Positions 1-64,000 of a stretch of 64,000 nt of DNA are shown one piece after another. A model generated the notes under the pieces. The model was not told the origin of the DNA. It saw nothing but the letters and a program-made list of their open reading frames with translations, and searched no databases. The DNA lies in NCBI RefSeq assembly GCF_012911975.1, contig NZ_SMDQ01000019.1:22436-86435 (forward strand). Reading direction: 5' to 3'. The stretch comes from Nodosilinea sp. P-1105. GTDB taxonomy: Bacteria; Cyanobacteriota; Cyanobacteriia; Phormidesmidales; Phormidesmidaceae. The first letter of the stretch is position 1; every line of letters starts with the position of its first letter. The position numbers and the translations under genes were made by a program.

Positions 1-1
1 C

Positions 2-2296
2 TGCTTAAGTCGTGTCTGGAGTAAGGTTAAGCATCTACTGCTACAAGGCTTTGGATTATGGTTAGTCCTATTTACTTTCACTATTTTTGTAATCTTACTC
101 ATTCATGAGATAGATTTAATTGGAGCAGAGATTTTTGACTCTACATCATCAGGCCTTGAATATTTAGACTATTTGAATAGCATAATACGTTCCCTAGGAA
201 TTATATTTTCGATTGGCCTTATTTCTTTTGCCTTATATTGGCTTTTTAATAACAAGGTAGGAATTGTGATCTTGCCTTTTGACGTGATTTATGGCCCATC
301 AGAGCATCAGAGTTTAGTCCCAAATCATCAAGAGAAAAAATATACTGTTAATCAGGGCTCATTTTTAGCCAATCTTCTTATAGAAGAAATTCATAGAATT
401 AAAAGCATACATATGATGCCCAGAGAGTTCAAAGATGATAGTTCTGATGAAATAAACTTAAGATTGGAATTTAGAAATTTTCCTCCCTTGACTTCTTTAG
501 AACATGATCTTGGCGAAGCATTAGCTGACTTAGGCACAATAGAGTTTGGCAATGCCAAGCTTTCGCTGGGCTCATTCTTACTTAGCATAAAAAGAGCATG
601 GCCATTTGGTGGTGTCAACGGCATTATTTCAGGAAGCGTTCGCACTAACCCAAGAACTCAAGAAATAGTCGCCCGTATAGACTATGGGAATAAAATCAGC
701 GCCTGGAAAGCGACACAAGAAAACTGTCAGGGAACAGTGTTTATTTCAGAAGATATGATTCGCGAGCTAGCCTACAAGATAGTCTTTGACCTGATCCCCA
801 AAAAAAAGCTTCCTGCTAGAACATGGAAAGCTTTGAGGGAAATTACAGAGGCTATAGCCTGTTTTGAGCAGTACTTCAGAACCAATATAGATAGTGCACT
901 TGACCAGGCCTATAACCATCTAGAGCAAGCCTTAAAAAAAGATGTGAGGTTAGAAACTTGTCACGATATCCATTCGGAGACATTAGCTGACTTCTTCTAT
1001 AGAATTGGCTTATCATATCTTTTGAGGAATAAGCATGAAGAAGCAGGCAGGGCCATAAAACAAGCGCTTAAACTAGATCAGAATTCAAACAATTTATGTT
1101 TTTATTACAATGCCCTCGGCAATGTTTATTTGGCTCAGGAAAAAACTGAGAAATCAGAACTACATTATCGACGATCTATTGACGAATATGAAAAAAGTAA
1201 GCAAACCAAATCCAGAAATGAAGTCGATAACTGGTTCAAAGTTCTGATAAAATATTTAACTTTTCACTATTATGATCTCACATACAAGTTATTTTCCTTA
1301 CTTTATCAACTCAGACTACGCAACTCACCGCCAGCGAGCCTAAAATACAAGGCAAAGATTTTCGCTTATCCATACAATGGGATTGGAAATATTTGTTGGC
1401 GTCAAAAAGGAGACTTTAGTGATGCATCTCAAAGTTACAATAAAGCAATTGAAATAGATCGACACTTTTGGAAAAGTTATCACAACCTAGGAGTTATTTA
1501 TCTATATCAAAATACATTTCATTTTTGTGAAAAAGATTTTAGAAAAGCCCATTACATGTTTGAAAAGGGCCTATATTATTGTAGCAAACCATCATCCGCT
1601 TGTCACAGTGGAATAAGTCTGGCAAATCTATTTCTCATAGTTTCATTTGAGCAAAAATTGCTTGCTAATCACGTAACATTTAAGTTTCACATAGCTTATC
1701 TCATCACTGAAGAATCAGTATTTCTTAGTCAGTCTTTGGTTGCCAAGAAAATTTTACAATTTCTTGATAGACTTTATACTTTTGACAATATCTTAACTGA
1801 GAGAGAAACAGATCAGGAACAGCGAAGCGAGATTATTAGCCATTGCGAATACCAGATGCTTAGAGCCATAGATTTAAGCCCTAAAGAGAATTATCTGAAT
1901 TGGAATTTAGGACTAATATATGCCTGGCAATCTAGATTTGATATGGCTTATCAGCAATGGGAAATTGCTGCAAACAAGGCCCAGGCTGACAACAAGCATT
2001 TTTGTTCAATGGTGTATAGATGTGCGAAATACTCACTTAAATCAAGACATTTTGATGGATTAAAGAATTACCACTCCAGTATAAAAGGCCACTACTCTGG
2101 CGTTAACGTTGGCAATTTAAAGAACACAATCAAAGATTTAGAGGTGATTAGATTATCAGTCTTTAAGGCGATAATTGCTGGTCGAACCAGGCCTAATCGA
2201 CTACAGGATATTACTGAAACGTACATAAGGATTTCTTTATTGCAGAGGAGCCTACTAAACTTATTAAAAAAAATAGAAATCAAAAAACTGGTATAA
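2..2296 (+). CDS. Membrane TPR-repeat protein, 5'-truncated by the window edge (track start is a TTG at 173, but the frame is open back to base 2)
   Basis: Frame 2 reads CLSRVWSKVKHLLLQGFGLWLVLFTFTIFVILLIHEIDL... into the 173 ORF with no stop; two hydrophobic segments, then a VILPF-type region and TPR-like helices (ALGNVYLAQEKTEKSELHYRRSI, YNGIGNICWRQKGDFSDASQSYNKAIEID). Confidence 0.75.
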   Translation, partial: CLSRVWSKVKHLLLQGFGLWLVLFTFTIFVILLIHEIDLIGAEIFDSTSSGLEYLDYLNSIIRSLGIIFSIGLISFALYWLFNNKVGIVILPFDVIYGPSEHQSLVPNHQEKKYTVNQGSFLANLLIEEIHRIKSIHMMPREFKDDSSDEINLRLEFRNFPPLTSLEHDLGEALADLGTIEFGNAKLSLGSFLLSIKRAWPFGGVNGIISGSVRTNPRTQEIVARIDYGNKISAWKATQENCQGTVFISEDMIRELAYKIVFDLIPKKKLPARTWKALREITEAIACFEQYFRTNIDSALDQAYNHLEQALKKDVRLETCHDIHSETLADFFYRIGLSYLLRNKHEEAGRAIKQALKLDQNSNNLCFYYNALGNVYLAQEKTEKSELHYRRSIDEYEKSKQTKSRNEVDNWFKVLIKYLTFHYYDLTYKLFSLLYQLRLRNSPPASLKYKAKIFAYPYNGIGNICWRQKGDFSDASQSYNKAIEIDRHFWKSYHNLGVIYLYQNTFHFCEKDFRKAHYMFEKGLYYCSKPSSACHSGISLANLFLIVSFEQKLLANHVTFKFHIAYLITEESVFLSQSLVAKKILQFLDRLYTFDNILTERETDQEQRSEIISHCEYQMLRAIDLSPKENYLNWNLGLIYAWQSRFDMAYQQWEIAANKAQADNKHFCSMVYRCAKYSLKSRHFDGLKNYHSSIKGHYSGVNVGNLKNTIKDLEVIRLSVFKAIIAGRTRPNRLQDITETYIRISLLQRSLLNLLKKIEIKKLV

Positions 2297-2436
2297 CTGC
2301 AAATAATGCGTTAGCTTCTGGTTGACTGACTCAAGTTTGAAAAGCCTTAGCATCCCTTAGTTTGATGGCGTCGAAATAGAGCAAATAAGCACCTAATTAC
2401 CAGATAAAATTGAGTGATTTTTGTTCTAACCCACCT

Positions 2437-2494
2437 CCAAGTCCAGTTCTGGAGTGCTGTCTATGGGAGAACTCCAGATCCCGAGCTGGACTTA
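2437..2494 (+). repeat. Dispersed ~62-bp hairpin repeat, copy 1
   Basis: CCAAGTCCAG-TTCTGGAGTGCTGTCTATGGGAGAACTCCAGATCCCGAG-CTGGACTT. Confidence 0.85.
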
Positions 2495-2536
2495 ATCAGT
2501 ATTTTCTTATAATAATTAGGTGAAGATGAGTTACTT

Positions 2537-3358
2537 ATGTTTTCAAATTCTAGTAAGACTTCTGCAAGCAGTGCTGAAACTACCAAGGCAGAGAAAAAGC
2601 CTCAGTTAGCCTTAAGATGGTTATCATTATTTTTCTCCGCTTTCTCTTTTGCCGTAGTATTGCATTCACTTTTCTCACCTGATGCAAAAGAAACCTTGAG
2701 CAGTCAAGCTATTTACTGGTTTTCAATTTCGTTCATCGCTGCAATCATACCCTGGGCGAAAGAGTTTGAACTTGGCTCTCTGAAGATTACACTTCAGGAG
2801 TTCAAGGATGAACTAAAAAGTATAAAAAAGGAAATCAAGGAAATTTCTGAAAGTCGATACGCAAACCTGGTGTATCTGCTTGATAGTCAAGGCAACTTAG
2901 CAATCATTCAGCGTCCTCAGTATGACAATAGATGGATCCCCTGTGGTACTCGTCTAGAGCCAAATGAGTTCCCCCATGAAGCCGTGGAAAGAATCATTTC
3001 CGAAGAATTAGGACTTGCCAGAAGATCCTATGATTTCTGGCCAGAATTCTCAGAAGTCACCTATGAGGAAACCAGGATGGTTCCTAAACCTTATCAGGTT
3101 CAAATTGAGTCAAGTGAGCATTTGAGAGGGAAAGGAGGTGAAGCTATATCGCAGCATTATGATTTCGTATATGTATGTACAACTTTTGATGAAATGCCAA
3201 GTCTTAGGGAAAAGTATGTTGTCCAGTGGATTTCCTTCAGGAAATTTAAGCGAGAAATTGCATTGGCTCAAAAAAGGGGAGAAAGTTTCACTTTCCATGA
3301 TGTAGAAATAACATATGAAAGGATTTTAAGGGACATGGGTAAGCTCGACTTACTGTGA
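2537..3358 (+). CDS. 2-TM + coiled-coil protein with C-terminal Nudix-like domain
   Basis: Two hydrophobic helices (LALRWLSLFFSAFSFAVVLHSLF; AIYWFSISFIAAIIPW), coiled coil (LKSIKKEIKEISES), Nudix-box-like GTRLEPNEFPHEAVERIISEELGL. Confidence 0.7.
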   Translation: MFSNSSKTSASSAETTKAEKKPQLALRWLSLFFSAFSFAVVLHSLFSPDAKETLSSQAIYWFSISFIAAIIPWAKEFELGSLKITLQEFKDELKSIKKEIKEISESRYANLVYLLDSQGNLAIIQRPQYDNRWIPCGTRLEPNEFPHEAVERIISEELGLARRSYDFWPEFSEVTYEETRMVPKPYQVQIESSEHLRGKGGEAISQHYDFVYVCTTFDEMPSLREKYVVQWISFRKFKREIALAQKRGESFTFHDVEITYERILRDMGKLDLL

Positions 3359-3536
3359 GTAGCCTCGATTATGAAAAGTTTCAGGAACTGCGTTTAGTCT
3401 GCCTGAAAACCTTTTCGTTTCAATCAACTTCTAAAGTTTTGTCAGTTAGCCCGAGAGATCTTCCCCTGAGATCATCAGCTTACTGTGTGGACTGCAGCGG
3501 TTGTCAACCAGCACAAAAAAGAGTTCAACGTTGCTG

Positions 3537-3583
3537 GTTTCGACTCCGCTCAACTAGCGACAAGGTCTGAGCGGAGTCGAAGG
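3537..3583. repeat. Inverted repeat TTTCGACTCCGCTCA ... TGAGCGGAGTCGAAGG
   Basis: Long perfect stem around a short loop; related GAGCGAAGTCG / GAGCGTGTCGAAG fragments at ~16600 and inside 51141-51406. Confidence 0.8.
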
Positions 3584-3890
3584 CCGGATCAAGGATCAGT
3601 CAGTAATTATGTCCATGTACTTATGCGTGTAAGCCGGGACAACTGTAGGGCTTGGAATTTAGGAGTTAGAAGCTAGGAGTGGCGCTGTGAGAAGCTTCTA
3701 GCTCCTGGCTTCTAGATTCCTTGACAGGAAATGTTTCGCCTTACGATGATACCTGTTTGGGTAGTCTACTTACACGAGAAGCGATAAGATACCTAGCATT
3801 GATTGAGGCATTAACGACTTGATCGAAGGGTTAAGCTGCATAAGCCTACCAGCTCCCCTAACTGTGTAGTTCTCTCACCTGCCTTGCCTT

Positions 3891-4409
3891 ATGGATATCG
3901 ATCCGACCGTCTATCCGTCTCGAGTTTTTGCTCGGCTTTTGGCCCATACCCAACTCACAGCAGATATCACTGGTTGTCCTATAACTATCTCGGTGCAACG
4001 GTTGGGAGAAGTAGCCTATGACCAGAACGTGATTCCTGGCGGAGAACCTCAACTGCCATCCACCTCCTCTAGCCATCCAACCCTCGGGCTAAGATTTAGC
4101 CTATCTGCTAGTCTTCACAGCGCTCCATCCAGCAACAACGCCTCACCCATTCATCCCCTCAATGACGCTATTGTTGATAGCTCCAGTCAAGCAAGAGACA
4201 GCCAGGGGATAGATCAGGCTTTGTTTGAGGATGTTGCTAAAACAGTTTTTAGTCCTAACCGCTATCCTGACCTGTATCGGTCTTGCGGTACTCGCGCAGC
4301 CGCGGCTGAATTAGAGGTTAAAGTAGCGACTGAGATTGTAGCCACCTACAAGCAGATTATGGACAACCGAGATTGCTCAACGGTACAAGGGCTAAACGAC
4401 TTGCTTTAG
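3891..4409 (+). CDS. Hypothetical protein
   Basis: 172-aa ORF with no competing longer ORF; no recognised family. Confidence 0.45.
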   Translation: MDIDPTVYPSRVFARLLAHTQLTADITGCPITISVQRLGEVAYDQNVIPGGEPQLPSTSSSHPTLGLRFSLSASLHSAPSSNNASPIHPLNDAIVDSSSQARDSQGIDQALFEDVAKTVFSPNRYPDLYRSCGTRAAAAELEVKVATEIVATYKQIMDNRDCSTVQGLNDLL

Positions 4410-4490
4410 ATAGCTCCTGGAACACTCTAGCTATCGCTCAATAACAGCCGTCTGAGGAGACCTCTGCCATTTACAGTAGTATGATGCTTC

Positions 4491-5000
4491 ATGGAGTTCC
4501 GTCCAAGCGGCAGGCTTCTGGCTTTACTCGCGTCTACTCACGGCCCCATGAGCGATTCTCACATCAACGTTGGTCCTATTGCTTGCCGATTATCCCAACT
4601 GACTGTCTTCACTAACGATGCTAACCCCCCTTTTTCTGAGACGGTTTTGCAAAGCCATCAGCCATTCTCACTGAAAGTGATAGTAGAGTTTTCCGGGCCA
4701 GGGGCGATCGCATTGATGCCCCTGGCCCCAGCTATTCAGGTGGAATTTTACACCAAGCCTTTGAGTCCTGAAACTGGCACTATTTTAGGCAGCATTCAGG
4801 TTAATACCAGACCAGACGTACTAATTTACGAGCCAACGATTAATCTGGGAACACCATTATCGATTGGACTTCGGCCAAAAACGATTTACCGGATTGGAGC
4901 TGTATTGCGGGTTGGGGCGCTAGACTGGCCTTCATTAATTACGGGTTACACGGAAGAGGTTACAGTCGAAATCTATGCGAGGGTTGAACGTTCCAAGTGA
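4491..5000 (+). CDS. Hypothetical protein, beta-rich (start may be internal at MSDSHINVG)
   Basis: 169-aa ORF with plausible composition. Confidence 0.55.
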   Translation: MEFRPSGRLLALLASTHGPMSDSHINVGPIACRLSQLTVFTNDANPPFSETVLQSHQPFSLKVIVEFSGPGAIALMPLAPAIQVEFYTKPLSPETGTILGSIQVNTRPDVLIYEPTINLGTPLSIGLRPKTIYRIGAVLRVGALDWPSLITGYTEEVTVEIYARVERSK

Positions 5001-5152
5001 GACTTGCCCTCAAGTGGCTCATCTACTGGTGATGCCTTACCCTCCACATTTCCCTAGGTCAAAAAACTGCCTCTAGGCATTAACTCAGAGGCAGGACCCT
5101 CCTACAGCGATAACCAATACTTAGAAGTCAGGAGCCAGTTAGGAGCGCGCGT

Positions 5153-5437
5153 CTAAAAGTAGGCGTAGGAAGATGAAGCGGCCACTGCGATCGCCACCAA
5201 CCCTTGACGTACAAACGACAGTAGCAAGAAGGCCAGAATCGGCGACAGATCAATCCCGCCCAAGGGGGGGATGATGGAACGGAAAATATTCAGATAGGGA
5301 TCCGTAAGCTGGCTGAGTACCGAGAATGGCGGACTAAACCAGTCCACATTCGGGAACCAGCTCAGCAAGATGCGAATAATCAGCAGGACCGTATAAATCG
5401 ACAAAAACGTCGTCAGGGTTTGTACCAATATGTCCAT
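5153..5437 (-). CDS. YggT family integral membrane protein
   Basis: MDILVQTLTTFLSIYTVLLIIRILLSWFPNVDW...LTDPYLNIFRSIIPPLGGIDLSPILAFLLL is the YggT pattern. Confidence 0.9.
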   Translation of the reverse strand: MDILVQTLTTFLSIYTVLLIIRILLSWFPNVDWFSPPFSVLSQLTDPYLNIFRSIIPPLGGIDLSPILAFLLLSFVRQGLVAIAVAASSSYAYF

Positions 5438-5542
5438 CGCAGAAACCTCGGCAGTAGTCGTTACCAACAATACATGGATAATTAGCAGCTGTCAGTTAAA
5501 GTGTAACGGATTGCTGCATCTGTTAGCTTTGGGCTAGATGTG

Positions 5543-5866
5543 CTAGGAATCAACCCGAGACGGGCTTTCCCAAGGATGCTCAGGGTGGCCGTTGATCCCC
5601 CCTAGCTGTTGACGCACCTCATCGATCGCATCATTCAGCTGGGCGATCTTGACTTCTAAGCCCAGGCGAGCTGCTTCCATACTCTCTTCATCTAAGTCCT
5701 CAAACTCTCCAAACCCAAGGGGTTGATCGGCCTTTGGCAGGGATGTTTTGGCCCGATCAGCAGACTGCATACGAGAGGCGGCTAGGGCCCCGACAACGCC
5801 CCCCAGCGCTCCGCCGACCAGGGTGCCGAGCAAAAAACCGCCGACGAAATTGTCTTGTTGACTCAT
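5543..5866 (-). CDS. Conserved cyanobacterial hypothetical with Gly-rich N-terminal TM segment
   Basis: MSQQDNFVGGFLLGTLVGGALGGVVGALAASR followed by an acidic/coiled C-terminus. Confidence 0.65.
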   Translation of the reverse strand: MSQQDNFVGGFLLGTLVGGALGGVVGALAASRMQSADRAKTSLPKADQPLGFGEFEDLDEESMEAARLGLEVKIAQLNDAIDEVRQQLGGINGHPEHPWESPSRVDS

Positions 5867-6075
5867 AGGTGCTTACCCGTGTGTTTATCGCCTGCTTTGT
5901 GGGTTGACCGGCCAGAATGACCCTAAGGGGTGTGATGAGTCAGCCGTTGAGACTGACCGTCACCAAACTTGATCGATTACGGCCTTATCTATTTTGACGG
6001 ATGTTGTCCTGTCTGCGCCAAAGCTTAGTTAGATCTTAAACCTTTAGGGTGGGAAGGCGATTTAGGGAACCGGTG

Positions 6076-6726
6076 TTAGGTACCAAAGGTGCGATCGCCA
6101 GCATCCCCCAAACCCGGCACGATGAATCCGTTGTCGTTCACCACCTCGTCAATGGCGGCTGCAAAAATGGTGACACTGGGATAGGTGGCCGCTAACTTTT
6201 GTAGGGCGGGGGGGGAGGTGACGATGGAAATGATCCGCACGGCGGCGGGGTCTATCCCCCGCTGGGTGAGCTCAGCCATCATCGCCATAATCGTACCGCC
6301 CGTGGCCAGCATCGGCTCGCTAATGATTACCCGAGTCCGGGGATCCAACTGGTCGGGTAGTTTGTTCAAGTAGCAGCTGGCCTCCAGGGTGGTTTCATTG
6401 CGCACAAACCCCATGTGGTAGACCGAGGCGAGGGGCACCAAGGCTTGAATACCTGGCATCAGGGCTAGACCGGCTCGTAAAATCGGTATCACCAGGGTGG
6501 GCACATCGGGATTCACAAAGGTGGCAGGAGCCGGTCCCAGGGGCGTATTCACCGTGGTCTCCATCGTAGGCAGCCACTCCCGAGTGGCCTCGTAGGCCAG
6601 CCAGCGCCCCAGTTCCTCCATGGCAGAACGAAACAGGGGATCAGGGGTGTCAGCATCGCGAGCTACCCCCAGCCAGTGCTGAATCAACGGATGGGGCGGC
6701 ACGAAAATACGCAGTTGTGGAGCCAT
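6076..6726 (-). CDS. upp: Uracil phosphoribosyltransferase, first copy
   Basis: PRPP loop VIISEPMLATGGTIMA and C-terminal [17 protein letters not shown]; start set at MAPQLRIFVPPHPLIQHW. Confidence 0.88.
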   Translation of the reverse strand: MAPQLRIFVPPHPLIQHWLGVARDADTPDPLFRSAMEELGRWLAYEATREWLPTMETTVNTPLGPAPATFVNPDVPTLVIPILRAGLALMPGIQALVPLASVYHMGFVRNETTLEASCYLNKLPDQLDPRTRVIISEPMLATGGTIMAMMAELTQRGIDPAAVRIISIVTSPPALQKLAATYPSVTIFAAAIDEVVNDNGFIVPGLGDAGDRTFGT

Positions 6727-6916
6727 GACCTTTAGGGGTTGATCGAACGTCAGTAGTGGACGAGTGAGTATAGGCAAATTTGCCACATCATACTCTGTTA
6801 CGGCATTTACGATACGGTCAGGTCGGTGTGAAAACCAGGCTTTTCCAAGGGGAAGCCACACCTGCGCCAGATCCTGGCCCCTGGGACAATGGAAACGTTC
6901 GCCAGAGGAGATCGGC

Positions 6917-7252
6917 ATGGCAAAAACGTTTTTTATTAAATCATTCTTGAGCTGGTACCGGCGGCTAATCCGTCATTCTAAGTATCGTTGGCTGGTTCTG
7001 TTAGGCACCCTGGCCTACGTCGCCACCCCCATTGATCTGATTCCCAGCTTTATTCCGGTGATTGGCTGGCTAGATGATGGATTAGTGGTCACCCTGGCCC
7101 TGACTGAGGTCACCCAAATGTTGCTGGAACGGCGACGGCGCGAAGCTGATCTGACGAACCCAAAGCCCAAGGCCAGCTCAATGGACTCTGCTAAGGAAGA
7201 TGCCACAACCACGGCGGCCTCGACGATTGATGTGGATGCTGTGGCGATGTGA
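6917..7252 (+). CDS. DUF1232/YkvA-like small membrane protein
   Basis: YRWLVLLGTLAYVATPIDLIPSFIPVIGWLDDGLVVTLAL is the YkvA/DUF1232 signature. Confidence 0.85.
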   Translation: MAKTFFIKSFLSWYRRLIRHSKYRWLVLLGTLAYVATPIDLIPSFIPVIGWLDDGLVVTLALTEVTQMLLERRRREADLTNPKPKASSMDSAKEDATTTAASTIDVDAVAM

Positions 7253-7485
7253 TTGTAAGACTTAGGCATAAACTGCAACAAACCGTAGCCTGTTTATTGC
7301 GATCTACAAACCTGTGCAACGTTTTCAGGCAGCTGGCCCTGAGGCTTGGAGTGTCTTGGTAGAACGAGGAGAATAGGGAGGCTATATCCCCGGCCCGTCC
7401 ATGCGGCCACCCGATATTTCAGTAGGGACATCCATAGCCCTAGCCCTTGACGCGATCGCCCTGTACACTTTCGGCGAGTTTTCCC

Positions 7486-8385
7486 ATGGTTAACGCTGCT
7501 CTCGCCTCGGCTCTGCCTACTCAGCCCCAGCCACCCCCAGCCTATCAGGAGGCCCAATTGGCCTTGGCGGTGGCGGATGAAAGCTTTCTGCGATCGCTGT
7601 TGACCGACAGCTTGCCAGCCTTGGTGCATCCCCATGAAGTGGGCACTGTCACCGTGGATGTGGGGGTACCCATGGGCCAGGGGCGGATTGATGCGGTACT
7701 GAAGTTCGAACATATCAGCTGTGTGCTGGCTGGATCCTATCCTGACGCGCCCCCAGCACCAACGGTGCATACCCACACCCAGTACCAGGCCATCACCACC
7801 TGTCACTCTGACCTGACGACCCTGGCTCAGAATGTGCCGATCTCGACCGCAGTCGAGATCCTGGCCCGGGCTGGGTTCGACCCAGACCAAATTCACCACA
7901 TTTTACACTTACCGTCCCAGGCCTGGCACAAATCCTGGTGGTACACCCTTGATCCTGATGGGTTTCTGACGGTTCCTTTCCAACGATCCATCCGCACCCG
8001 CTGTTTTGCCGACGGCACTGTCACCCTCCAGTTCAAAGACTATTACGCCTACGAGCGGCCAGAGGGCTTTCGCAGCGAACCCCGCCAACTGCCCGTGCTC
8101 GTCCATATGCCCCACCAGAGCTTTTGCGACAACCTGGCCCAGATCAACCGCACCCGTCAAACCCTGGGCACGGGGCAGGCCCTATTGATGGCCGATGACC
8201 TGACTGAGCTAGAAATTGAAGGCTATATTCGCCAAAACGTTAGCTTGTTCAGGCAACGGGGGATGGAATCAGCCTTGCAAGTCAATTGCCACATTTGCCA
8301 ACAAACTCAATGTCCAATGCGGGGAATTGATACCTCACCGGTTCTGGCCTGCCGCGCCTTTCAGCCCGCCGAGGTGATGGTCTAG
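7486..8385 (+). CDS. Conserved hypothetical protein with C-terminal Cys cluster
   Basis: Long ORF; C-terminal CHICQQTQCPMRGIDTSPVLAC. Confidence 0.65.
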   Translation: MVNAALASALPTQPQPPPAYQEAQLALAVADESFLRSLLTDSLPALVHPHEVGTVTVDVGVPMGQGRIDAVLKFEHISCVLAGSYPDAPPAPTVHTHTQYQAITTCHSDLTTLAQNVPISTAVEILARAGFDPDQIHHILHLPSQAWHKSWWYTLDPDGFLTVPFQRSIRTRCFADGTVTLQFKDYYAYERPEGFRSEPRQLPVLVHMPHQSFCDNLAQINRTRQTLGTGQALLMADDLTELEIEGYIRQNVSLFRQRGMESALQVNCHICQQTQCPMRGIDTSPVLACRAFQPAEVMV

Positions 8386-8813
8386 GGGAGTCGGTAACTG
8401 GCCACCCGCACCACCAAGTCACCACGATGGGGATCGTGGTTAAACACAAAGCTGCCCTCTTTTTGTTCGTGCCCTGACAAAAAATCAATTTGCTGTTCGC
8501 CCGTTTCTTCACCTTGACCGGGAATGTCCAGTTCGGCAATCACCTGCACCCCATTGGCGATGCGCCCGCCGGTATTGGTAATCACAAAGGGTACATAGTA
8601 GCGACCATCGGTAATCCGAATCGACTCAGCGACAACGACATTAAAGGCAGGGGGGCGATCTTGGTTCACCTGCCAGTCATAGATAATCACCCCCACGAGG
8701 GTTAATAAGATCACAGTCGCCCCGATAAACGTCACCCACTCGGCCATAGACCGTTGGGGTTGCCCGGTGGTAGAAGCCTGGGATGAATTGGGGGGAGGAT
8801 TGTCGATGCCCAT
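8382..8813 (-). CDS. TIGR02588-like conserved hypothetical (single TM)
   Basis: TM segment plus ADGRYYVPF/VQVIAELDI-like region; adjacent to a TIGR02587-like gene. Confidence 0.7.
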   Translation of the reverse strand: MGIDNPPPNSSQASTTGQPQRSMAEWVTFIGATVILLTLVGVIIYDWQVNQDRPPAFNVVVAESIRITDGRYYVPFVITNTGGRIANGVQVIAELDIPGQGEETGEQQIDFLSGHEQKEGSFVFNHDPHRGDLVVRVASYRLP

Positions 8814-9682
8814 TAGATTAGGATACGCCCTGCCGCTCCGCCAATGGAGGCCGGTAGGCCTAAGACTAAAATATCACTGAGCCACTCTTGCCAGGGGTCG
8901 CTGGGGCTGAGCTGCTGAAACATTACCAGCATAATGGCTGAGACCGCCAGGGCTACCACATAAGCGACCAGGGTTTCCGTGGGCGGGCTGAGCAAAAGCC
9001 CTCGTTGCAGCCGTTCGGTGCGGTCGGTAAACCCAGAGGCAAACACAATCGTATAAGACAGCACTAACGATGCCGCCATCACCAGCAACAACCACAGGGG
9101 CGGCAGCGACGCGGCCACCAGGGGTACCTCTTCGGTGGGGGCAATGCTCAAGCCAATCAGCACCGCTCCAATCAGGGTGGCATCTAGGTCCACCAGGGTG
9201 TCGCGCACCTTCGCCAGGGTCGGGGAGGTCAGCCGTCGAGATAGGGGGGCCGTAGTGCGGCGATCGCGACTTCGCTTAGTTTGAAAGGTCGATCGGGCCA
9301 ACGCCACACCCAGCGAAAAGGGTACAGACTCAAACACCAGTTTGCCCGTGGCCTCGGGCAGCGGCGTAGCCAGGGTAATCCGCCGTAGCAAGAGTAGGGC
9401 CAGGGCCGCACACAGAACACCAATCCCCACAGCTTCAATCGTTTCCAGAATCGCTTCCAGGGGGCGGAGGGCCAGGGTTTGCCGAAACCCCTCCACCTGG
9501 GTGAGCAACCAAACCACCAGCAGGGTCAACCCCAGCACCACCAATAACCATCGGGGATCCGTTGCCGACCCGATCGCCCAGACTTCCACGGTATACAGCA
9601 GCGGAATGCCGAATAAGAAGCCGCCAGCAATGCCCCGCAGGATAGCTTGTAATTCGGTGCGCCAGGGAGTGGGGTGAGGCAT
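8813..9682 (-). CDS. TIGR02587-like integral membrane protein (ORF continues to 9922 through repeats)
   Basis: MPHPTPWRTELQAILRGIAGGFLFGIPLLYTVEVW followed by multiple TM helices. Confidence 0.75.
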   Translation of the reverse strand: MPHPTPWRTELQAILRGIAGGFLFGIPLLYTVEVWAIGSATDPRWLLVVLGLTLLVVWLLTQVEGFRQTLALRPLEAILETIEAVGIGVLCAALALLLLRRITLATPLPEATGKLVFESVPFSLGVALARSTFQTKRSRDRRTTAPLSRRLTSPTLAKVRDTLVDLDATLIGAVLIGLSIAPTEEVPLVAASLPPLWLLLVMAASLVLSYTIVFASGFTDRTERLQRGLLLSPPTETLVAYVVALAVSAIMLVMFQQLSPSDPWQEWLSDILVLGLPASIGGAAGRILI

Positions 9683-9690
9683 GGGGAGGT

Positions 9691-9738
9691 GGGGGGATGG
9701 GGGGATGGGGGGATGGGGGGATGGGGGGATGGGGGGAT
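9691..9738. repeat. Tandem octamer array (GGGGGGAT)x6
   Basis: Six uninterrupted GGGGGGAT units. Confidence 0.95.
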
Positions 9739-9740
9739 GC

Positions 9741-9769
9741 GTAGGGGCGGACCTGGGTGTCCGCCCTGG
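9741..9769. repeat. Dispersed palindromic repeat GTAGGGGCGGACCTGGGTGTCCGCCCTGG (copy A)
   Basis: Near-identical at 9830-9858 and 44880-44908; partial at 9961-9982; divergent at 12990-13018. Confidence 0.9.
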
Positions 9770-9829
9770 CGAGGAATGGGAAGGTGGGAGAGGTGGGGAA
9801 GGCAGGGGGATGAGGGGGCGGGTAGATGG

Positions 9830-9858
9830 GTAGGGGCGGACCTGGGTGTCCGCCCTGG
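9830..9858. repeat. Dispersed palindromic repeat GTAGGGGCGGACC...GTCCGCCCTGG (copy B)
   Basis: Identical to copy A. Confidence 0.9.
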
Positions 9859-10120
9859 GGAGGGATGGGGTGGTGGGGAAATTTTGGATTTTGGATTTTG
9901 GATTCTTCGCTTTGCTACGCACGGGCTACGCCCTACGTTCTTCTTTTTTCGTTCTTCAGATACGACCTGGGTGTCCGCCCTGGTGGAGAATGGTGCGAGG
10001 GGGTGGATGGGTGGATAGAGTTTGAAATCTTATAAAAACCTCAGCATCTACAGATTTCCACAAAACATTCGTTAGCGTAAACAAGACAACAAATTGCGGT
10101 AAATGCCAAGGACATTTGTT

Positions 10121-10552
10121 ATGACTCAAGCAAAATTAGGCGACAACGTCTCCATTCACTACACTGGCAAACTAGAAGATGGTACGGTATTCGACTCATC
10201 TCGCGATCGCGACCCACTGCAATTTTCCCTGGGCGGTGGCCAGGTGATTCCTGGATTTGAAGCGGCTGTCATGGGTATGACCCCCGGCGACTCTAAAACA
10301 GAGGTGATTGATGCGGAAGCCGCCTATGGTCCTCACCGGGACGAAATGGTGATGGTGGTCGAACGCACCCAAATCCCCGAGGATATTCCCCTTGATGTCG
10401 GCGTGCAACTCCAATTGCGTGGTCCCCAGGGGCAACTGTTACCTGTGCTAGTGACAGAACTCTCAGATGCTGAGGTCACCCTAGATGCAAATCATCCGCT
10501 GGCGGGGGAAAAGCTGATTTTTGATATCGAGCTGTTGGATATTGCCAGCTAG
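10121..10552 (+). CDS. FKBP-type peptidyl-prolyl isomerase (SlyD-like)
   Basis: VSIHYTGKLEDGTVFDSSRDRDPLQFSLGGGQVIPGFEAAVMGMTPGDSKT. Confidence 0.93.
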   Translation: MTQAKLGDNVSIHYTGKLEDGTVFDSSRDRDPLQFSLGGGQVIPGFEAAVMGMTPGDSKTEVIDAEAAYGPHRDEMVMVVERTQIPEDIPLDVGVQLQLRGPQGQLLPVLVTELSDAEVTLDANHPLAGEKLIFDIELLDIAS

Positions 10553-10671
10553 GGCTGTAGGCGCCGCTCATGATTGTAGGAATTTTGCTAGCTGTGAGCG
10601 GTGCCGCATACCCACCATAGGCTATAGAGTAAGTAGCTATAGCTGCATATAGACACCAGAGCGTCACCACC

Positions 10672-10779
10672 ATGGCCAAAATTGTCAGCCGCCAATCCTT
10701 AGGAGTCCAACCCGTCTACGATGTCGGGGTGGCCCAAGACCACAACTTCTTGCTGGCCAACGGGCAGGTGGCGGCCAAC
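10672..10779 (+). other. Split intein C-terminal fragment (36 aa); +1 Cys codon at 10780-10782
   Basis: Ends in ...VAAN immediately before CFN, as in cyanobacterial DnaE inteins. Confidence 0.95.
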
Positions 10780-12024
10780 TGCTTTAACAAATCCCACTCC
10801 ACCGCCTACGGCTTTGTCACCTTTCAGACCGCCTACCTGAAGGCTAATTACCCGGTCGAGTACATGGCGGCGCTGTTGACCTCTAACAGCGGTGACCAGG
10901 ACAAGGTGCAAATGCACATTGCCAACTGCATCGCCATGGGCATTGAGGTGCTGCCACCCGATATCAACCGCTCCCTGGTAGACTTTACCCCCGAGGGCAA
11001 GAGTATTTTGTTTGGCCTATCGGCGGTGCGAAATGTGGGGCTAGGGGCGATCGAATGTATTCTGAAAAACCGAGAAGCGGATGGGCCGTTTCAGTCCCTG
11101 GCGGAATTATGCGATCGCGTCGATCTCCATTCAGTTAACCGCCGTGCCCTAGAGGCCTTGATCCTTAGCGGAGCCCTGGATACCATCGACCCGAACCGCA
11201 ATCAGTTGGTCCAAGACCTAAGCTTAGTAATTGACTGGGCCCAGGGGCGGGCCAAAGACCGAGAAATTGGCCAGGGCAACCTGTTCGACGTGATCATGGG
11301 CAGTGGCGACAGCCAGGCGGCATCCCCCGCCGCTGGCTATGAAACCGCCCCTAAAGCGCCCCTGGTGGCCGATTTTGATCCCCAAGAAAAGCTGCGCCAG
11401 GAAAAAGAGCTGCTCGGGTTCTACATTTCCGATCATCCCCTTAAGTCGGTACAACGCCCCGCTCGCATTTTGGCCCCCATCAACCTCAGCGAACTGCACG
11501 AGCAACCCGACAATGTCACCCTCAGTGCCATCATCATCCTGGCCGGGGTAAAGCCGGTGATCACCAAAAAGGGCGATCGCATGGCCATTGTCCAACTGGA
11601 AGACCTAACCGGCCAGGCAGAAGCCGTCGTCTTTCCCAAATCCTTTGAACGGATTGGTCAGCACATTGTCGCCGACAAACGCCTGATGATCTGGGGCAAA
11701 GTGGATCGCCGGGACGACCGGGTGCAGTTCATCATTGATGATGCTGAACCGATTGAAGACGTGCGCATGGTGATGGTGGAATTGGACCCACGCCTCGCCG
11801 GAGACATTGAACAACAGCACCGCCTGCGCAACGTCATCCGCAGCAACCAGGGGGATGATCCCAAATATGCCCGAGTACCAGTCATTGCGGTGATTGGGGC
11901 CAACCAGCAGCGCCAGTTTGTGCGGCTAGGGGCACAATTTCGGGTCAAAGACCCGGAAGCGGCGGTGAATGCCCTGGTCAAGGCAGACTTTAAAGCGAAG
12001 GCTACGCCCCTGATTAGCGCTTGA
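10672..12024 (+). CDS. dnaE: DNA polymerase III alpha, C-terminal half, preceded by a split-intein C-fragment (DnaE-C)
   Basis: MAKIVSRQSLGVQPVYDVGVAQDHNFLLANGQVAAN|CFNKSHSTAYGFVTFQTAYLKANYPVEYMAALLTS: IntC plus DnaE C-extein. Confidence 0.96.
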   Translation: MAKIVSRQSLGVQPVYDVGVAQDHNFLLANGQVAANCFNKSHSTAYGFVTFQTAYLKANYPVEYMAALLTSNSGDQDKVQMHIANCIAMGIEVLPPDINRSLVDFTPEGKSILFGLSAVRNVGLGAIECILKNREADGPFQSLAELCDRVDLHSVNRRALEALILSGALDTIDPNRNQLVQDLSLVIDWAQGRAKDREIGQGNLFDVIMGSGDSQAASPAAGYETAPKAPLVADFDPQEKLRQEKELLGFYISDHPLKSVQRPARILAPINLSELHEQPDNVTLSAIIILAGVKPVITKKGDRMAIVQLEDLTGQAEAVVFPKSFERIGQHIVADKRLMIWGKVDRRDDRVQFIIDDAEPIEDVRMVMVELDPRLAGDIEQQHRLRNVIRSNQGDDPKYARVPVIAVIGANQQRQFVRLGAQFRVKDPEAAVNALVKADFKAKATPLISA

Positions 12025-12110
12025 GGTCGGGGTCGGGGGTCGGGTTTTAGGTGTTAGGTGTCAGGTGCTAGGTCCGTGAACCGCTAGCCGGAAACTGTCC
12101 ACCGCCCGCC

Positions 12111-12354
12111 TAGTGGTCTGTCAAGCCTAAAAATTAGAGTAAGCGCTTTACAAAAGCCTCTGATCTTCAGGTAGATTGCTTCAACACATCAGGACTTATG
12201 ATCCCCTCCCACGGAGGGGTGCCCGGAGGGCAGGGTGGGTCTTTTCGGGTTTGCTTGACCCACCCCTACCCCTCCAAAGGAGGGGATTTCGGACCTTGAT
12301 GCCACCAAATCTCTACATCTGCTAACCCTAAATTCAAGACTTGACGCTGCACTA
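12111..12354. mobile_element. MITE-like element copy 1, 244 bp
   Basis: Ends TAGTGGTCTGTCAAG ... CTTGACGCTGCACTA; near-identical inverted copy at 51141-51406; no ORF. Confidence 0.85.
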
Positions 12355-12957
12355 AAGCAGCGTCAACAGATAAATCAGCGAAAACAGCACAATCCACACC
12401 ACATCTACGAAGTGCCAGTAGATTTCTGCCATCTCTGGCCCCACATGGGTCACGTCATTGTAGTGGCCGGCCCGGCGCGATCGCCACAGCACCCCCAAAA
12501 TCAGCACCAGCCCAATAAAGACGTGAGCTCCGTGGAACCCGGTCATCAGGTAAAAGCAGTTGCTAAACAGGTTGGTCTTGAGCCCGTAGCCCAGATTCAT
12601 GTATTCATAAATCTGACCTGCCAGGAAGACCGCCCCCATGGCGGCTGTGATCCCGAACCATTTGCGCATCCCGGCCAGGTCGTTTTGCTTGATCGCCTTG
12701 GTGCCCAGGTTAATCACCCAGCTGCTGGATACCAGAATGATGGTGTTGATCCCCGGCAGGAGCAGCTCCACTTCAGTTTCTGCCGGGGGCCACTCGGCGA
12801 TCGCACTGCGAAACACCAAAAACACCGCAAAGAAGCCGGCAAACATCAGGAACTCTGAGGCCAAAAACGTCAGTAGCCCCAGCACTCGCAGGTCCTGGTG
12901 TTCTTCATGGGCCACAGCCGGGGTGGCCGTTGGGTTAGAGTCAATTGCGCCTTGCAT
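12352..12957 (-). CDS. ctaE: Cytochrome c oxidase subunit III
   Basis: FHGAHVFIGLVLILGVLWRSRRAGHY...EIYWHFVDVVWIVLFSLIYLLTLL. Confidence 0.96.
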   Translation of the reverse strand: MQGAIDSNPTATPAVAHEEHQDLRVLGLLTFLASEFLMFAGFFAVFLVFRSAIAEWPPAETEVELLLPGINTIILVSSSWVINLGTKAIKQNDLAGMRKWFGITAAMGAVFLAGQIYEYMNLGYGLKTNLFSNCFYLMTGFHGAHVFIGLVLILGVLWRSRRAGHYNDVTHVGPEMAEIYWHFVDVVWIVLFSLIYLLTLL

Positions 12958-13032
12958 GGTGAGTCAGGGGGTAAGGGACAAAGAAGACCGTAGGGGCAGT
13001 CCGGTGTGTCTGCCCCCATGTTTCAACAATCA

Positions 13033-14697
13033 TCATTTAGGCACGATCGCCTCTTCAGCTGGTGCCTCCGCTGTGGGGTCAAAGCCGTAATCATAGGGGC
13101 CATGGGTCAACACCGGCAACACCTCCCAGTTTTCAATAATCGGCGGTGACGCGGTGGTCCATTCCAGGGTCATGGCATTCCAGGGATTACCACCCGCCTT
13201 AGGCCCCTTCATCCAGCTCCAAATGACATTGAAGTAGAACGGAATCACCGATACCGCCAGAATGTACGCCCCTACGGTCACCAGTTGGTTGAGTCCTTGA
13301 AACTGAGGGTCATACATTGCTACCCGCCGCGGCATCCCCTGCATCCCGAGGGAGTGCATGGGAGTAAAGGTGAGAATGGTGCCAATGAAAGTGAGTACAA
13401 AGTGAACTTTGCCCAGGGGCTCGTTCAGCATCCGGCCCGTGATTTTCGGGAACCAGTGGTACACCCCGGCATAGATACCGAACACAGAGCCGCCAAACAA
13501 CACGTAGTGGAAGTGGCCCACCACGTAGTAGGTGTCATGCACGTGAATGTCGAAGGGAGCCGCCCCCAGGGTAACGCCACTGAGGCCACCGAACACAAAC
13601 ATCAACAGCAACCCGACGGCAAACAGCATAGCGGTGGTGTAGCGAATTTTGCCCCCCCATAGGGTGGCCGTCCAGCTAAAGATTTTGATGCCCGTGGGCA
13701 CCGCTACAATCAGCGTCGAAATGGTAAAGAAAATTCGCATCCAGGGGGGGGTGCCACTGGTAAACATGTGGTGCACCCACACAAACAGCCCCACCAGGCA
13801 GATAGTTAACGACGAGTAGGCGATCGCCTTATAACCAAAAATTGGCTTGCGGGCGTGCACCGGAATCACCTCCGACATAATGCCAAAGATGGGCAAAATC
13901 ATCAGATACACTGCCGGGTGAGAGTAGAACCAGAACAGGTGCTGATACACCACCACATTACCCCCGGCATCCGGCTTAAAGAAGGAGGTACCGAAGTTGA
14001 TGTCAAACAAGAGCAGAATCAACCCCGCCGCCAGCACTGGCGTAGAAAACAAGGCCAGCAGTGAAGTGGCCACCATGGCCCAGCAAAACAGGGGAATCTG
14101 ATCCCAGGCCATGCTGGGTACCCGCATTTTCCAGATCGTCACCAAAAAGTTGACCGACCCCAAAATCGACGATGTCCCCACCATTACAATCGCCAGAATC
14201 CACATGGTTTGGGCCGCGTTGGCAGTAATTTCGCTCAGGGGTGGATAGGAGGTCCAGCCCGCCTGGGCACCGCCAAAGTAAAAGCTGCCCAGCAGCAAGG
14301 CCCCCGCTGGCGGGTTCAGCCAAAAGGCCAGGGCGTTGAGCTTGGGGAAGGCCATATCCCGGGCCCCAATCATCAGCGGAATCAGGTAGTTGCCAAAGCC
14401 ACCAATCGCCGCTGGCACAATCCACAGGAAGATCATGATCGTGCCGTGGTTGGTCAAAAAAGCATTGTAGAGATCAGGGCTAAGAAAGTCAGAATCTGGG
14501 GTGGCCAACTCGGTGCGCATCAGCACCGCCATAAAGCCCCCAACCAGGTAGAACAAAAATGAGGTCACCAGGTATTGAATGCCAATCACCTTGTGATCCA
14601 CATTAAAGGTGAAATAGTCGTACCACTTCCACTTTTCGGGGTGGCCATGGCCGGCTGGGGCCTCAGGGCGATTCACTTGCAGGTCTGCTTGAGCCAT
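13033..14697 (-). CDS. ctaD: Cytochrome c oxidase subunit I
   Basis: YQHLFWFYSHPAVYLMILPIFGIMSEVI...VHDTYYVVGHFHYVLFGG. Confidence 0.98.
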   Translation of the reverse strand: MAQADLQVNRPEAPAGHGHPEKWKWYDYFTFNVDHKVIGIQYLVTSFLFYLVGGFMAVLMRTELATPDSDFLSPDLYNAFLTNHGTIMIFLWIVPAAIGGFGNYLIPLMIGARDMAFPKLNALAFWLNPPAGALLLGSFYFGGAQAGWTSYPPLSEITANAAQTMWILAIVMVGTSSILGSVNFLVTIWKMRVPSMAWDQIPLFCWAMVATSLLALFSTPVLAAGLILLLFDINFGTSFFKPDAGGNVVVYQHLFWFYSHPAVYLMILPIFGIMSEVIPVHARKPIFGYKAIAYSSLTICLVGLFVWVHHMFTSGTPPWMRIFFTISTLIVAVPTGIKIFSWTATLWGGKIRYTTAMLFAVGLLLMFVFGGLSGVTLGAAPFDIHVHDTYYVVGHFHYVLFGGSVFGIYAGVYHWFPKITGRMLNEPLGKVHFVLTFIGTILTFTPMHSLGMQGMPRRVAMYDPQFQGLNQLVTVGAYILAVSVIPFYFNVIWSWMKGPKAGGNPWNAMTLEWTTASPPIIENWEVLPVLTHGPYDYGFDPTAEAPAEEAIVPK

Positions 14698-14756
14698 AAA
14701 GAAGCAATTAAAACATCAACGATCAAAGTGAGCAGGTCAGTCAATCTAGACCAGGC

Positions 14757-15788
14757 CTAAGGCTTGACTGGGTCAGCCAATTGAGCCAACTGCGTCGGAT
14801 CCACTGGCATCGCTTGAGTGGCGGTGGCCAGGTACTCGGCATCGGTGCGGGATGTGGCCACAGCGGCATCGCCAGAGGGTGCCTGGGCCACCCGACTGGC
14901 CACCCAGTCGGCATAGTCTTCCACAGAATGGACAATCACCTGGGTGCGCATGGCCCCGTGGTAGGCACCGCATAGCTCAGCGCAGACTACTGGATAGGTC
15001 CCTTCCCGGGTGGCGACAAATCTGAGCTCAGCGGTTTGTCCTGGCAGGGCGTCTTGCTTCAGCCGAAACTGGGGTACCCAAAAGGAATGAATCACATCCT
15101 GGGCTTCGATCATCAGTTGCACATCCTGCCCCACTGGCACATGCAGTTCCCCATCGGTAATGCCCGTATCGGGATAGCGGAAAATCCAGGCGTACTGCAT
15201 ACCCGTCACATTAACCGTTACATCTGGCGCACGAACCTCCTTCAACGAGGAAGCCCCAAACCCATACACCTGGACGTTGGTATAAACGCTGTCTTCTGCT
15301 TCGCTTTGGGCCAGCAGGGGAGATCCCACATCAATGACGTTTTTCTGGGGCGCTTGGGCCACCATCGTGCCGTGACCATGGTGGCCACCTGGGGTAAAAC
15401 CGCCCATCTCCTGAAATACCGATACGCTGTAAATCCCTAGACCGACCACAATCACGGCAGGAATAGCGGTCCAGAAGGCTTCTAGGGGTAGATTACCCTC
15501 CACAGGTAGGCCATCAGTGTCGTCCCCCTTGGGGCGGCGAAATCGAATGAAAAAGTAAATGATCGTTCCCTGCACCACGATGAATAGTGCCGTGCCAATG
15601 GTCATCATGACGTTAAATAGGTCGTCGACCAGAGGGGCCTGTTCCGAGGCTTGCAGCGGTAGCAGGTGGTTGTTTTGCCCGTACCACAGGCTCACAAGGG
15701 TGACCACAACACCGATCACCAGGGTTAATAAAGGGGCGGGAATTTGGCTCATGGCTAGGCTCCCATACAGAAGCAAAGAAGTATTCAA
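14757..15788 (-). CDS. ctaC: Cytochrome c oxidase subunit II
   Basis: CuA motif CAELCGAYHGAM; VIHSFWVPQFRLKQDALPGQ. Confidence 0.97.
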   Translation of the reverse strand: MNTSLLLYGSLAMSQIPAPLLTLVIGVVVTLVSLWYGQNNHLLPLQASEQAPLVDDLFNVMMTIGTALFIVVQGTIIYFFIRFRRPKGDDTDGLPVEGNLPLEAFWTAIPAVIVVGLGIYSVSVFQEMGGFTPGGHHGHGTMVAQAPQKNVIDVGSPLLAQSEAEDSVYTNVQVYGFGASSLKEVRAPDVTVNVTGMQYAWIFRYPDTGITDGELHVPVGQDVQLMIEAQDVIHSFWVPQFRLKQDALPGQTAELRFVATREGTYPVVCAELCGAYHGAMRTQVIVHSVEDYADWVASRVAQAPSGDAAVATSRTDAEYLATATQAMPVDPTQLAQLADPVKP

Positions 15789-16188
15789 TATCAGTCGCGA
15801 AAGTCCCCATAGTCTGGAGCGGCCACCGTGGCATTATCCTGTGGCAAAACGGTGAGCAGACCCAGAGGGGGTTATCTTGCGGAGGCCAAAAAATCATCAG
15901 CCATGCTTCTCGCATCCTAAAGCCGATAATTAGGGGGATCGCAGAAACTTTGGATTTGCTTCAACTCTGCCATCTTTGACCATGAAAATCACGAAGTTTT
16001 GTAACTACTGGTCTGTCAATTCTAAAGTTGTCGGTTGGAGCGGCGGGCGTTGGGGCGATCGCGCCTGCACGTCAGGGTATGGCCTGTCCCTTGCAAATGT
16101 TTTGTTTTCGTAACCAAGCCCCGCGTAAGGACTGACAATGGGCAAGCTATGGGCGGTGGCACAGGTAGTTGTTAAGGGATGTAGCACC

Positions 16189-16464
16189 ATGGACTTTCCA
16201 TCGGCTTCGGGCCAAGACGATATCCGCAAAGAGGCGCTGGTAGCATTGACGGCAAAATTGGTCCAGCAGGGGCACCCGGTCAACTATGCTCAGCATATGG
16301 CCACTGCCTCAATTTTTCAGGCCGATCTCGAGCTGCGCAATGCTCAATTTAGCCGCCTGCTGGCCTGGCTGAAGGAGTACCATGGCGAGCTATACCCTGA
16401 GGCGGTAGAGATCGTAGAGTCTGTACGCCAAGAATTCGAGCGGCGCATCACTGGCCAGTTTTAG
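16189..16464 (+). CDS. Hypothetical protein
   Basis: 91-aa ORF from MDFPSASGQDDIRKEAL. Confidence 0.5.
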   Translation: MDFPSASGQDDIRKEALVALTAKLVQQGHPVNYAQHMATASIFQADLELRNAQFSRLLAWLKEYHGELYPEAVEIVESVRQEFERRITGQF

Positions 16465-16493
16465 GGCCACAGTGCCAGGCTGAGTATGGCTAA

Positions 16494-16708
16494 AAACCCG
16501 GTTTCTTCGTCACTGCTCTAACGAGATAAGGGATCTGCGGGTTATACGGTGTACCCAATGGCCAGGTTTCGCCCTCGCTCAACCTTCGGTGACCGAGGGC
16601 TGAGCGAAGTCGTTCATGTCATGGCTCCCCTGGGGAGCAAGCCCGATCAGCGAGTACGTTATTTTTCTGCGAGTCCCTAACCTGCTGTCTGACCAAGAAA
16701 CCGGGTTT
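16494..16708. mobile_element. Candidate MITE-like element bounded by a perfect 14-bp inverted repeat
   Basis: AAACCCGGTTTCTT (16494-16507) and AAGAAACCGGGTTT (16695-16708). Confidence 0.5.
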
Positions 16709-16733
16709 GTGTAGCGGTGTTCTAGACTCAGAC

Positions 16734-16762
16734 AAAAAAGGACGCCAATATCTGACGTCCTT
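16734..16762 (-). terminator. Rho-independent-type terminator downstream of the sigma factor gene
   Basis: Minus-strand hairpin AAGGACG...CGTCCTT followed by a T run. Confidence 0.7.
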
Positions 16763-16786
16763 GTCTAGGGGTTATGAGCTGTTAAA

Positions 16787-17770
16787 CTAGCTGGCAATGT
16801 AGCCGTGCATGGCCGATTTACGGCGACGCAGGTGTTTTAGAGCTTGTTGTTCAAGCTGACGCACTCGCTCACGGCTGATGTTCATCCGGTTGCCCACCTT
16901 GGCCAGGGATAGCTCATTGCCATCATCGAGGCCATAGCGCAGGGTAATCACTTCCTTTTGCTGAGGTGTGAGCTCTGACAGCAAGTTACGAATATCCTGC
17001 TTCAGCGATTCTTGAGCCGTAAAGGTTTCTGGGGAAATCCCATCATCCTCTAGCAGTTCTTGCAACTCCGTATCTTGATTGTCACCGATGCGCACATCCA
17101 GGGAAATGGGCTGGCGGGCTAGCACTAAGAACTCACGAATTTGCTTGGGTTCTAGCTCTAGCTCTTCGCCAATTTCCACCGCATTGGGGCTGCGACCGAG
17201 CTTTTGAGACAGCTCTCGCTGGACCCGCTTGATCTTGTTCAGCTTTTCGGTGATGTGGATGGGCAGGCGAATGGTACGGGCTTGCTGGGCGATCGCTCGA
17301 GTAATGGCCTGGCGAATCCACCAGTAGGCATAGGTCGAGAACTTGTACCCCTTGGTGGGGTCAAATTTTTCCACCCCGCGCTCTAGGCCCAGGGTACCTT
17401 CCTGAATTAAATCCAGGAACTCTAGGTTACGCTTTTGGTATTTTTTCGCGATCGCCACCACCAGGCGCAAATTCGCCTCAATCATCTTGCGCTTGGCCCG
17501 CTCCCCTTGGCGTAGGGTGTGATGCAGCTTCTCTTCTGAGAGGTCTGCGGCTTCCGCCCACTCGCGATCAGAAGGCTCACGCTCTAGGCGCTCCTGAAGC
17601 TGCTCATTTAGCTCCAGCAGGGCCATATAGGCCTGCACCTGCTTACCAAAAATAATCTCTTCCTCATGGGTTAGTAGAGGCACCCGCCCAATCTCATGGA
17701 GATAAGTTCGCACAGCGTCGGCACTGTAGAGGGGCTTACTTTTCAACGTCCGGGTTTTGGTTTTTGGCAT
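16787..17770 (-). CDS. Group 2 sigma-70 family RNA polymerase sigma factor (SigC/SigD-like)
   Basis: [72 protein letters not shown]. Confidence 0.95.
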
Positions 17771-18966
17771 AAATTGACCTCGCCTCCACTAACTAATAAT
17801 CACGCCCAATATTTAGAGATAAATCCTGCTGACCGGAAACAACCCTAGATCCTGTCTAGCGATTGCTCCCATGGCCGATTTCTGAAATCTTGCTTTTCCT
17901 CTAGCTCAACCCTGTCAACCCTTGCATTGAGCCTGTCCAACATCACCACAACCTTTGCTTACTCAAAAAACGATTCAACGACCGGGGCATCGCCATCTCC
18001 CTAACCTCAGCGGCAGCCCCCAGCCCTCAACTCGCCTAACGCATTTAACGCTTCTGTAGAACTTGCCCGAGGCCTTCATCCTCCAGCCCCCAGCATGCAA
18101 CCCTTAACAATCAGCCCCTCAACACTCAGTCAATGAAGTGATTTTATGAATTCATAACTCTAGAGTATAACAACTTGTGGGTTGCGTAAAGTGCCTGTAT
18201 GACAGTTGATATGCCAGTGATATCGCCTCAACTCCCAACCCTTGACTTGCAAACCACTTGACCCTGAAAACACACTTTTGTTTCCTACGATTGAGGATCG
18301 ACTAAAAGCCGAAACCGGTCTGCATCAAAGACTGCAATTCAAATATGAAATATCCCCCTTTTCATTGACTCTAGTATGCCCTGCTTGTACATCTCCCTTA
18401 TTAGGGCTTCCCCCCCTGGAAAACCGTACCGGTCAACCTCGATCACGGCCCCTAAAAGCCTTGCAAATAGTGACCTCACCAAGATTGATGTCAGGACTTA
18501 TGCCAAGTAGGTGACTCAGCTTAACAAGCTACTGTGACATCCCTATGGCAGTGACGTAACAACCATGTGACGCTAAGTATCTACCATCACACTGGCATAC
18601 CTAGAAGCCGCCAATAAGTGTTGCCAACTCAGTAATTTATCATCGACCTAAAAGCCAGGTTTTGGATGAGACAAGCCTGAGAAAATTAACGGTTTGTCCC
18701 CCCCCTGGCTATAGCTTGGGGGATCTATGGTCACAGACCTTAACGCGAAAACTCGAAACATTTCGGCTTCCCCTGGTTCAGCCAGAACCGGCATCAACCG
18801 CTAGCTCACCCTGAGGGCTCAGTTTTTTTAGGATCCAAAATGCTTAAAAAAGAGTTTTTTGTGCCTAGGACCTAGAATTTCCGACAAAAACCGCTAAACT
18901 CATTGAGATTAATGTCTTCACTCATAAGTATAAGCACCTATGAAACATGGGGTTGATCGGCAACTG

Positions 18967-19806
18967 ATGTCCAATAGCCCAGCTCGTATTGGCATCTTTG
19001 ATAGTGGTGTAGGGGGGTTAACGGTCTTGCAGGAGATTTATCGGCAACTCCCCCATGAGTCAATCCTGTATTTTGGTGATACAGCTCGCTTGCCCTACGG
19101 GTCTCGCTCTGCAGAGGAGATTCTTTACTTTGTCCGCCAGATTTTGACCTGGATGGAGTTAAAGGGGGTGAAGATGGTGATGATGGCCTGCAATACCAGT
19201 TCAGCCCTGGCCCTAGACATCGTGCAGCAAGAATTTGACTTCCCAATTTTAGGGCTAATCCGCCCAGGGGCTCAGGCCGCATCGCAGGTGGGTCGCCGCA
19301 TTGGCGTCATTGCGACCCAGGCGACTGTTTCCAGTCAGGCTTATCCCGACGCTATTCAGGAACTCGATGGCAACTGCCAGGTTTGGCAAGTGGCCTGTCC
19401 TAAGTTTGTGCCCATTGTAGAGAGAAATCAAATTCAGCATCCCCAGACTAGCCGGGTTGCAGAAGACTATCTTCAAACCTTAGTCACGGCCAATATTGAT
19501 ACGCTGATTTATGGCTGCACCCACTATCCCCATCTGGCACCTGTGTTGCAGACCCTCTTACCCAGCACCATGCAGTTCATCAACCCGGCCAACTACATGG
19601 TCGCCGCCGCCGCCAAAGAACTCGATGCTCTGGGGCTAAGCAGCAATTCCCCAGCCTGGCCAACCGAGTTTTATGTCAGTGGACGACCGAGGGAATTTAA
19701 TCGTCTGGCTTTTCAGTGGCTGGGCTATCGACCGGCAACGCACCAAGTCCGCCTGCCGGACTTAGCACCCCAAACCATCATGCCCAGAGAACAGATGATT
19801 CAGTAA
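18967..19806 (+). CDS. murI: Glutamate racemase
   Basis: IGIFDSGVGGLTVLQEIYRQLPHESILYFGDTARLPYGSRS; GCTHYPHLAPVL. Confidence 0.97.
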   Translation: MSNSPARIGIFDSGVGGLTVLQEIYRQLPHESILYFGDTARLPYGSRSAEEILYFVRQILTWMELKGVKMVMMACNTSSALALDIVQQEFDFPILGLIRPGAQAASQVGRRIGVIATQATVSSQAYPDAIQELDGNCQVWQVACPKFVPIVERNQIQHPQTSRVAEDYLQTLVTANIDTLIYGCTHYPHLAPVLQTLLPSTMQFINPANYMVAAAAKELDALGLSSNSPAWPTEFYVSGRPREFNRLAFQWLGYRPATHQVRLPDLAPQTIMPREQMIQ

Positions 19807-19858
19807 GCCCAGCTTAGGGCCATGGGCATCGAGTGACTGGGTGGCTAGTAGCTGTTCC

Positions 19859-19978
19859 CTAGCTTTGCGAACGGCGGGAACGATCTGAACGCCGGGCTAT
19901 CACTAGGGCGCCATAGACGATTACCAGGTAGGCGATCGCGAGAGCTGGAATAACAATTAGCGATAGATTCATGGTCAT
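19859..19978 (-). CDS. Putative 39-aa single-TM small protein
   Basis: MTMNLSLIVIPALAIAYLVIVYGALVIARRSDRSRRSQS: one TM helix plus basic tail. Confidence 0.45.
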   Translation of the reverse strand: MTMNLSLIVIPALAIAYLVIVYGALVIARRSDRSRRSQS

Positions 19979-20726
19979 GGTGTGAGCGCTGGGGAGTTGA
20001 GGGAGGTGTGACGGATCAGGATGCTGGCATACCCACAGCTGCAACAATAAGCTGATACAAAAACCGACCCTAAACAGCGTTGCAGCTATCTAGAGCTAGT
20101 CTGCATCCAGGCCAGGAAACACCTGACAAGCACCAATGCAGAGCATGCCTTTAAGGAGCTAAGGGATAGAACGAAGCAGCAGCAGGGCAACAACTTCAAA
20201 ACAGCTGTGCAGCCACGAAGTCATAACCGTTGCCTTGCGCTTTCCAAGGATGGCTAATAAAAATATATTTTTTACTGCCAAACCTGAGAAGGTCGTCAAC
20301 TGCTTGACGGACTTTCTTTAGCAAATTCTTATTTATAATCCTATCATGGAAACCATAAGCCTTGCAGGTTCCAGAGGCCTAAACCTCCAGATTGTCTCCC
20401 CCTGTTGAGTCGATCCCCATTCCACAGCAACTGTGCTGAGGGGAATCATAAATCTCCAAAAACCGGATTAAAGCCGAAATATCGCCATATTTTTTGATAT
20501 TTCAGCAAAAAAGGATTTTTCGCCAATGGTTAGGAAGTGATGACACAACTGCGGATTTTGTCCCTAACCCTAGGGCAAAATCTCATGTCAAATCGCCAAG
20601 GGGCTTAATATACAAGGCTTTCAAGCATAAAGTCTGAAGAATAACTATCCCTCACCCTAGGCTTGCCTTAGAATGACGATAGAATATGTAAAAATTCGTA
20701 ACTTACTTCGCCCTGATCGGGAGTCC

Positions 20727-21698
20727 ATGGCTTCAGTAACTTCTCTTTTTGCACCGGTTGAGTCTGATCTTGACCTACTAGCCCAGAATCTCAAGGGATT
20801 GGTTGGGGCCCGACATCCCATCCTGTTCGCAGCAGCCGAGCATTTGTTTGGCGCCGGAGGCAAACGTATTCGACCCGCGATCGTACTGCTGCTGTCTAGG
20901 GCCGCCGTACCCGGCCAGGATATTACCCCAAAGCATCGCCGCTTGGCCGAAATCACAGAGATGATCCATACGGCCAGCCTAGTGCATGACGATGTGGTGG
21001 ACGAGTCTAGCCTGCGCCGGGGTGTGCCGACGGTGCACAGCAGCTTTGGCAATCGCATCGCCGTACTGGCAGGGGATTTTTTGTTTGCCCAATCATCCTG
21101 GTACTTGGCTAATTTAGATAATCTGCGAGTGGTTAAGCTACTATCCCAAGTGATTATGGATCTGGCTGAAGGTGAAATTCAGCAGGGGTTGAACCGGTTT
21201 GACTCGAGTCTTTCCATTGAGGCTTATTTGGAGAAGAGCTACTTTAAGACCGCTTCGCTGATTGCCAATAGTTCTAAGTCTGTTGGCGTACTCAGCCAAC
21301 TCCCAGAGGCGATGATTGACCAGCTCTATGACTATGGTCGCCATCTTGGCTTAGCCTTTCAAATTGTTGATGACATTTTAGATTTCACTGGCTCTGAGGA
21401 CGTGTTGGGTAAGCCCGCAGGCTCGGATCTCAAGAGTGGCAATCTCACAGCCCCTGTCCTCTACGCCCTGAAAGAGCATCCTGGGCTGAGCACCCTAATT
21501 GAACGTGAATTTGCCGAGGTGGACGACTTTCAACAGGCGTTAGAGTTGGTCTACCAGAGTAGCGGGCTGCAACGATCGCGGGAATTAGCAGCCGACCATG
21601 CCCGTCAAGCTGCGGACTGCCTCCAACACTTACCCCCTTCGGCGGCCCGTCAAGCCCTGTATGACATGGCTGACTATGTGCTCAGGCGAATTTCCTAG
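20727..21698 (+). CDS. sds: Solanesyl/polyprenyl diphosphate synthase
   Basis: Two Asp-rich motifs: LVHDDVVDESSLRRG and GLAFQIVDDILDFTG. Confidence 0.93.
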   Translation: MASVTSLFAPVESDLDLLAQNLKGLVGARHPILFAAAEHLFGAGGKRIRPAIVLLLSRAAVPGQDITPKHRRLAEITEMIHTASLVHDDVVDESSLRRGVPTVHSSFGNRIAVLAGDFLFAQSSWYLANLDNLRVVKLLSQVIMDLAEGEIQQGLNRFDSSLSIEAYLEKSYFKTASLIANSSKSVGVLSQLPEAMIDQLYDYGRHLGLAFQIVDDILDFTGSEDVLGKPAGSDLKSGNLTAPVLYALKEHPGLSTLIEREFAEVDDFQQALELVYQSSGLQRSRELAADHARQAADCLQHLPPSAARQALYDMADYVLRRIS

Positions 21699-21709
21699 CG
21701 ATCGCTATC

Positions 21710-22180
21710 ATGGGTCAAGAAATTGAGCGTAAGTTTTTAGTGGTCAGCGATCGCTGGCGTCAGGGAGCCACAGGGGTCTTGATGCGGCAGGGCTATATAC
21801 CCACAGCAGATGCCCGCACGGTGAGGGTACGTCAGGTGGGCGATCGTGCCTACCTCACCCTGAAAGGCCCAGCCGTTGGTCTGGTACGCGCCGAGTTCGA
21901 ATATCCGATTCCGGTAGAGGATGCCCAAATCATTCTAGAAACCCTCTGTCAGCCTCCGTTGATTCAAAAGTATCGCTACCGCATTCCCTTAGAGAACGTG
22001 GTGTGGGAAGTGGATGAATTCCTAGGGGACAATCAGGGCCTGATTCTGGCTGAAGTCGAGCTCCAGACCCCCGATCAGCCTGTCCCCCGGCCCAGCTGGA
22101 TTGGCCAAGAGGTCTCTGGGGATCCCCGCTACTTTAATTCCAACTTAGCTCGCCATCCCTTTAGTCACTGGTCCGCTTGA
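21710..22180 (+). CDS. CYTH domain protein
   Basis: N-terminal MGQEIERKFLV; YRIPLENVVWEVDEFLG; LILAEVEL. Confidence 0.93.
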   Translation: MGQEIERKFLVVSDRWRQGATGVLMRQGYIPTADARTVRVRQVGDRAYLTLKGPAVGLVRAEFEYPIPVEDAQIILETLCQPPLIQKYRYRIPLENVVWEVDEFLGDNQGLILAEVELQTPDQPVPRPSWIGQEVSGDPRYFNSNLARHPFSHWSA

Positions 22181-22289
22181 GGGGCGATCGCCCCCACCCG
22201 CTAGATTAGTAGGCTGCGGCATACGTTGGCCCACCATTCCTGACACCCGACACCCTCAGCAACGGTGGTCATCTTTCTACCAAGCAGTG

Positions 22290-23528
22290 CTAATCGGCTG
22301 GGTATTCACGGCCTCGCCATTGGGTGGGCCGCCGCGTGGACGAGAGGCCAATCCGTACCACCGCCGCCAGATCCGCTAAGGGAGATAGCCAAAAGGCCCA
22401 TGCACCAGTTGCCCCCTGAAAGTCGTAGGCTGTGGCGAGCGCCCCTTGCAGCCCCAGGCGGAGTAGCAACAGGCCCATATTTACAGCCAGCAGTATGGAC
22501 ACCATAAGGGACCACTCGCCAACGTTACTCCAGGCGATCGCCCAAAGCAAGGGGACCAACACCCAGGGCAGCCCCTGCACTAAACTCAGAAAAAGCAAGT
22601 CCCACCAGATTTGCAGACGGGGAGCTGCATCTTTTAGATCTAGCGATCGGCCCCATTCTCGCCAGGTTTCGGCTACGCCTTCGTACATGCGCACCCGCAA
22701 CAACTGACAGCCATCCCAAAAGCCCACCCTAGCCCCCTGGGTCGCTGCATACCGAGCCAGGGTGACATCATCACAGAACGAGCCCTGGGCAGCCTGATAA
22801 CCGTCCAACGCCTCCAGCAAAGAACGGCGCACCATAAAGCATTGACCATTGGCCATCACCCGCTGAGGATCCGATGCGGGCGTCCCTACAGGCCCAAACC
22901 GATACACCAGGGTGATCAACAGGGCTGGCTGCAACCAAAATTCCCCCGGCGATTTCAAAATAAACTGAGGGGCCAAGGAAACCAAATCATAGTTTTCCTG
23001 GGCCATGGCAGCGGCTAGGGCCGCCGCCAAGCCTGGTCGGGGTTGCGTATCAGCGTCTAGGCCCAGTATCCAGGTACTGTCAGGGTGACTATGGCGAAAC
23101 CCATAGTCCAGAGCCCAGGGCCGACCCACCCAGCCGGGTGGTAGCGGCGCGTCGGTTAACAGGCGGATACGAGGATCCTGAGTCTGGTAGCGCCGCACAA
23201 TGGCCACAGTGTCATCGATGGAGCGGCTGTCTACCACTAAAATTTCCCGCACCTCGTAGCCTTGGCGGGTTAGGCCATCTAAGCAGGGGCAAATCCGCTG
23301 GGCCTCGTTTAGGGTCGGCACTACAATCGACACTGACCCCAGTTGTCCCAGACTAGACTTTTGGGCTTTGAGGGGAGAACGACGAACAGCCCCCACTAAC
23401 AGCCGAGACAGGAGTACAGCGACCATCGGCAACTGCAAGCTCAACAGCAGTACAGCCCAAAAACTCAGCCAGGGAAAGGCAACAGACGATTCACCCGCAG
23501 ACAATACCGTTACCTCGACTGACATCAA
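22290..23528 (-). CDS. cruG: Carotenoid 2-O-glycosyltransferase-like (CruG-like) family 2 glycosyltransferase
   Basis: SIVVPTLNEAQRICPCLDGLTRQGYEVREILVVDSRSIDDT; next to cruF-like gene. Confidence 0.8.
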   Translation of the reverse strand: MMSVEVTVLSAGESSVAFPWLSFWAVLLLSLQLPMVAVLLSRLLVGAVRRSPLKAQKSSLGQLGSVSIVVPTLNEAQRICPCLDGLTRQGYEVREILVVDSRSIDDTVAIVRRYQTQDPRIRLLTDAPLPPGWVGRPWALDYGFRHSHPDSTWILGLDADTQPRPGLAAALAAAMAQENYDLVSLAPQFILKSPGEFWLQPALLITLVYRFGPVGTPASDPQRVMANGQCFMVRRSLLEALDGYQAAQGSFCDDVTLARYAATQGARVGFWDGCQLLRVRMYEGVAETWREWGRSLDLKDAAPRLQIWWDLLFLSLVQGLPWVLVPLLWAIAWSNVGEWSLMVSILLAVNMGLLLLRLGLQGALATAYDFQGATGAWAFWLSPLADLAAVVRIGLSSTRRPTQWRGREYPAD

Positions 23529-23551
23529 TATATATATGTAAATACGGACTC

Positions 23552-23672
23552 TAGTGCTCAGTCAATTTGATCATGGCGGGTTATGCGAACCGAGGTTCAC
23601 GGTTCACGGCCAGATCTAGACCTTCAACTGTGAACCCTTTTAGCCCGCCATCGTTACCTTGAGAGACCACTA
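23552..23672. mobile_element. MITE-like element, 121 bp, between cruF-like and cruG-like genes
   Basis: Ends TAGTGCTCAGTCAA ... TTGAGAGACCACTA; contains GATCATGGCGGGT ... GCCCGCCA. Confidence 0.65.
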
Positions 23673-23677
23673 GCCCC

Positions 23678-24616
23678 CTACTTCACCACTACTTTGGCAG
23701 CAGTAACGGCAGACTCCATGGATTGGGCTAAGGCAGCCGTTGTCTCAGCCGAAGACGCAGCCAGATGATTTAGCCGAGCGACTTGCCAACACCGTACGGC
23801 TGGGAGCACCCCTGTGACTAACCCCATGGCAATCGGCAGATAAAACCCAGCCGCCAAACTCATTACCAGGGCAAAACCAAAGTTAGCTAAGTAAATCGTC
23901 AGGGGTAGGGTCAATTGCTCCTGGGAAAGGCTCGGAGAAATATCTAAACGCCACCAGGTCAACAGGGCCACGGTCATAAACACGACCCCAGTGCCCAGCC
24001 AGCCCGCGAAGTTTTGGTAGGGCATACCGAAGAAGGCGCCGGGTTGGTGCCAGTACCAAAACGGTAGCTCCGTCTGGCTCATGGCTGGGTCCAACACAAA
24101 ATCCCAAGAGGTCAGCAAGGTAGCCCCTAATGCGATCGCCCCCATGGCCCACAGTCCAGTGTAGCGATCGCGACGATTGCCAACCCCCAAGCCGTTCCAC
24201 GCCAACAGCAAAGACGACATCCCTAAGTAGAACCAGGACAAGGGAATCGTAAACGGCACCAGGCCAGCGACTTTGTACCCCAGGCCATTGAGATAGGTGT
24301 AATGTCCGAACGGGAAGCCAGTGCTGGTGCCCAACAGTTCACTAGATAGGGAGATGCCAACAGCCGCCAGGGCAAACGCCGTCAGCCCTCGCCAACCAAA
24401 GGTACGATAGGCGTATAGCGCCACGGCTATGGTGCCTAGCAAAATATAGCCAACCCCGCCCCCAGCCATGCTCCACCGAAAGAGGGTTTGACCCGCTGGC
24501 ACGTAGCGCAACATTTCAGGGTGAGGCACAACCCAAAGCAGGCCAGCCAGACCAAAAGCCATAGCCACAATGTGGCCATACAGACAAAACCGCTCAATCT
24601 TGACAAGATATCCCAT
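23678..24616 (-). CDS. cruF: Gamma-carotene 1'-hydroxylase-like (CruF) carotenoid biosynthesis membrane protein
   Basis: Polytopic; ELLGTSTGFPFGHYTYLNGLGYKVAGLVPFTIPLSWFYLG. Confidence 0.85.
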   Translation of the reverse strand: MGYLVKIERFCLYGHIVAMAFGLAGLLWVVPHPEMLRYVPAGQTLFRWSMAGGGVGYILLGTIAVALYAYRTFGWRGLTAFALAAVGISLSSELLGTSTGFPFGHYTYLNGLGYKVAGLVPFTIPLSWFYLGMSSLLLAWNGLGVGNRRDRYTGLWAMGAIALGATLLTSWDFVLDPAMSQTELPFWYWHQPGAFFGMPYQNFAGWLGTGVVFMTVALLTWWRLDISPSLSQEQLTLPLTIYLANFGFALVMSLAAGFYLPIAMGLVTGVLPAVRCWQVARLNHLAASSAETTAALAQSMESAVTAAKVVVK

Positions 24617-24857
24617 GGTGAACCCTAAATACCGCTGACAAAGCTGCGATCAACCCTGAGTTATGACGGCCAGACAAACTCAAGACAGTACATCAATCGT
24701 CGCGCAGATCCTAAGTTTTGTAAACGATTTCGTCACCCAATTCTCTCCTTTCACGAAAAACGACTCATCAATCGGCCTAACCCCTAACGTTAGGCAGCGG
24801 TGTGGAAAATTGGAAAACCCGTTAAGATAGCGATATATCGTCTGTTTATCCGCGACT

Positions 24858-26105
24858 ATGGCACGCTTGACGACCAATGGCCCAGGAATTACGGTACGCC
24901 CGTTGCAGTATCGCGACTTAGACGATCTAAAGCAGTGGCAGCTAGAAGATATTGAAGCCGGAGACGATCAAGCGGCTGCCGATGCGATCGTGGCCTGGCT
25001 GGAACGACAGCGACGGTGGTATGGCCCGCTCAAGGTATTGAGCTGGGTACCTAGCCCGATGCAGACTAATCTATCAACCTTTGTGGCCGAGCGCCAAAAC
25101 TCGGTGGTGGGCATCATTCAGGTGTCACCGTTTAACCGCACCCGTAGCACCTGGAAAGTGGAGGCCGTTGCGGTCAACCGAGCGGCAACCCGAGCTGTCC
25201 CCAATGGCGGCGACGGGTCAGCCGACACCTCAGGCTTCATGGATGTTGGGTCCCGGTTGTTACGCCACTGCTTCGAAGCGGTGTGGGAAGCCCGCACCTG
25301 GATGTTAGAGGTAGATGTCAATCATAAAATGGCGCTGGCCCTCTATCGCTTCAATGGCTTTCAACCCCTAGCCCAGATGACCTACTGGTCGCTGCCCCCT
25401 GAGCAAATTGTGCAACTGGCTCAGCGAGAACCTGACTTGCCCAACTTGCTGCCTGTGAGCAATGCCGATGCCCAGTTGTTGTACCAATTGGATACGGCGT
25501 CCATGCCCCCCCTGGTACGGCAGGTGTTTGACCACCAAATCCAGGACTTTAAAGGCAACTTGATGAGTACCGCCGCCGCTACGGCGGATCGCTTATTCAA
25601 CCAAGTCGAGGACGTCAGCGCCTACGTGTTTGAGCAGCAGCGTAAGGCGGCCATCGGCCAGTTTAAACTCACCATTTGTCGCGATGGCAAGCAGCCCCAC
25701 CAGGCTGACTTAACCGTGCACCCTGCTTACACCTGGCTATACCCAGAGCTGATGGTGCAAATGGCCAAAATCTTGCAGCCATTTCCCGAACAGACGCTAC
25801 AGCTGACCTCCTTTGACTATCAACCCGAGCGGGAAGAGTGCTTAAACCAGATGCAGGCTATTCCTGACTCCCACAGTCTGTTAATGTCGCGATCGGTGTG
25901 GCACAAAGTCCGGGAGTCTAGACCAATTTCCCTTGAAGGACTCCAACTGTCTGATGTATTGACCGGTCTGCAACCCTCAGGCAAGCCGGTGCCCGGTCGT
26001 ATGACCTGGTCAGCGGAACGGTGGCAAACCTTGATGGGGTTGCAGCCTATGGAACCCAACAACCCTCCATCCACAATCACTCAGCCCACTGACGGAGAGC
26101 AGTAG
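24858..26105 (+). CDS. GNAT-type N-acetyltransferase
   Basis: N-terminal GNAT region: VVGIIQVSPFNRTRSTWKVEAVAV...WMLEVDVNHKMALALYRFNGFQPL. Confidence 0.8.
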   Translation: MARLTTNGPGITVRPLQYRDLDDLKQWQLEDIEAGDDQAAADAIVAWLERQRRWYGPLKVLSWVPSPMQTNLSTFVAERQNSVVGIIQVSPFNRTRSTWKVEAVAVNRAATRAVPNGGDGSADTSGFMDVGSRLLRHCFEAVWEARTWMLEVDVNHKMALALYRFNGFQPLAQMTYWSLPPEQIVQLAQREPDLPNLLPVSNADAQLLYQLDTASMPPLVRQVFDHQIQDFKGNLMSTAAATADRLFNQVEDVSAYVFEQQRKAAIGQFKLTICRDGKQPHQADLTVHPAYTWLYPELMVQMAKILQPFPEQTLQLTSFDYQPEREECLNQMQAIPDSHSLLMSRSVWHKVRESRPISLEGLQLSDVLTGLQPSGKPVPGRMTWSAERWQTLMGLQPMEPNNPPSTITQPTDGEQ

Positions 26106-26557
26106 TGGATAGTTTGACCGGGGGTCAGCACCGGGCTGAGGTTTCAGCGCTGGGATTGGATATTGGCCGCAAGCGGATTGGGGTGGCGGGCTGCGATCGC
26201 ACTGGCCTGATTGCGACCGGGCTAACCACCCTATACTGGCAATCCTTTGCCACCCTGGTGGAAGCCTTAGCCGACCTGGTTCACAAACGCCAGGCAGAGC
26301 TTTTGGTGGTGGGTTTACCCCTCACCATGGAAGGTACTGAGGGGTTTCAGGCCAGGCAGGTGCGTAAAGTGGGCGATCGCCTGGGCCGGGCGTTAGGCTT
26401 ACCGATCGTTTATGTGGATGAGCGACTGACCTCCGTTGAGGCCGAGCAGCTGATCCAAGCGGAACGCCGCTCTCCCAGGGACAATAAGGGCCTAGTCGAT
26501 CGCAAAGCCGCCGCCTTAATTCTACAGCGTTGGCTTGAACAGCGTCGTGGGACGTAA
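26105..26557 (+). CDS. ruvX: Holliday junction resolvase-like RuvX/YqgF
   Basis: ALGLDIGRKRIGVAGCDRTG; VYVDERLTSVEAEQ; GTG start overlaps previous stop by 1 nt. Confidence 0.93.
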   Translation: MDSLTGGQHRAEVSALGLDIGRKRIGVAGCDRTGLIATGLTTLYWQSFATLVEALADLVHKRQAELLVVGLPLTMEGTEGFQARQVRKVGDRLGRALGLPIVYVDERLTSVEAEQLIQAERRSPRDNKGLVDRKAAALILQRWLEQRRGT

Positions 26558-26625
26558 CCGAATGGGATATTCTGGTAACACTGCTACCCTCAGTAGTCTT
26601 GGCCCCCTATGGATGAGTAGCCTCT

Positions 26626-27195
26626 ATGGCGGACGATACCCAACCCTTTGATGAGTCAGCCGTCGTTCTGACAGACGACGTCGGTCGATTCTTGCCCTGC
26701 CAGGTAGAGCAAAACTTTTACCTCAAGGATCGCGAGTATTTGCTGCTCTTGCCGATTGACGCCCCCATCGAAATCTTTGTTTGGCAACAGGACGACGATG
26801 ACGACGACGACGACATCCTGATGGATATCGAAGATGACGAAATCGATCAGGTCTTTTTGACCGCCAAAGCGGTTCTGGCTGAGCAAAACCTAACCCTGCA
26901 ACGCACAGCCATTACCCTGACCGCCTCTGGGGAACTGCCCGAGGTAGACGAGGCCAACTGCCTCACCCTGGAACTGGACGAAGTAGATGACCAGGGCAAC
27001 CCCATGACCGAAGATTTTCAAATTCTGGCCACCTGCTTTAATAACGACCAGGAATATACCCTTTGCACTCCCCTTGATCCCTTGCTGATTTTTGCCTACC
27101 GGACATCAAACGGCAACCTAGAGGTCGTGACCCCAGAAGAGTTCCAACTGATTCGTGGCAATCTGGAGGAAAAGCTGTTCGATATTTTAGACTGA
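26626..27195 (+). CDS. DUF3727/DUF1292-like acidic protein
   Basis: ADDTQPFDESAVVLTDDVGRFLPCQVEQNFYLKDREYLLLLPID; poly-Asp stretch. Confidence 0.85.
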   Translation: MADDTQPFDESAVVLTDDVGRFLPCQVEQNFYLKDREYLLLLPIDAPIEIFVWQQDDDDDDDDILMDIEDDEIDQVFLTAKAVLAEQNLTLQRTAITLTASGELPEVDEANCLTLELDEVDDQGNPMTEDFQILATCFNNDQEYTLCTPLDPLLIFAYRTSNGNLEVVTPEEFQLIRGNLEEKLFDILD

Positions 27196-27238
27196 CCTTA
27201 CGCCTATATTTTGCTAGAACCACAGATATAAATCCAAC

Positions 27239-27300
27239 CCAAGTCCAGACTTGAAGTTCTGTCTGTGGGAAAGCTCCAGATCTTGAGTTAGGCTTGGTAT
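27239..27300 (+). repeat. Dispersed ~62-bp hairpin repeat, copy 2
   Basis: CCAAGTCCAGACTTGAAGTTCTGTCTGTGGGAAAGCTCCAGATCTTGAGTTAGGCTTGGTAT. Confidence 0.85.
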
Positions 27301-27445
27301 AGTCGTCGCCTCTTCGGTTAAGATATATGCCGCCTATGATCCCATTGGCGGTTGTCCGTCAGATAGCCTCCCAGTCTCTGGTCATACGAGGCCACCCATG
27401 TCCTCAGCTATCTGGCAGCCCGAAACCTTTAGACCCAGGCGATAG

Positions 27446-28525
27446 TTGCTAAGGCTTATGACCCAATCATCAAAAGGAATTCGCTGGGGGATACTAGGGG
27501 TAGCGATGCCCGTTGTGGCAGGCCTTGCCGTTTGGCAAGGTTGGGCCTGGTGGAGTTGGGCCAGCAGTCCAGTGGTTCCCGTTACTGAAACTGTGGACGA
27601 TACCCAGAGGGTACAAATTCAAATTCCTACCGGTACGTCCGGTCAGCAAATTGGTGAGGATCTAGAAGCGGCCGGGCTGATTCGCTCCGCTTTGGCATGG
27701 CGGTTATGGTCTCGCTGGCAGAGCTTCCGCAACCCTGACACTGGCTTCCAGGCTGGTACTTACGCCCTCAGCCCAGGGCAACCCATGGTTGATATCGCCG
27801 ATGCCATTCGCCAGGGGCAAGTGCTGCAAACCTCGTTTACCATTCCCGAGGGATGGAACCGGCAGCAAATGGCCACCTATTTTGAGCAGCAGGGTTTCTT
27901 CTCCGCTGACGAGTTTCTAGCGGCCAGCGAACAGGTGCCGCGTCAAACTTTTCCCTGGCTGCCCGACGATATTCCCCACCTGGAGGGCTTTTTGTTCCCA
28001 GACACCTACCAGTTACCAGCAGAAGGGGTGACCGCTGCCGCTGTGGTTGATACGATGCTGCAACGGTTTGAGTCGTCGGCACTCCCCATTTACCAGCCAG
28101 ACAACCGGGCCAACCTGTCGCTGTTAGAGTGGGTCACCCTGGGCAGTATTGTAGAGAAAGAAGCAGTGGTCGCGGATGAGCGCGATCTGATTGCCGGGGT
28201 GTTTACCAACCGTTTAGAGCAAAATATTCCTTTAGGTGCAGATCCGACAGTGGAATATGGCCTCGGGATTGTGCAAACCCCAGAGCAGCCATTGACCTGG
28301 GCCCAAGTGGGTACCCCTTCTCCATACAACACTTACATCAACGCTGGGCTACCGCCGACCCCTATTGCCAACCCCGGCCAAGCTAGCTTACAAGCCACTC
28401 TAACCCCAGCGGAGACAGACTACCTCTATTTTGTAGCCCGCTACGATGGTACCCATGTGTTTAGCCGCACCCTGACTGAACATGAGGCGGCCAGGGATGC
28501 AATCCGGGCCACATTTGATAACTAG
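27446..28525 (+). CDS. mltG: Endolytic murein transglycosylase MltG (YceG-like)
   Basis: LEGFLFPDTYQLP; SIVEKEAVVADERDLIAGVFTNRLEQNIPLGADPTVEYGLG; SPYNTYINAGLPPTPIANPG. Confidence 0.96.
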   Translation: MLRLMTQSSKGIRWGILGVAMPVVAGLAVWQGWAWWSWASSPVVPVTETVDDTQRVQIQIPTGTSGQQIGEDLEAAGLIRSALAWRLWSRWQSFRNPDTGFQAGTYALSPGQPMVDIADAIRQGQVLQTSFTIPEGWNRQQMATYFEQQGFFSADEFLAASEQVPRQTFPWLPDDIPHLEGFLFPDTYQLPAEGVTAAAVVDTMLQRFESSALPIYQPDNRANLSLLEWVTLGSIVEKEAVVADERDLIAGVFTNRLEQNIPLGADPTVEYGLGIVQTPEQPLTWAQVGTPSPYNTYINAGLPPTPIANPGQASLQATLTPAETDYLYFVARYDGTHVFSRTLTEHEAARDAIRATFDN

Positions 28526-28583
28526 GGGTGAGTGGGGTTGGTCTGGCCAAGAGCTGGGGTAATTTAGAGGGTCAATCTAGATT

Positions 28584-29156
28584 ATGCTGACTTGTGGGGC
28601 TTATGATTTTGCGATGTCCTTATCCACCTTGTTACAGCCTGATTTAGTCTTGGGGAGGAATATTCTCCACCTGTCGCCCGATGTGTTGGACCACTACAAC
28701 CTGCGGGGACTGATTTTAGACGTTGACGACACCCTGGTGCCGCTGCGCCAAGCGGAAACTAACCCCGCCCTAGCCCAATGGATGGGGCAAATTAAGCCAG
28801 TGGCTTCAGTGTGGCTGGTGAGTAATAATGTCAATGCCAACCGGATTAGCCGTATTGCTGATCTGTTGGATGTGCCCTATTTAACCAGTGCTGGTAAGCC
28901 CTCGCGCCGTAAGTTGCAGCAAGCCTTAACCGCGATGGAGTTACCGGTTAACCAGGTGGCCATGGTGGGCGATCGCCTGTTTACGGATGTATTGGCAGGC
29001 AATCGCATCGGTATGTTCACTATTCTGGTAGAACCGATGCCCTTGGCCAATGAGGTGATTTGGCCATCTCCCCTGCGCTATTTAGAAGTGTCCATTTCTC
29101 AGTATCTGGGAGTTACGTTAACGGCTGCAGACAATATTTCCAAGCCTGCTCCGTAG
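28584..29156 (+). CDS. YqeG family HAD IIIA-type phosphatase
   Basis: LRGLILDVDDTLVPLRQAETNPALAQWM; VAMVGDRLFTDVLAGNRIGMFTILVEP. Confidence 0.95.
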   Translation: MLTCGAYDFAMSLSTLLQPDLVLGRNILHLSPDVLDHYNLRGLILDVDDTLVPLRQAETNPALAQWMGQIKPVASVWLVSNNVNANRISRIADLLDVPYLTSAGKPSRRKLQQALTAMELPVNQVAMVGDRLFTDVLAGNRIGMFTILVEPMPLANEVIWPSPLRYLEVSISQYLGVTLTAADNISKPAP

Positions 29157-29529
29157 GGGCTGTCCCTCCCCAATCAGCCGCAGTCTGCATGGCTATGTAG
29201 CCTGGTATGCCCATGACCACCTTGGCTGAGGGTCGCAGCCGTCAGGGTTCAGATGCAGCAATAGTTGGCTGGCTCGTGCCCGGCTGAACTACGGTGACGG
29301 CTCATTTTAGGCGATCGCGCTCAGGCCGCCCAACCACTAAGTTTTGCAACTAAAGATGTGCTCTGCTTGCAAAACATGTCAGGCCTTTACCGAAAGCAAC
29401 AAAAGTCATTCAAAGGAAATATAAAGAAAAAATTACGTCTTCGCGGTCGGGGCAAAACGGCTGCGATAGTTTAGTGAGATAAACAAGGGTCACGCTTAAT
29501 AAAGACTCTTCATTTAATAAATGTTTTTA

Positions 29530-29566
29530 GGGTACTGGTCAGCGCTGATCGGTACCCAACTTTTTT
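29530..29566 (+). terminator. Strong orphan hairpin + T-tract
   Basis: GGGTACTGGTCAGC/GCTGATCGGTACCC (fully pairable with G-U) followed by AACTTTTTT. Confidence 0.75.
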
Positions 29567-29872
29567 GCTCACCTGCGATAATCAGCGGTGAAGCAAGACT
29601 GTGATCAGCTCTCATTTCCTACTGATTGATTCCCTAGTCCCTGACCAGGCCCATAGGGGCAGCGTCCAGTCGTCGAGGGTCCCAGGGTTAAGGGTATCCC
29701 AACTAAAAAATCCATTTCCAGGACGCGAACTCGGTCCGTTGGGGCGATCCCAGTGAGGCTCCAGATAGGTATTTGGTTGGAACACTCTAATCTGATTTGT
29801 CCGGCTCTCTTGTCCTAAACTAAAGAGCGGTAGCTATACTGCCCGTTGTCCTGCTGGCAAAAGGCTTAGGTT

Positions 29873-30997
29873 GTGAGCGTAGCGTCTACGATTGTTGTCA
29901 AAATTGGTACATCCAGCTTAACCAGTACTGATGTGAGCCAGGTGGCGCTCTCGACAGTGGCCAATTTAGTTGAAACCCTCTGCACCCTTAGGCAGCAGGG
30001 GCATCAGGTGGTGCTTGTATCGTCTGGGGCGGTAGGGATTGGGGCTCGGCGGCTAAACCTGGTAGAGCGGCCCAAAACCATTGCCATGAAGCAGGCGGTG
30101 GCTGCCGTCGGTCAGGGGCGGTTAATGCGCATCTACGATGATCTGTTTTCGGTCCTGAGACAGCCGATTGCCCAGGTGCTCTTGACTCGCAGTGACTTGG
30201 CCCAGCGATCGCGCTATATCAACAGCTATCGCACCTTTCGACAACTTCTACGGTTGGGGGTGATTCCAATCGTGAATGAAAACGATACGGTTGCCGTCGA
30301 AGAACTCAAATTCGGCGATAACGATACCCTGTCAGCCCTGGTGGCCAGCTTAATTCGAGCTGACTGGCTGTTTTTGCTCACCGATGTTGATCGCCTCTAC
30401 TCTGCCGATCCGCGATCGCACCCTGAAGCTCAACCGATCCATACCATAGACAGCCTGGCAGACCTCACGGCCCTCAAGGCTGTTGCTGGGGGACAGGGCT
30501 CCCAGTGGGGCACGGGGGGCATGCTTACCAAGCTAGAGGCCGCACAAATTGCCACAACCGCCGGGATTCGGACGGTGATTACGGACGGTCGCCAGCCAGG
30601 TAATATTGCCAAAATCTTGGCAGGGGAGGCCATTGGCACCCAATTTGCGCCCCATCCTAACCCTAGTCAGGCCCGTAAACACTGGATTGCCACTGGCCCG
30701 GCCCCATCTGGGCGGCTTTACCTCGATGCTGGTGCGGTGCAAGCCATCATTAGTGCTGGCAAGTCTTTACTGGCAGCGGGCATTACCCATGTGGAAGGAA
30801 GCTTTCAGCCCCAGGATACAGTGGTACTGTGCACTCCTGACCAACAGGAAGTGGCCCGAGGCATTGTCAATTACAGCGACCAAGACCTGCGTCAAATACT
30901 AGGCCGCCAATCCCACGAGATTCCAAAAATTTTGGGCTATGGCAGCGCCACCGTGGTCCATCGAGATAACTTGGCCATCTCACAATCCCTGGTCTAA
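29873..30997 (+). CDS. proB: Glutamate 5-kinase
   Basis: [56 protein letters not shown]-terminal PUA-like domain. Confidence 0.97.
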
Positions 30998-31155
30998 GGG
31001 GACTTCTGGAAAACATTCTCTGGCCAGAACCTGCCGTTTGTGTCAAGGGAGAGGGCAGGTATCATCAGCGGTGGATTATACCCAAAATTAGGGTCTGTGA
31101 GGTTTTACGCAGGTGTGGGGGACGTAGGCAGAGCCGCGCCCTTACCGCTCACGGT

Positions 31156-31812
31156 TTAGTACGCCCCTTTGCGATCTAGCAAGACCAACAGCGTTTTTAG
31201 AATCACCTGCAAGTCATACCAGGGAGACCAAACCGTCTGGTAGTGCAAATCTAGCCTGACAATTTCTTCAAAGTCTTTAATGGCCGAGCGCCCGCTCACC
31301 TGCCACTGCCCTGTAAGCCCCGGCTTGACATCGAGTCGTTGCCAGTGATGGGGACGATAACGAGACACCTCATCCTCAGTAGGAGGGCGGGTACCCACCA
31401 GACTCATATCCCCCTTCAGCACATTCCAAAATTGTGGAAATTCGTCTAGGCTGGTTTTACGCAAGAACTGCCCTACCCGGGTAATTCGAGGGTCGGACTC
31501 ATTTTTAAAGATCAACCCTTGGGCTTGATTCGACACCATTTGTTTCAAGGCATCGGCATTTTGCACCATGGAGCGAAACTTCCAAATGGTGAAGGGCTTA
31601 CCCTTTAGCCCATAACGAATTTGGGAATAAAAAATAGGACCCGGACTATCCAGCCGAATGGCGATCGCAATGGGCACGACCGCAAGTGCTAACACAAACA
31701 AACCGATCAAAGCCCCGGCGATATCGATGGTGCGCTTAACGAAGCATTTAGTAGATGGGTGAATCACAGACACCGGGCTATCGGTGACTCCACCTTGAGG
31801 AAAAGATAGCAT
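31156..31812 (-). CDS. Undecaprenyl-phosphate sugar phosphotransferase
   Basis: [18 protein letters not shown]...[36 protein letters not shown]...[14 protein letters not shown]. Confidence 0.95.
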
Positions 31813-31902
31813 GGTAGACCCTGTTGACGAGAAGCGTGTGCAGTTAACGGTAGACAGGAACGACAAGGGGAGCGATCGGCTCAAGTTCAAACTGAACCAA
31901 GC

Positions 31903-31964
31903 CCAAGTCCAGACCTGGAGTCCTGCCTGTGGGAAAACTCCGGATCCTGAGCTGGACTTGGTAT
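31903..31964 (+). repeat. Dispersed ~62-bp hairpin repeat, copy 3
   Basis: CCAAGTCCAGACCTGGAGTCCTGCCTGTGGGAAAACTCCGGATCCTGAGCTGGACTTGGTAT. Confidence 0.9.
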
Positions 31965-32193
31965 GGAGGCGTCTTTACGAATAGCCACAGTTTACACTTC
32001 TTCAAGTAAGTCACTGTAACTTTTGACACCTCAGTAAATACCGTATGTGTTCACAACATACACTGAAACCCCTAGGGCACGCCACGGGATAAAGGGCTCT
32101 CCAGGGTTGACTCGGCAAATCTTCGAGTATTATTCATCTATGTGAAGTTACTGTGAAGGCTGACCCAAATTAGGATCCCTCTCATGGTCGCGT

Positions 32194-33462
32194 TTGAGAC
32201 CGGACATGGTACGGGTAACCGGCAAATTGGGACTGATTTCGTCAGGTTCAGCAGCAGCTATTAAGATAAAGCCTACGGCATGTGCACACTGCGATGGGGA
32301 TTGGGCATTCATGGTCATGGCAGACAAGATGGCCAGTGATTGGTTGTCACGCTTGCGGAAAGATTATCCCGACCAGTCATTAGCTATCTGCCAAAGTGTT
32401 GTGTGCTGGCTACTGGGGGCTAATCCAGAACGGCTTGATACTTTGTCAGCAGATGACCTGGTCATTCTTAGTAAAGCGATTGACTACCGCTATCGCATTT
32501 TGCAGCAGCGCTACTGGCAAGTCAGCCCAGAACAAGGCTATCGACGGCTGGTCAAACGCCTCAGTGGCCTATTTTTGGTCCGTAATAAAATTCGTACCTG
32601 GATTTCCCTCAGCCGCGATCGCCAGCGAACAGTGGTGGATGTGGTGCAAGAAGTAATTCAGGAAATGATGCGCAGCGATCGCCACCTGGCCCAGCAACTT
32701 CACTGGATTGCCACCTGCACGGATAATGCTAGACTGCGCAACCTTTTAATGTTTGCCAGTGTGGAAGAATACTGCCTGCGCCCTATCCGTAACCAACCCC
32801 TGATTACTTACCGGTTTGTCAACTATCTACGCCGTAGCCAAAAGGGCGGCATGACCCAAGTGCCCACTGGCGAGTTAATTCGTTTAGTGTCCGATGAAAT
32901 TGCCCCCGAGGACTCAGACGATACCCTCAGCTTGATGGATATAGAAGCCTGGAGCCGCTATCAAGATGCACAGCAAGAGCTTGAGCAGCAGTCGCTGCGG
33001 CAGCAGGTCAAAACATCATTCATGGGCTACCTTAATCGCCACCTAGACGACACTGCCGTGCGATGGCTTGAGCTTCACTTGAAGGGGTTTTCCCAGGATC
33101 AAATTGCCCAGATGTTAAATCTACCCGTGCAGCAGGTCTATCGCTTGCGGGAAAAAATTAGCTATCATGCCCTGAAAATTTTCGCCCTCAGAGAGCAACC
33201 CACCACCGTGTTGCAGTGGCTGAAAACCTCGTTAAGAGACCACAATTTTGGCTTGTCTCTCACCCAGTGGCAGCAGTTTTGGCAACAGCTGACTCCAGAG
33301 CAACAGTGTATTTTAGAGGGCTACAAGGCTGGACAGTCCACCGAAGAGATTGCCCAGCAACTGGAGCTTAAAACCCGGCAAGTGCAAAGTCAGTGGGTGC
33401 AATTGTACTTAGCGGCCCAAGAACTGCGCAGCCAGGGTATGGACGGTCCTAAAGAGGAGTGA
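32194..33462 (+). CDS. HetZ-like regulatory protein (start may be 32314)
   Basis: C-terminal WLELHLKGFSQDQIAQMLNLPVQQVYRLREKISYHALKIFAL...WLKTSLRDHNFGLSLTQWQQFWQQLTPEQQCILEGYKAGQSTEEIAQQLELKTRQVQSQW resembles HetZ. Confidence 0.7.
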   Translation: MRPDMVRVTGKLGLISSGSAAAIKIKPTACAHCDGDWAFMVMADKMASDWLSRLRKDYPDQSLAICQSVVCWLLGANPERLDTLSADDLVILSKAIDYRYRILQQRYWQVSPEQGYRRLVKRLSGLFLVRNKIRTWISLSRDRQRTVVDVVQEVIQEMMRSDRHLAQQLHWIATCTDNARLRNLLMFASVEEYCLRPIRNQPLITYRFVNYLRRSQKGGMTQVPTGELIRLVSDEIAPEDSDDTLSLMDIEAWSRYQDAQQELEQQSLRQQVKTSFMGYLNRHLDDTAVRWLELHLKGFSQDQIAQMLNLPVQQVYRLREKISYHALKIFALREQPTTVLQWLKTSLRDHNFGLSLTQWQQFWQQLTPEQQCILEGYKAGQSTEEIAQQLELKTRQVQSQWVQLYLAAQELRSQGMDGPKEE

Positions 33463-33529
33463 CGGGAAAGAGTAGTGGCATGAATAGAACAGGCGACATA
33501 GGATAGAGGTAACTTTTTACCACTCACGA

Positions 33530-34729
33530 TTGATGTCTCAGTCAGATGCCCTAGATCCGTCTAACAGGCTAGCATCCCTGGATGTCCGTAGTGGCGATCC
33601 GGCCATTGATAGCCGACTGAACATTCCTCAAATGTTGACCTTGGTCGACAGTGTCTTGCCCTTTGAAGCCTGCCTTTACTACCAAGTGATTCCCCTCTCC
33701 ATTGAGGCTAGCTTGCTCAACTTGGGTATGGTCGACCCTAACGACACCACTGCCGCTGATTATGTCCGCCGTCAAGTATCGTACATTAACTGCTCCGTGG
33801 TGTCCTGGCCCGTTACATCGGACTGGCACCGGCAAATGCTGTCCCGCTACCTCAGCTATGCCGCCAAGGTCAAACAACAGTCGATGCAAGGGCAACAACC
33901 TACCAAGCCTGTGCCCCTTTCTGGTTTTCAGTCAGCCGAGCAAGCCACCTTTATTGTGGATAGCCCCGAGACCATTTTGATGGCAGATGACCTTGACCTG
34001 AGGACCGCCACAGAGCAAGCCCCTGAGGCCAGGGCTAACGTCAAGGAGCCAGGTCACACAACCGATCAGATGGCCATAGCTGCTGCAGAAAATCCTGTGG
34101 CGCCTCCGTTGGAGATCGCACCCCTAGACTGGGAGGCTGACGACGATGACGCTAACCCCCAGCGGATCTCCCCTAAAGCACTGATGCAGAAGCTACTCAA
34201 GCAAGTGATAGCCGAGGGCATTGGCCGGTTATATTTTGAACGACGCCCCAGTCAAGGCCGAGTTCTGTGGAGCAAAGATGGCGTGGTTCAGTCTGCGCTG
34301 GAGGACCTCAATTTAGAGACTTTCCAGAGCGTGATCAACGAATTCAAGCGCCTCACCCACATGCCGCTACTGCCAGCAACCCAGACCCAGCAAACCGATA
34401 TTGAACGTCTGTTTAAAGGGGAGCGGGTGCTGCTACGGTTTCGGCTCATAGCTGGCATCCATGGCGAAGAAGCAACCCTTCAGGTGCTGCGGGGAGCGGC
34501 TCTGCGGTTTTACCAGCAGCAGCAAATTAATCGTCTGGGCCGAGATGCCCTTACCATTGCCCAAAGCCTGCAAAAGCAGATCACTGAAATTCGCCATCGC
34601 AGTCAACAGACTTTAGCCTCAGAGCCGGTGTCAGCAGCCAATATCGTCGCCCTAGAGGATCTGCTGGCTCTGATTAAGACGATGGAAACACAGATTGAGC
34701 AAATTACCCAAAACCGTGCAGAGCCATAA
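33530..34729 (+). CDS. PilB/GspE-like N-terminal domains (MshEN-like + N2-like), no ATPase core
   Basis: YYQVIPLSIEASLLNLGMVDPNDTTAADYVRRQ...LMQKLLKQVIAEGIGRLYFERRPSQGRVLWSKDGVVQSALEDL...ERVLLRFRLIAGIHGEEATLQVLRG; no Walker A. Confidence 0.65.
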   Translation: MMSQSDALDPSNRLASLDVRSGDPAIDSRLNIPQMLTLVDSVLPFEACLYYQVIPLSIEASLLNLGMVDPNDTTAADYVRRQVSYINCSVVSWPVTSDWHRQMLSRYLSYAAKVKQQSMQGQQPTKPVPLSGFQSAEQATFIVDSPETILMADDLDLRTATEQAPEARANVKEPGHTTDQMAIAAAENPVAPPLEIAPLDWEADDDDANPQRISPKALMQKLLKQVIAEGIGRLYFERRPSQGRVLWSKDGVVQSALEDLNLETFQSVINEFKRLTHMPLLPATQTQQTDIERLFKGERVLLRFRLIAGIHGEEATLQVLRGAALRFYQQQQINRLGRDALTIAQSLQKQITEIRHRSQQTLASEPVSAANIVALEDLLALIKTMETQIEQITQNRAEP

Positions 34730-34844
34730 TCCCTGCTACGACTCTGCGCCATCGGTTAGCAAATCATTCCTAATACCTGACACCCAAAGCCTGCACCCTC
34801 AGGATAAAGGCATCAGAAAATAGCAACCCCAGTGCCCCTTTGGG

Positions 34845-35348
34845 CTAACTATCTGCCTTTGACCCCCAAGCCTGACGCATGCGACCAAAGTTGACCTGGA
34901 ACTCGTCCCAGCCAAACCAATGCCCCGGCCGATTCTCTTCCCAGGAAGCAGACAGCACGCCATAGGTCAACCCCACCACCCCGAGCCCAAAACAACCGAG
35001 GGTGGCAAATAAGACAAAATAGCTGGGCAACTCAACCACATCATTGACCAGCAAAAAGTAGCTCGCAAAGAATGTAACGACGCCTAGAGCGGTCGGTATC
35101 CCCGAAAAGGCCAACATTCGCCGTAACATCCGCCGACTAACAACCTCGGGTATAGCCCCCGCCGTGGAGGCATCTGAGGATGACTGCGAACGACGAGATT
35201 TAGTCGCCTTGACTTTGGTAGACGACGAGGGGTTATCCTGAGTGTCCTCGGGCTTAGGCAATGACGAGCCAGAGGACTTATTGTCTGCCCCTTTACCCTT
35301 ACTGGTAGGTTCAAACGGCAGACGCTTGCGGGATGAGTCAGGAGCCAT
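34845..35348 (-). CDS. PAM68/DUF3464-like protein
   Basis: VSRRMLRRMLAFSGIPTALGVVTFFASYFLLV...LTYGVLSASWEENRPGHWFGWDEFQVNFGRM. Confidence 0.9.
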   Translation of the reverse strand: MAPDSSRKRLPFEPTSKGKGADNKSSGSSLPKPEDTQDNPSSSTKVKATKSRRSQSSSDASTAGAIPEVVSRRMLRRMLAFSGIPTALGVVTFFASYFLLVNDVVELPSYFVLFATLGCFGLGVVGLTYGVLSASWEENRPGHWFGWDEFQVNFGRMRQAWGSKADS

Positions 35349-35525
35349 AGATCACTACAGTGACGCCAAGTACATTGAATCCAAGTACATCGAATCCAGC
35401 GGATTCACCGAGTACTCTGAGGCATAAGTCGATCAACCATTCCTGATACCTGACACCTAGCACCTGCCCCCTCAGCAACGGTGGTCATGCTGCTACCAGG
35501 CAGGACTAGGTAGCGGAAGGCAAAC

Positions 35526-35795
35526 CTAGCCACGAATACCAAGCTTTTTAATTAGAGCTCGATAACGCTCACTATCTTGCTTCTGCAGGTAGGCCATCAG
35601 TCGCTTGCGTTGGCCAATCATTTTCAGTAGGCCACGACGGGAGGAGTAATCTTTTTTGTTTTTCTGTAGATGAGCGCTGAGTTGGTTAATGCGCTCAGTC
35701 AACATGGCGATCTGCAAATCAGCAGAGCCCGTGTCGGTTTCGTGAACTTGATACTCGGCGATCAGTTCCTGCTTGCGTTCTTGCAACAGAGTCAT
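35526..35795 (-). CDS. rpsO: 30S ribosomal protein S15
   Basis: [70 protein letters not shown]. Confidence 0.98.
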
Positions 35796-35887
35796 GGGAC
35801 AGACAGCTTCTCTATAGGTATGGATGATAATGTCAGGATTTTCCACTATAGCATAGGCAACCCTGTGCCGAAACAGAGGATTTTAAG

Positions 35888-36514
35888 TTATCGGCTCAGC
35901 CAGGCGATCGCTTCTCGAACCCAGGTTTCAGGATCGGCAGATTTTTGCAAGGTGCTGTGGCGACCAACGGCCTGTAAGGCTTTGAGAATTTCGCTCTGGC
36001 TATACCCCAAGGCGCTGAGGGTGACTTCTACCTCTTCGTGAATGGCGCCAATTGGGCCACCGGTAGGCACAGAGGGGAGCCCTGCCTGGGCCTGCCAATC
36101 TTGCAGTTTAGTCTTAAGCTCTAGGACAACCCGCTCAGCCGTTTTGCTGCCCACCCCTGGGGCTCGAGAAATCAGCCGGGTATTGCCGGCGATAATGGCC
36201 TGGACTAACTCAGCGTCCCCCAAGGTATCCAGGAGGGCGAGGGCCACCTGCGGGCCAATGCCACTGACGCCAATCAGTTGTCGAAATAAATCACGCTCGG
36301 CTTGGCCACCAAACCCAAACAAGGTGGCTTGATCATCCCGGAAATACAGGTGGGTAAACAGTTGAGTACTCTCCCCCAGCGGTGGTAGAGAGGTGAGTTG
36401 GCGGGCGGCCACCTGCAAGTCGTAACCCACCTGGTTCACCTCTAGGGTGACAATAATTTTGTGGTTACCAGGTTTGTGAACCGCCGCCAGCGACCCTTTT
36501 AGATAGCTAATCAT
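35888..36514 (-). CDS. ruvA: Holliday junction DNA helicase RuvA
   Basis: [54 protein letters not shown]. Confidence 0.96.
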   Translation of the reverse strand: MISYLKGSLAAVHKPGNHKIIVTLEVNQVGYDLQVAARQLTSLPPLGESTQLFTHLYFRDDQATLFGFGGQAERDLFRQLIGVSGIGPQVALALLDTLGDAELVQAIIAGNTRLISRAPGVGSKTAERVVLELKTKLQDWQAQAGLPSVPTGGPIGAIHEEVEVTLSALGYSQSEILKALQAVGRHSTLQKSADPETWVREAIAWLSR

Positions 36515-37311
36515 TGGCCATCGTTAGGGTTTTTGGCCGGGGGGCGATGCCCTTTGCCACCGGATCGTTGGCCATATCGCGGGTTAGGCAAATTGGGGCC
36601 AGAGGACTTTGGCGCTTTGGCCCGACGATGACCGCTAGAGTCTGGGCGGGTCAGCGGGGTTGGATCAGCGGGTTGCAAGTGACTGCGCCCATTTTGAATA
36701 ATCCGCAGCATTTGGGAGAGCTGCTGCTCTACCTGGGATAAAACGGTGTCGGCGTAGGCATCGGCTTCTTGTTGGATGTTTTTTTGCTCGACCAGGGCAT
36801 TTTGCCGTAACGAGTCCCACTCTCGTTGAGACTGCACTTGCATCTGCTCGATCTCAGCCATAACTTGGGATCTAAGGCTGTCACAATCCTGCTGAGCCTG
36901 ATTTTTAATCTGCTGGGCCATTTGCTCAGCCTGCCGCACAATGCCAATTTCATCCAGAATTTGTGCCGCCTGCTGCTCAGCGGCAGCAATCAGGTCTTGG
37001 GCATAGCGTTCGGCTTCGGCCATCAGGCGGCTACGCTGCTGGAGGATTTGCACCGCCTGACGAAAGGCTGGGGGCAGATTCAGCCGAATTGCATCCAGCT
37101 GATCGAGTAACTGATCTTCATCTACCAGCGTGCGCCCACTAAAGGGAACCCGAGGGCTGCCTAGAATCACTTCTTCTAATTTGTTCAGCTCCTGTTGAAT
37201 GTCTATGGCACTGATGGCGGGGAGGTTGGCGGCGTCACCGATGGCATCGGTGGCAGCATCGTTTTGTTGGGGGCTGTCGGGGCGGGTTGGGTCTGGGCGT
37301 AGCATTGGCAT
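36511..37311 (-). CDS. Coiled-coil (DivIVA/ATP-synthase-b-like) protein
   Basis: [52 protein letters not shown]. Confidence 0.7.
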
Positions 37312-37766
37312 ACGTCTCGCGCTACATGGTCAGGAACAAGATGGTCGATAGGGCCCCCAAATCGGGCAATTTCTTTCACCAGACTACTACTGAGAAAGCT
37401 ATATTCTGTGGAGGTGGATAGAAACAGAGTCTCGATGTCATCGGCAAGGGTTTTATTAGTATGAGCCATTTGTAGCTCTTTTTCGAAGTCTGACAGGACC
37501 CGTAGCCCCCTCAGCAAAATTTGGGCCTGGTGGGTGTGGGCATAGGTAATGGTGAGGCCATCGTAGTAGTCAACATCCACGTTGCTCAGGTGATTGACGG
37601 ACAGACGAATTTGCTCCATCCGCTCGGGAATAGAAAAGAGGGGAGCTTTGTTAGGATTGCTAGAGATCAGGACGATGACCCGTTCAAACAGTCGACTGCC
37701 ACGGGTAATGATATCCAGGTGTCCTAGGGTGATGGGATCAAAGCTGCCGGGGTAGATCGCAATCAA
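37203..37766 (-). CDS. coaD: Phosphopantetheine adenylyltransferase
   Basis: [64 protein letters not shown]. Confidence 0.97.
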
Positions 37767-37868
37767 AACGGCTGTCTCGGTAGCAATGAGGCGATTATAG
37801 CGGACTTAGCTCAGGTCCTCATGGGGGGTCCCATGAGGACTTGGCGACCTTAGATCAACTCATTGACC

Positions 37869-38009
37869 AGGTACTCAGGCCATCTGATCATGGCGGGTGC
37901 TATGCACTGGGTTCACGGTATGCGGTTTAAGGCGAGTTGTAGACCCTGTACCGTAAACCTTGCACCGCAGACCCTGTTAACCCGTCAGGTCTGACTTAAC
38001 AGACTATTA
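37869..38009. mobile_element. Degenerate MITE-like copy related to 23552-23672
   Basis: GTACTCAGGCCATCTGATCATGGCGGGT ... ACCCGTCAGGTCTGACTTAACAGACTATTA aligns with ends of the 23552 element. Confidence 0.45.
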
Positions 38010-38496
38010 GTCGCTTGCAATAAACGCGATCGCAGCGGGGAGTTTCGACCCCGGTGGCGGGCCGATAGCCTTGGGCCTCGTACAGGCACACCGCCTCTGT
38101 TAAAACTGACGCGGTTTCCAGCCAAATCTGCTGAAACCCCCGAGCTTGAATCGCAGCTTCCAGAGTGGCGAGTAAGTAGCGCCCTAATCCCTGCCCCCGG
38201 GCCTGGGGATACAGGTACATTTTACGAATTTCCACCGCCTGAGGAGCCCGGTTAATCGGGTAATAGCCAGCGGTACCGACCAGATCGCCATGGGCCTCTA
38301 CCACCCAAAAGTCACCGCCGGTCTGCCAGTAATAGGTTTCTACGTCCACGGCGTCGCGATCGCTGCCAGTGGGTTCACAGGTGAGGCCGTATTCCGCCAG
38401 CACCGTAGCAATTAATCTAATCGCCGCGTCGCGATCGCCGGGCTGCCAGCGGCGAATGGTGTATTGGCGGTAGGTGTCGTGGTGGTCGGTGGGCAT
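37996..38496 (-). CDS. GNAT family N-acetyltransferase (ORF continues to 38580 through repeats)
   Basis: QYTIRRWQPGDRDAAIRLI...IRKMYLYPQARGQGLGRYLLATLEAAIQARGFQQIWLET. Confidence 0.9.
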   Translation of the reverse strand: MPTDHHDTYRQYTIRRWQPGDRDAAIRLIATVLAEYGLTCEPTGSDRDAVDVETYYWQTGGDFWVVEAHGDLVGTAGYYPINRAPQAVEIRKMYLYPQARGQGLGRYLLATLEAAIQARGFQQIWLETASVLTEAVCLYEAQGYRPATGVETPRCDRVYCKRLIVC

Positions 38497-38640
38497 GGGG
38501 AGGTGGGGAGGTGGGGAAGGTGGGGAAGAATTTTGAATTTTGAATTTTGAATTTTGGATTGTTGAAATCGTAGGGTGCATTAGCGGTCGAGGTCTGGGCT
38601 TTGGTGGTCAACCTGGGGCGGCAATGCACCGGTCAGGAAG
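38497..38640. repeat. Composite repeat cassette: octamers + TTTTGAA heptamers + GTAGGGTGCATTAGCGGTC...GCAATGCACC hairpin
   Basis: Same module order at 44633-44800. Confidence 0.85.
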
Positions 38641-38650
38641 GGGAATGGAA

Positions 38651-39253
38651 CTAACTGTGGATGCGGGGTTCGGGGTGGAGGTGGGCGAGGATGTCGCTTT
38701 CGACTTGGGCTAGTTGGCCCAGGCGTTCATCCACGTGGTGGCGAGGAAAACGGTTGGTGGCTAGCACCCAGTAAGCCCCATAGTGACGGGCATCAGAGGC
38801 CATGAGGCTGTGGTAAAACTGGGCGAGGGCGCGATCGGGGCAGTGCTGGGCCAATAGTCCTAGGCGTTCATGACTGCGAGCCTCTATCAGGGCTGAGATC
38901 AACAGCAAATCGAGCAGTCGGTGGGGTTCCTGGGGGCGGACCTGCTGGCGTAGCTGAGCCCCATAGGGAGGTGGTGACAGCGGCCTCAGGGGTATGCCTC
39001 GCCGTTCTAGCCATTGATTCACCTGGGCCAAGTGAGTTAACTCCTCTTGGGCGATCGGGATCAGCGCTGTGACTAGAGCGCCATCAGCAGGATAGCGGTT
39101 GATCAGTCCCATGGCCACTCCGGCCGCCTTCCGCTCACACTGGGCGTGATCGAGCAAGATCACATCCAAATGAGCCATGGCCTGATCGAGCCAGGCAGAG
39201 CCAGTAGGGGTCTGGAGAAATTTGATCGTGGCAGGGGGAGACGCAGTAGCCAT
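38651..39253 (-). CDS. miaE: tRNA-(ms2io6A)-hydroxylase
   Basis: LDVILLDHAQCERKAAGVAMGLINRYP...EELTHLAQVNQWLERRGIPL...LLISALIEARSHERLGLLA. Confidence 0.92.
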   Translation of the reverse strand: MATASPPATIKFLQTPTGSAWLDQAMAHLDVILLDHAQCERKAAGVAMGLINRYPADGALVTALIPIAQEELTHLAQVNQWLERRGIPLRPLSPPPYGAQLRQQVRPQEPHRLLDLLLISALIEARSHERLGLLAQHCPDRALAQFYHSLMASDARHYGAYWVLATNRFPRHHVDERLGQLAQVESDILAHLHPEPRIHS

Positions 39254-39418
39254 AACAACAGGCAGAAGCCATAACAACAGATTGAGTCAACGGGGAACGG
39301 GACCACGGCCTCGGCAGTCCAAGAGATGCAAGTTACTGTGTCACAAAGGACTAGAATTAAGTCACTTGCTTGGCCGCCGCCAATCCACCCTCTGATTTTA
39401 AGCGCTGAGATCAAACGA

Positions 39419-40126
39419 ATGGTGACATCTAACGGCTCCACCGAATCTACCGAATCCACCGAAACTAACGGGTCCCATGAGGCCAGCCCAGCCCCTGAGC
39501 CAGTGGTGATCAGTTGCAGCTACTTGCTCCACGTCCATGCAGATGCCTGGCAGCGGGCTACGGTTCATCCCTTTTTGACGGGCTGCAAGGAGGGGTCTAT
39601 TCTGCCAGCCCAGTTCAATACCTGGTTGGTGCAAGACTATTTGTTTGTTAAAGACTTTACCCGCATGCTGGGTCAAATTTTAGGGTTTGCCCCGGATCAT
39701 CATTTGGATACTCTGCTAGGTGGCCTGGTTGCCCTCAAGGATGAGTTGCTGTGGTTTCAAGCAAAAGCAGCTGAGCGGGGGCTAAACCTGGATGCTCCCC
39801 GGCAGTCGATCTGCCAGCAATATTGCGACTTTATGGCCGGTTTGGTGGTTGAACCTTACCCTGTGCAAGCGACGGCCCTGTGGGCGATTGAGTATGCCTA
39901 CAATCAGGGGTGGCAACTCCCTGGCCCCATGGCAGAACCCTATACCGAGTTTGCCGATCGCTGGGGCAACCCTGGCTTTACCGATTATGTCAATGTCTTA
40001 GCCGCCCAGGCGGATGAGGTGCTGAAAGTGGCTAGTCCCCATACCCAAACCCTGGCCGCAACGACCTTTTTGCGCGTGGCTCGGTTGGAAGAAAGCTTCT
40101 GGCAAATGGCTTTCAATGCCGCCTAG
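39419..40126 (+). CDS. TenA/heme-oxygenase-like family protein
   Basis: ATVHPFLTGCKEGSILPAQFNTWLVQDYLFVKDFTRMLGQILGFAP; YNQGWQLPGPMAEPYTEFADRWGNPGF. Confidence 0.85.
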   Translation: MVTSNGSTESTESTETNGSHEASPAPEPVVISCSYLLHVHADAWQRATVHPFLTGCKEGSILPAQFNTWLVQDYLFVKDFTRMLGQILGFAPDHHLDTLLGGLVALKDELLWFQAKAAERGLNLDAPRQSICQQYCDFMAGLVVEPYPVQATALWAIEYAYNQGWQLPGPMAEPYTEFADRWGNPGFTDYVNVLAAQADEVLKVASPHTQTLAATTFLRVARLEESFWQMAFNAA

Positions 40127-40279
40127 ACCGTCAGTACAGATCCCTGGGTTCTGGCTGGAGAAGCTCCAAAATTCGTGGTCGATAAGGTCAATACTTCAGG
40201 GAGCTTGACCTACTGTACCAGTGCTCTAGCTTCTGACCCGCCCTTCGACAAAATAGTGAAGTGTGCAGAGAGCAATCAC

Positions 40280-40309
40280 AAAAAAGGCTCAGCTGTCCGA
40301 GGCTGAGCC
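40280..40309 (-). terminator. Orphan terminator-like hairpin on minus strand
   Basis: GGCTCAGC/GCTGAGCC 8-bp stem followed by T6 on minus strand. Confidence 0.65.
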
Positions 40310-40450
40310 CATGGGTAAAGGATGGATTAAACGGGTTAATTTAAGGGTTTGATTTAACGGCTTGATTTATCGGTTGTGTAACCTAGTACCGTCAATGATA
40401 ACAATGGGATCCGCGAACTGAGATATCCTGCTGGATTTAGTTAGCGAATC

Positions 40451-40478
40451 TTGACATTGTCGATACTGGCTTTATCGT
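40451..40478 (+). promoter_or_regulatory. Putative sigma70-type promoter TTGACA-N16-TATCGT
   Basis: TTGACA at 40451-40456 and TATCGT at 40473-40478. Confidence 0.35.
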
Positions 40479-40491
40479 AAGCTAGTTTTTC

Positions 40492-40815
40492 GTGAGCTTC
40501 GGTTACAACCGCTACCTGAGATCGGCCTTAGGCTCAGCCAAAGCGATGTTGGTATGCTGGGGGCAAGAAGCCTCTGGGAGGAGCAAGTCTGACCGTTATG
40601 GTTCACAGCAACTATCTCCGCCCCGCCTCCGAACCCTGGGGCTGGGATTAGGAATCTGGCAGGGGGAGTACCAGGACATTCAGGGGGCTTGGCTGCGGTG
40701 GTATGGCGGCGATCGCCACTGGATAGCCACCCCAGAGGACCAGGCCACCCAGGAGCGGCAGCGGGCCGAACGGTTAGCGACTAAGCTCCGGGAGTTGGGG
40801 GTTGAGCCTGAGTAA
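40492..40815 (+). pseudogene. Remnant of a Uma2/DUF820-family endonuclease-like protein (C-terminal tail only)
   Basis: RTLGLGLGIWQGEYQDIQGAWLRWYGGDRHWIATPEDQATQERQRAERLATKLRELGVEPE is the typical Uma2 tail; the catalytic core is absent. Confidence 0.65.
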
Positions 40816-40903
40816 TCAGTAGCTCCATGTGCGCGAGCGGTGGGTTACGGCGGAGCGATGATTTAGCGCTGTGGCAGAGGAGATGGGGGCCGCCTCACCC
40901 ACC

Positions 40904-42361
40904 CTACTGGTGGTCTAAGGCGGCATTGTAGGTGGCTTCATTCGTCTTGACCGACTTGGCCAAATCCACGATTGGCTGGGGATAGTCCACCCCGATCTGC
41001 ACCTGAAAGCGTTTTTGCTCCACCGGCAGCAGTTGCCAGGGGGTATGCACCTTGGCGGCGGGCACCTGCCGTAGTTCCGGCAGCCAGTGCTTGACGTAGG
41101 TGCCGTCGGGGTCGTAGTCCTTGGCCTGTTTGGGGATGTTGAAATAGCGGAACCCCCGGGCGTCGTTGCCCACCCCAGCGGTATAGTTCCAGTTGCCGTA
41201 GTTGCTGCACACGTCGTAATCAACCAGCTGCGACTCAAACCACTCGGCCCCCATGCGCCAGTCGATACCAAGGTTTTTGGTCAGAAAACTGGCTACGTTC
41301 TGTCGCCCTCGGTTGGACATAAACCCAGTCTGGGCCAGTTCCCGCATGTTGGCATCCACCAGGGGAAACCCCGTGCGGCCCTGGCGCCAGGCGTCGAACC
41401 TGGGCCAGTCTTGCTTCCAGGCGATGTTCAGCCCCCGCAGGCCAGAGGGATAGAATACGCGATCGCCGTGTTGAGCGCAGACAAAGCGAAAATAGTCCCG
41501 CCACAGGAGCTCAAACACCAGCCAGTAGGTAGAGTCGTTCTGCACTCGCTCCTGTTCGTAGTGCTGCACTGTCTCGTAGACCTGGCGGGGGGAGAGGCAG
41601 CCCAGGGCCAGCCAGGCAGACAGTTTTGAGGAATAATTAGCCCCCACCATGCCATTGCGGGTTTGCTTATAGGTCTTGAGGCAGTCCGCCTCCCACACAT
41701 AGTGATGCAGGCGCTGGAGTCCAGCGGTTTCACCCCCCTCAAACAAAAGGACAGCCCGCTGATCAGCGACAGGTTCCGACAATCCCCAGTCCGCTAGCTG
41801 GGGTAAGGGGCCTGGGTCGATGGTAGGCAGCGGCGGCAACTGGGACGGGGCCGGTAGAGGGGCAGCCACCTGGCTGTGACGCTCCACCTGTTTACGGAAT
41901 TGGGTGAAGACTGCCGGTAGCTGGGCGATCGCAAAGGGCAAATCCTCGGGATGGTAAAGGGTGGCCCCCCAGTACCGGCGAGTTTGGCAGCCCAGGTTAG
42001 CCAGGGCCCTGGTCAGGGCTTGCTCCACCGCCACTTCCTCCTGGGTGACTTCCTGATGCCAGTACACGGCTTCAATGCCCAGGTCCTGCACCAGCTGGGG
42101 AATAACGGTTTCAGGATGCCCCGTCCGCACCACCAAATCGCTACCCAAGGCCTGGAACGACCGGCGCAAGTCCGCGACGCTGTCTAGCAAAAATCGGGCT
42201 CGGTAGGCCCCGGTTTTGGGGAAGCCAAAGCTGGTATGACCAAACTGGCGGGGGTCGAAGCAGTAGAGACCGATGATCGGTTGCCCAGGGGCGATCGCCT
42301 CCACTAGCGGCTGGTGATCGTGCAAGCGCAGATCGTTACGGAACCAAATTAAACAGGTCAT
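40904..42361 (-). CDS. DASH-family cryptochrome / photolyase
   Basis: MTCLIWFRNDLRLHDHQPLVEA; GLLWRDYFRF-like ELLWRDYFRFVCAQHG; MSNRGRQNVASFLTKNLGIDWRMGAEWFESQLVDYDVCSNYGNWNYTAGVGNDARGFRYFN. Confidence 0.93.
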   Translation of the reverse strand: MTCLIWFRNDLRLHDHQPLVEAIAPGQPIIGLYCFDPRQFGHTSFGFPKTGAYRARFLLDSVADLRRSFQALGSDLVVRTGHPETVIPQLVQDLGIEAVYWHQEVTQEEVAVEQALTRALANLGCQTRRYWGATLYHPEDLPFAIAQLPAVFTQFRKQVERHSQVAAPLPAPSQLPPLPTIDPGPLPQLADWGLSEPVADQRAVLLFEGGETAGLQRLHHYVWEADCLKTYKQTRNGMVGANYSSKLSAWLALGCLSPRQVYETVQHYEQERVQNDSTYWLVFELLWRDYFRFVCAQHGDRVFYPSGLRGLNIAWKQDWPRFDAWRQGRTGFPLVDANMRELAQTGFMSNRGRQNVASFLTKNLGIDWRMGAEWFESQLVDYDVCSNYGNWNYTAGVGNDARGFRYFNIPKQAKDYDPDGTYVKHWLPELRQVPAAKVHTPWQLLPVEQKRFQVQIGVDYPQPIVDLAKSVKTNEATYNAALDHQ

Positions 42362-42540
42362 GGCAAAATCCCAGGGTGGCCCAACCGGCCAAAAACAGGG
42401 GGTCGAGCAGCGAACGATGGATGAACTATGTATTAAGTATTGTAAACAGGTTATTCCCTGGCCCTGGCCCCCTTGCCCTGGCCATGGCCAGACCCGACAG
42501 ATGACGGTAGCCTAACGATAGCGACCAAGGCAAAAATTCC

Positions 42541-43983
42541 ATGGTTTTTCAAACCCCTGACTGGGTAAAACACGCCGTTTTCTATCAAATCTTTCCCGAT
42601 CGGTTTGCCCGTACCCAGCGATCCGTCACTGACCCTGCAATGGCCGTGGCCCTAGAGGCCTGGGAGTCCCCTCCTACCCTGTTTGGCTATAAAGGGGGGG
42701 ATCTATGGGGCATTGCAGAACAGCTGGACTATCTGGTCGACCTGGGCATCACCGCTATCTACTTGACGCCGATTTTTCAGTCAACGAGTAATCACCGCTA
42801 CCATACCCATGACTACTACCAGGTAGATCCGCTGTTGGGGGGGAATCAGGCCTTTGTCGACTTTCTAGCGGCCGCCCATCGCAAAAATCTGCGGGTGGTG
42901 CTCGATGGCGTGTTTAACCACTGTGGTCGGGGGTTTTTCTTTTTCAATGACATCTTAGAGAACGGTCCCCACTCCCCCTGGCTAGACTGGTTCAAGGTCA
43001 AAAACTGGCCCCTGTCCGCCTACGATGGCAATCTACCCGCCAACTACCAGGGCTGGGTCAATAACCGGGCACTGCCGGAGTTTAACCACGACAACCCAGC
43101 GGTGCGGGAATACATTATGCAGATTGGTGAACATTGGATCCGCCAGGGCATTGATGGCTGGCGACTGGATGTGCCCTATGAAGTGGAGACCGCTGGGTTT
43201 TGGCAGGAATTTCGCGATCGGATTAAAGCCCTCAACCCCGAGGCTTATATTGTGGGGGAAATTTGGACCGAGGCCAGCCCATGGCTGGATGGCACCCAGT
43301 TTGACGGAGTGATGAACTACCCGTTTACAGGAGCCACGATTGCCTTTGCCGCAGGCGATCGCGTCCGCATGGACCTGGTCGAAATTCCTCACTATTTCCC
43401 TTACCCAGCCCTGGACGCCCCAGGATATGCCCAAAAAATTCAGCGGCTGCTGGGTCTTTATCCTTGGGAGGCGCAACTGGCCCAATTGAATCTGCTGTCT
43501 AGCCATGATGTGGCCCGCCTCTATTCGGTGGTGGGCGACGATGAGGCGAGTGTGGTGCTAGCCACCCTGCTGCTGTTCACCTTCCCTGGGGCTCCCAGCA
43601 TTTATTACGGGGATGAGGTGGGCCTGCCAGGAGAACTGGACCCCGACTGCCGCCGTACCTTTCCCCCTGAAAGTCAGTGGAACCAGAGAATTGTCCAGCT
43701 TTACCGGCAGCTGATTAATCTCCGACACCGATATCCTGCCCTACGCACTGGCACCTATGGGGTGGTCTATGCCGAGGGCGAGACCTACGTGTTCACCCGT
43801 AGCCTGGACAGCGATCGCTTGGCCGTAGCCCTGAACACCGGTACAGCCCCCATCGGGTTAACCACCGATACCCTATTGTCCCCAGGGGCGACCCCCGACC
43901 CAGTGTTTGCCTACGGTGGGGCAAGCTGGGATCCCCACAAGCTGCACCTGCCCCCCCGATCTGGCTTGATGGCTACGCTGTAG
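42541..43983 (+). CDS. GH13 alpha-amylase/neopullulanase-like glycosidase
   Basis: HAVFYQIFPDRFAR; GWRLDVPYEVE; IVGEIWTEA; LLSSHDVARL; GAPSIYYGDEVG. Confidence 0.94.
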   Translation: MVFQTPDWVKHAVFYQIFPDRFARTQRSVTDPAMAVALEAWESPPTLFGYKGGDLWGIAEQLDYLVDLGITAIYLTPIFQSTSNHRYHTHDYYQVDPLLGGNQAFVDFLAAAHRKNLRVVLDGVFNHCGRGFFFFNDILENGPHSPWLDWFKVKNWPLSAYDGNLPANYQGWVNNRALPEFNHDNPAVREYIMQIGEHWIRQGIDGWRLDVPYEVETAGFWQEFRDRIKALNPEAYIVGEIWTEASPWLDGTQFDGVMNYPFTGATIAFAAGDRVRMDLVEIPHYFPYPALDAPGYAQKIQRLLGLYPWEAQLAQLNLLSSHDVARLYSVVGDDEASVVLATLLLFTFPGAPSIYYGDEVGLPGELDPDCRRTFPPESQWNQRIVQLYRQLINLRHRYPALRTGTYGVVYAEGETYVFTRSLDSDRLAVALNTGTAPIGLTTDTLLSPGATPDPVFAYGGASWDPHKLHLPPRSGLMATL

Positions 43984-43996
43984 CTGTAATGTCAAT

Positions 43997-44632
43997 TTAT
44001 TTGGTGCCAAACAGGCGATCGCCCGCATCTCCCAGCCCAGGCAGAATATACCCCTGGTGATTCAACCTGTCGTCGATGGCCGCCGTGTACAGGGGCACAT
44101 CGGGGTGCTCTTGGTGAAAGTGGGCAATGCCTTCGGGGGCCGCCAACAGACAGAGAAACCGTAGCGATCGCGGCTGGGCCTGCTTCAACGGGTACAACGC
44201 CGCCACTGCGGTATTACCAGTGGCGATCATCGGGTCCACCACCAACACATCGCGATCGGCCAGATTCTCTGGCACCTTAAAAAAATACTCAATCACCCGC
44301 AGGGTTTGGGGATCGCGGTACAGACCAATGTGCCCCACCCGGGCCGACGGGATCAGCTCTAAGATGCCGTCCAAAATCCCCTGCCCGGCTCGCATGATCG
44401 ACACCACCACCAACTTTTTCTCCGGTGCTAGTACCGGCGCCTCCATCGCCGCCAACGGCGTCTGTATAGTCTCCCGCTTCAAGGGCAAGTCCCGCGTCAC
44501 CTCGTAGGCCATCAACAGGCTGATTTCCTTCAGCAGAGTACGAAACTTGGCCGTGCTGGTCTCAGCCCGGCGCATCAGGGTGAGCTTGTGTTGAATCAGG
44601 GGGTGGTTGATCAGGTGGAGGTTGTTGGGCAT
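43997..44632 (-). CDS. upp: Uracil phosphoribosyltransferase, second copy (ORF continues to 44743 through repeats)
   Basis: [66 protein letters not shown]. Confidence 0.96.
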
Positions 44633-44800
44633 GGGGTGGGGGAGGTGGGGAGGTGGGGGAGGTAGGGGAGGTGGGGAAATTTTGAATTTTGAATTTTGAA
44701 TTTTGAATTTTGGATTTTGGATTGTTGAAATCGTAGGGTGCATTAGCGGTCGGGGTCTGGACCTTGGTGATCAACCTGAAGCCGCAATGCACCGGTGGGG
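44633..44800. repeat. Composite repeat cassette: GGGGAGGT-type octamers, TTTTGAA heptamers, GTAGGGTGCATTAGCGGTC...GCAATGCACC
   Basis: Shared module order with 38497-38640. Confidence 0.85.
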
Positions 44801-44879
44801 GGGGATTTTGGACCCTTCCTTTGCTACGCACGGGCTACGCCCTACGTTTTTCTGTTTTCGTTTTTCGTTCTTCAGATAC

Positions 44880-44908
44880 GTAGGGGCGGACCTGTGTGTC
44901 TGCCCTGG
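44880..44908. repeat. Dispersed palindromic repeat GTAGGGGCGGACC...TGCCCTGG (copy D)
   Basis: Two differences from copy A. Confidence 0.85.
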
Positions 44909-45354
44909 CGGGGGAATCGGGTAGGTGGGGAGGGTTGCTCAAATACCGCCGTAACCCACGGGTGGGGCTCGTGTCCATCTTACCTGTGGTGCTCCTGATT
45001 GGTGCCTATGCTGCCGCCAATGGCGGCCCGTCGGAGACCACAGCGGACAATGACAGGGAATCAGCATCAAGCGCGGACGAGCCGGAAGTACGGCACGAAG
45101 AGGAACTCCTGAGTACCATGACCTCCCTGGGCTTAAGCTTTTTTACAGCGGCACCTACGGCTTAGTCTTGACGCTATAGTTAAGGTTAATAGGTTTCCCC
45201 GACTATAGCGATGGCCATTGCGCTGAGGACATTGACCCTGACCACAGCTAGAAACTGGGATGGCGCAACGGTGTGTATGGCCCCGCTTCAAGTGTATCGG
45301 TCATGTCCTAACTGTTCTGGCGATGGCTACAGTTATCCGTTGGAGATAAAGCCA

Positions 45355-45693
45355 ATGATGCAAGCTAGGACCAACGAAGGTCGTTTTCTAGGATTTTTAG
45401 GTTTTCTAGGATTTTTGGGCTTTTTAGGATTTTTGGGCAGCTCAGCTCACGCCCAACTAGCCAACTTGGCCTACCTTTCCCTGCTATCTCTGGGATCACT
45501 GTTGACCCTGTGGCCCATCAAACCATCTAGAGTCAAGTTGAATGTGCACCCAGCGAAAAAAGGCTACCTAGGATTTTTAGGTTGCCTGGGGTTTCTAGGT
45601 TTTTTAGGGACCACCACCCCCGCGTTGGCCGGGCTAGCGTGCCTGGCCATCTTGTCCGCCCTGGCTCTGGATAACCGGCGATCACCGACTTAG
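45355..45693 (+). CDS. Two-module (LGF)n glycine-zipper-like hydrophobic protein, 112 aa
   Basis: MMQARTNEGRFLGFLGFLGFLGFLGFLGSSAHAQLANLAYLSLLSLGSLLTL...KKGYLGFLGCLGFLGFLGTTTPALAGLACLAILSALAL; GGAG about 11 nt upstream of ATG. Confidence 0.65.
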   Translation: MMQARTNEGRFLGFLGFLGFLGFLGFLGSSAHAQLANLAYLSLLSLGSLLTLWPIKPSRVKLNVHPAKKGYLGFLGCLGFLGFLGTTTPALAGLACLAILSALALDNRRSPT

Positions 45694-45748
45694 GGTAGAC
45701 CAGGCCGAGGGGACGAGGGGCAAGCGGCTTGCCACTAACAGGCCACCC

Positions 45749-46747
45749 TTAACCATGACGCCCTTGGTGCCACTGCCAGGCGTGGGCCAGGATGGTCTCA
45801 ATGTCGCTGTATTGAGGGTCCCAACCAAGGATGCTGCGGGCGCGATCGCTGCCGCCCACCAGCGCTGGTGGATCGCCGGGGCGGCGGTTATCTTCCACCA
45901 CGGGAATGGGTTTGCCGGTCACCCGGGTGGCGGCGTCAATCACCTGGCGCACCGAGAAGCCATTGCCGTTACCCAGGTTAAAAATGGTGCTGGTTCCCCC
46001 CTGCAGCAGATACTCCAGCCCCAGAATATGGGCATCGGCCAGGTCGCACACGTGGATGTAGTCGCGCACACAGGTGCCATCGGCAGTGGGGTAGTCGGTG
46101 CCATAAATATAGATGGCATCCCGTTGGCCCAGGGCCGTTTGCAGAATCAGTGGAATCAGGTGAGTTTCGGGGTTGTGGTCTTCCCCCAAAAGACCGTCCG
46201 GGTGGGCACCAGCGGCATTAAAGTAGCGGAAGCACACCGATCGCAGATCGTAGGCCTTGTCGTAGTCGGTCAAAATCCGCTCCACCATCAGTTTAGTGGC
46301 CCCGTAGGGGTTAATCGGGGCCTGGGGATGGGTTTCGGGAATCGGCAGCTCCTGGGGCACCCCATAGGTGGCACAGGTGGAGGAAAACACAAAGCTTTTC
46401 ACCCCAGCGTTCACCATGGCATCCAGCAGGGTGAGGGTGCCGACGACGTTATTTTCGTAGTATTTGCTGGGGTTAGTCACCGACTCGCCCACATAGGCGT
46501 AAGCCGAAAAGTGCATCACCGCATCGATCTGGTGTTGGCTGAACACCGACGTTAACAGGGCTTTATCCAGGGTGCTGCCCACAATCAGCTCGGTTTTCAG
46601 CACTTGTTCCACCAAATCCTGATGGCCATACACCAGGTTGTCCAGGATGATCACCCGGTAACCCGCCTGCTGCAAGGCCCAAACGGCGTGGCTGCCAATG
46701 TACCCGGCTCCACCAGTAACCAGAATTGTTTTTGTAGGGTTTGCCAT
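45749..46747 (-). CDS. galE: UDP-glucose 4-epimerase
   Basis: ILVTGGAGYIGSHAVWALQQAGYRVIILDNL; VFSSTCATYGVPQELPIPETHPQAPINPYGATKLMVERIL. Confidence 0.97.
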   Translation of the reverse strand: MANPTKTILVTGGAGYIGSHAVWALQQAGYRVIILDNLVYGHQDLVEQVLKTELIVGSTLDKALLTSVFSQHQIDAVMHFSAYAYVGESVTNPSKYYENNVVGTLTLLDAMVNAGVKSFVFSSTCATYGVPQELPIPETHPQAPINPYGATKLMVERILTDYDKAYDLRSVCFRYFNAAGAHPDGLLGEDHNPETHLIPLILQTALGQRDAIYIYGTDYPTADGTCVRDYIHVCDLADAHILGLEYLLQGGTSTIFNLGNGNGFSVRQVIDAATRVTGKPIPVVEDNRRPGDPPALVGGSDRARSILGWDPQYSDIETILAHAWQWHQGRHG

Positions 46748-47016
46748 AGAACGTTGAATAATCGGTGTGTTTAATCGGCCTGGGGCCAGACATCTGCCAT
46801 TCTACGCAACTACAGCAAATCAGGCCCTGGCCCCTGGGTTAAGGGCATCATTTTTTTATGGTTCGACAGCCATTTGGTATAGCTGAGGTCAAGGCCAAAA
46901 GCGGTTCACGGCCTACGGTAAACGGTACACGGCGTCCCTTAAACCGCTCACCGTTCACCGTAAACCCCAAGTCACATCTCCCGTCATTATTTTTTTGACT
47001 CAACAGTGGATGCCAG

Positions 47017-48489
47017 TTAGTAGCGCTCTACCCCCGGCAGGTCAATAAATTTGGCACTGAGGGCGGCTTCTCCGCAGGTGCGAGGGGTGGGAAACAGCTT
47101 AGTGGGGTTGGCCAATCCATCGGGGTTGAACGCCTGCCGCACCCAGGCCATGGTATCTAGGTCGGTGGCCGAAAACATGTCGGGCATGTAACAGCGCTTG
47201 TCGGCACCGATGCCATGCTCCCCAGAAATGCTGCCCCCCACCTGAACACACAGCTTGAGAATGTCGCCCCCCAGGGCTTCCACCGCTTCCAGCTGACCAG
47301 CAACGGCATTGTCGTAAAGAATTAACGGGTGCAGGTTGCCATCTCCGGCATGGAACACGTTGGCCACCCGGTAGCCATGGCGATCGCCCAGGCGCTCAAT
47401 TTCTTTCAGCACATAGGGCAGCTGGGTGCGGGGAATCACCCCATCCTGCACATAGTAGTCGGGGCTAAGTTTACCCATAGCTGCAAAGGCGGCTTTGCGC
47501 CCCTTCCACAGGCGTAGACGTTCAGTGGGGTCGGCAGCCACTGTAATGCTGCGGGCCCCATTTTGACGGCAGAGAGCTTGGATGCGATCGCCCGTCGCCG
47601 CCACCTCGGCCGGCAGACCATCAATTTCAATCAATAAAATCGCGGCAGCATCTCGAGGATAGCAGTTGGTGGCGACCACATCTTCGACGGCATTCAGACT
47701 AAAGTTATCCATCATTTCCAGGCCAGCGGGAATAATGCCAGCACTGGTAATGGCCGACACCGCCGCCCCGGCCGCCTCGACCGAGGTAAAGTCGGCCAAG
47801 AGCACCTGGATGGATTCTGGGGCCTGCAAAATGCGTAGGGTGATTTCGGTGGCGATGCCCAGGGTGCCTTCGGACCCGACAAATAAACCACACAGGTCAT
47901 AGCCCGGGGTTTCTGCCAGCGAGCCACCAATGTCAGTAATCTCGCCATTGGGTAGCACCACCGTTAGGCCCAGCACATGGTTGGTGGTCACCCCATACTT
48001 GAGGCAGTGGACCCCCCCGGAATTTTCGGCCACGTTGCCCCCCACCGAGCACACCGACTGGCTAGAGGGATCCGGGGCATAGTAAAAGCCAGCCCCGCTC
48101 ACCGCCTGGGTGACCCAGTTGTTGATCACCCCTGGCTGCACCACCACCCGCTGATTGTCGAGATCGACCGCCAGAATTTGATTCATGGTGGCGGTAATAA
48201 TCAGCACCGAGTCTTCGATCGGCAGGGCCCCGCCCGAGAGGCCGGTGCCGGCCCCCCGAGCCACAAAGGGCACCTGAAAGCGGTTACAAATTTTCACCGC
48301 TGCGGCCACTTCTGCAGTGGTTTTGGGCAGCACCGCGATCGCCGGTCGCTGGCGGTAACTGGTCAAGCCATCACATTCGTAGACCAAGAGCTCCTCCTTG
48401 CGCCTGACCACTTTTTTGGTACCCAGAACAGCGGTAAAGGCCTCGGCAATTGGGGTCCAGTTAATGGCGGCGGGCTCGGCAACGGTCAT
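47017..48489 (-). CDS. glcD: Glycolate oxidase subunit GlcD-like FAD-linked oxidase
   Basis: PFVARGAGTGLSGGALP; CSVGGNVAENSGGVHCLKYGVTTNHVLGL; NVFHAGDGNLHPLILYD; GGSISGEHGIGADKRCYM. Confidence 0.95.
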   Translation of the reverse strand: MTVAEPAAINWTPIAEAFTAVLGTKKVVRRKEELLVYECDGLTSYRQRPAIAVLPKTTAEVAAAVKICNRFQVPFVARGAGTGLSGGALPIEDSVLIITATMNQILAVDLDNQRVVVQPGVINNWVTQAVSGAGFYYAPDPSSQSVCSVGGNVAENSGGVHCLKYGVTTNHVLGLTVVLPNGEITDIGGSLAETPGYDLCGLFVGSEGTLGIATEITLRILQAPESIQVLLADFTSVEAAGAAVSAITSAGIIPAGLEMMDNFSLNAVEDVVATNCYPRDAAAILLIEIDGLPAEVAATGDRIQALCRQNGARSITVAADPTERLRLWKGRKAAFAAMGKLSPDYYVQDGVIPRTQLPYVLKEIERLGDRHGYRVANVFHAGDGNLHPLILYDNAVAGQLEAVEALGGDILKLCVQVGGSISGEHGIGADKRCYMPDMFSATDLDTMAWVRQAFNPDGLANPTKLFPTPRTCGEAALSAKFIDLPGVERY

Positions 48490-48590
48490 GGCTTTAGCAT
48501 GGGAGGATTGGTTTGATCCTAGCGCGAATGGTCATGGCCGTACATGGCTGCGATCGCCGCTAGACCTGGGCATACTTAACCGCCCTTGGC

Positions 48591-49106
48591 TCAACAGTCG
48601 TCGTTGCGGATGGTGCCATTGGGCATGGCGGTGCGACAGAACTTCGCCCCAGTTAAATTAGCGCAATGGAGGTTAGCCCCGGTTAAGTTGGCATGGCGCA
48701 GATTGGCCCAGTACAGATTGGCATGGCTGAGGTCAGCCTTGGCCAGATTGGCTCCTTCCAGGTTGGCGTGGCTGAGGTCAGCATGGTCTAATAGGCTCTC
48801 CCGCAGATCAGCGTCCACCAGGGTGAGGCGATGACCCTGAATTTTACGTAAATCGGCTTGTATCAGCGCGGCGTTCGCTAACGAGGCTTCTCGCAGGTCA
48901 GCTTGGGCTAGGGTGACCTGATAGCCGTTGGCATGGGTAAAGTTAGCCTGGTGCAAATTGGCTTTGGTGAAATTGGCGCGACGAATATCCACCTCAGCAA
49001 AATGACCATGGGCCAGATCTACCGATTGCAGATCTAGCCCATGCAGGTCTCGTGCTCCGGCCTGGTAATACCGCTGGAGTACTTCCTGGAGGGTAGCTGG
49101 AGACAT
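48591..49106 (-). CDS. Pentapeptide-repeat protein
   Basis: ANLEGANLAKADLSHANLYWANLRHANLTGANLHCANLTGAKF. Confidence 0.95.
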   Translation of the reverse strand: MSPATLQEVLQRYYQAGARDLHGLDLQSVDLAHGHFAEVDIRRANFTKANLHQANFTHANGYQVTLAQADLREASLANAALIQADLRKIQGHRLTLVDADLRESLLDHADLSHANLEGANLAKADLSHANLYWANLRHANLTGANLHCANLTGAKFCRTAMPNGTIRNDDC

Positions 49107-49205
49107 GTCAAACCTCCCTGATACTAATCCGGGGTATGAGCCCCTACTCCATTGTGATTCTCCACCAGACCATCAGCACCGGTTTGGCACATTTCGTTGA
49201 AGATA

Positions 49206-49562
49206 TTAAATTCGCCCGACCCCCTTGCCACGGGTGTCAGACCCAGGGGTCACCTCGCCACTCTCATCGGTTTGATTCACCTCTTTAAGCTCCTGCTGGC
49301 GACGCTGAGCGTTGGCTTCCTGCTCTTCTCGCAGATCGCCAGGCTCGTTAACGTACATTTCTGGTTCAATGGGGTAGTTATTGGCGAGCCCCTCCTGGTC
49401 AACGGTCGCACCTCCAGTGGTATCGATCGATCCTTCAGGTTGATCGGGCTGTTGCTTGTAATCTTGACCTTCTCGTTGCTTACGGGCCGCTGTTTCGGCG
49501 GGCACTAAGTTAGGATCGTAGTTGTCGCTTTCAACTCTAGGGTTGCTCATAACAGTCTCCAT
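49206..49562 (-). CDS. Hydrophilic, likely disordered hypothetical protein (start may be MSNPRVES)
   Basis: Highly charged Q/E/P-rich 118-aa ORF. Confidence 0.6.
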   Translation of the reverse strand: METVMSNPRVESDNYDPNLVPAETAARKQREGQDYKQQPDQPEGSIDTTGGATVDQEGLANNYPIEPEMYVNEPGDLREEQEANAQRRQQELKEVNQTDESGEVTPGSDTRGKGVGRI

Positions 49563-49810
49563 TGACTAAATAGCAAAGGAGATGGCCAATTGGCCTTCTC
49601 CATGGGGTGTCACCACCCGGCTATAGTCTATAAACTATGATCCAGGGGCAGTTACCCTGAACTTAGGTTATTAAAATCTGGCGATCGCAACATCCGTCAG
49701 AAGTTCAACTTTTTATGTCAGCCCTAGGGCAGATAACATGGCTTGGGGCGATCGCTTGATAGTGCAAATGCACCACAGTATCATGGGAGGGCTGACCTTG
49801 GGCTCCCCTT

Positions 49811-50992
49811 ATGGCCATTGTTTCTTCCCACACCGCTGATGATGCCCCCCAGGGACGCAAATTGGGTTCATCTAAATCTGATAAATCTGATCCAGCTAAA
49901 AAAGCTAAGGCCAAGCCAGCCCCCCCGGCCGATCAGACACCGCCCTTGTCTTTGGTAAAGGGGGGCGAAGCCCAGGCAGGCGAGGCTCAGGCAACCGGCG
50001 CTACCGCCCCTGAAGAGAGTCTGCGGCCTCAGCGGTTGGCCGATTACATCGGTCAGTCTGCCCTCAAGGAAGTGTTGGATATTGCCATCAAGGCGGCCAA
50101 GTCTCGCCAGGAACCCCTGGACCATTTGCTATTGTATGGCCCGCCGGGGTTGGGCAAAACCACCATGGCCTTAATTTTGGCCCAAGAAATGGGAGTAGCC
50201 TGCAAAATTACCACCGCTCCTGCCCTAGAACGACCCAGGGATATCGCGGGTCTGCTGGTCAACCTGAAGCCAGGGGATGTCTTGTTTATTGATGAAATTC
50301 ATCGGCTGCCCCGGGTGACTGAAGAAATTCTCTACCCGGCCATGGAAGACGCCCGGCTAGATATCACGATTGGTAAAGGCCAGTCAGCCCGGACCCGCAG
50401 TATTCCCCTCTGTGCGTTTACTCTGGTGGGGGCGACCACCCGGGTAGGAGCCTTAACCTCGCCGTTGCGCGATCGCTTTGGCTTGATTCAGCGGCTGCGG
50501 TTTTATGACATCGACGAGTTGACCCAGATTGTCACCCGCACCGCTGACGTGCTTAAAACCCCCATTGCCGCAGGGGGAGCCGCCGAAATTGCCCGTCGGG
50601 CTCGTGGCACCCCCCGCATAGCCAACCGATTGCTCCGTCGGGTGCGCGACTACACCGAGGTAAAAGCCACAGGGCCGATCACCGAAGCCGTTGCGGCGGA
50701 AGCACTGGAATTATTTAACGTAGACCCCTGCGGCCTAGACTGGACCGATCGCCGCCTGTTGTCAGTGATGATTGAAAATTTTGGCGGTGGTCCGGTGGGC
50801 TTAGATACGATGGCGGCTTCTACCGGCGAAGATCCCCAAACTATTGAAGAGGTCTATGAGCCCTATCTAATGCAGATTGGCTATCTGCAGCGCACCCCCC
50901 GGGGGCGAGTGGTGACCACGGCGGCCCGCCACCATCTAGGCTATGACGGCGATGGTAGCTCCAGTCGAGGGGGCCAAATGACCTTGATGTAG
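49811..50992 (+). CDS. ruvB: Holliday junction DNA helicase RuvB
   Basis: [64 protein letters not shown]. Confidence 0.98.
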
Positions 50993-51140
50993 GCCTAAGC
51001 AGCGAACTTCTCGTATGATTTTGCGATTTAGGGTTTACGGTTCACGGTACACGGTTTAAGGCGAGCCGTAGACCGTCAGTCCTGTCAAGGTGGGTCAAAT
51101 TTAGAGGATGATCCCTCGGATTGGCCGCTGAGCCAAGGAC

Positions 51141-51406
51141 TAGTGCAGCGTCAAGTCTTGAATTTAGGGTTAGCAGATGTAGAGATTTGTTGGCATCAAG
51201 GTCCGAAATCCCCTCCTTTGGAGGCCTGCGCTGAGCGTGTCGAAGTGGGTAGGGGTGGGTCAAGCAAGCTCGAAAAGACCCACCCCGCCCTCCGAGCACC
51301 CCTCCGTGGGAGGGGATAAAGGTCCTGATGTGTTGAAGCAACCTCTCTGAAGATCAAAGACTTTTGCAAAGCACTTACCCTAATTTTTAGTCTTGACAGA
51401 CCACTA
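51141..51406. mobile_element. MITE-like element copy 2 (inverted relative to copy 1), 266 bp
   Basis: TAGTGCAGCGTCAAG ... CTTGACAGACCACTA; aligns end-to-end with reverse complement of 12111-12354 apart from a ~22-24 bp insertion. Confidence 0.85.
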
Positions 51407-51622
51407 GAAGTCCAAGGCTCAAAGCAGAAATCCTCTGAAGAGGATTGGGAGCCGAGTTTCCCAGCCTGCGACCGCAGACTTCTGCGGTGAGCCAGGGAGT
51501 TCACTCCCTGGTGGTTGTGGCCGAAGTCCCGCAGCCCAGGGGTTCTTGGGAAAAGTACCACCACCTTGACAGGGCTGGGCGGGCACTGCCCACCATTGGG
51601 GAAATTGTTTTCTAGCAGTCAC

Positions 51623-52660
51623 CTAAGCCGGTTGACCATCCAGCCTGCTGGTTAGAAGCATGTCGGACGGAAGATCAATCACAGCTTGCATGAGATTGGT
51701 TTGATCTAAGTTAGCCCCGGTCAGGTCGGTGCCCAGCAGGTTAGTGCCCAGCAAGTTGGCCCCCCTGAGGTCAGCATCAGCCAGGCAGGCCCCCCAAAAG
51801 TCGACATAGCTCAGGTTGGCCCCCGACAAGTTAGCCGATTGCAGATTGATGCCCGTCAGGCGGGCCCCACTCAGGTCGGCCCCCCACAGGTCAGCGCCTG
51901 GGGCCAGGCGATAGAGCCCTGGGGGAATTGAAAATCCTTTGGGAAAGCGGGTACTGTCTGAGTACAGCGCACCCTCTAGTTGGGCACCCTCCAGTTGGCA
52001 GTCCCGTAAATTGGCCCCAATCAAATTAGCCCGTCGCAGATCGCTATGACTCAGGTTAGCTCCCCTGAGGTCCGCTAGCATCAACGTCGCACTGCGTAGG
52101 TCTACGTAGCGGAGGTCGCTATTGCCCAGCAACACACTCAATAAATTGGCTCGGTTGAGGGTGACGCCAAACAGGCGACACTCGACCATCAAAGCACCGC
52201 TAAGGTCTGCTTGGGTTAAATCGACGCCACTGAGGTCGCGATCGCGGAGATCCTTAGTGGCCAGATTAGCGCCGGGCACCAGAGACCACATCTTAGCCGT
52301 AACCGGGTCAAACCCAGGGGGAAATAGGGTTTCCTGGTCGTACAAGGCTCCCTCTAGGCGGGCCTCGGTGAGATCCGCGTCTACCAGTACCGCTCCCCGC
52401 AAATCGGCCCAACGTAAGTCGACCTCGGTTAAATTAGCCCCTGTGAACTGCGCTTCCTTCAGGGTGGCTCGCTTCAGACTGGCTTTCGTCAAATTCGCCT
52501 GCACAAAATTGCCGCCCCACAGGTCTACCTTGGCCAGGCTCCAGTGACTTAAATCGGCATAGGACAAATCGATCCCACTGAAGTCACGCTCTCCAGCCAC
52601 AAACGCTGTCCAGAGCTGTTCTAGGGTAACCGTCGTTTCCATGAATTTAACGCTTTGCAT
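51623..52660 (-). CDS. Pentapeptide-repeat protein
   Basis: Tandem A(D/N)LXX repeats: DLRGAVLVDADLTEARLEGALYDQETLFPPGFDP. Confidence 0.95.
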   Translation of the reverse strand: MQSVKFMETTVTLEQLWTAFVAGERDFSGIDLSYADLSHWSLAKVDLWGGNFVQANLTKASLKRATLKEAQFTGANLTEVDLRWADLRGAVLVDADLTEARLEGALYDQETLFPPGFDPVTAKMWSLVPGANLATKDLRDRDLSGVDLTQADLSGALMVECRLFGVTLNRANLLSVLLGNSDLRYVDLRSATLMLADLRGANLSHSDLRRANLIGANLRDCQLEGAQLEGALYSDSTRFPKGFSIPPGLYRLAPGADLWGADLSGARLTGINLQSANLSGANLSYVDFWGACLADADLRGANLLGTNLLGTDLTGANLDQTNLMQAVIDLPSDMLLTSRLDGQPA

Positions 52661-52675
52661 AACGTCTAGGGTGGA

Positions 52676-53440
52676 CTAGAAAAAATTGCTTTGACGAACC
52701 CAAACGCCATAGCCCAGGCTATCTTGAGTGGCGATCGCGGTTCTGCCTTGCTGCTCTAACCAGACCAACAAGTGTTGCGCTTTTTCCAAAGTGGGACGAT
52801 GGCGATAGAAGCTGTAGACCATCCCCCCCACCCGAATGGCAAGCCGCTGTTGCTGGTCATCCCCAGCCAGGCGATGAATCTGTTGGTCGACTAAGGGAGT
52901 AGCCAGGACCCCTGCCAGGGGAAGCTCCACCGAGACAGCAGGCTCAGCCTCCAGCTGACTCAGCTGAGACCAGTCTAAAGTCGACGGGCTATCTAAACCA
53001 TCAGGGGCGACACCCCCAGCACCCCAGAAGACAGCGGTATCAATTGGGGACTCATGGTCTGGGGAACCATGGTCTGGGGAATCATGGTCTAAGTCTAAGG
53101 GGACAGGCCACGGATCAGCGGCGGCCGGGCTAGTCGGTAGGAGTTGATTGAGCAGAGCTTGTCGGTGCTGGGTGCGCGACTGGTGCACCCGCATGACCTT
53201 AGCGGTGCCCACCCCAATGGCAACACTGGTCAGGATGGAGAAGCCAATGTAGCGAATCGAGAATTCCTTGTGTTCCACCGTGGTTAGGGCTGGGGTAACC
53301 CACCCCCTAGCAGGTTCTGGCAGCCTGGCTACTACCCGTGACGCATTGGCAGAGGCCATGGGCCAGGTTAAGAGGGCGAACCCACTGCTGGCGGCAAGCA
53401 GGGCAGGGAGCACGATGTGACGAAAGGGAGAGCGCTGCAT
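52676..53440 (-). CDS. Hypothetical membrane-anchored protein
   Basis: 254-aa ORF with N-terminal hydrophobic segment. Confidence 0.6.
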   Translation of the reverse strand: MQRSPFRHIVLPALLAASSGFALLTWPMASANASRVVARLPEPARGWVTPALTTVEHKEFSIRYIGFSILTSVAIGVGTAKVMRVHQSRTQHRQALLNQLLPTSPAAADPWPVPLDLDHDSPDHGSPDHESPIDTAVFWGAGGVAPDGLDSPSTLDWSQLSQLEAEPAVSVELPLAGVLATPLVDQQIHRLAGDDQQQRLAIRVGGMVYSFYRHRPTLEKAQHLLVWLEQQGRTAIATQDSLGYGVWVRQSNFF

Positions 53441-53490
53441 AACAGAGAACCAATACTACTAAGGGGGTTAGCTCAACCATGGGGCCCAGC

Positions 53491-53552
53491 TATACCAAGT
53501 CCAGCTCGGGATCTGGAGTTTTCCCACAGGCATAACTCCAGGTCTGGACTTG
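53491..53552 (-). repeat. Dispersed ~62-bp hairpin repeat, copy 4 (inverted)
   Basis: TATACCAAGTCCAGCTCGGGATCTGGAGTTTTCCCACAGGCATAACTCCAGGTCTGGACTTGG. Confidence 0.9.
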
Positions 53553-53787
53553 GATTTGGTTTAGTTTTGTCGGCTTGCGCTTAGCCTACGCGACTTATGT
53601 CAAAGAATATGCAAATTCACCGATAGGGATCTGTGATTCTTTGATGAAACCTGACTGCCATATCCGTAGAATTACGTAATTCTGCACGGACTTTATTAAT
53701 CTCGCGATTAACTACATCAGAACTTTATGGACCACCTCCTGATATCCCAGCCCCAATCCTGTAAGGGCAAGGGTAATCCTGGCGGTA

Positions 53788-54519
53788 TTGCCCATGCGTT
53801 GGAACATTTTGATGACCCTGCTGGTTTTAGCAACAGCCGTTATGCCAGCCGTTTGGCGCATTGCCCAGCAGCAGTTAATCCGATATCAGCCGGATCAGCC
53901 AGCTCTGGTGCTACCCCAGGGAACACCGGTAGCAAATCGCACGTCATCCTGCCAGGCCTGCGACCTGACCGGCGCCAACCTGAGCTATCAAGATCTAAGC
54001 CGCCAAAACTTCCAGGACGCCATTTTGGTGGAGGCTAACTTAACGGATACCCAGTTGATTAATGCGGTACTGCACCGGGCTAATTTACAGCGAGCCACCC
54101 TGGAGCGGGCTAACCTCCAGGGCGCCGATCTGTCGGAGGCGCAACTTAACCAGGCCGACCTGACCCAGGCTCAACTACTCCAGGTCAGCCTGGTCAACGG
54201 GGACCTCAGCCAGGCAACCCTGAGTCAGGCTGAGCTCCGGGATGCCGCCCTCTGCTCGGCCCAACTGGTCCAGGCCGATCTGTCAGAAGCCAGTTTGTAC
54301 GGCGCAATTTTACAGGAGGCCGACCTGTCCCAGGCTGACCTGCGAGGGGCTGATTTGCGCTATGCCGACCTGTACCGGGCCAACCTAGACCAGGCTAATT
54401 TGTCTGGGGCGCGGTTGGACTTTGCCACGATGCCCGACGGTAGCACCTATAACCAGGGCTATATTAAGGCGGCGAACCCATCCCAAGGGTGTGACCCTAC
54501 GGCTACGGATGAAGGTTGA
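53788..54519 (+). CDS. Membrane-anchored/secreted pentapeptide-repeat protein
   Basis: N-terminal ILMTLLVLATAVMPAVWRIA, then ANLQRATLERANLQGADLSEAQLNQADLTQAQL. Confidence 0.92.
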   Translation: MPMRWNILMTLLVLATAVMPAVWRIAQQQLIRYQPDQPALVLPQGTPVANRTSSCQACDLTGANLSYQDLSRQNFQDAILVEANLTDTQLINAVLHRANLQRATLERANLQGADLSEAQLNQADLTQAQLLQVSLVNGDLSQATLSQAELRDAALCSAQLVQADLSEASLYGAILQEADLSQADLRGADLRYADLYRANLDQANLSGARLDFATMPDGSTYNQGYIKAANPSQGCDPTATDEG

Positions 54520-54530
54520 TGGGGATGACT

Positions 54531-55328
54531 TTATTGTAAATACTCTTGAGGTGTAGGCAGGGCGTTGGTTTGACGCTGATCTTCGGGCTCTAGGGTATAG
54601 GGAAGGGGTGGCTCGGGTACCAGTAAGTAGCGATCGCCCCAGCCGCCATTATGCCGCAGAGCCAGCTCATCGGGGGGGGTCGTGGATCCAGTGGGTAGCG
54701 CTACTGCTAATGATTGCTCGACCCAAAGAAACGGTTCTCCAGTGTCGGTCACCCGCACCAGTGAGGCCGGAGGGCGAAGATTTGAGGGCTCCTGGCTAGC
54801 GGTTACGGCCAGCAGGTGGCGAGGGACCAGGGTAATGGCGAACTGCACGGTGTCCTGGGGGGTAGCGTCCAGGTTAAGGGCCTGGTTCTGGATCTGCCAG
54901 GCTTCCTGGTAGCGACCATCCTCAGCAATCTGCCAGAGGGAGAGGCGAGCCTCCCACTGCCCCTGGCTGACGGTAACAGGCTGATAGGCCAGAATAGCGT
55001 AGGTGGGCGTTTCCGACTGCCCCAGCAGATGGTTTGGCTGTAACCGCCTCAGGGCAACCGCCATCAGCCGGGTGTTATCAGGTAAGTTCGTCTCCCCAGC
55101 AAGCTCAAATGTCCCTGGTTCCAGGGGCTGAGCGGCCAGGGTGAGAATCGTGGTCTCTGGGGCTTGACCCAGGCCAGGGATGTTCACAGGCTGGCACCCC
55201 GTTGCTAACAACACCACACCCAGTGCGGCAGCCCAGGACTTGCAAACAATAGACAGGGGCTCTGGTTTATCACTGGTTTGCATTGCGGTTTTCCCTTGGG
55301 CAATCGAGAGTTGTAAGTGGAGGAACAT
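54531..55328 (-). CDS. Hypothetical lipoprotein-like protein
   Basis: Hydrophobic stretch ending LLATGCQPV (lipobox-like). Confidence 0.65.
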   Translation of the reverse strand: MFLHLQLSIAQGKTAMQTSDKPEPLSIVCKSWAAALGVVLLATGCQPVNIPGLGQAPETTILTLAAQPLEPGTFELAGETNLPDNTRLMAVALRRLQPNHLLGQSETPTYAILAYQPVTVSQGQWEARLSLWQIAEDGRYQEAWQIQNQALNLDATPQDTVQFAITLVPRHLLAVTASQEPSNLRPPASLVRVTDTGEPFLWVEQSLAVALPTGSTTPPDELALRHNGGWGDRYLLVPEPPLPYTLEPEDQRQTNALPTPQEYLQ

Positions 55329-55832
55329 AACTCAGTGATGTGATCCTGAATCATGTCATGCTAAATCATGTCATTCCGGCCAGCGGGAGGAATCTTAGCC
55401 AAGATGTCACTCCCTGAGCAGCCGTTGCGCGTCTACGACTTCGCTGCGCTTCCCTCGAGGTGACAGAACAACGTCTAGTCAGGATTCTCTACCTACTATT
55501 CAATAAAACACGTATTAATCAGAGCATCCATTGCAGCGCAATTCTTCTAGGGATCTTCACAGAAGCAGGCATGCCTGCAATAATTCTTTGTTGCAGCTTT
55601 GTCGCTAAAATCTCTCACCCAACTTTGAGATCGCTCTTTCATAGAAAATTGATCAGGATTTATCCTGACAAACAGAAAAGTGACTGTATACGAAATCAGT
55701 GCTTAAGTTAAACCGTTGCAAAATGCTTGCCATTTCCACTTACAGACATCAGGGTCTTTGGACCAGAGTCTCAGTCTGGTTGGGCATTGGATCCAAACAG
55801 AGGTGATTGAGGAAATGGATCATAAACCAGAG

Positions 55833-55894
55833 TCAAGTCCAGACCTGGAGTTCTGCCTGTGGAAAAACTCCAAATCCCGAGCTGGACTTGGTAT
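55833..55894 (+). repeat. Dispersed ~62-bp hairpin repeat, copy 5
   Basis: TCAAGTCCAGACCTGGAGTTCTGCCTGTGGAAAAACTCCAAATCCCGAGCTGGACTTGGTAT. Confidence 0.9.
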
Positions 55895-56438
55895 AGAATG
55901 TCTTCCTGAAATTGTTGCTCAATCCATCGACAAGTCAATCAGTAACATGATGCCCTAGTTGTTGTCGTAGTAATGGATCGAGGTATATTCATTAGTCCTA
56001 TGTCGAGTTATGCTCGGCGACAGGTTTTAATGCAAAAATTTATCTTTGTCTCGACCAAAATCAAGTCCAAGCTCAGATTTGGATCAGATCTGGAATTGAT
56101 TTAGACGAGCTTATAGACGAATATCTTGTCTAGTAAGGCTAGGAATATTTTGATTAAACTTTTTATTTATCCTGAAGTTTGTAAATCTATGATTTGCGAT
56201 TTAAAAACCAGCATACCAATCTATTTTTTTGACGTCAGTTTAGATTGAAAATCGCTTAATTAACAGTGGGGCAATGGTCAGACTTGGCTTGCCTGAGTTT
56301 AATTATCTGCCTGCTGAGCCCGGGCTATATCTTGACCTGGGGCGAGGGCGGGTGCATCCCTCATCTTCCCTATGACTCGGAATCGGCTGAAACCTTTCCC
56401 TTGACTAATTTATGTTTTGATATGCAGGGAGTTTTCCT

Positions 56439-57926
56439 ATGGCCAATTGGATGGCACTGGGCTGCGGCCTGGGCCTTGGAATCATGGGCGCTACCTCGTC
56501 ATTGCCAGCGGCACAGGCCACAACGCCTGCCGATGACGACGGGCCATTCATCGTATCCTCCCTGGGACTAGGGGGGGGAGGGATGCCGTTTTTAGAGGAT
56601 AAGGCCAGGCCTGACCAGGAAAAAGCCGGGCCGGGGCTAGAGCCAGAGGTTCTGGAACAGCTCCCTGGAGGATTAGAATCGTCGGCACTAGACTCATCGG
56701 CACTAGAGTCGTCATCACCGGACGCAGCAGCGGCACTAGAGTCCCTGCCGCCAAATGCAGAAGCGGTGCCAGTGATGTCGCCTCGGGTCAACGCTGAGGC
56801 GATCGCAGCGGTTGATGAGGTCTCAGTCGGGGTAGCTGATGGCGCCCTGAGCTTCTCGGCCACCAGTCTAAGTGCCATGCCAACCCCAGAGTTTGAGCCA
56901 GGCCTGCCCCCAGAATCCCAATCAGTGATCAGTGGCCCAGCGCAGCGATCGCAAGCATTTGGCCAGGCGGCCTACTTGCAACAGGGAGACGAGGGGTCGG
57001 CCCGACTGCGGGGGGGTGTCATCTATGGGCTCAGCCCATCGGTGCTGGCCGGGGTGACGGTGGATTTAAGTACCGGCCAGGCTTTTTCAGACAATGACCA
57101 GACTGGCTTCAGTCTGAATGAGTTGTACCTGACCGCCTCCCCCGCCCGCCTGCCAGAGCTGCGGCTGACCGCCGGGCTAATGGATTTGACCTCGTACCTG
57201 GATCGCAACAGCTTTGCCAAAGACTCCCTGACCCATTTTTTTAACCCGGTGTTTCAGACCAATCCGGCCCTGAGTGCCAGCAATCTGTCATCCCGGCCGG
57301 GGGCTTTAGTTAACTGGACCCCGGTGGATGAACTCTCGCTCACTGCCACCACCTTTTCCTCCCGGCGGAGCTTGGGGGACTTTTCCCTGGACTCGTTTGC
57401 TGGGGAGGTGGGGGTGCGGTGGGGCAACGCCATCGTGCGGGGTACCTACGTCACCTCCCGCGACTCGGGGCGGGGGGATGGGTTCCAGGAAATTTTTGCG
57501 GTCGATCGCGGGGGTGGAGAGTTTGGCCCCCGACTGGGCGATCGCGAAACTGGATTTGGCCTCAACGCCGAAGTGTTCATCCCTGGCTTAGAGCTGGGCG
57601 TTTTTGGCCGCTATGGCTGGTACACCAACCAAGCCCTGGGGGCCAGTGGGCAAACCTACAGCGTTGGGGTCAATCGGCTGGATGTCTTGATGGCCGGGGA
57701 TCGGCTGGGGCTGGGCTATGGCCGTCAGTTGTCCAATTCGGGCCTGCGTCAGGCCAGCGGCAACCCAGTGCCCGACGTCTGGGAGCTGTTTTACGACACC
57801 AAAATCATTGACAACCTGCGGGCTGGGGTCAGCCTGCAACAGCGCAACGCCTGGACAGAAACCTACCTGGGGTTTCGGCTGCGCTATGACCTGGTCTGGA
57901 ATCCACCCGGGAGGGCCACAGAATGA
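56439..57926 (+). CDS. Signal-peptide-bearing outer-membrane beta-barrel protein (porin-like), candidate polysaccharide export barrel
   Basis: Signal-like MANWMALGCGLGLGIMGATSSLPAAQA; alternating amphipathic strands in the C-terminal half ending in ETYLGFRLRYDLVWN; 4-nt overlap with the next ORF. Confidence 0.7.
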   Translation: MANWMALGCGLGLGIMGATSSLPAAQATTPADDDGPFIVSSLGLGGGGMPFLEDKARPDQEKAGPGLEPEVLEQLPGGLESSALDSSALESSSPDAAAALESLPPNAEAVPVMSPRVNAEAIAAVDEVSVGVADGALSFSATSLSAMPTPEFEPGLPPESQSVISGPAQRSQAFGQAAYLQQGDEGSARLRGGVIYGLSPSVLAGVTVDLSTGQAFSDNDQTGFSLNELYLTASPARLPELRLTAGLMDLTSYLDRNSFAKDSLTHFFNPVFQTNPALSASNLSSRPGALVNWTPVDELSLTATTFSSRRSLGDFSLDSFAGEVGVRWGNAIVRGTYVTSRDSGRGDGFQEIFAVDRGGGEFGPRLGDRETGFGLNAEVFIPGLELGVFGRYGWYTNQALGASGQTYSVGVNRLDVLMAGDRLGLGYGRQLSNSGLRQASGNPVPDVWELFYDTKIIDNLRAGVSLQQRNAWTETYLGFRLRYDLVWNPPGRATE

Positions 57927-60199
57927 CACGGAGTTTAACGGGTAAACCAAGACCAGCGTCAGCCACCCTACTGGCCATCGCCCTCAGCCTGGGCCTGGGC
58001 ATACCTAGCGGTGCACCGGCCCTGGCCCAGCGATCGCCCCAGGTGAGCCAGGGCTATGCCCTGCTAGAACGGGGTTGGGTCAACGATGCGATCGCCGCTT
58101 TTGAATCGGCTCTGCAACGCACGCCCAATTCGCTGGATGCACGGCTGGGGTTAGCAGTGGCCTACCAGCGAGCCGGACGGGATGCCGAGGCCTGGGCGGC
58201 TCACCAGGCGGTGCTGCAGATTGACCCCGAACACCCCACGGCCCTGGCCGCCCTGGGGGAACTGGGGGGCTATCGACCCGAATGGCAAGCCGCAGGCATC
58301 GCGGCCCTCACCCGGCTGTTGAGCCAGGCCCCTGACAATTGGGCCGCTCGCAGCCAGCGGGCCTTACTGTACGGCTATCAGGGACGATTTGTGGAATCCC
58401 TGGCCGACTATGATCGGGTGCTGAGCCACCAACCCACTCCGACCACCCTGCTGGGGGCCGCCCAAGTCCAGGCCTTTAGCGGCGACTATGAGGCCGCCCT
58501 GGCCCTATTCAACCGCTATCGGCAAACCGGCACCGTCCCCATCGAGGCCTTGACCGCCTATGCCTTGACGTTGCAAGAAACGGGGCAGCCTGAGCGGGCG
58601 ATCACCGTGCTAGAACCAGAGCTGCGCCCTGCGGATCGCACCGACGATCTGGCCCTGGGTATTCGCGCTGGTCTGGCCAATGCCTACGATGCCCATGGGC
58701 AAACCCAAACGGCCCTCGATCTGCTGGCTCCCTTAGAGGGCAAGCCCGAAGCTCGCCTGCCCCTGGCTCGGGCCTACAGCGCCATCGGTCGCCGTCAGCA
58801 AAAACCGGATCTGTTTGAGCAGGCCACCCGCCTGTACCGGCAAGCCCTGGCGGCCGCCCCAACCCCCAGCTATGGTCTGCGGGTCGAGGTGGCCGATGTG
58901 CTCAGCGAGTGGCCTGGCACCGAGCCCCTGGCCCTGGAGATGTGGGCCACTCTGGTGACAGAAAACCCAGCGGTGGTTAGCCTGCAAGTAAAAGAACGGC
59001 TGCTGGCCCACCGCCTGAATCAGGTTAAAGCCGAGACCGTGGCCGAGCATCTCTTGCCCCTGCTCTCCCCCATGCCTGACCCGGTTCCAGAACAGCGGGC
59101 GATCGCCATGGCGCTGATTCATGTAGACCCCCCCGATCCGGCTCTGTTGCCGTTGTATGAAGCGGCAGCGGCGACGGTGGAGCAGCCGCTGTTGACCTAC
59201 CGCATGGCTCAGATTCATTTGCAGACGGGGGATTTGGCGGCTGCCCAAGGTGCTTTGACCATCTATCAAGCCGCTACCCCCGAAGCCGACTGGGGGACCG
59301 AACTGCTGGTGGCTGATCTAGAGCGGCAGTTGGGGGACTGGGAGGCCAGTGCCCGCCGCTATGAGCAGGTGATCACGGCTCAGCCCAGTGTGAGGGTCAC
59401 CACCGCAGCACTACGGGGATTGACCTTTGTGCGCACCCTCCAGGGACAACCTGAATTGGCGCTGCCGTTATATGCAGCGGCGATCGCCGCTGATCCTGAC
59501 AATCCCATCTATCCTCTGGGTTATGCCCTGCTGGCCTACCGGGTCGATGAGATCACCAGCGAGGTGGCCACCAACGCCGTGAACCTCTGGTTAAGCTCCC
59601 AGCCCCTAGAACAGGCTCCCCTGGAACTAGTGGAGTTGGTGGGGGCCTTGCCCGCCGCCGAGGCTCGGGCTGACCTGTATCAAACCCTGTTAGCCCAATA
59701 CCCCGATCACCTGTGGGTACAGTGGCGCCAGATTCAGCTGCTGGCCCGCCATGATCCAGCCCAGGCCCAGGCCCAGATGGAGGCGTTGATGGCCGCCCAC
59801 CCCGACGACCCTACGGTTTACTTTTTCCAGGGCGAGTTGGCCCAGCAGCAGGGCAACCTGCCCCTGGCCACAGACGCCTACCAGCGGATTTTAGTCCAAG
59901 AGCCCGACAACATCGGCGCCCTCAGTGCCCTGGGCGGGGTGCAGTTTCAGCAGGGAAACTTACCCATGGCTCGGGCTTACTACGACCAGGTGCTGGCTCT
60001 CGATGCTGAGGCTTGGGGGGCTCGGTATGCGATCGCCGAACTCGACATTGCCGAAGACCACAAGCTGGCGGCCCTACAACAGCTGCGCCAATTGCCCCCC
60101 GAAGCGGCTGGTGCCATCAACCTCGATCAGCGCATCCAGGAGGTGGAATTTGATCTGCTGCGCCGCCGCGGCTTCCAACCCCCTTGGGAACGCTATTAA
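57923..60199 (+). CDS. TPR-repeat periplasmic protein (BcsC N-terminal-like, no barrel)
   Basis: Signal peptide and many TPRs (GYALLERGWVNDAIAAFESALQRTPNSLDARLGLAVAYQRAGRDAEAWAAHQAVLQIDPEHPTAL); ends in TPR. Confidence 0.85.
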   Translation: MTRSLTGKPRPASATLLAIALSLGLGIPSGAPALAQRSPQVSQGYALLERGWVNDAIAAFESALQRTPNSLDARLGLAVAYQRAGRDAEAWAAHQAVLQIDPEHPTALAALGELGGYRPEWQAAGIAALTRLLSQAPDNWAARSQRALLYGYQGRFVESLADYDRVLSHQPTPTTLLGAAQVQAFSGDYEAALALFNRYRQTGTVPIEALTAYALTLQETGQPERAITVLEPELRPADRTDDLALGIRAGLANAYDAHGQTQTALDLLAPLEGKPEARLPLARAYSAIGRRQQKPDLFEQATRLYRQALAAAPTPSYGLRVEVADVLSEWPGTEPLALEMWATLVTENPAVVSLQVKERLLAHRLNQVKAETVAEHLLPLLSPMPDPVPEQRAIAMALIHVDPPDPALLPLYEAAAATVEQPLLTYRMAQIHLQTGDLAAAQGALTIYQAATPEADWGTELLVADLERQLGDWEASARRYEQVITAQPSVRVTTAALRGLTFVRTLQGQPELALPLYAAAIAADPDNPIYPLGYALLAYRVDEITSEVATNAVNLWLSSQPLEQAPLELVELVGALPAAEARADLYQTLLAQYPDHLWVQWRQIQLLARHDPAQAQAQMEALMAAHPDDPTVYFFQGELAQQQGNLPLATDAYQRILVQEPDNIGALSALGGVQFQQGNLPMARAYYDQVLALDAEAWGARYAIAELDIAEDHKLAALQQLRQLPPEAAGAINLDQRIQEVEFDLLRRRGFQPPWERY

Positions 60200-60234
60200 C
60201 TAACCTGTCCGCTCTTTGACTACGGTGACCTACC

Positions 60235-61488
60235 ATGTTTGGCCTACGTAAACCCCAACAACGTTTAATTCAGTCCACCCTACCCCTGGCCCTGGTGCTG
60301 GCCCTGGTGGGGCCGAGTTGCACCCAGACCCAGGCCTGCGCCTGTCTCCAGCCAGGGGCCGAGGCAGCCCTCAGCCTACCTGTGCCCAGCCCCCATGAAG
60401 CGGTGCTGCTGGAGGGTTGGTCGGCCTACCGCCAACGGTTTATCCAGGCGGATGGCCGGGTGATCGACCGGGAAGACCAGGATCGCACCGTGTCGGAAGG
60501 TCAGGCCTATGCCATGCTGCGGGCGGTGGCCATCGACGACCCCGCCACCTTTGATCGCACCTACACCTGGGCCAAAGATAACCTAGTTCGCCAGGACGAG
60601 ACCGGGGAGCCCATAGACCGTTTATGGGCCTGGAAGTGGGGGCAGCGGCCGAATGGGAATTGGGGAGCCCTGGACCCTAACTTTGCCACCGACGCCGATA
60701 TTGACGCCGCCACCGCCCTGATTTTGGCGGCCCAGCGCTGGCAATGCGATCGCTACGCCGAGGAGGCCCGAGCGTTGCTAGCCGACCTATGGGCCTATGG
60801 CACCCTAGAGCTGCCCGATGGCACCCGCCAGCTGATTCCCGGCCCGATCGCTGACTTTCAGCTGGGGGATGACCAAATTATTTTGAACCCCTCCTACTTT
60901 GCCCCAGCCAGCTTTCGCCTGTTTGCCGAGGTGGACCCCGACCATGACTGGCTGAGCCTGATTGACAGCGGCTATGCCATGTTGGACGACCTCTCCAGTT
61001 TTTCGGCTACGGGGCTACCCCCCGACTGGATTGTCTTTACGCCCGCCACCGGCACCTATCGCCAGTTGCCCCTCGACCACGCCCTGCAAAGTCACTACAG
61101 CTTTGATGCAATTCGGGTCTGGTGGCGGGTCAGCCAGGATGCTGTTTGGTTCAACGAACCCCGGGCTGACGCCTACTTACAGGCCCAGCTGCCAGAACTC
61201 GGCGATCGCTGGCAGCAAGCCGGTCGCCTGCCGGCCCGCCTCACCCTGGATGGCCAGGCCGAATCCAGCTACGAAGCCACTGCCCACTATGCCATGGTCT
61301 ATGGGGCCATGCAACGGGTCAATCAGGCGATCGCCGAGGACATCTACCGCACCAAGCTGCAACCCGCCTACCAAGATGGCTTTTGGGATAACGATACCGC
61401 CTACTACACCCAGAATTTGGCCTGGTTTGGGCTCTGGCCCCTGGAGGCCTCACCCCAACGCCTGCAGGTCAGCCAATGCGAGGGATGA
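60235..61488 (+). CDS. bcsZ: Glycoside hydrolase family 8 endoglucanase (BcsZ-like)
   Basis: DRTVSEGQAYAMLRAVAIDDPATFDRTYTWAKDNL; NGNWGALDPNFATDADIDAATALILAAQRW; LNPSYFAPASFRLFAEV. Confidence 0.92.
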   Translation: MFGLRKPQQRLIQSTLPLALVLALVGPSCTQTQACACLQPGAEAALSLPVPSPHEAVLLEGWSAYRQRFIQADGRVIDREDQDRTVSEGQAYAMLRAVAIDDPATFDRTYTWAKDNLVRQDETGEPIDRLWAWKWGQRPNGNWGALDPNFATDADIDAATALILAAQRWQCDRYAEEARALLADLWAYGTLELPDGTRQLIPGPIADFQLGDDQIILNPSYFAPASFRLFAEVDPDHDWLSLIDSGYAMLDDLSSFSATGLPPDWIVFTPATGTYRQLPLDHALQSHYSFDAIRVWWRVSQDAVWFNEPRADAYLQAQLPELGDRWQQAGRLPARLTLDGQAESSYEATAHYAMVYGAMQRVNQAIAEDIYRTKLQPAYQDGFWDNDTAYYTQNLAWFGLWPLEASPQRLQVSQCEG

Positions 61489-61567
61489 CGCTCTAGGCAG
61501 CGGCTGTGCTACCCCGGCGTCCTGTGACCTGGCTTTATGACTAACTAGATTATTTCTAACTTCTACC

Positions 61568-63865
61568 ATGACGCTTTTCGCCTTTTCGCCCCGGACTCGC
61601 CGTCGCCTCGCCCTCTATCTAATGACGCTGCTGCTGATTACCAGCCAGCCCCTGTTGGCCCAGGAACCAGAGGCCGTAGAGCAGACCCCAGCCCCGATCG
61701 CCACCGAAATTACCCTGCCAGACAACCTGCCAGGGCCACCCACCATCGCCCCAGGGGATGCAGGCCAGTATGTCCTGGAATTTAATCGCAGTCCGGTGGT
61801 CGGCAACCGCCTGCGCTTTACCGGCATCTACGACGAACAGCGCCTGCACTTTACCCGCCCCCGAGCCTGGACCCCTGAGTCTGTGAGTGTGCTGTTGCGC
61901 TATCGCCATTCTGCCGCCCTCTACGCCACCCGCTCCAACCTGACAGTGCTGGTTAACGGTACCAGCATTGGCAGCGTGCCCCTGAATCTGCCCATGGGCG
62001 AGATTGGCGACATCGTGTTTGATATTCCCCCTGATCTGCTGCAAGACCACAATGAACTGGTGGTGGCGGCCCTGCAAAACAACTCCCCCACCTGCACCCA
62101 GGACCCCTACGATCCGTCCCTGTGGGCCGAGGTGCTACCCGATTCTAAGGTGGTGTTTGACTTTCAGCCCCAGGCGGTTACCCCAGACTTTAGCCAGTTC
62201 CCCTATCCCCTGTTTGATCTGCTGAGCCTGCAAGCCAACCGGGTAGCCTACTTACAGCCATCCCAGGTGGATAGCCCCTGGCTGACTACCCTGGGACGGT
62301 TGCAAACCTACCTGGGTCGCACCGCCCACTATCGCCCCCTGGACAGTCGCCTGATCGAAACGGTGGATGCCCTGACCCCCCAGGAACGGCTGGTGATGTT
62401 GGGGACGCCTAGCCAGCAACCGAGCCTGGCTGAGCTGGATTTACCCTTCGCCCTGGTGGCGGGTGAATGGGTAGATGAGGACGGCACCCCCCTGCCGGAG
62501 GATGTGGGCTTACTGGCCTGGAGCACCCTGAATCAGGAGCAATCTCCGGTGCTGGTGATCAGCGGCAACGGCGAGGCTGGTGTCGCTAAAGCCACCCAGT
62601 ACCTGGTGCAGCCCCAGGATCAGCAAATTGCCACCGGCCACGCCTTAGTGGTCAACCAGATGGCTGAGCTGCCCTCCCCCTCCCCCCGGCAATGGCCAGG
62701 GTATCTGCCCGAGGAGGACAGCTTTTTACTGGCAGAGATGACCAGCCCCAATCACCAACCGATCGGTGATATGACCGTGCGCGGTTCCCATGCCCCCGCC
62801 CTAACCATCGACTTTAAAGCGCTACCGGACGATCGCTTGCTGCGGGGCAGTCGCATGCAGCTGGTGTACAGCTATGGGCCCCAGGTGAACCCCCTCACCT
62901 CTCTGGTGGATGTGGAACTGGATGGGGTCTCTTTGCAGGGGAAACGGTTGACAGCGGCCCAGGGGGCGAGTCGACGGACCTTAACGGTGGATTTACCGGG
63001 CGATCGCGTCACCCCCAACTCCAAACTACAGGTCAATTTCCGCCTCGACCCCCGAGAACGGCGGTCCTGTAGCCGAGTGACCGACCAGCAACTGTGGGGC
63101 ACCATCCACAGCGACACTAGCTTTACCCTCAACCGCACAGCCGTTACCAACCTGCCCGACCTGGATCTGTTCAAAACCGGCTATCCGTTCACCGCCCCCC
63201 AAGATTTAGCCGCGACCGCTGTGGTAGTCCCCGATCAGCCGACGGCCGCCGACCTGGAGGTGTTGTTAACCCTCACCGAACGGCTGGGCCGCCTGAGTCA
63301 GGCCGACTCTGTGCAGTTAGCCGTCTATCGCCAGACTGACTTACCCGATGACGTACGCCAGGACCGACACCTAGTGGCGATTGGGACCGAACCCCAGTTC
63401 CCCTTCCCCGACCTGCTGACCAACACCGGCTTCACCCTAGAAGGTCGCCAAACCCGTCGCTGGGGCCGTAGCCAGGTGCAACCCTTACCAGACGGCGAAG
63501 GGCTGATCAAGTCGGTGATTTCCCCCTGGAATTCCCAGCGGGTGGTTCTGGCTCTCAGCGGTCGCGAGGCCGTCGGTCTAGCTCAGGTGGCCGACCTGCT
63601 GCGCCACGACCCCCTGTTTTATCAAATCGAAGGCGATACCGTGCTGGTCAGCGCCCAGGTGCCCGACCCCGACCCCCACGCCAGCAACGACTACCGATTG
63701 ACCACCCTGCGCCAAACCCCCTCAGTCCAGATCGCCACCGCCACCGATTATCCCTTGCTGTGGCGGCTGGCCCAAGCCAACTGGCTGTTTGTGGTCCCCG
63801 CCACCGTGGCCCTGTCGTTGTTGATCTACGGTGCCGCCCAGGCCTATCTACGGCGGGTGGGGTGA
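61568..63865 (+). CDS. bcsB: Cellulose synthase regulatory subunit BcsB-like
   Basis: Signal peptide; LNLPMGEIGDIVFDIPPDLLQDHNELVVAALQN; C-terminal TM LFVVPATVALSLLIYGAAQAYLRRVG; follows GH8 gene. Confidence 0.88.
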   Translation: MTLFAFSPRTRRRLALYLMTLLLITSQPLLAQEPEAVEQTPAPIATEITLPDNLPGPPTIAPGDAGQYVLEFNRSPVVGNRLRFTGIYDEQRLHFTRPRAWTPESVSVLLRYRHSAALYATRSNLTVLVNGTSIGSVPLNLPMGEIGDIVFDIPPDLLQDHNELVVAALQNNSPTCTQDPYDPSLWAEVLPDSKVVFDFQPQAVTPDFSQFPYPLFDLLSLQANRVAYLQPSQVDSPWLTTLGRLQTYLGRTAHYRPLDSRLIETVDALTPQERLVMLGTPSQQPSLAELDLPFALVAGEWVDEDGTPLPEDVGLLAWSTLNQEQSPVLVISGNGEAGVAKATQYLVQPQDQQIATGHALVVNQMAELPSPSPRQWPGYLPEEDSFLLAEMTSPNHQPIGDMTVRGSHAPALTIDFKALPDDRLLRGSRMQLVYSYGPQVNPLTSLVDVELDGVSLQGKRLTAAQGASRRTLTVDLPGDRVTPNSKLQVNFRLDPRERRSCSRVTDQQLWGTIHSDTSFTLNRTAVTNLPDLDLFKTGYPFTAPQDLAATAVVVPDQPTAADLEVLLTLTERLGRLSQADSVQLAVYRQTDLPDDVRQDRHLVAIGTEPQFPFPDLLTNTGFTLEGRQTRRWGRSQVQPLPDGEGLIKSVISPWNSQRVVLALSGREAVGLAQVADLLRHDPLFYQIEGDTVLVSAQVPDPDPHASNDYRLTTLRQTPSVQIATATDYPLLWRLAQANWLFVVPATVALSLLIYGAAQAYLRRVG

Positions 63866-63918
63866 TGGGTTGAGGTGCAAGGTGTCAGGTGCAAGGTGCA
63901 AACCGCAAACCTGATACC

Positions 63919-64000
63919 CCCCCTCTCCCCCACTCCATCACTCCCCCATCTCCCCCTCTCCCCCTCTCCCCCTCTCCCCCACTCCATCACTCCCCCATCT
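63919..64000. repeat. C/T-rich octamer-type tandem array running off the window edge
   Basis: CCCCCTCTCCCCCACTCCATCACTCCCCCATCT repeated. Confidence 0.85.

Follow-up and report, generated by a model that had tools for sequence, protein, structure and literature searches.

Here, we describe a C-rich, G-free tandem array that directly abuts the start codon of the uracil phosphoribosyltransferase (UPRTase, upp) gene in Nodosilinea sp. P-1105, within a 64,000-nucleotide stretch of DNA that was analysed as a whole (the window). The last letters of the array before the ATG are CACCTCCCCCACCCC, with zero intervening bases (Table 1; the TRF call for this array is 44635-44676). On the minus strand (44630-44800), the upp leader is composed, in this order, of a palindrome, the spacer CTACGATTTCAACAATCC, a heptamer array, the C-rich array and the ATG. 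Similar junctions occur at a GNAT acetyltransferase gene and a DUF2391 gene of the window. The flush junction claimed by an earlier reading made from the letters alone (the sequence-only reading) is thereby confirmed, and the three genes are indeed unrelated, as their products fall into the Pfam families PF14681, PF00583 and PF09622. Their ATGs are credible as starts because the UPRTase domain starts at residue 8 and the DUF2391 domain at residue 14, and because GNAT congeners share the start. The upp start position is kept in congeners within ±1 codon.

Table 1. Features at the three array-bearing gene starts of the window.
Feature	Position	Strand	Remarks
Gene for a DUF2391 membrane protein, following site 1	8813-9682	minus	PF09622, E 1.1e-93, residues 14-289 of 289
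Site 1 array, (CCCCCCAT)n ending CCCCACCTCCCC, flush with the DUF2391 gene ATG	9683-9739	minus	
Gene for a GNAT acetyltransferase, following site 2	37996-38496	minus	PF00583, E 6e-17
Site 2 composite of hairpin, heptamers and C-array, abutting the GNAT ATG (38494-38496)	38497-38633	minus	congeners: empty site
UPRTase (upp) gene, 211 aa	43997-44632	minus	PF14681, E 2.5e-74, residues 8-210
upp start codon ATG	44630-44632	minus	directly abutted by the array; CCC follows
Site 3 C-rich, G-free tandem array, 8-9-nt units of CCCCACCT type, flush with ATG	44633-44676	minus	
Heptamer array (AAAATTC/AAAATCC)n, 7.3 copies	44678-44729	minus	TRF unit AATTTTG / CAAAATT
Imperfect palindrome GGTGCATTGCGG...CCGCTAATGCACC, predicted hairpin	44737-44793	minus	dispersed copies elsewhere in the genome

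The sequence-only reading treated the three sites as one cassette. This holds for sites 2 and 3, which have in common a composite of ~140-168 bp (85% identical) consisting of hairpin, heptamers and C-array, but not for site 1, where the array is of a different kind and carries only a lone terminal CCCCACCTCCCC. The 171-nt upp leader has a predicted minimum free energy of -26.1 (z -4.3), and the predicted folding is almost confined to the palindrome, leaving the arrays unpaired. A sigma-70 promoter and an intrinsic terminator were sought in 44600-45300 and neither was found.

The gene had also been labelled a second upp copy, which is right in that another UPRT-like gene, 40% identical, sits at ~6079-6699; both types are present in most congeners. 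By the upp gene, the closest named relatives are deposited as Phormidium tenue FACHB-1052, Shackletoniella antarctica and Tildeniella torsiva, all of which we infer to belong to the GTDB genus Nodosilinea. An ORF at 45211-45693 contains imperfect 9/18-nt repeats, TTTCTAGGATTTTTGGGC (45385-45438), that encode a Leu-Gly-Phe-rich repeat peptide. Further C-rich arrays of the CCCCCACT type lie at 63919-63997 and 9690-10000 of the window together with an interspersed element, CAGGGCGGACACCCAGGTCCGCCC, and recur at many repeat loci.

Dispersal of the repeats in the genome

The motif CCCCACCTCCCC is present in seven copies in the window versus 0.05 in shuffles. Its amplification is lineage-specific: the 6.0-Mb genome (195 contigs) holds 221 exact copies versus 13 for the reversed control, while 58 were counted in the closest relative (G015), 52 in the congener G009 and 1-24 in other congeners; the number for this genome is probably an underestimate, as its many arrays at contig ends indicate that the repeats break short-read assembly. 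C-arrays or composites were seen at the ends of contigs C4, C16, C21, C24, C25, C36, C40, C112, C115, C133, C137 and C171. The hairpin part of the composite has ~30 copies in the genome. In most composite copies the order of hairpin, heptamers and C-array is constant and the end of the C-array variable. The copies are widespread in intergenic DNA, where they mostly end away from start codons, and 37 of 47 sampled arrays were intergenic. Like other short tandemly repeated repetitive (STRR) sequences, they consist of short units arranged head to tail, in the heptamer array as well as in the C-array (unit of 8-9 nt, not 7), and are dispersed and mostly intergenic.

Three hairpin copies near contig ends (C167:28017, C111:125 and C140:43055) are followed by the same flank, TGTATGTAAGGGTTGGCCCAAAATAGACC, which suggests a further interspersed repeat or an insertion element.

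Position and orientation relative to start codons

The placement of arrays was evaluated in stretches around blind CCCCACCTCCCC matches (the first 100 listed places) and in 400 kb of fixed stretches. Array regions were chosen regardless of starts, genes were called by a codon-usage model, and arrays were located afterwards. Abutment meant that a start codon read on the C-rich strand lay no more than 3 nt from the array end; it was scored for intergenic arrays with both neighbours known and compared with random placement and orientation inside the same gaps (20,000 trials).

Exact abutment and sense orientation occur well above chance in two species. With the window excluded, 9 of 27 intergenic arrays of this genome abut a sense start versus 0.40 expected (maximum 5 in 20,000 trials), and an independent repeat of the test in G009 yielded 7 of 25 versus 1.2, one double-counted array having been removed. 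The counts from the two species bear out the enrichment at start codons that had been suspected from the window, with 16 of 52 arrays flush with a sense start in the pooled data versus 1.6 expected; starts in these counts were called by a simple gene finder based on codon usage and were checked against families or relatives for some genes only. Extending array ends to the next G may gain a few nucleotides towards the ATG and slightly inflate the excess, which stays large even if the expectation is doubled. More broadly, 15 of the 27 arrays of this genome lie ≤50 nt upstream of a gene in sense versus 3.5 expected.

The shared orientation noted at the three sites is likewise non-random. Between tandem genes the pooled arrays are oriented 35:8 (p 4e-5), and none of the 52 is flush with an antisense start (1.05 expected). 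At the array end in question, stop codons are not in excess (2 versus 2.6 expected, pooled). The effect thus concerns sense start codons specifically and does not extend to gene edges generally, and an attraction to any gene boundary was rejected. General G-free tracts were also rejected as the cause, since tracts not picked by the repeat motif gave only a weak excess in this genome (2 of 19 versus 0.47) and none in the congener G016 (0 of 19).

Reading frames and leaders among relatives

The sequence-only reading further proposed that the sites share a reading frame and that sites 2 and 3 encode nearly the same extended peptide. The shared frame did not withstand the comparison of further copies. 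Heptamer arrays are distributed 4/3/6 over phases 0/1/2 relative to the ATG, and the hairpins have phases 1, 1, 0 and 2. Upstream of flush-array starts, all three frames are open for at least 22 codons, often far more, because G-free repeats hold no TAG or TGA and their units hardly ever give TAA. The extended peptide is consequently an artefact of repeats that lack stops in any frame and carries no information. The ATGCC junction, also regarded as part of the cassette, fared better: it is found in 12 of 17 flush-array genes versus 11 of 201 ordinary genes. This enrichment is explained only in part, and part of it, as judged from the relatives, is ancestral. ATGCC is inherited in GNAT and upp, congeners without this array having it too; for genes read from the N-terminus as ScpB-like and DUF554-like, the junction and the array appear to have changed together.

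Site 2 offers a comparison with an empty site. Of 24 congener loci that could be measured, 11 have 9 nt between the upstream stop and the GNAT ATG (two loci belong to pieces of the same genome), and the start there often already reads ATGCC; here the gap is 154 nt, almost wholly composite. Orthologues of other flush-array genes in G015 are 83-93% identical over their first 200 nt and mostly retain the ATG and a flush C-rich tract, with differing unit types, lengths and flanks; in G009, the orthologues usually lack an array. Sequence comparison shows near-complete replacement of the leader between the two closest relatives, with a C-rich tract still seated flush at the same ATG. Across the genus, upp leaders are mostly C-rich and G-poor before the ATG, with differing units, and outside the genus such tracts are mostly absent. 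The start codons are thus old and the arrays young and turning over, and what recurs is a C-rich, G-free tract in sense orientation, flush with the start. An array is not required, because some array-less orthologues have G-containing leaders. The suggestion that CACCTCC tracts mask Shine-Dalgarno (SD) sequences finds no support, as the motif is not kept and congeners have C-rich tracts without it at the same upp start. Anti-SD mimicry by CACCTCC as a kept feature was rejected for the same reason, namely other C-rich units at the upp start of congeners.

In this clade, start codons are typically preceded by CC or CT (C at -2, 0.64; C/T at -1, 0.82), and an SD-like motif precedes only ~27% of ordinary genes. 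The predicted folding of the region from -60 to +20 is -1.25 kcal/mol for flush-array genes, -14.64 kcal/mol for ordinary genes and -23.28 kcal/mol for flush-array leaders that were reversed.

Known repeats and possible roles of the arrays

To our knowledge, intergenic tandem repeats of cyanobacteria have long been without a function. Cyanobacteria carry interspersed palindromes such as GGTGCATT/AATGCACC, to which the hairpin part of the composite may be akin; a search of 37500-46000 against Rfam gave zero matches at gathering score and hence no family name. In Nostoc PCC 7120, we take the G-rich heptamer GGGGA(C/T)T to match STRR1, CCCCA(A/G)T. A search of the literature on STRR sequences gave two close precedents (Rehm et al. 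2015, PMC4692102; MacGregor 2015, PMC4679880). The former describes GGGGA(C/T)T in Nostoc PCC 7120 and GGGAATC in Xanthomonas, whose largest upstream fraction lies 0-50 bp from an ORF, the G-rich strand being the non-coding one, which also concentrate near stop codons on the coding strand, and which accompany mixed metabolic genes; their function was not identified and phase variation was judged unlikely (PMC4692102). The arrays described here are likewise dispersed, mostly intergenic and C/G-strand-asymmetric, have variable unit numbers and extensive length variation between relatives, adjoin mixed metabolic genes, and show the same 0-50 bp preference and strand choice (PMC4692102). They differ in their unit (GGGGAGGT and relatives, 8-9 nt), in being joined to AATTC heptamers and a palindrome, and in an abutment to the ATG that was measured here and is start-specific, with no excess at stop codons. 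By eye, the G-run pattern of the repeat would be compatible with a G-quadruplex.

MacGregor 2015 (PMC4679880) describes TAACTGA direct repeats directly upstream of starts in marine Beggiatoaceae and a few cyanobacteria, including Cyanothece 8801/8802, and suggests translational regulation via S1, Csp or Csr. The TAACTGA repeats resemble the present arrays in being mostly forward and in lying a few nucleotides from starts of functionally unrelated genes, over the ribosome-binding place; they differ in their unit, the array here being C-rich and G-free, and no palindrome composite was seen for them in the passages considered. Repeats of a similar kind are therefore already known from the vicinity of gene starts, and the exact seating on the ATG is a new detail. 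The present arrays are set apart from these precedents by their units, the exact abutment measured in two species, the palindrome composite and the empty site.

We regard it as reasonably probable that the arrays are lineage-amplified cyanobacterial short tandem repeats that were seated by C-tract microhomology, and selected for orientation, at existing CC-ATG starts, where they act as unstructured leaders. C-rich repeats would seed, or recombine by template switching, at starts whose CC/CT-ATG(-CC) context is microhomologous to the repeat end. Only the C-rich sense orientation would be retained, the reverse placing GGAGGTGGGG, which is Shine-Dalgarno-like and possibly quadruplex-forming, in the leader; the strand bias may thus be due to reversed leaders that carry this motif and would fold strongly. 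A retained array would then provide an unstructured G-free landing stretch for SD-less initiation, probably with ribosomal protein S1. The arrays would be tolerated or mildly favoured as leaders, rather than act as a switch, and probably give the genes an unfolded stretch on which ribosomes land.

An alternative to which we assign a lesser, though real, chance is that neutral dynamics suffice, slippage-prone C-rich repeats arising at a CC-ATG-CC seed and accumulating up to the coding boundary with expression unaffected. The many intergenic copies away from starts, the unrelated genes, the lineage-specific copy numbers, the fast turnover between this genome and G015 and the resemblance of the start context to the repeat unit are all in its favour. 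However, the biased orientation and the absence of antisense abutment stay unexplained unless the reverse orientation is selected against, and the whole composite at site 2, where many congeners have a 9-nt gap, is not the product of simple local slippage. It is improbable that the arrays are regulatory elements that co-regulate a set of genes, either through a protein bound to them (S1, Csp-type or another RNA-binding protein) or through quadruplexes of the template strand. Such a role would agree with the placement, which is that of the Nostoc G4 repeats (PMC4692102) and of the TAACTGA repeats, S1, Csp or Csr having been proposed to bind the latter (PMC4679880). It would also agree with the C-rich tracts that most of the genus has at the same upp start, although the units differ. 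Yet the genes are functionally mixed (UPRTase, GNAT and DUF2391 by Pfam, others as read from N-termini), the unit sequence is not conserved between relatives, and many orthologues have no array.

The phase-variable or frame-switching tuner, or mobile start-codon cassette, put forward by the sequence-only reading is very improbable. Tandem repeats can alter their length, and sites 2 and 3 have a composite of up to 168 bp in common, but the array precedes a conserved start codon and is not part of the reading frame, so that unit changes leave the frame unshifted; phases are mixed, all frames are open, and the adjoining genes are functionally mixed. Most composite copies are not at starts, and array-less relatives have the ATG (plus, for GNAT and upp, the CC after it), which likewise led us to reject a start codon that belongs to a mobile element or MITE. 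Frame switching and start-codon transfer are thus largely refuted.

Returning to the reading of the arrays as unstructured leaders, it is tempting, though unlikely, to go further and propose that dispersed composites deliver ready-made unstructured G-free leaders precisely to starts and thus form a natural leader-replacement system. If true, repeat amplification would, lineage by lineage, rewire how translation starts in dozens of unrelated genes. The empty-site comparisons provide natural pairs with and without the array for expression tests, and these arrays, seated exactly, strict in their choice of strand and replaced between close relatives, make a testable case for repeats that become, or are selected as, translation leaders.
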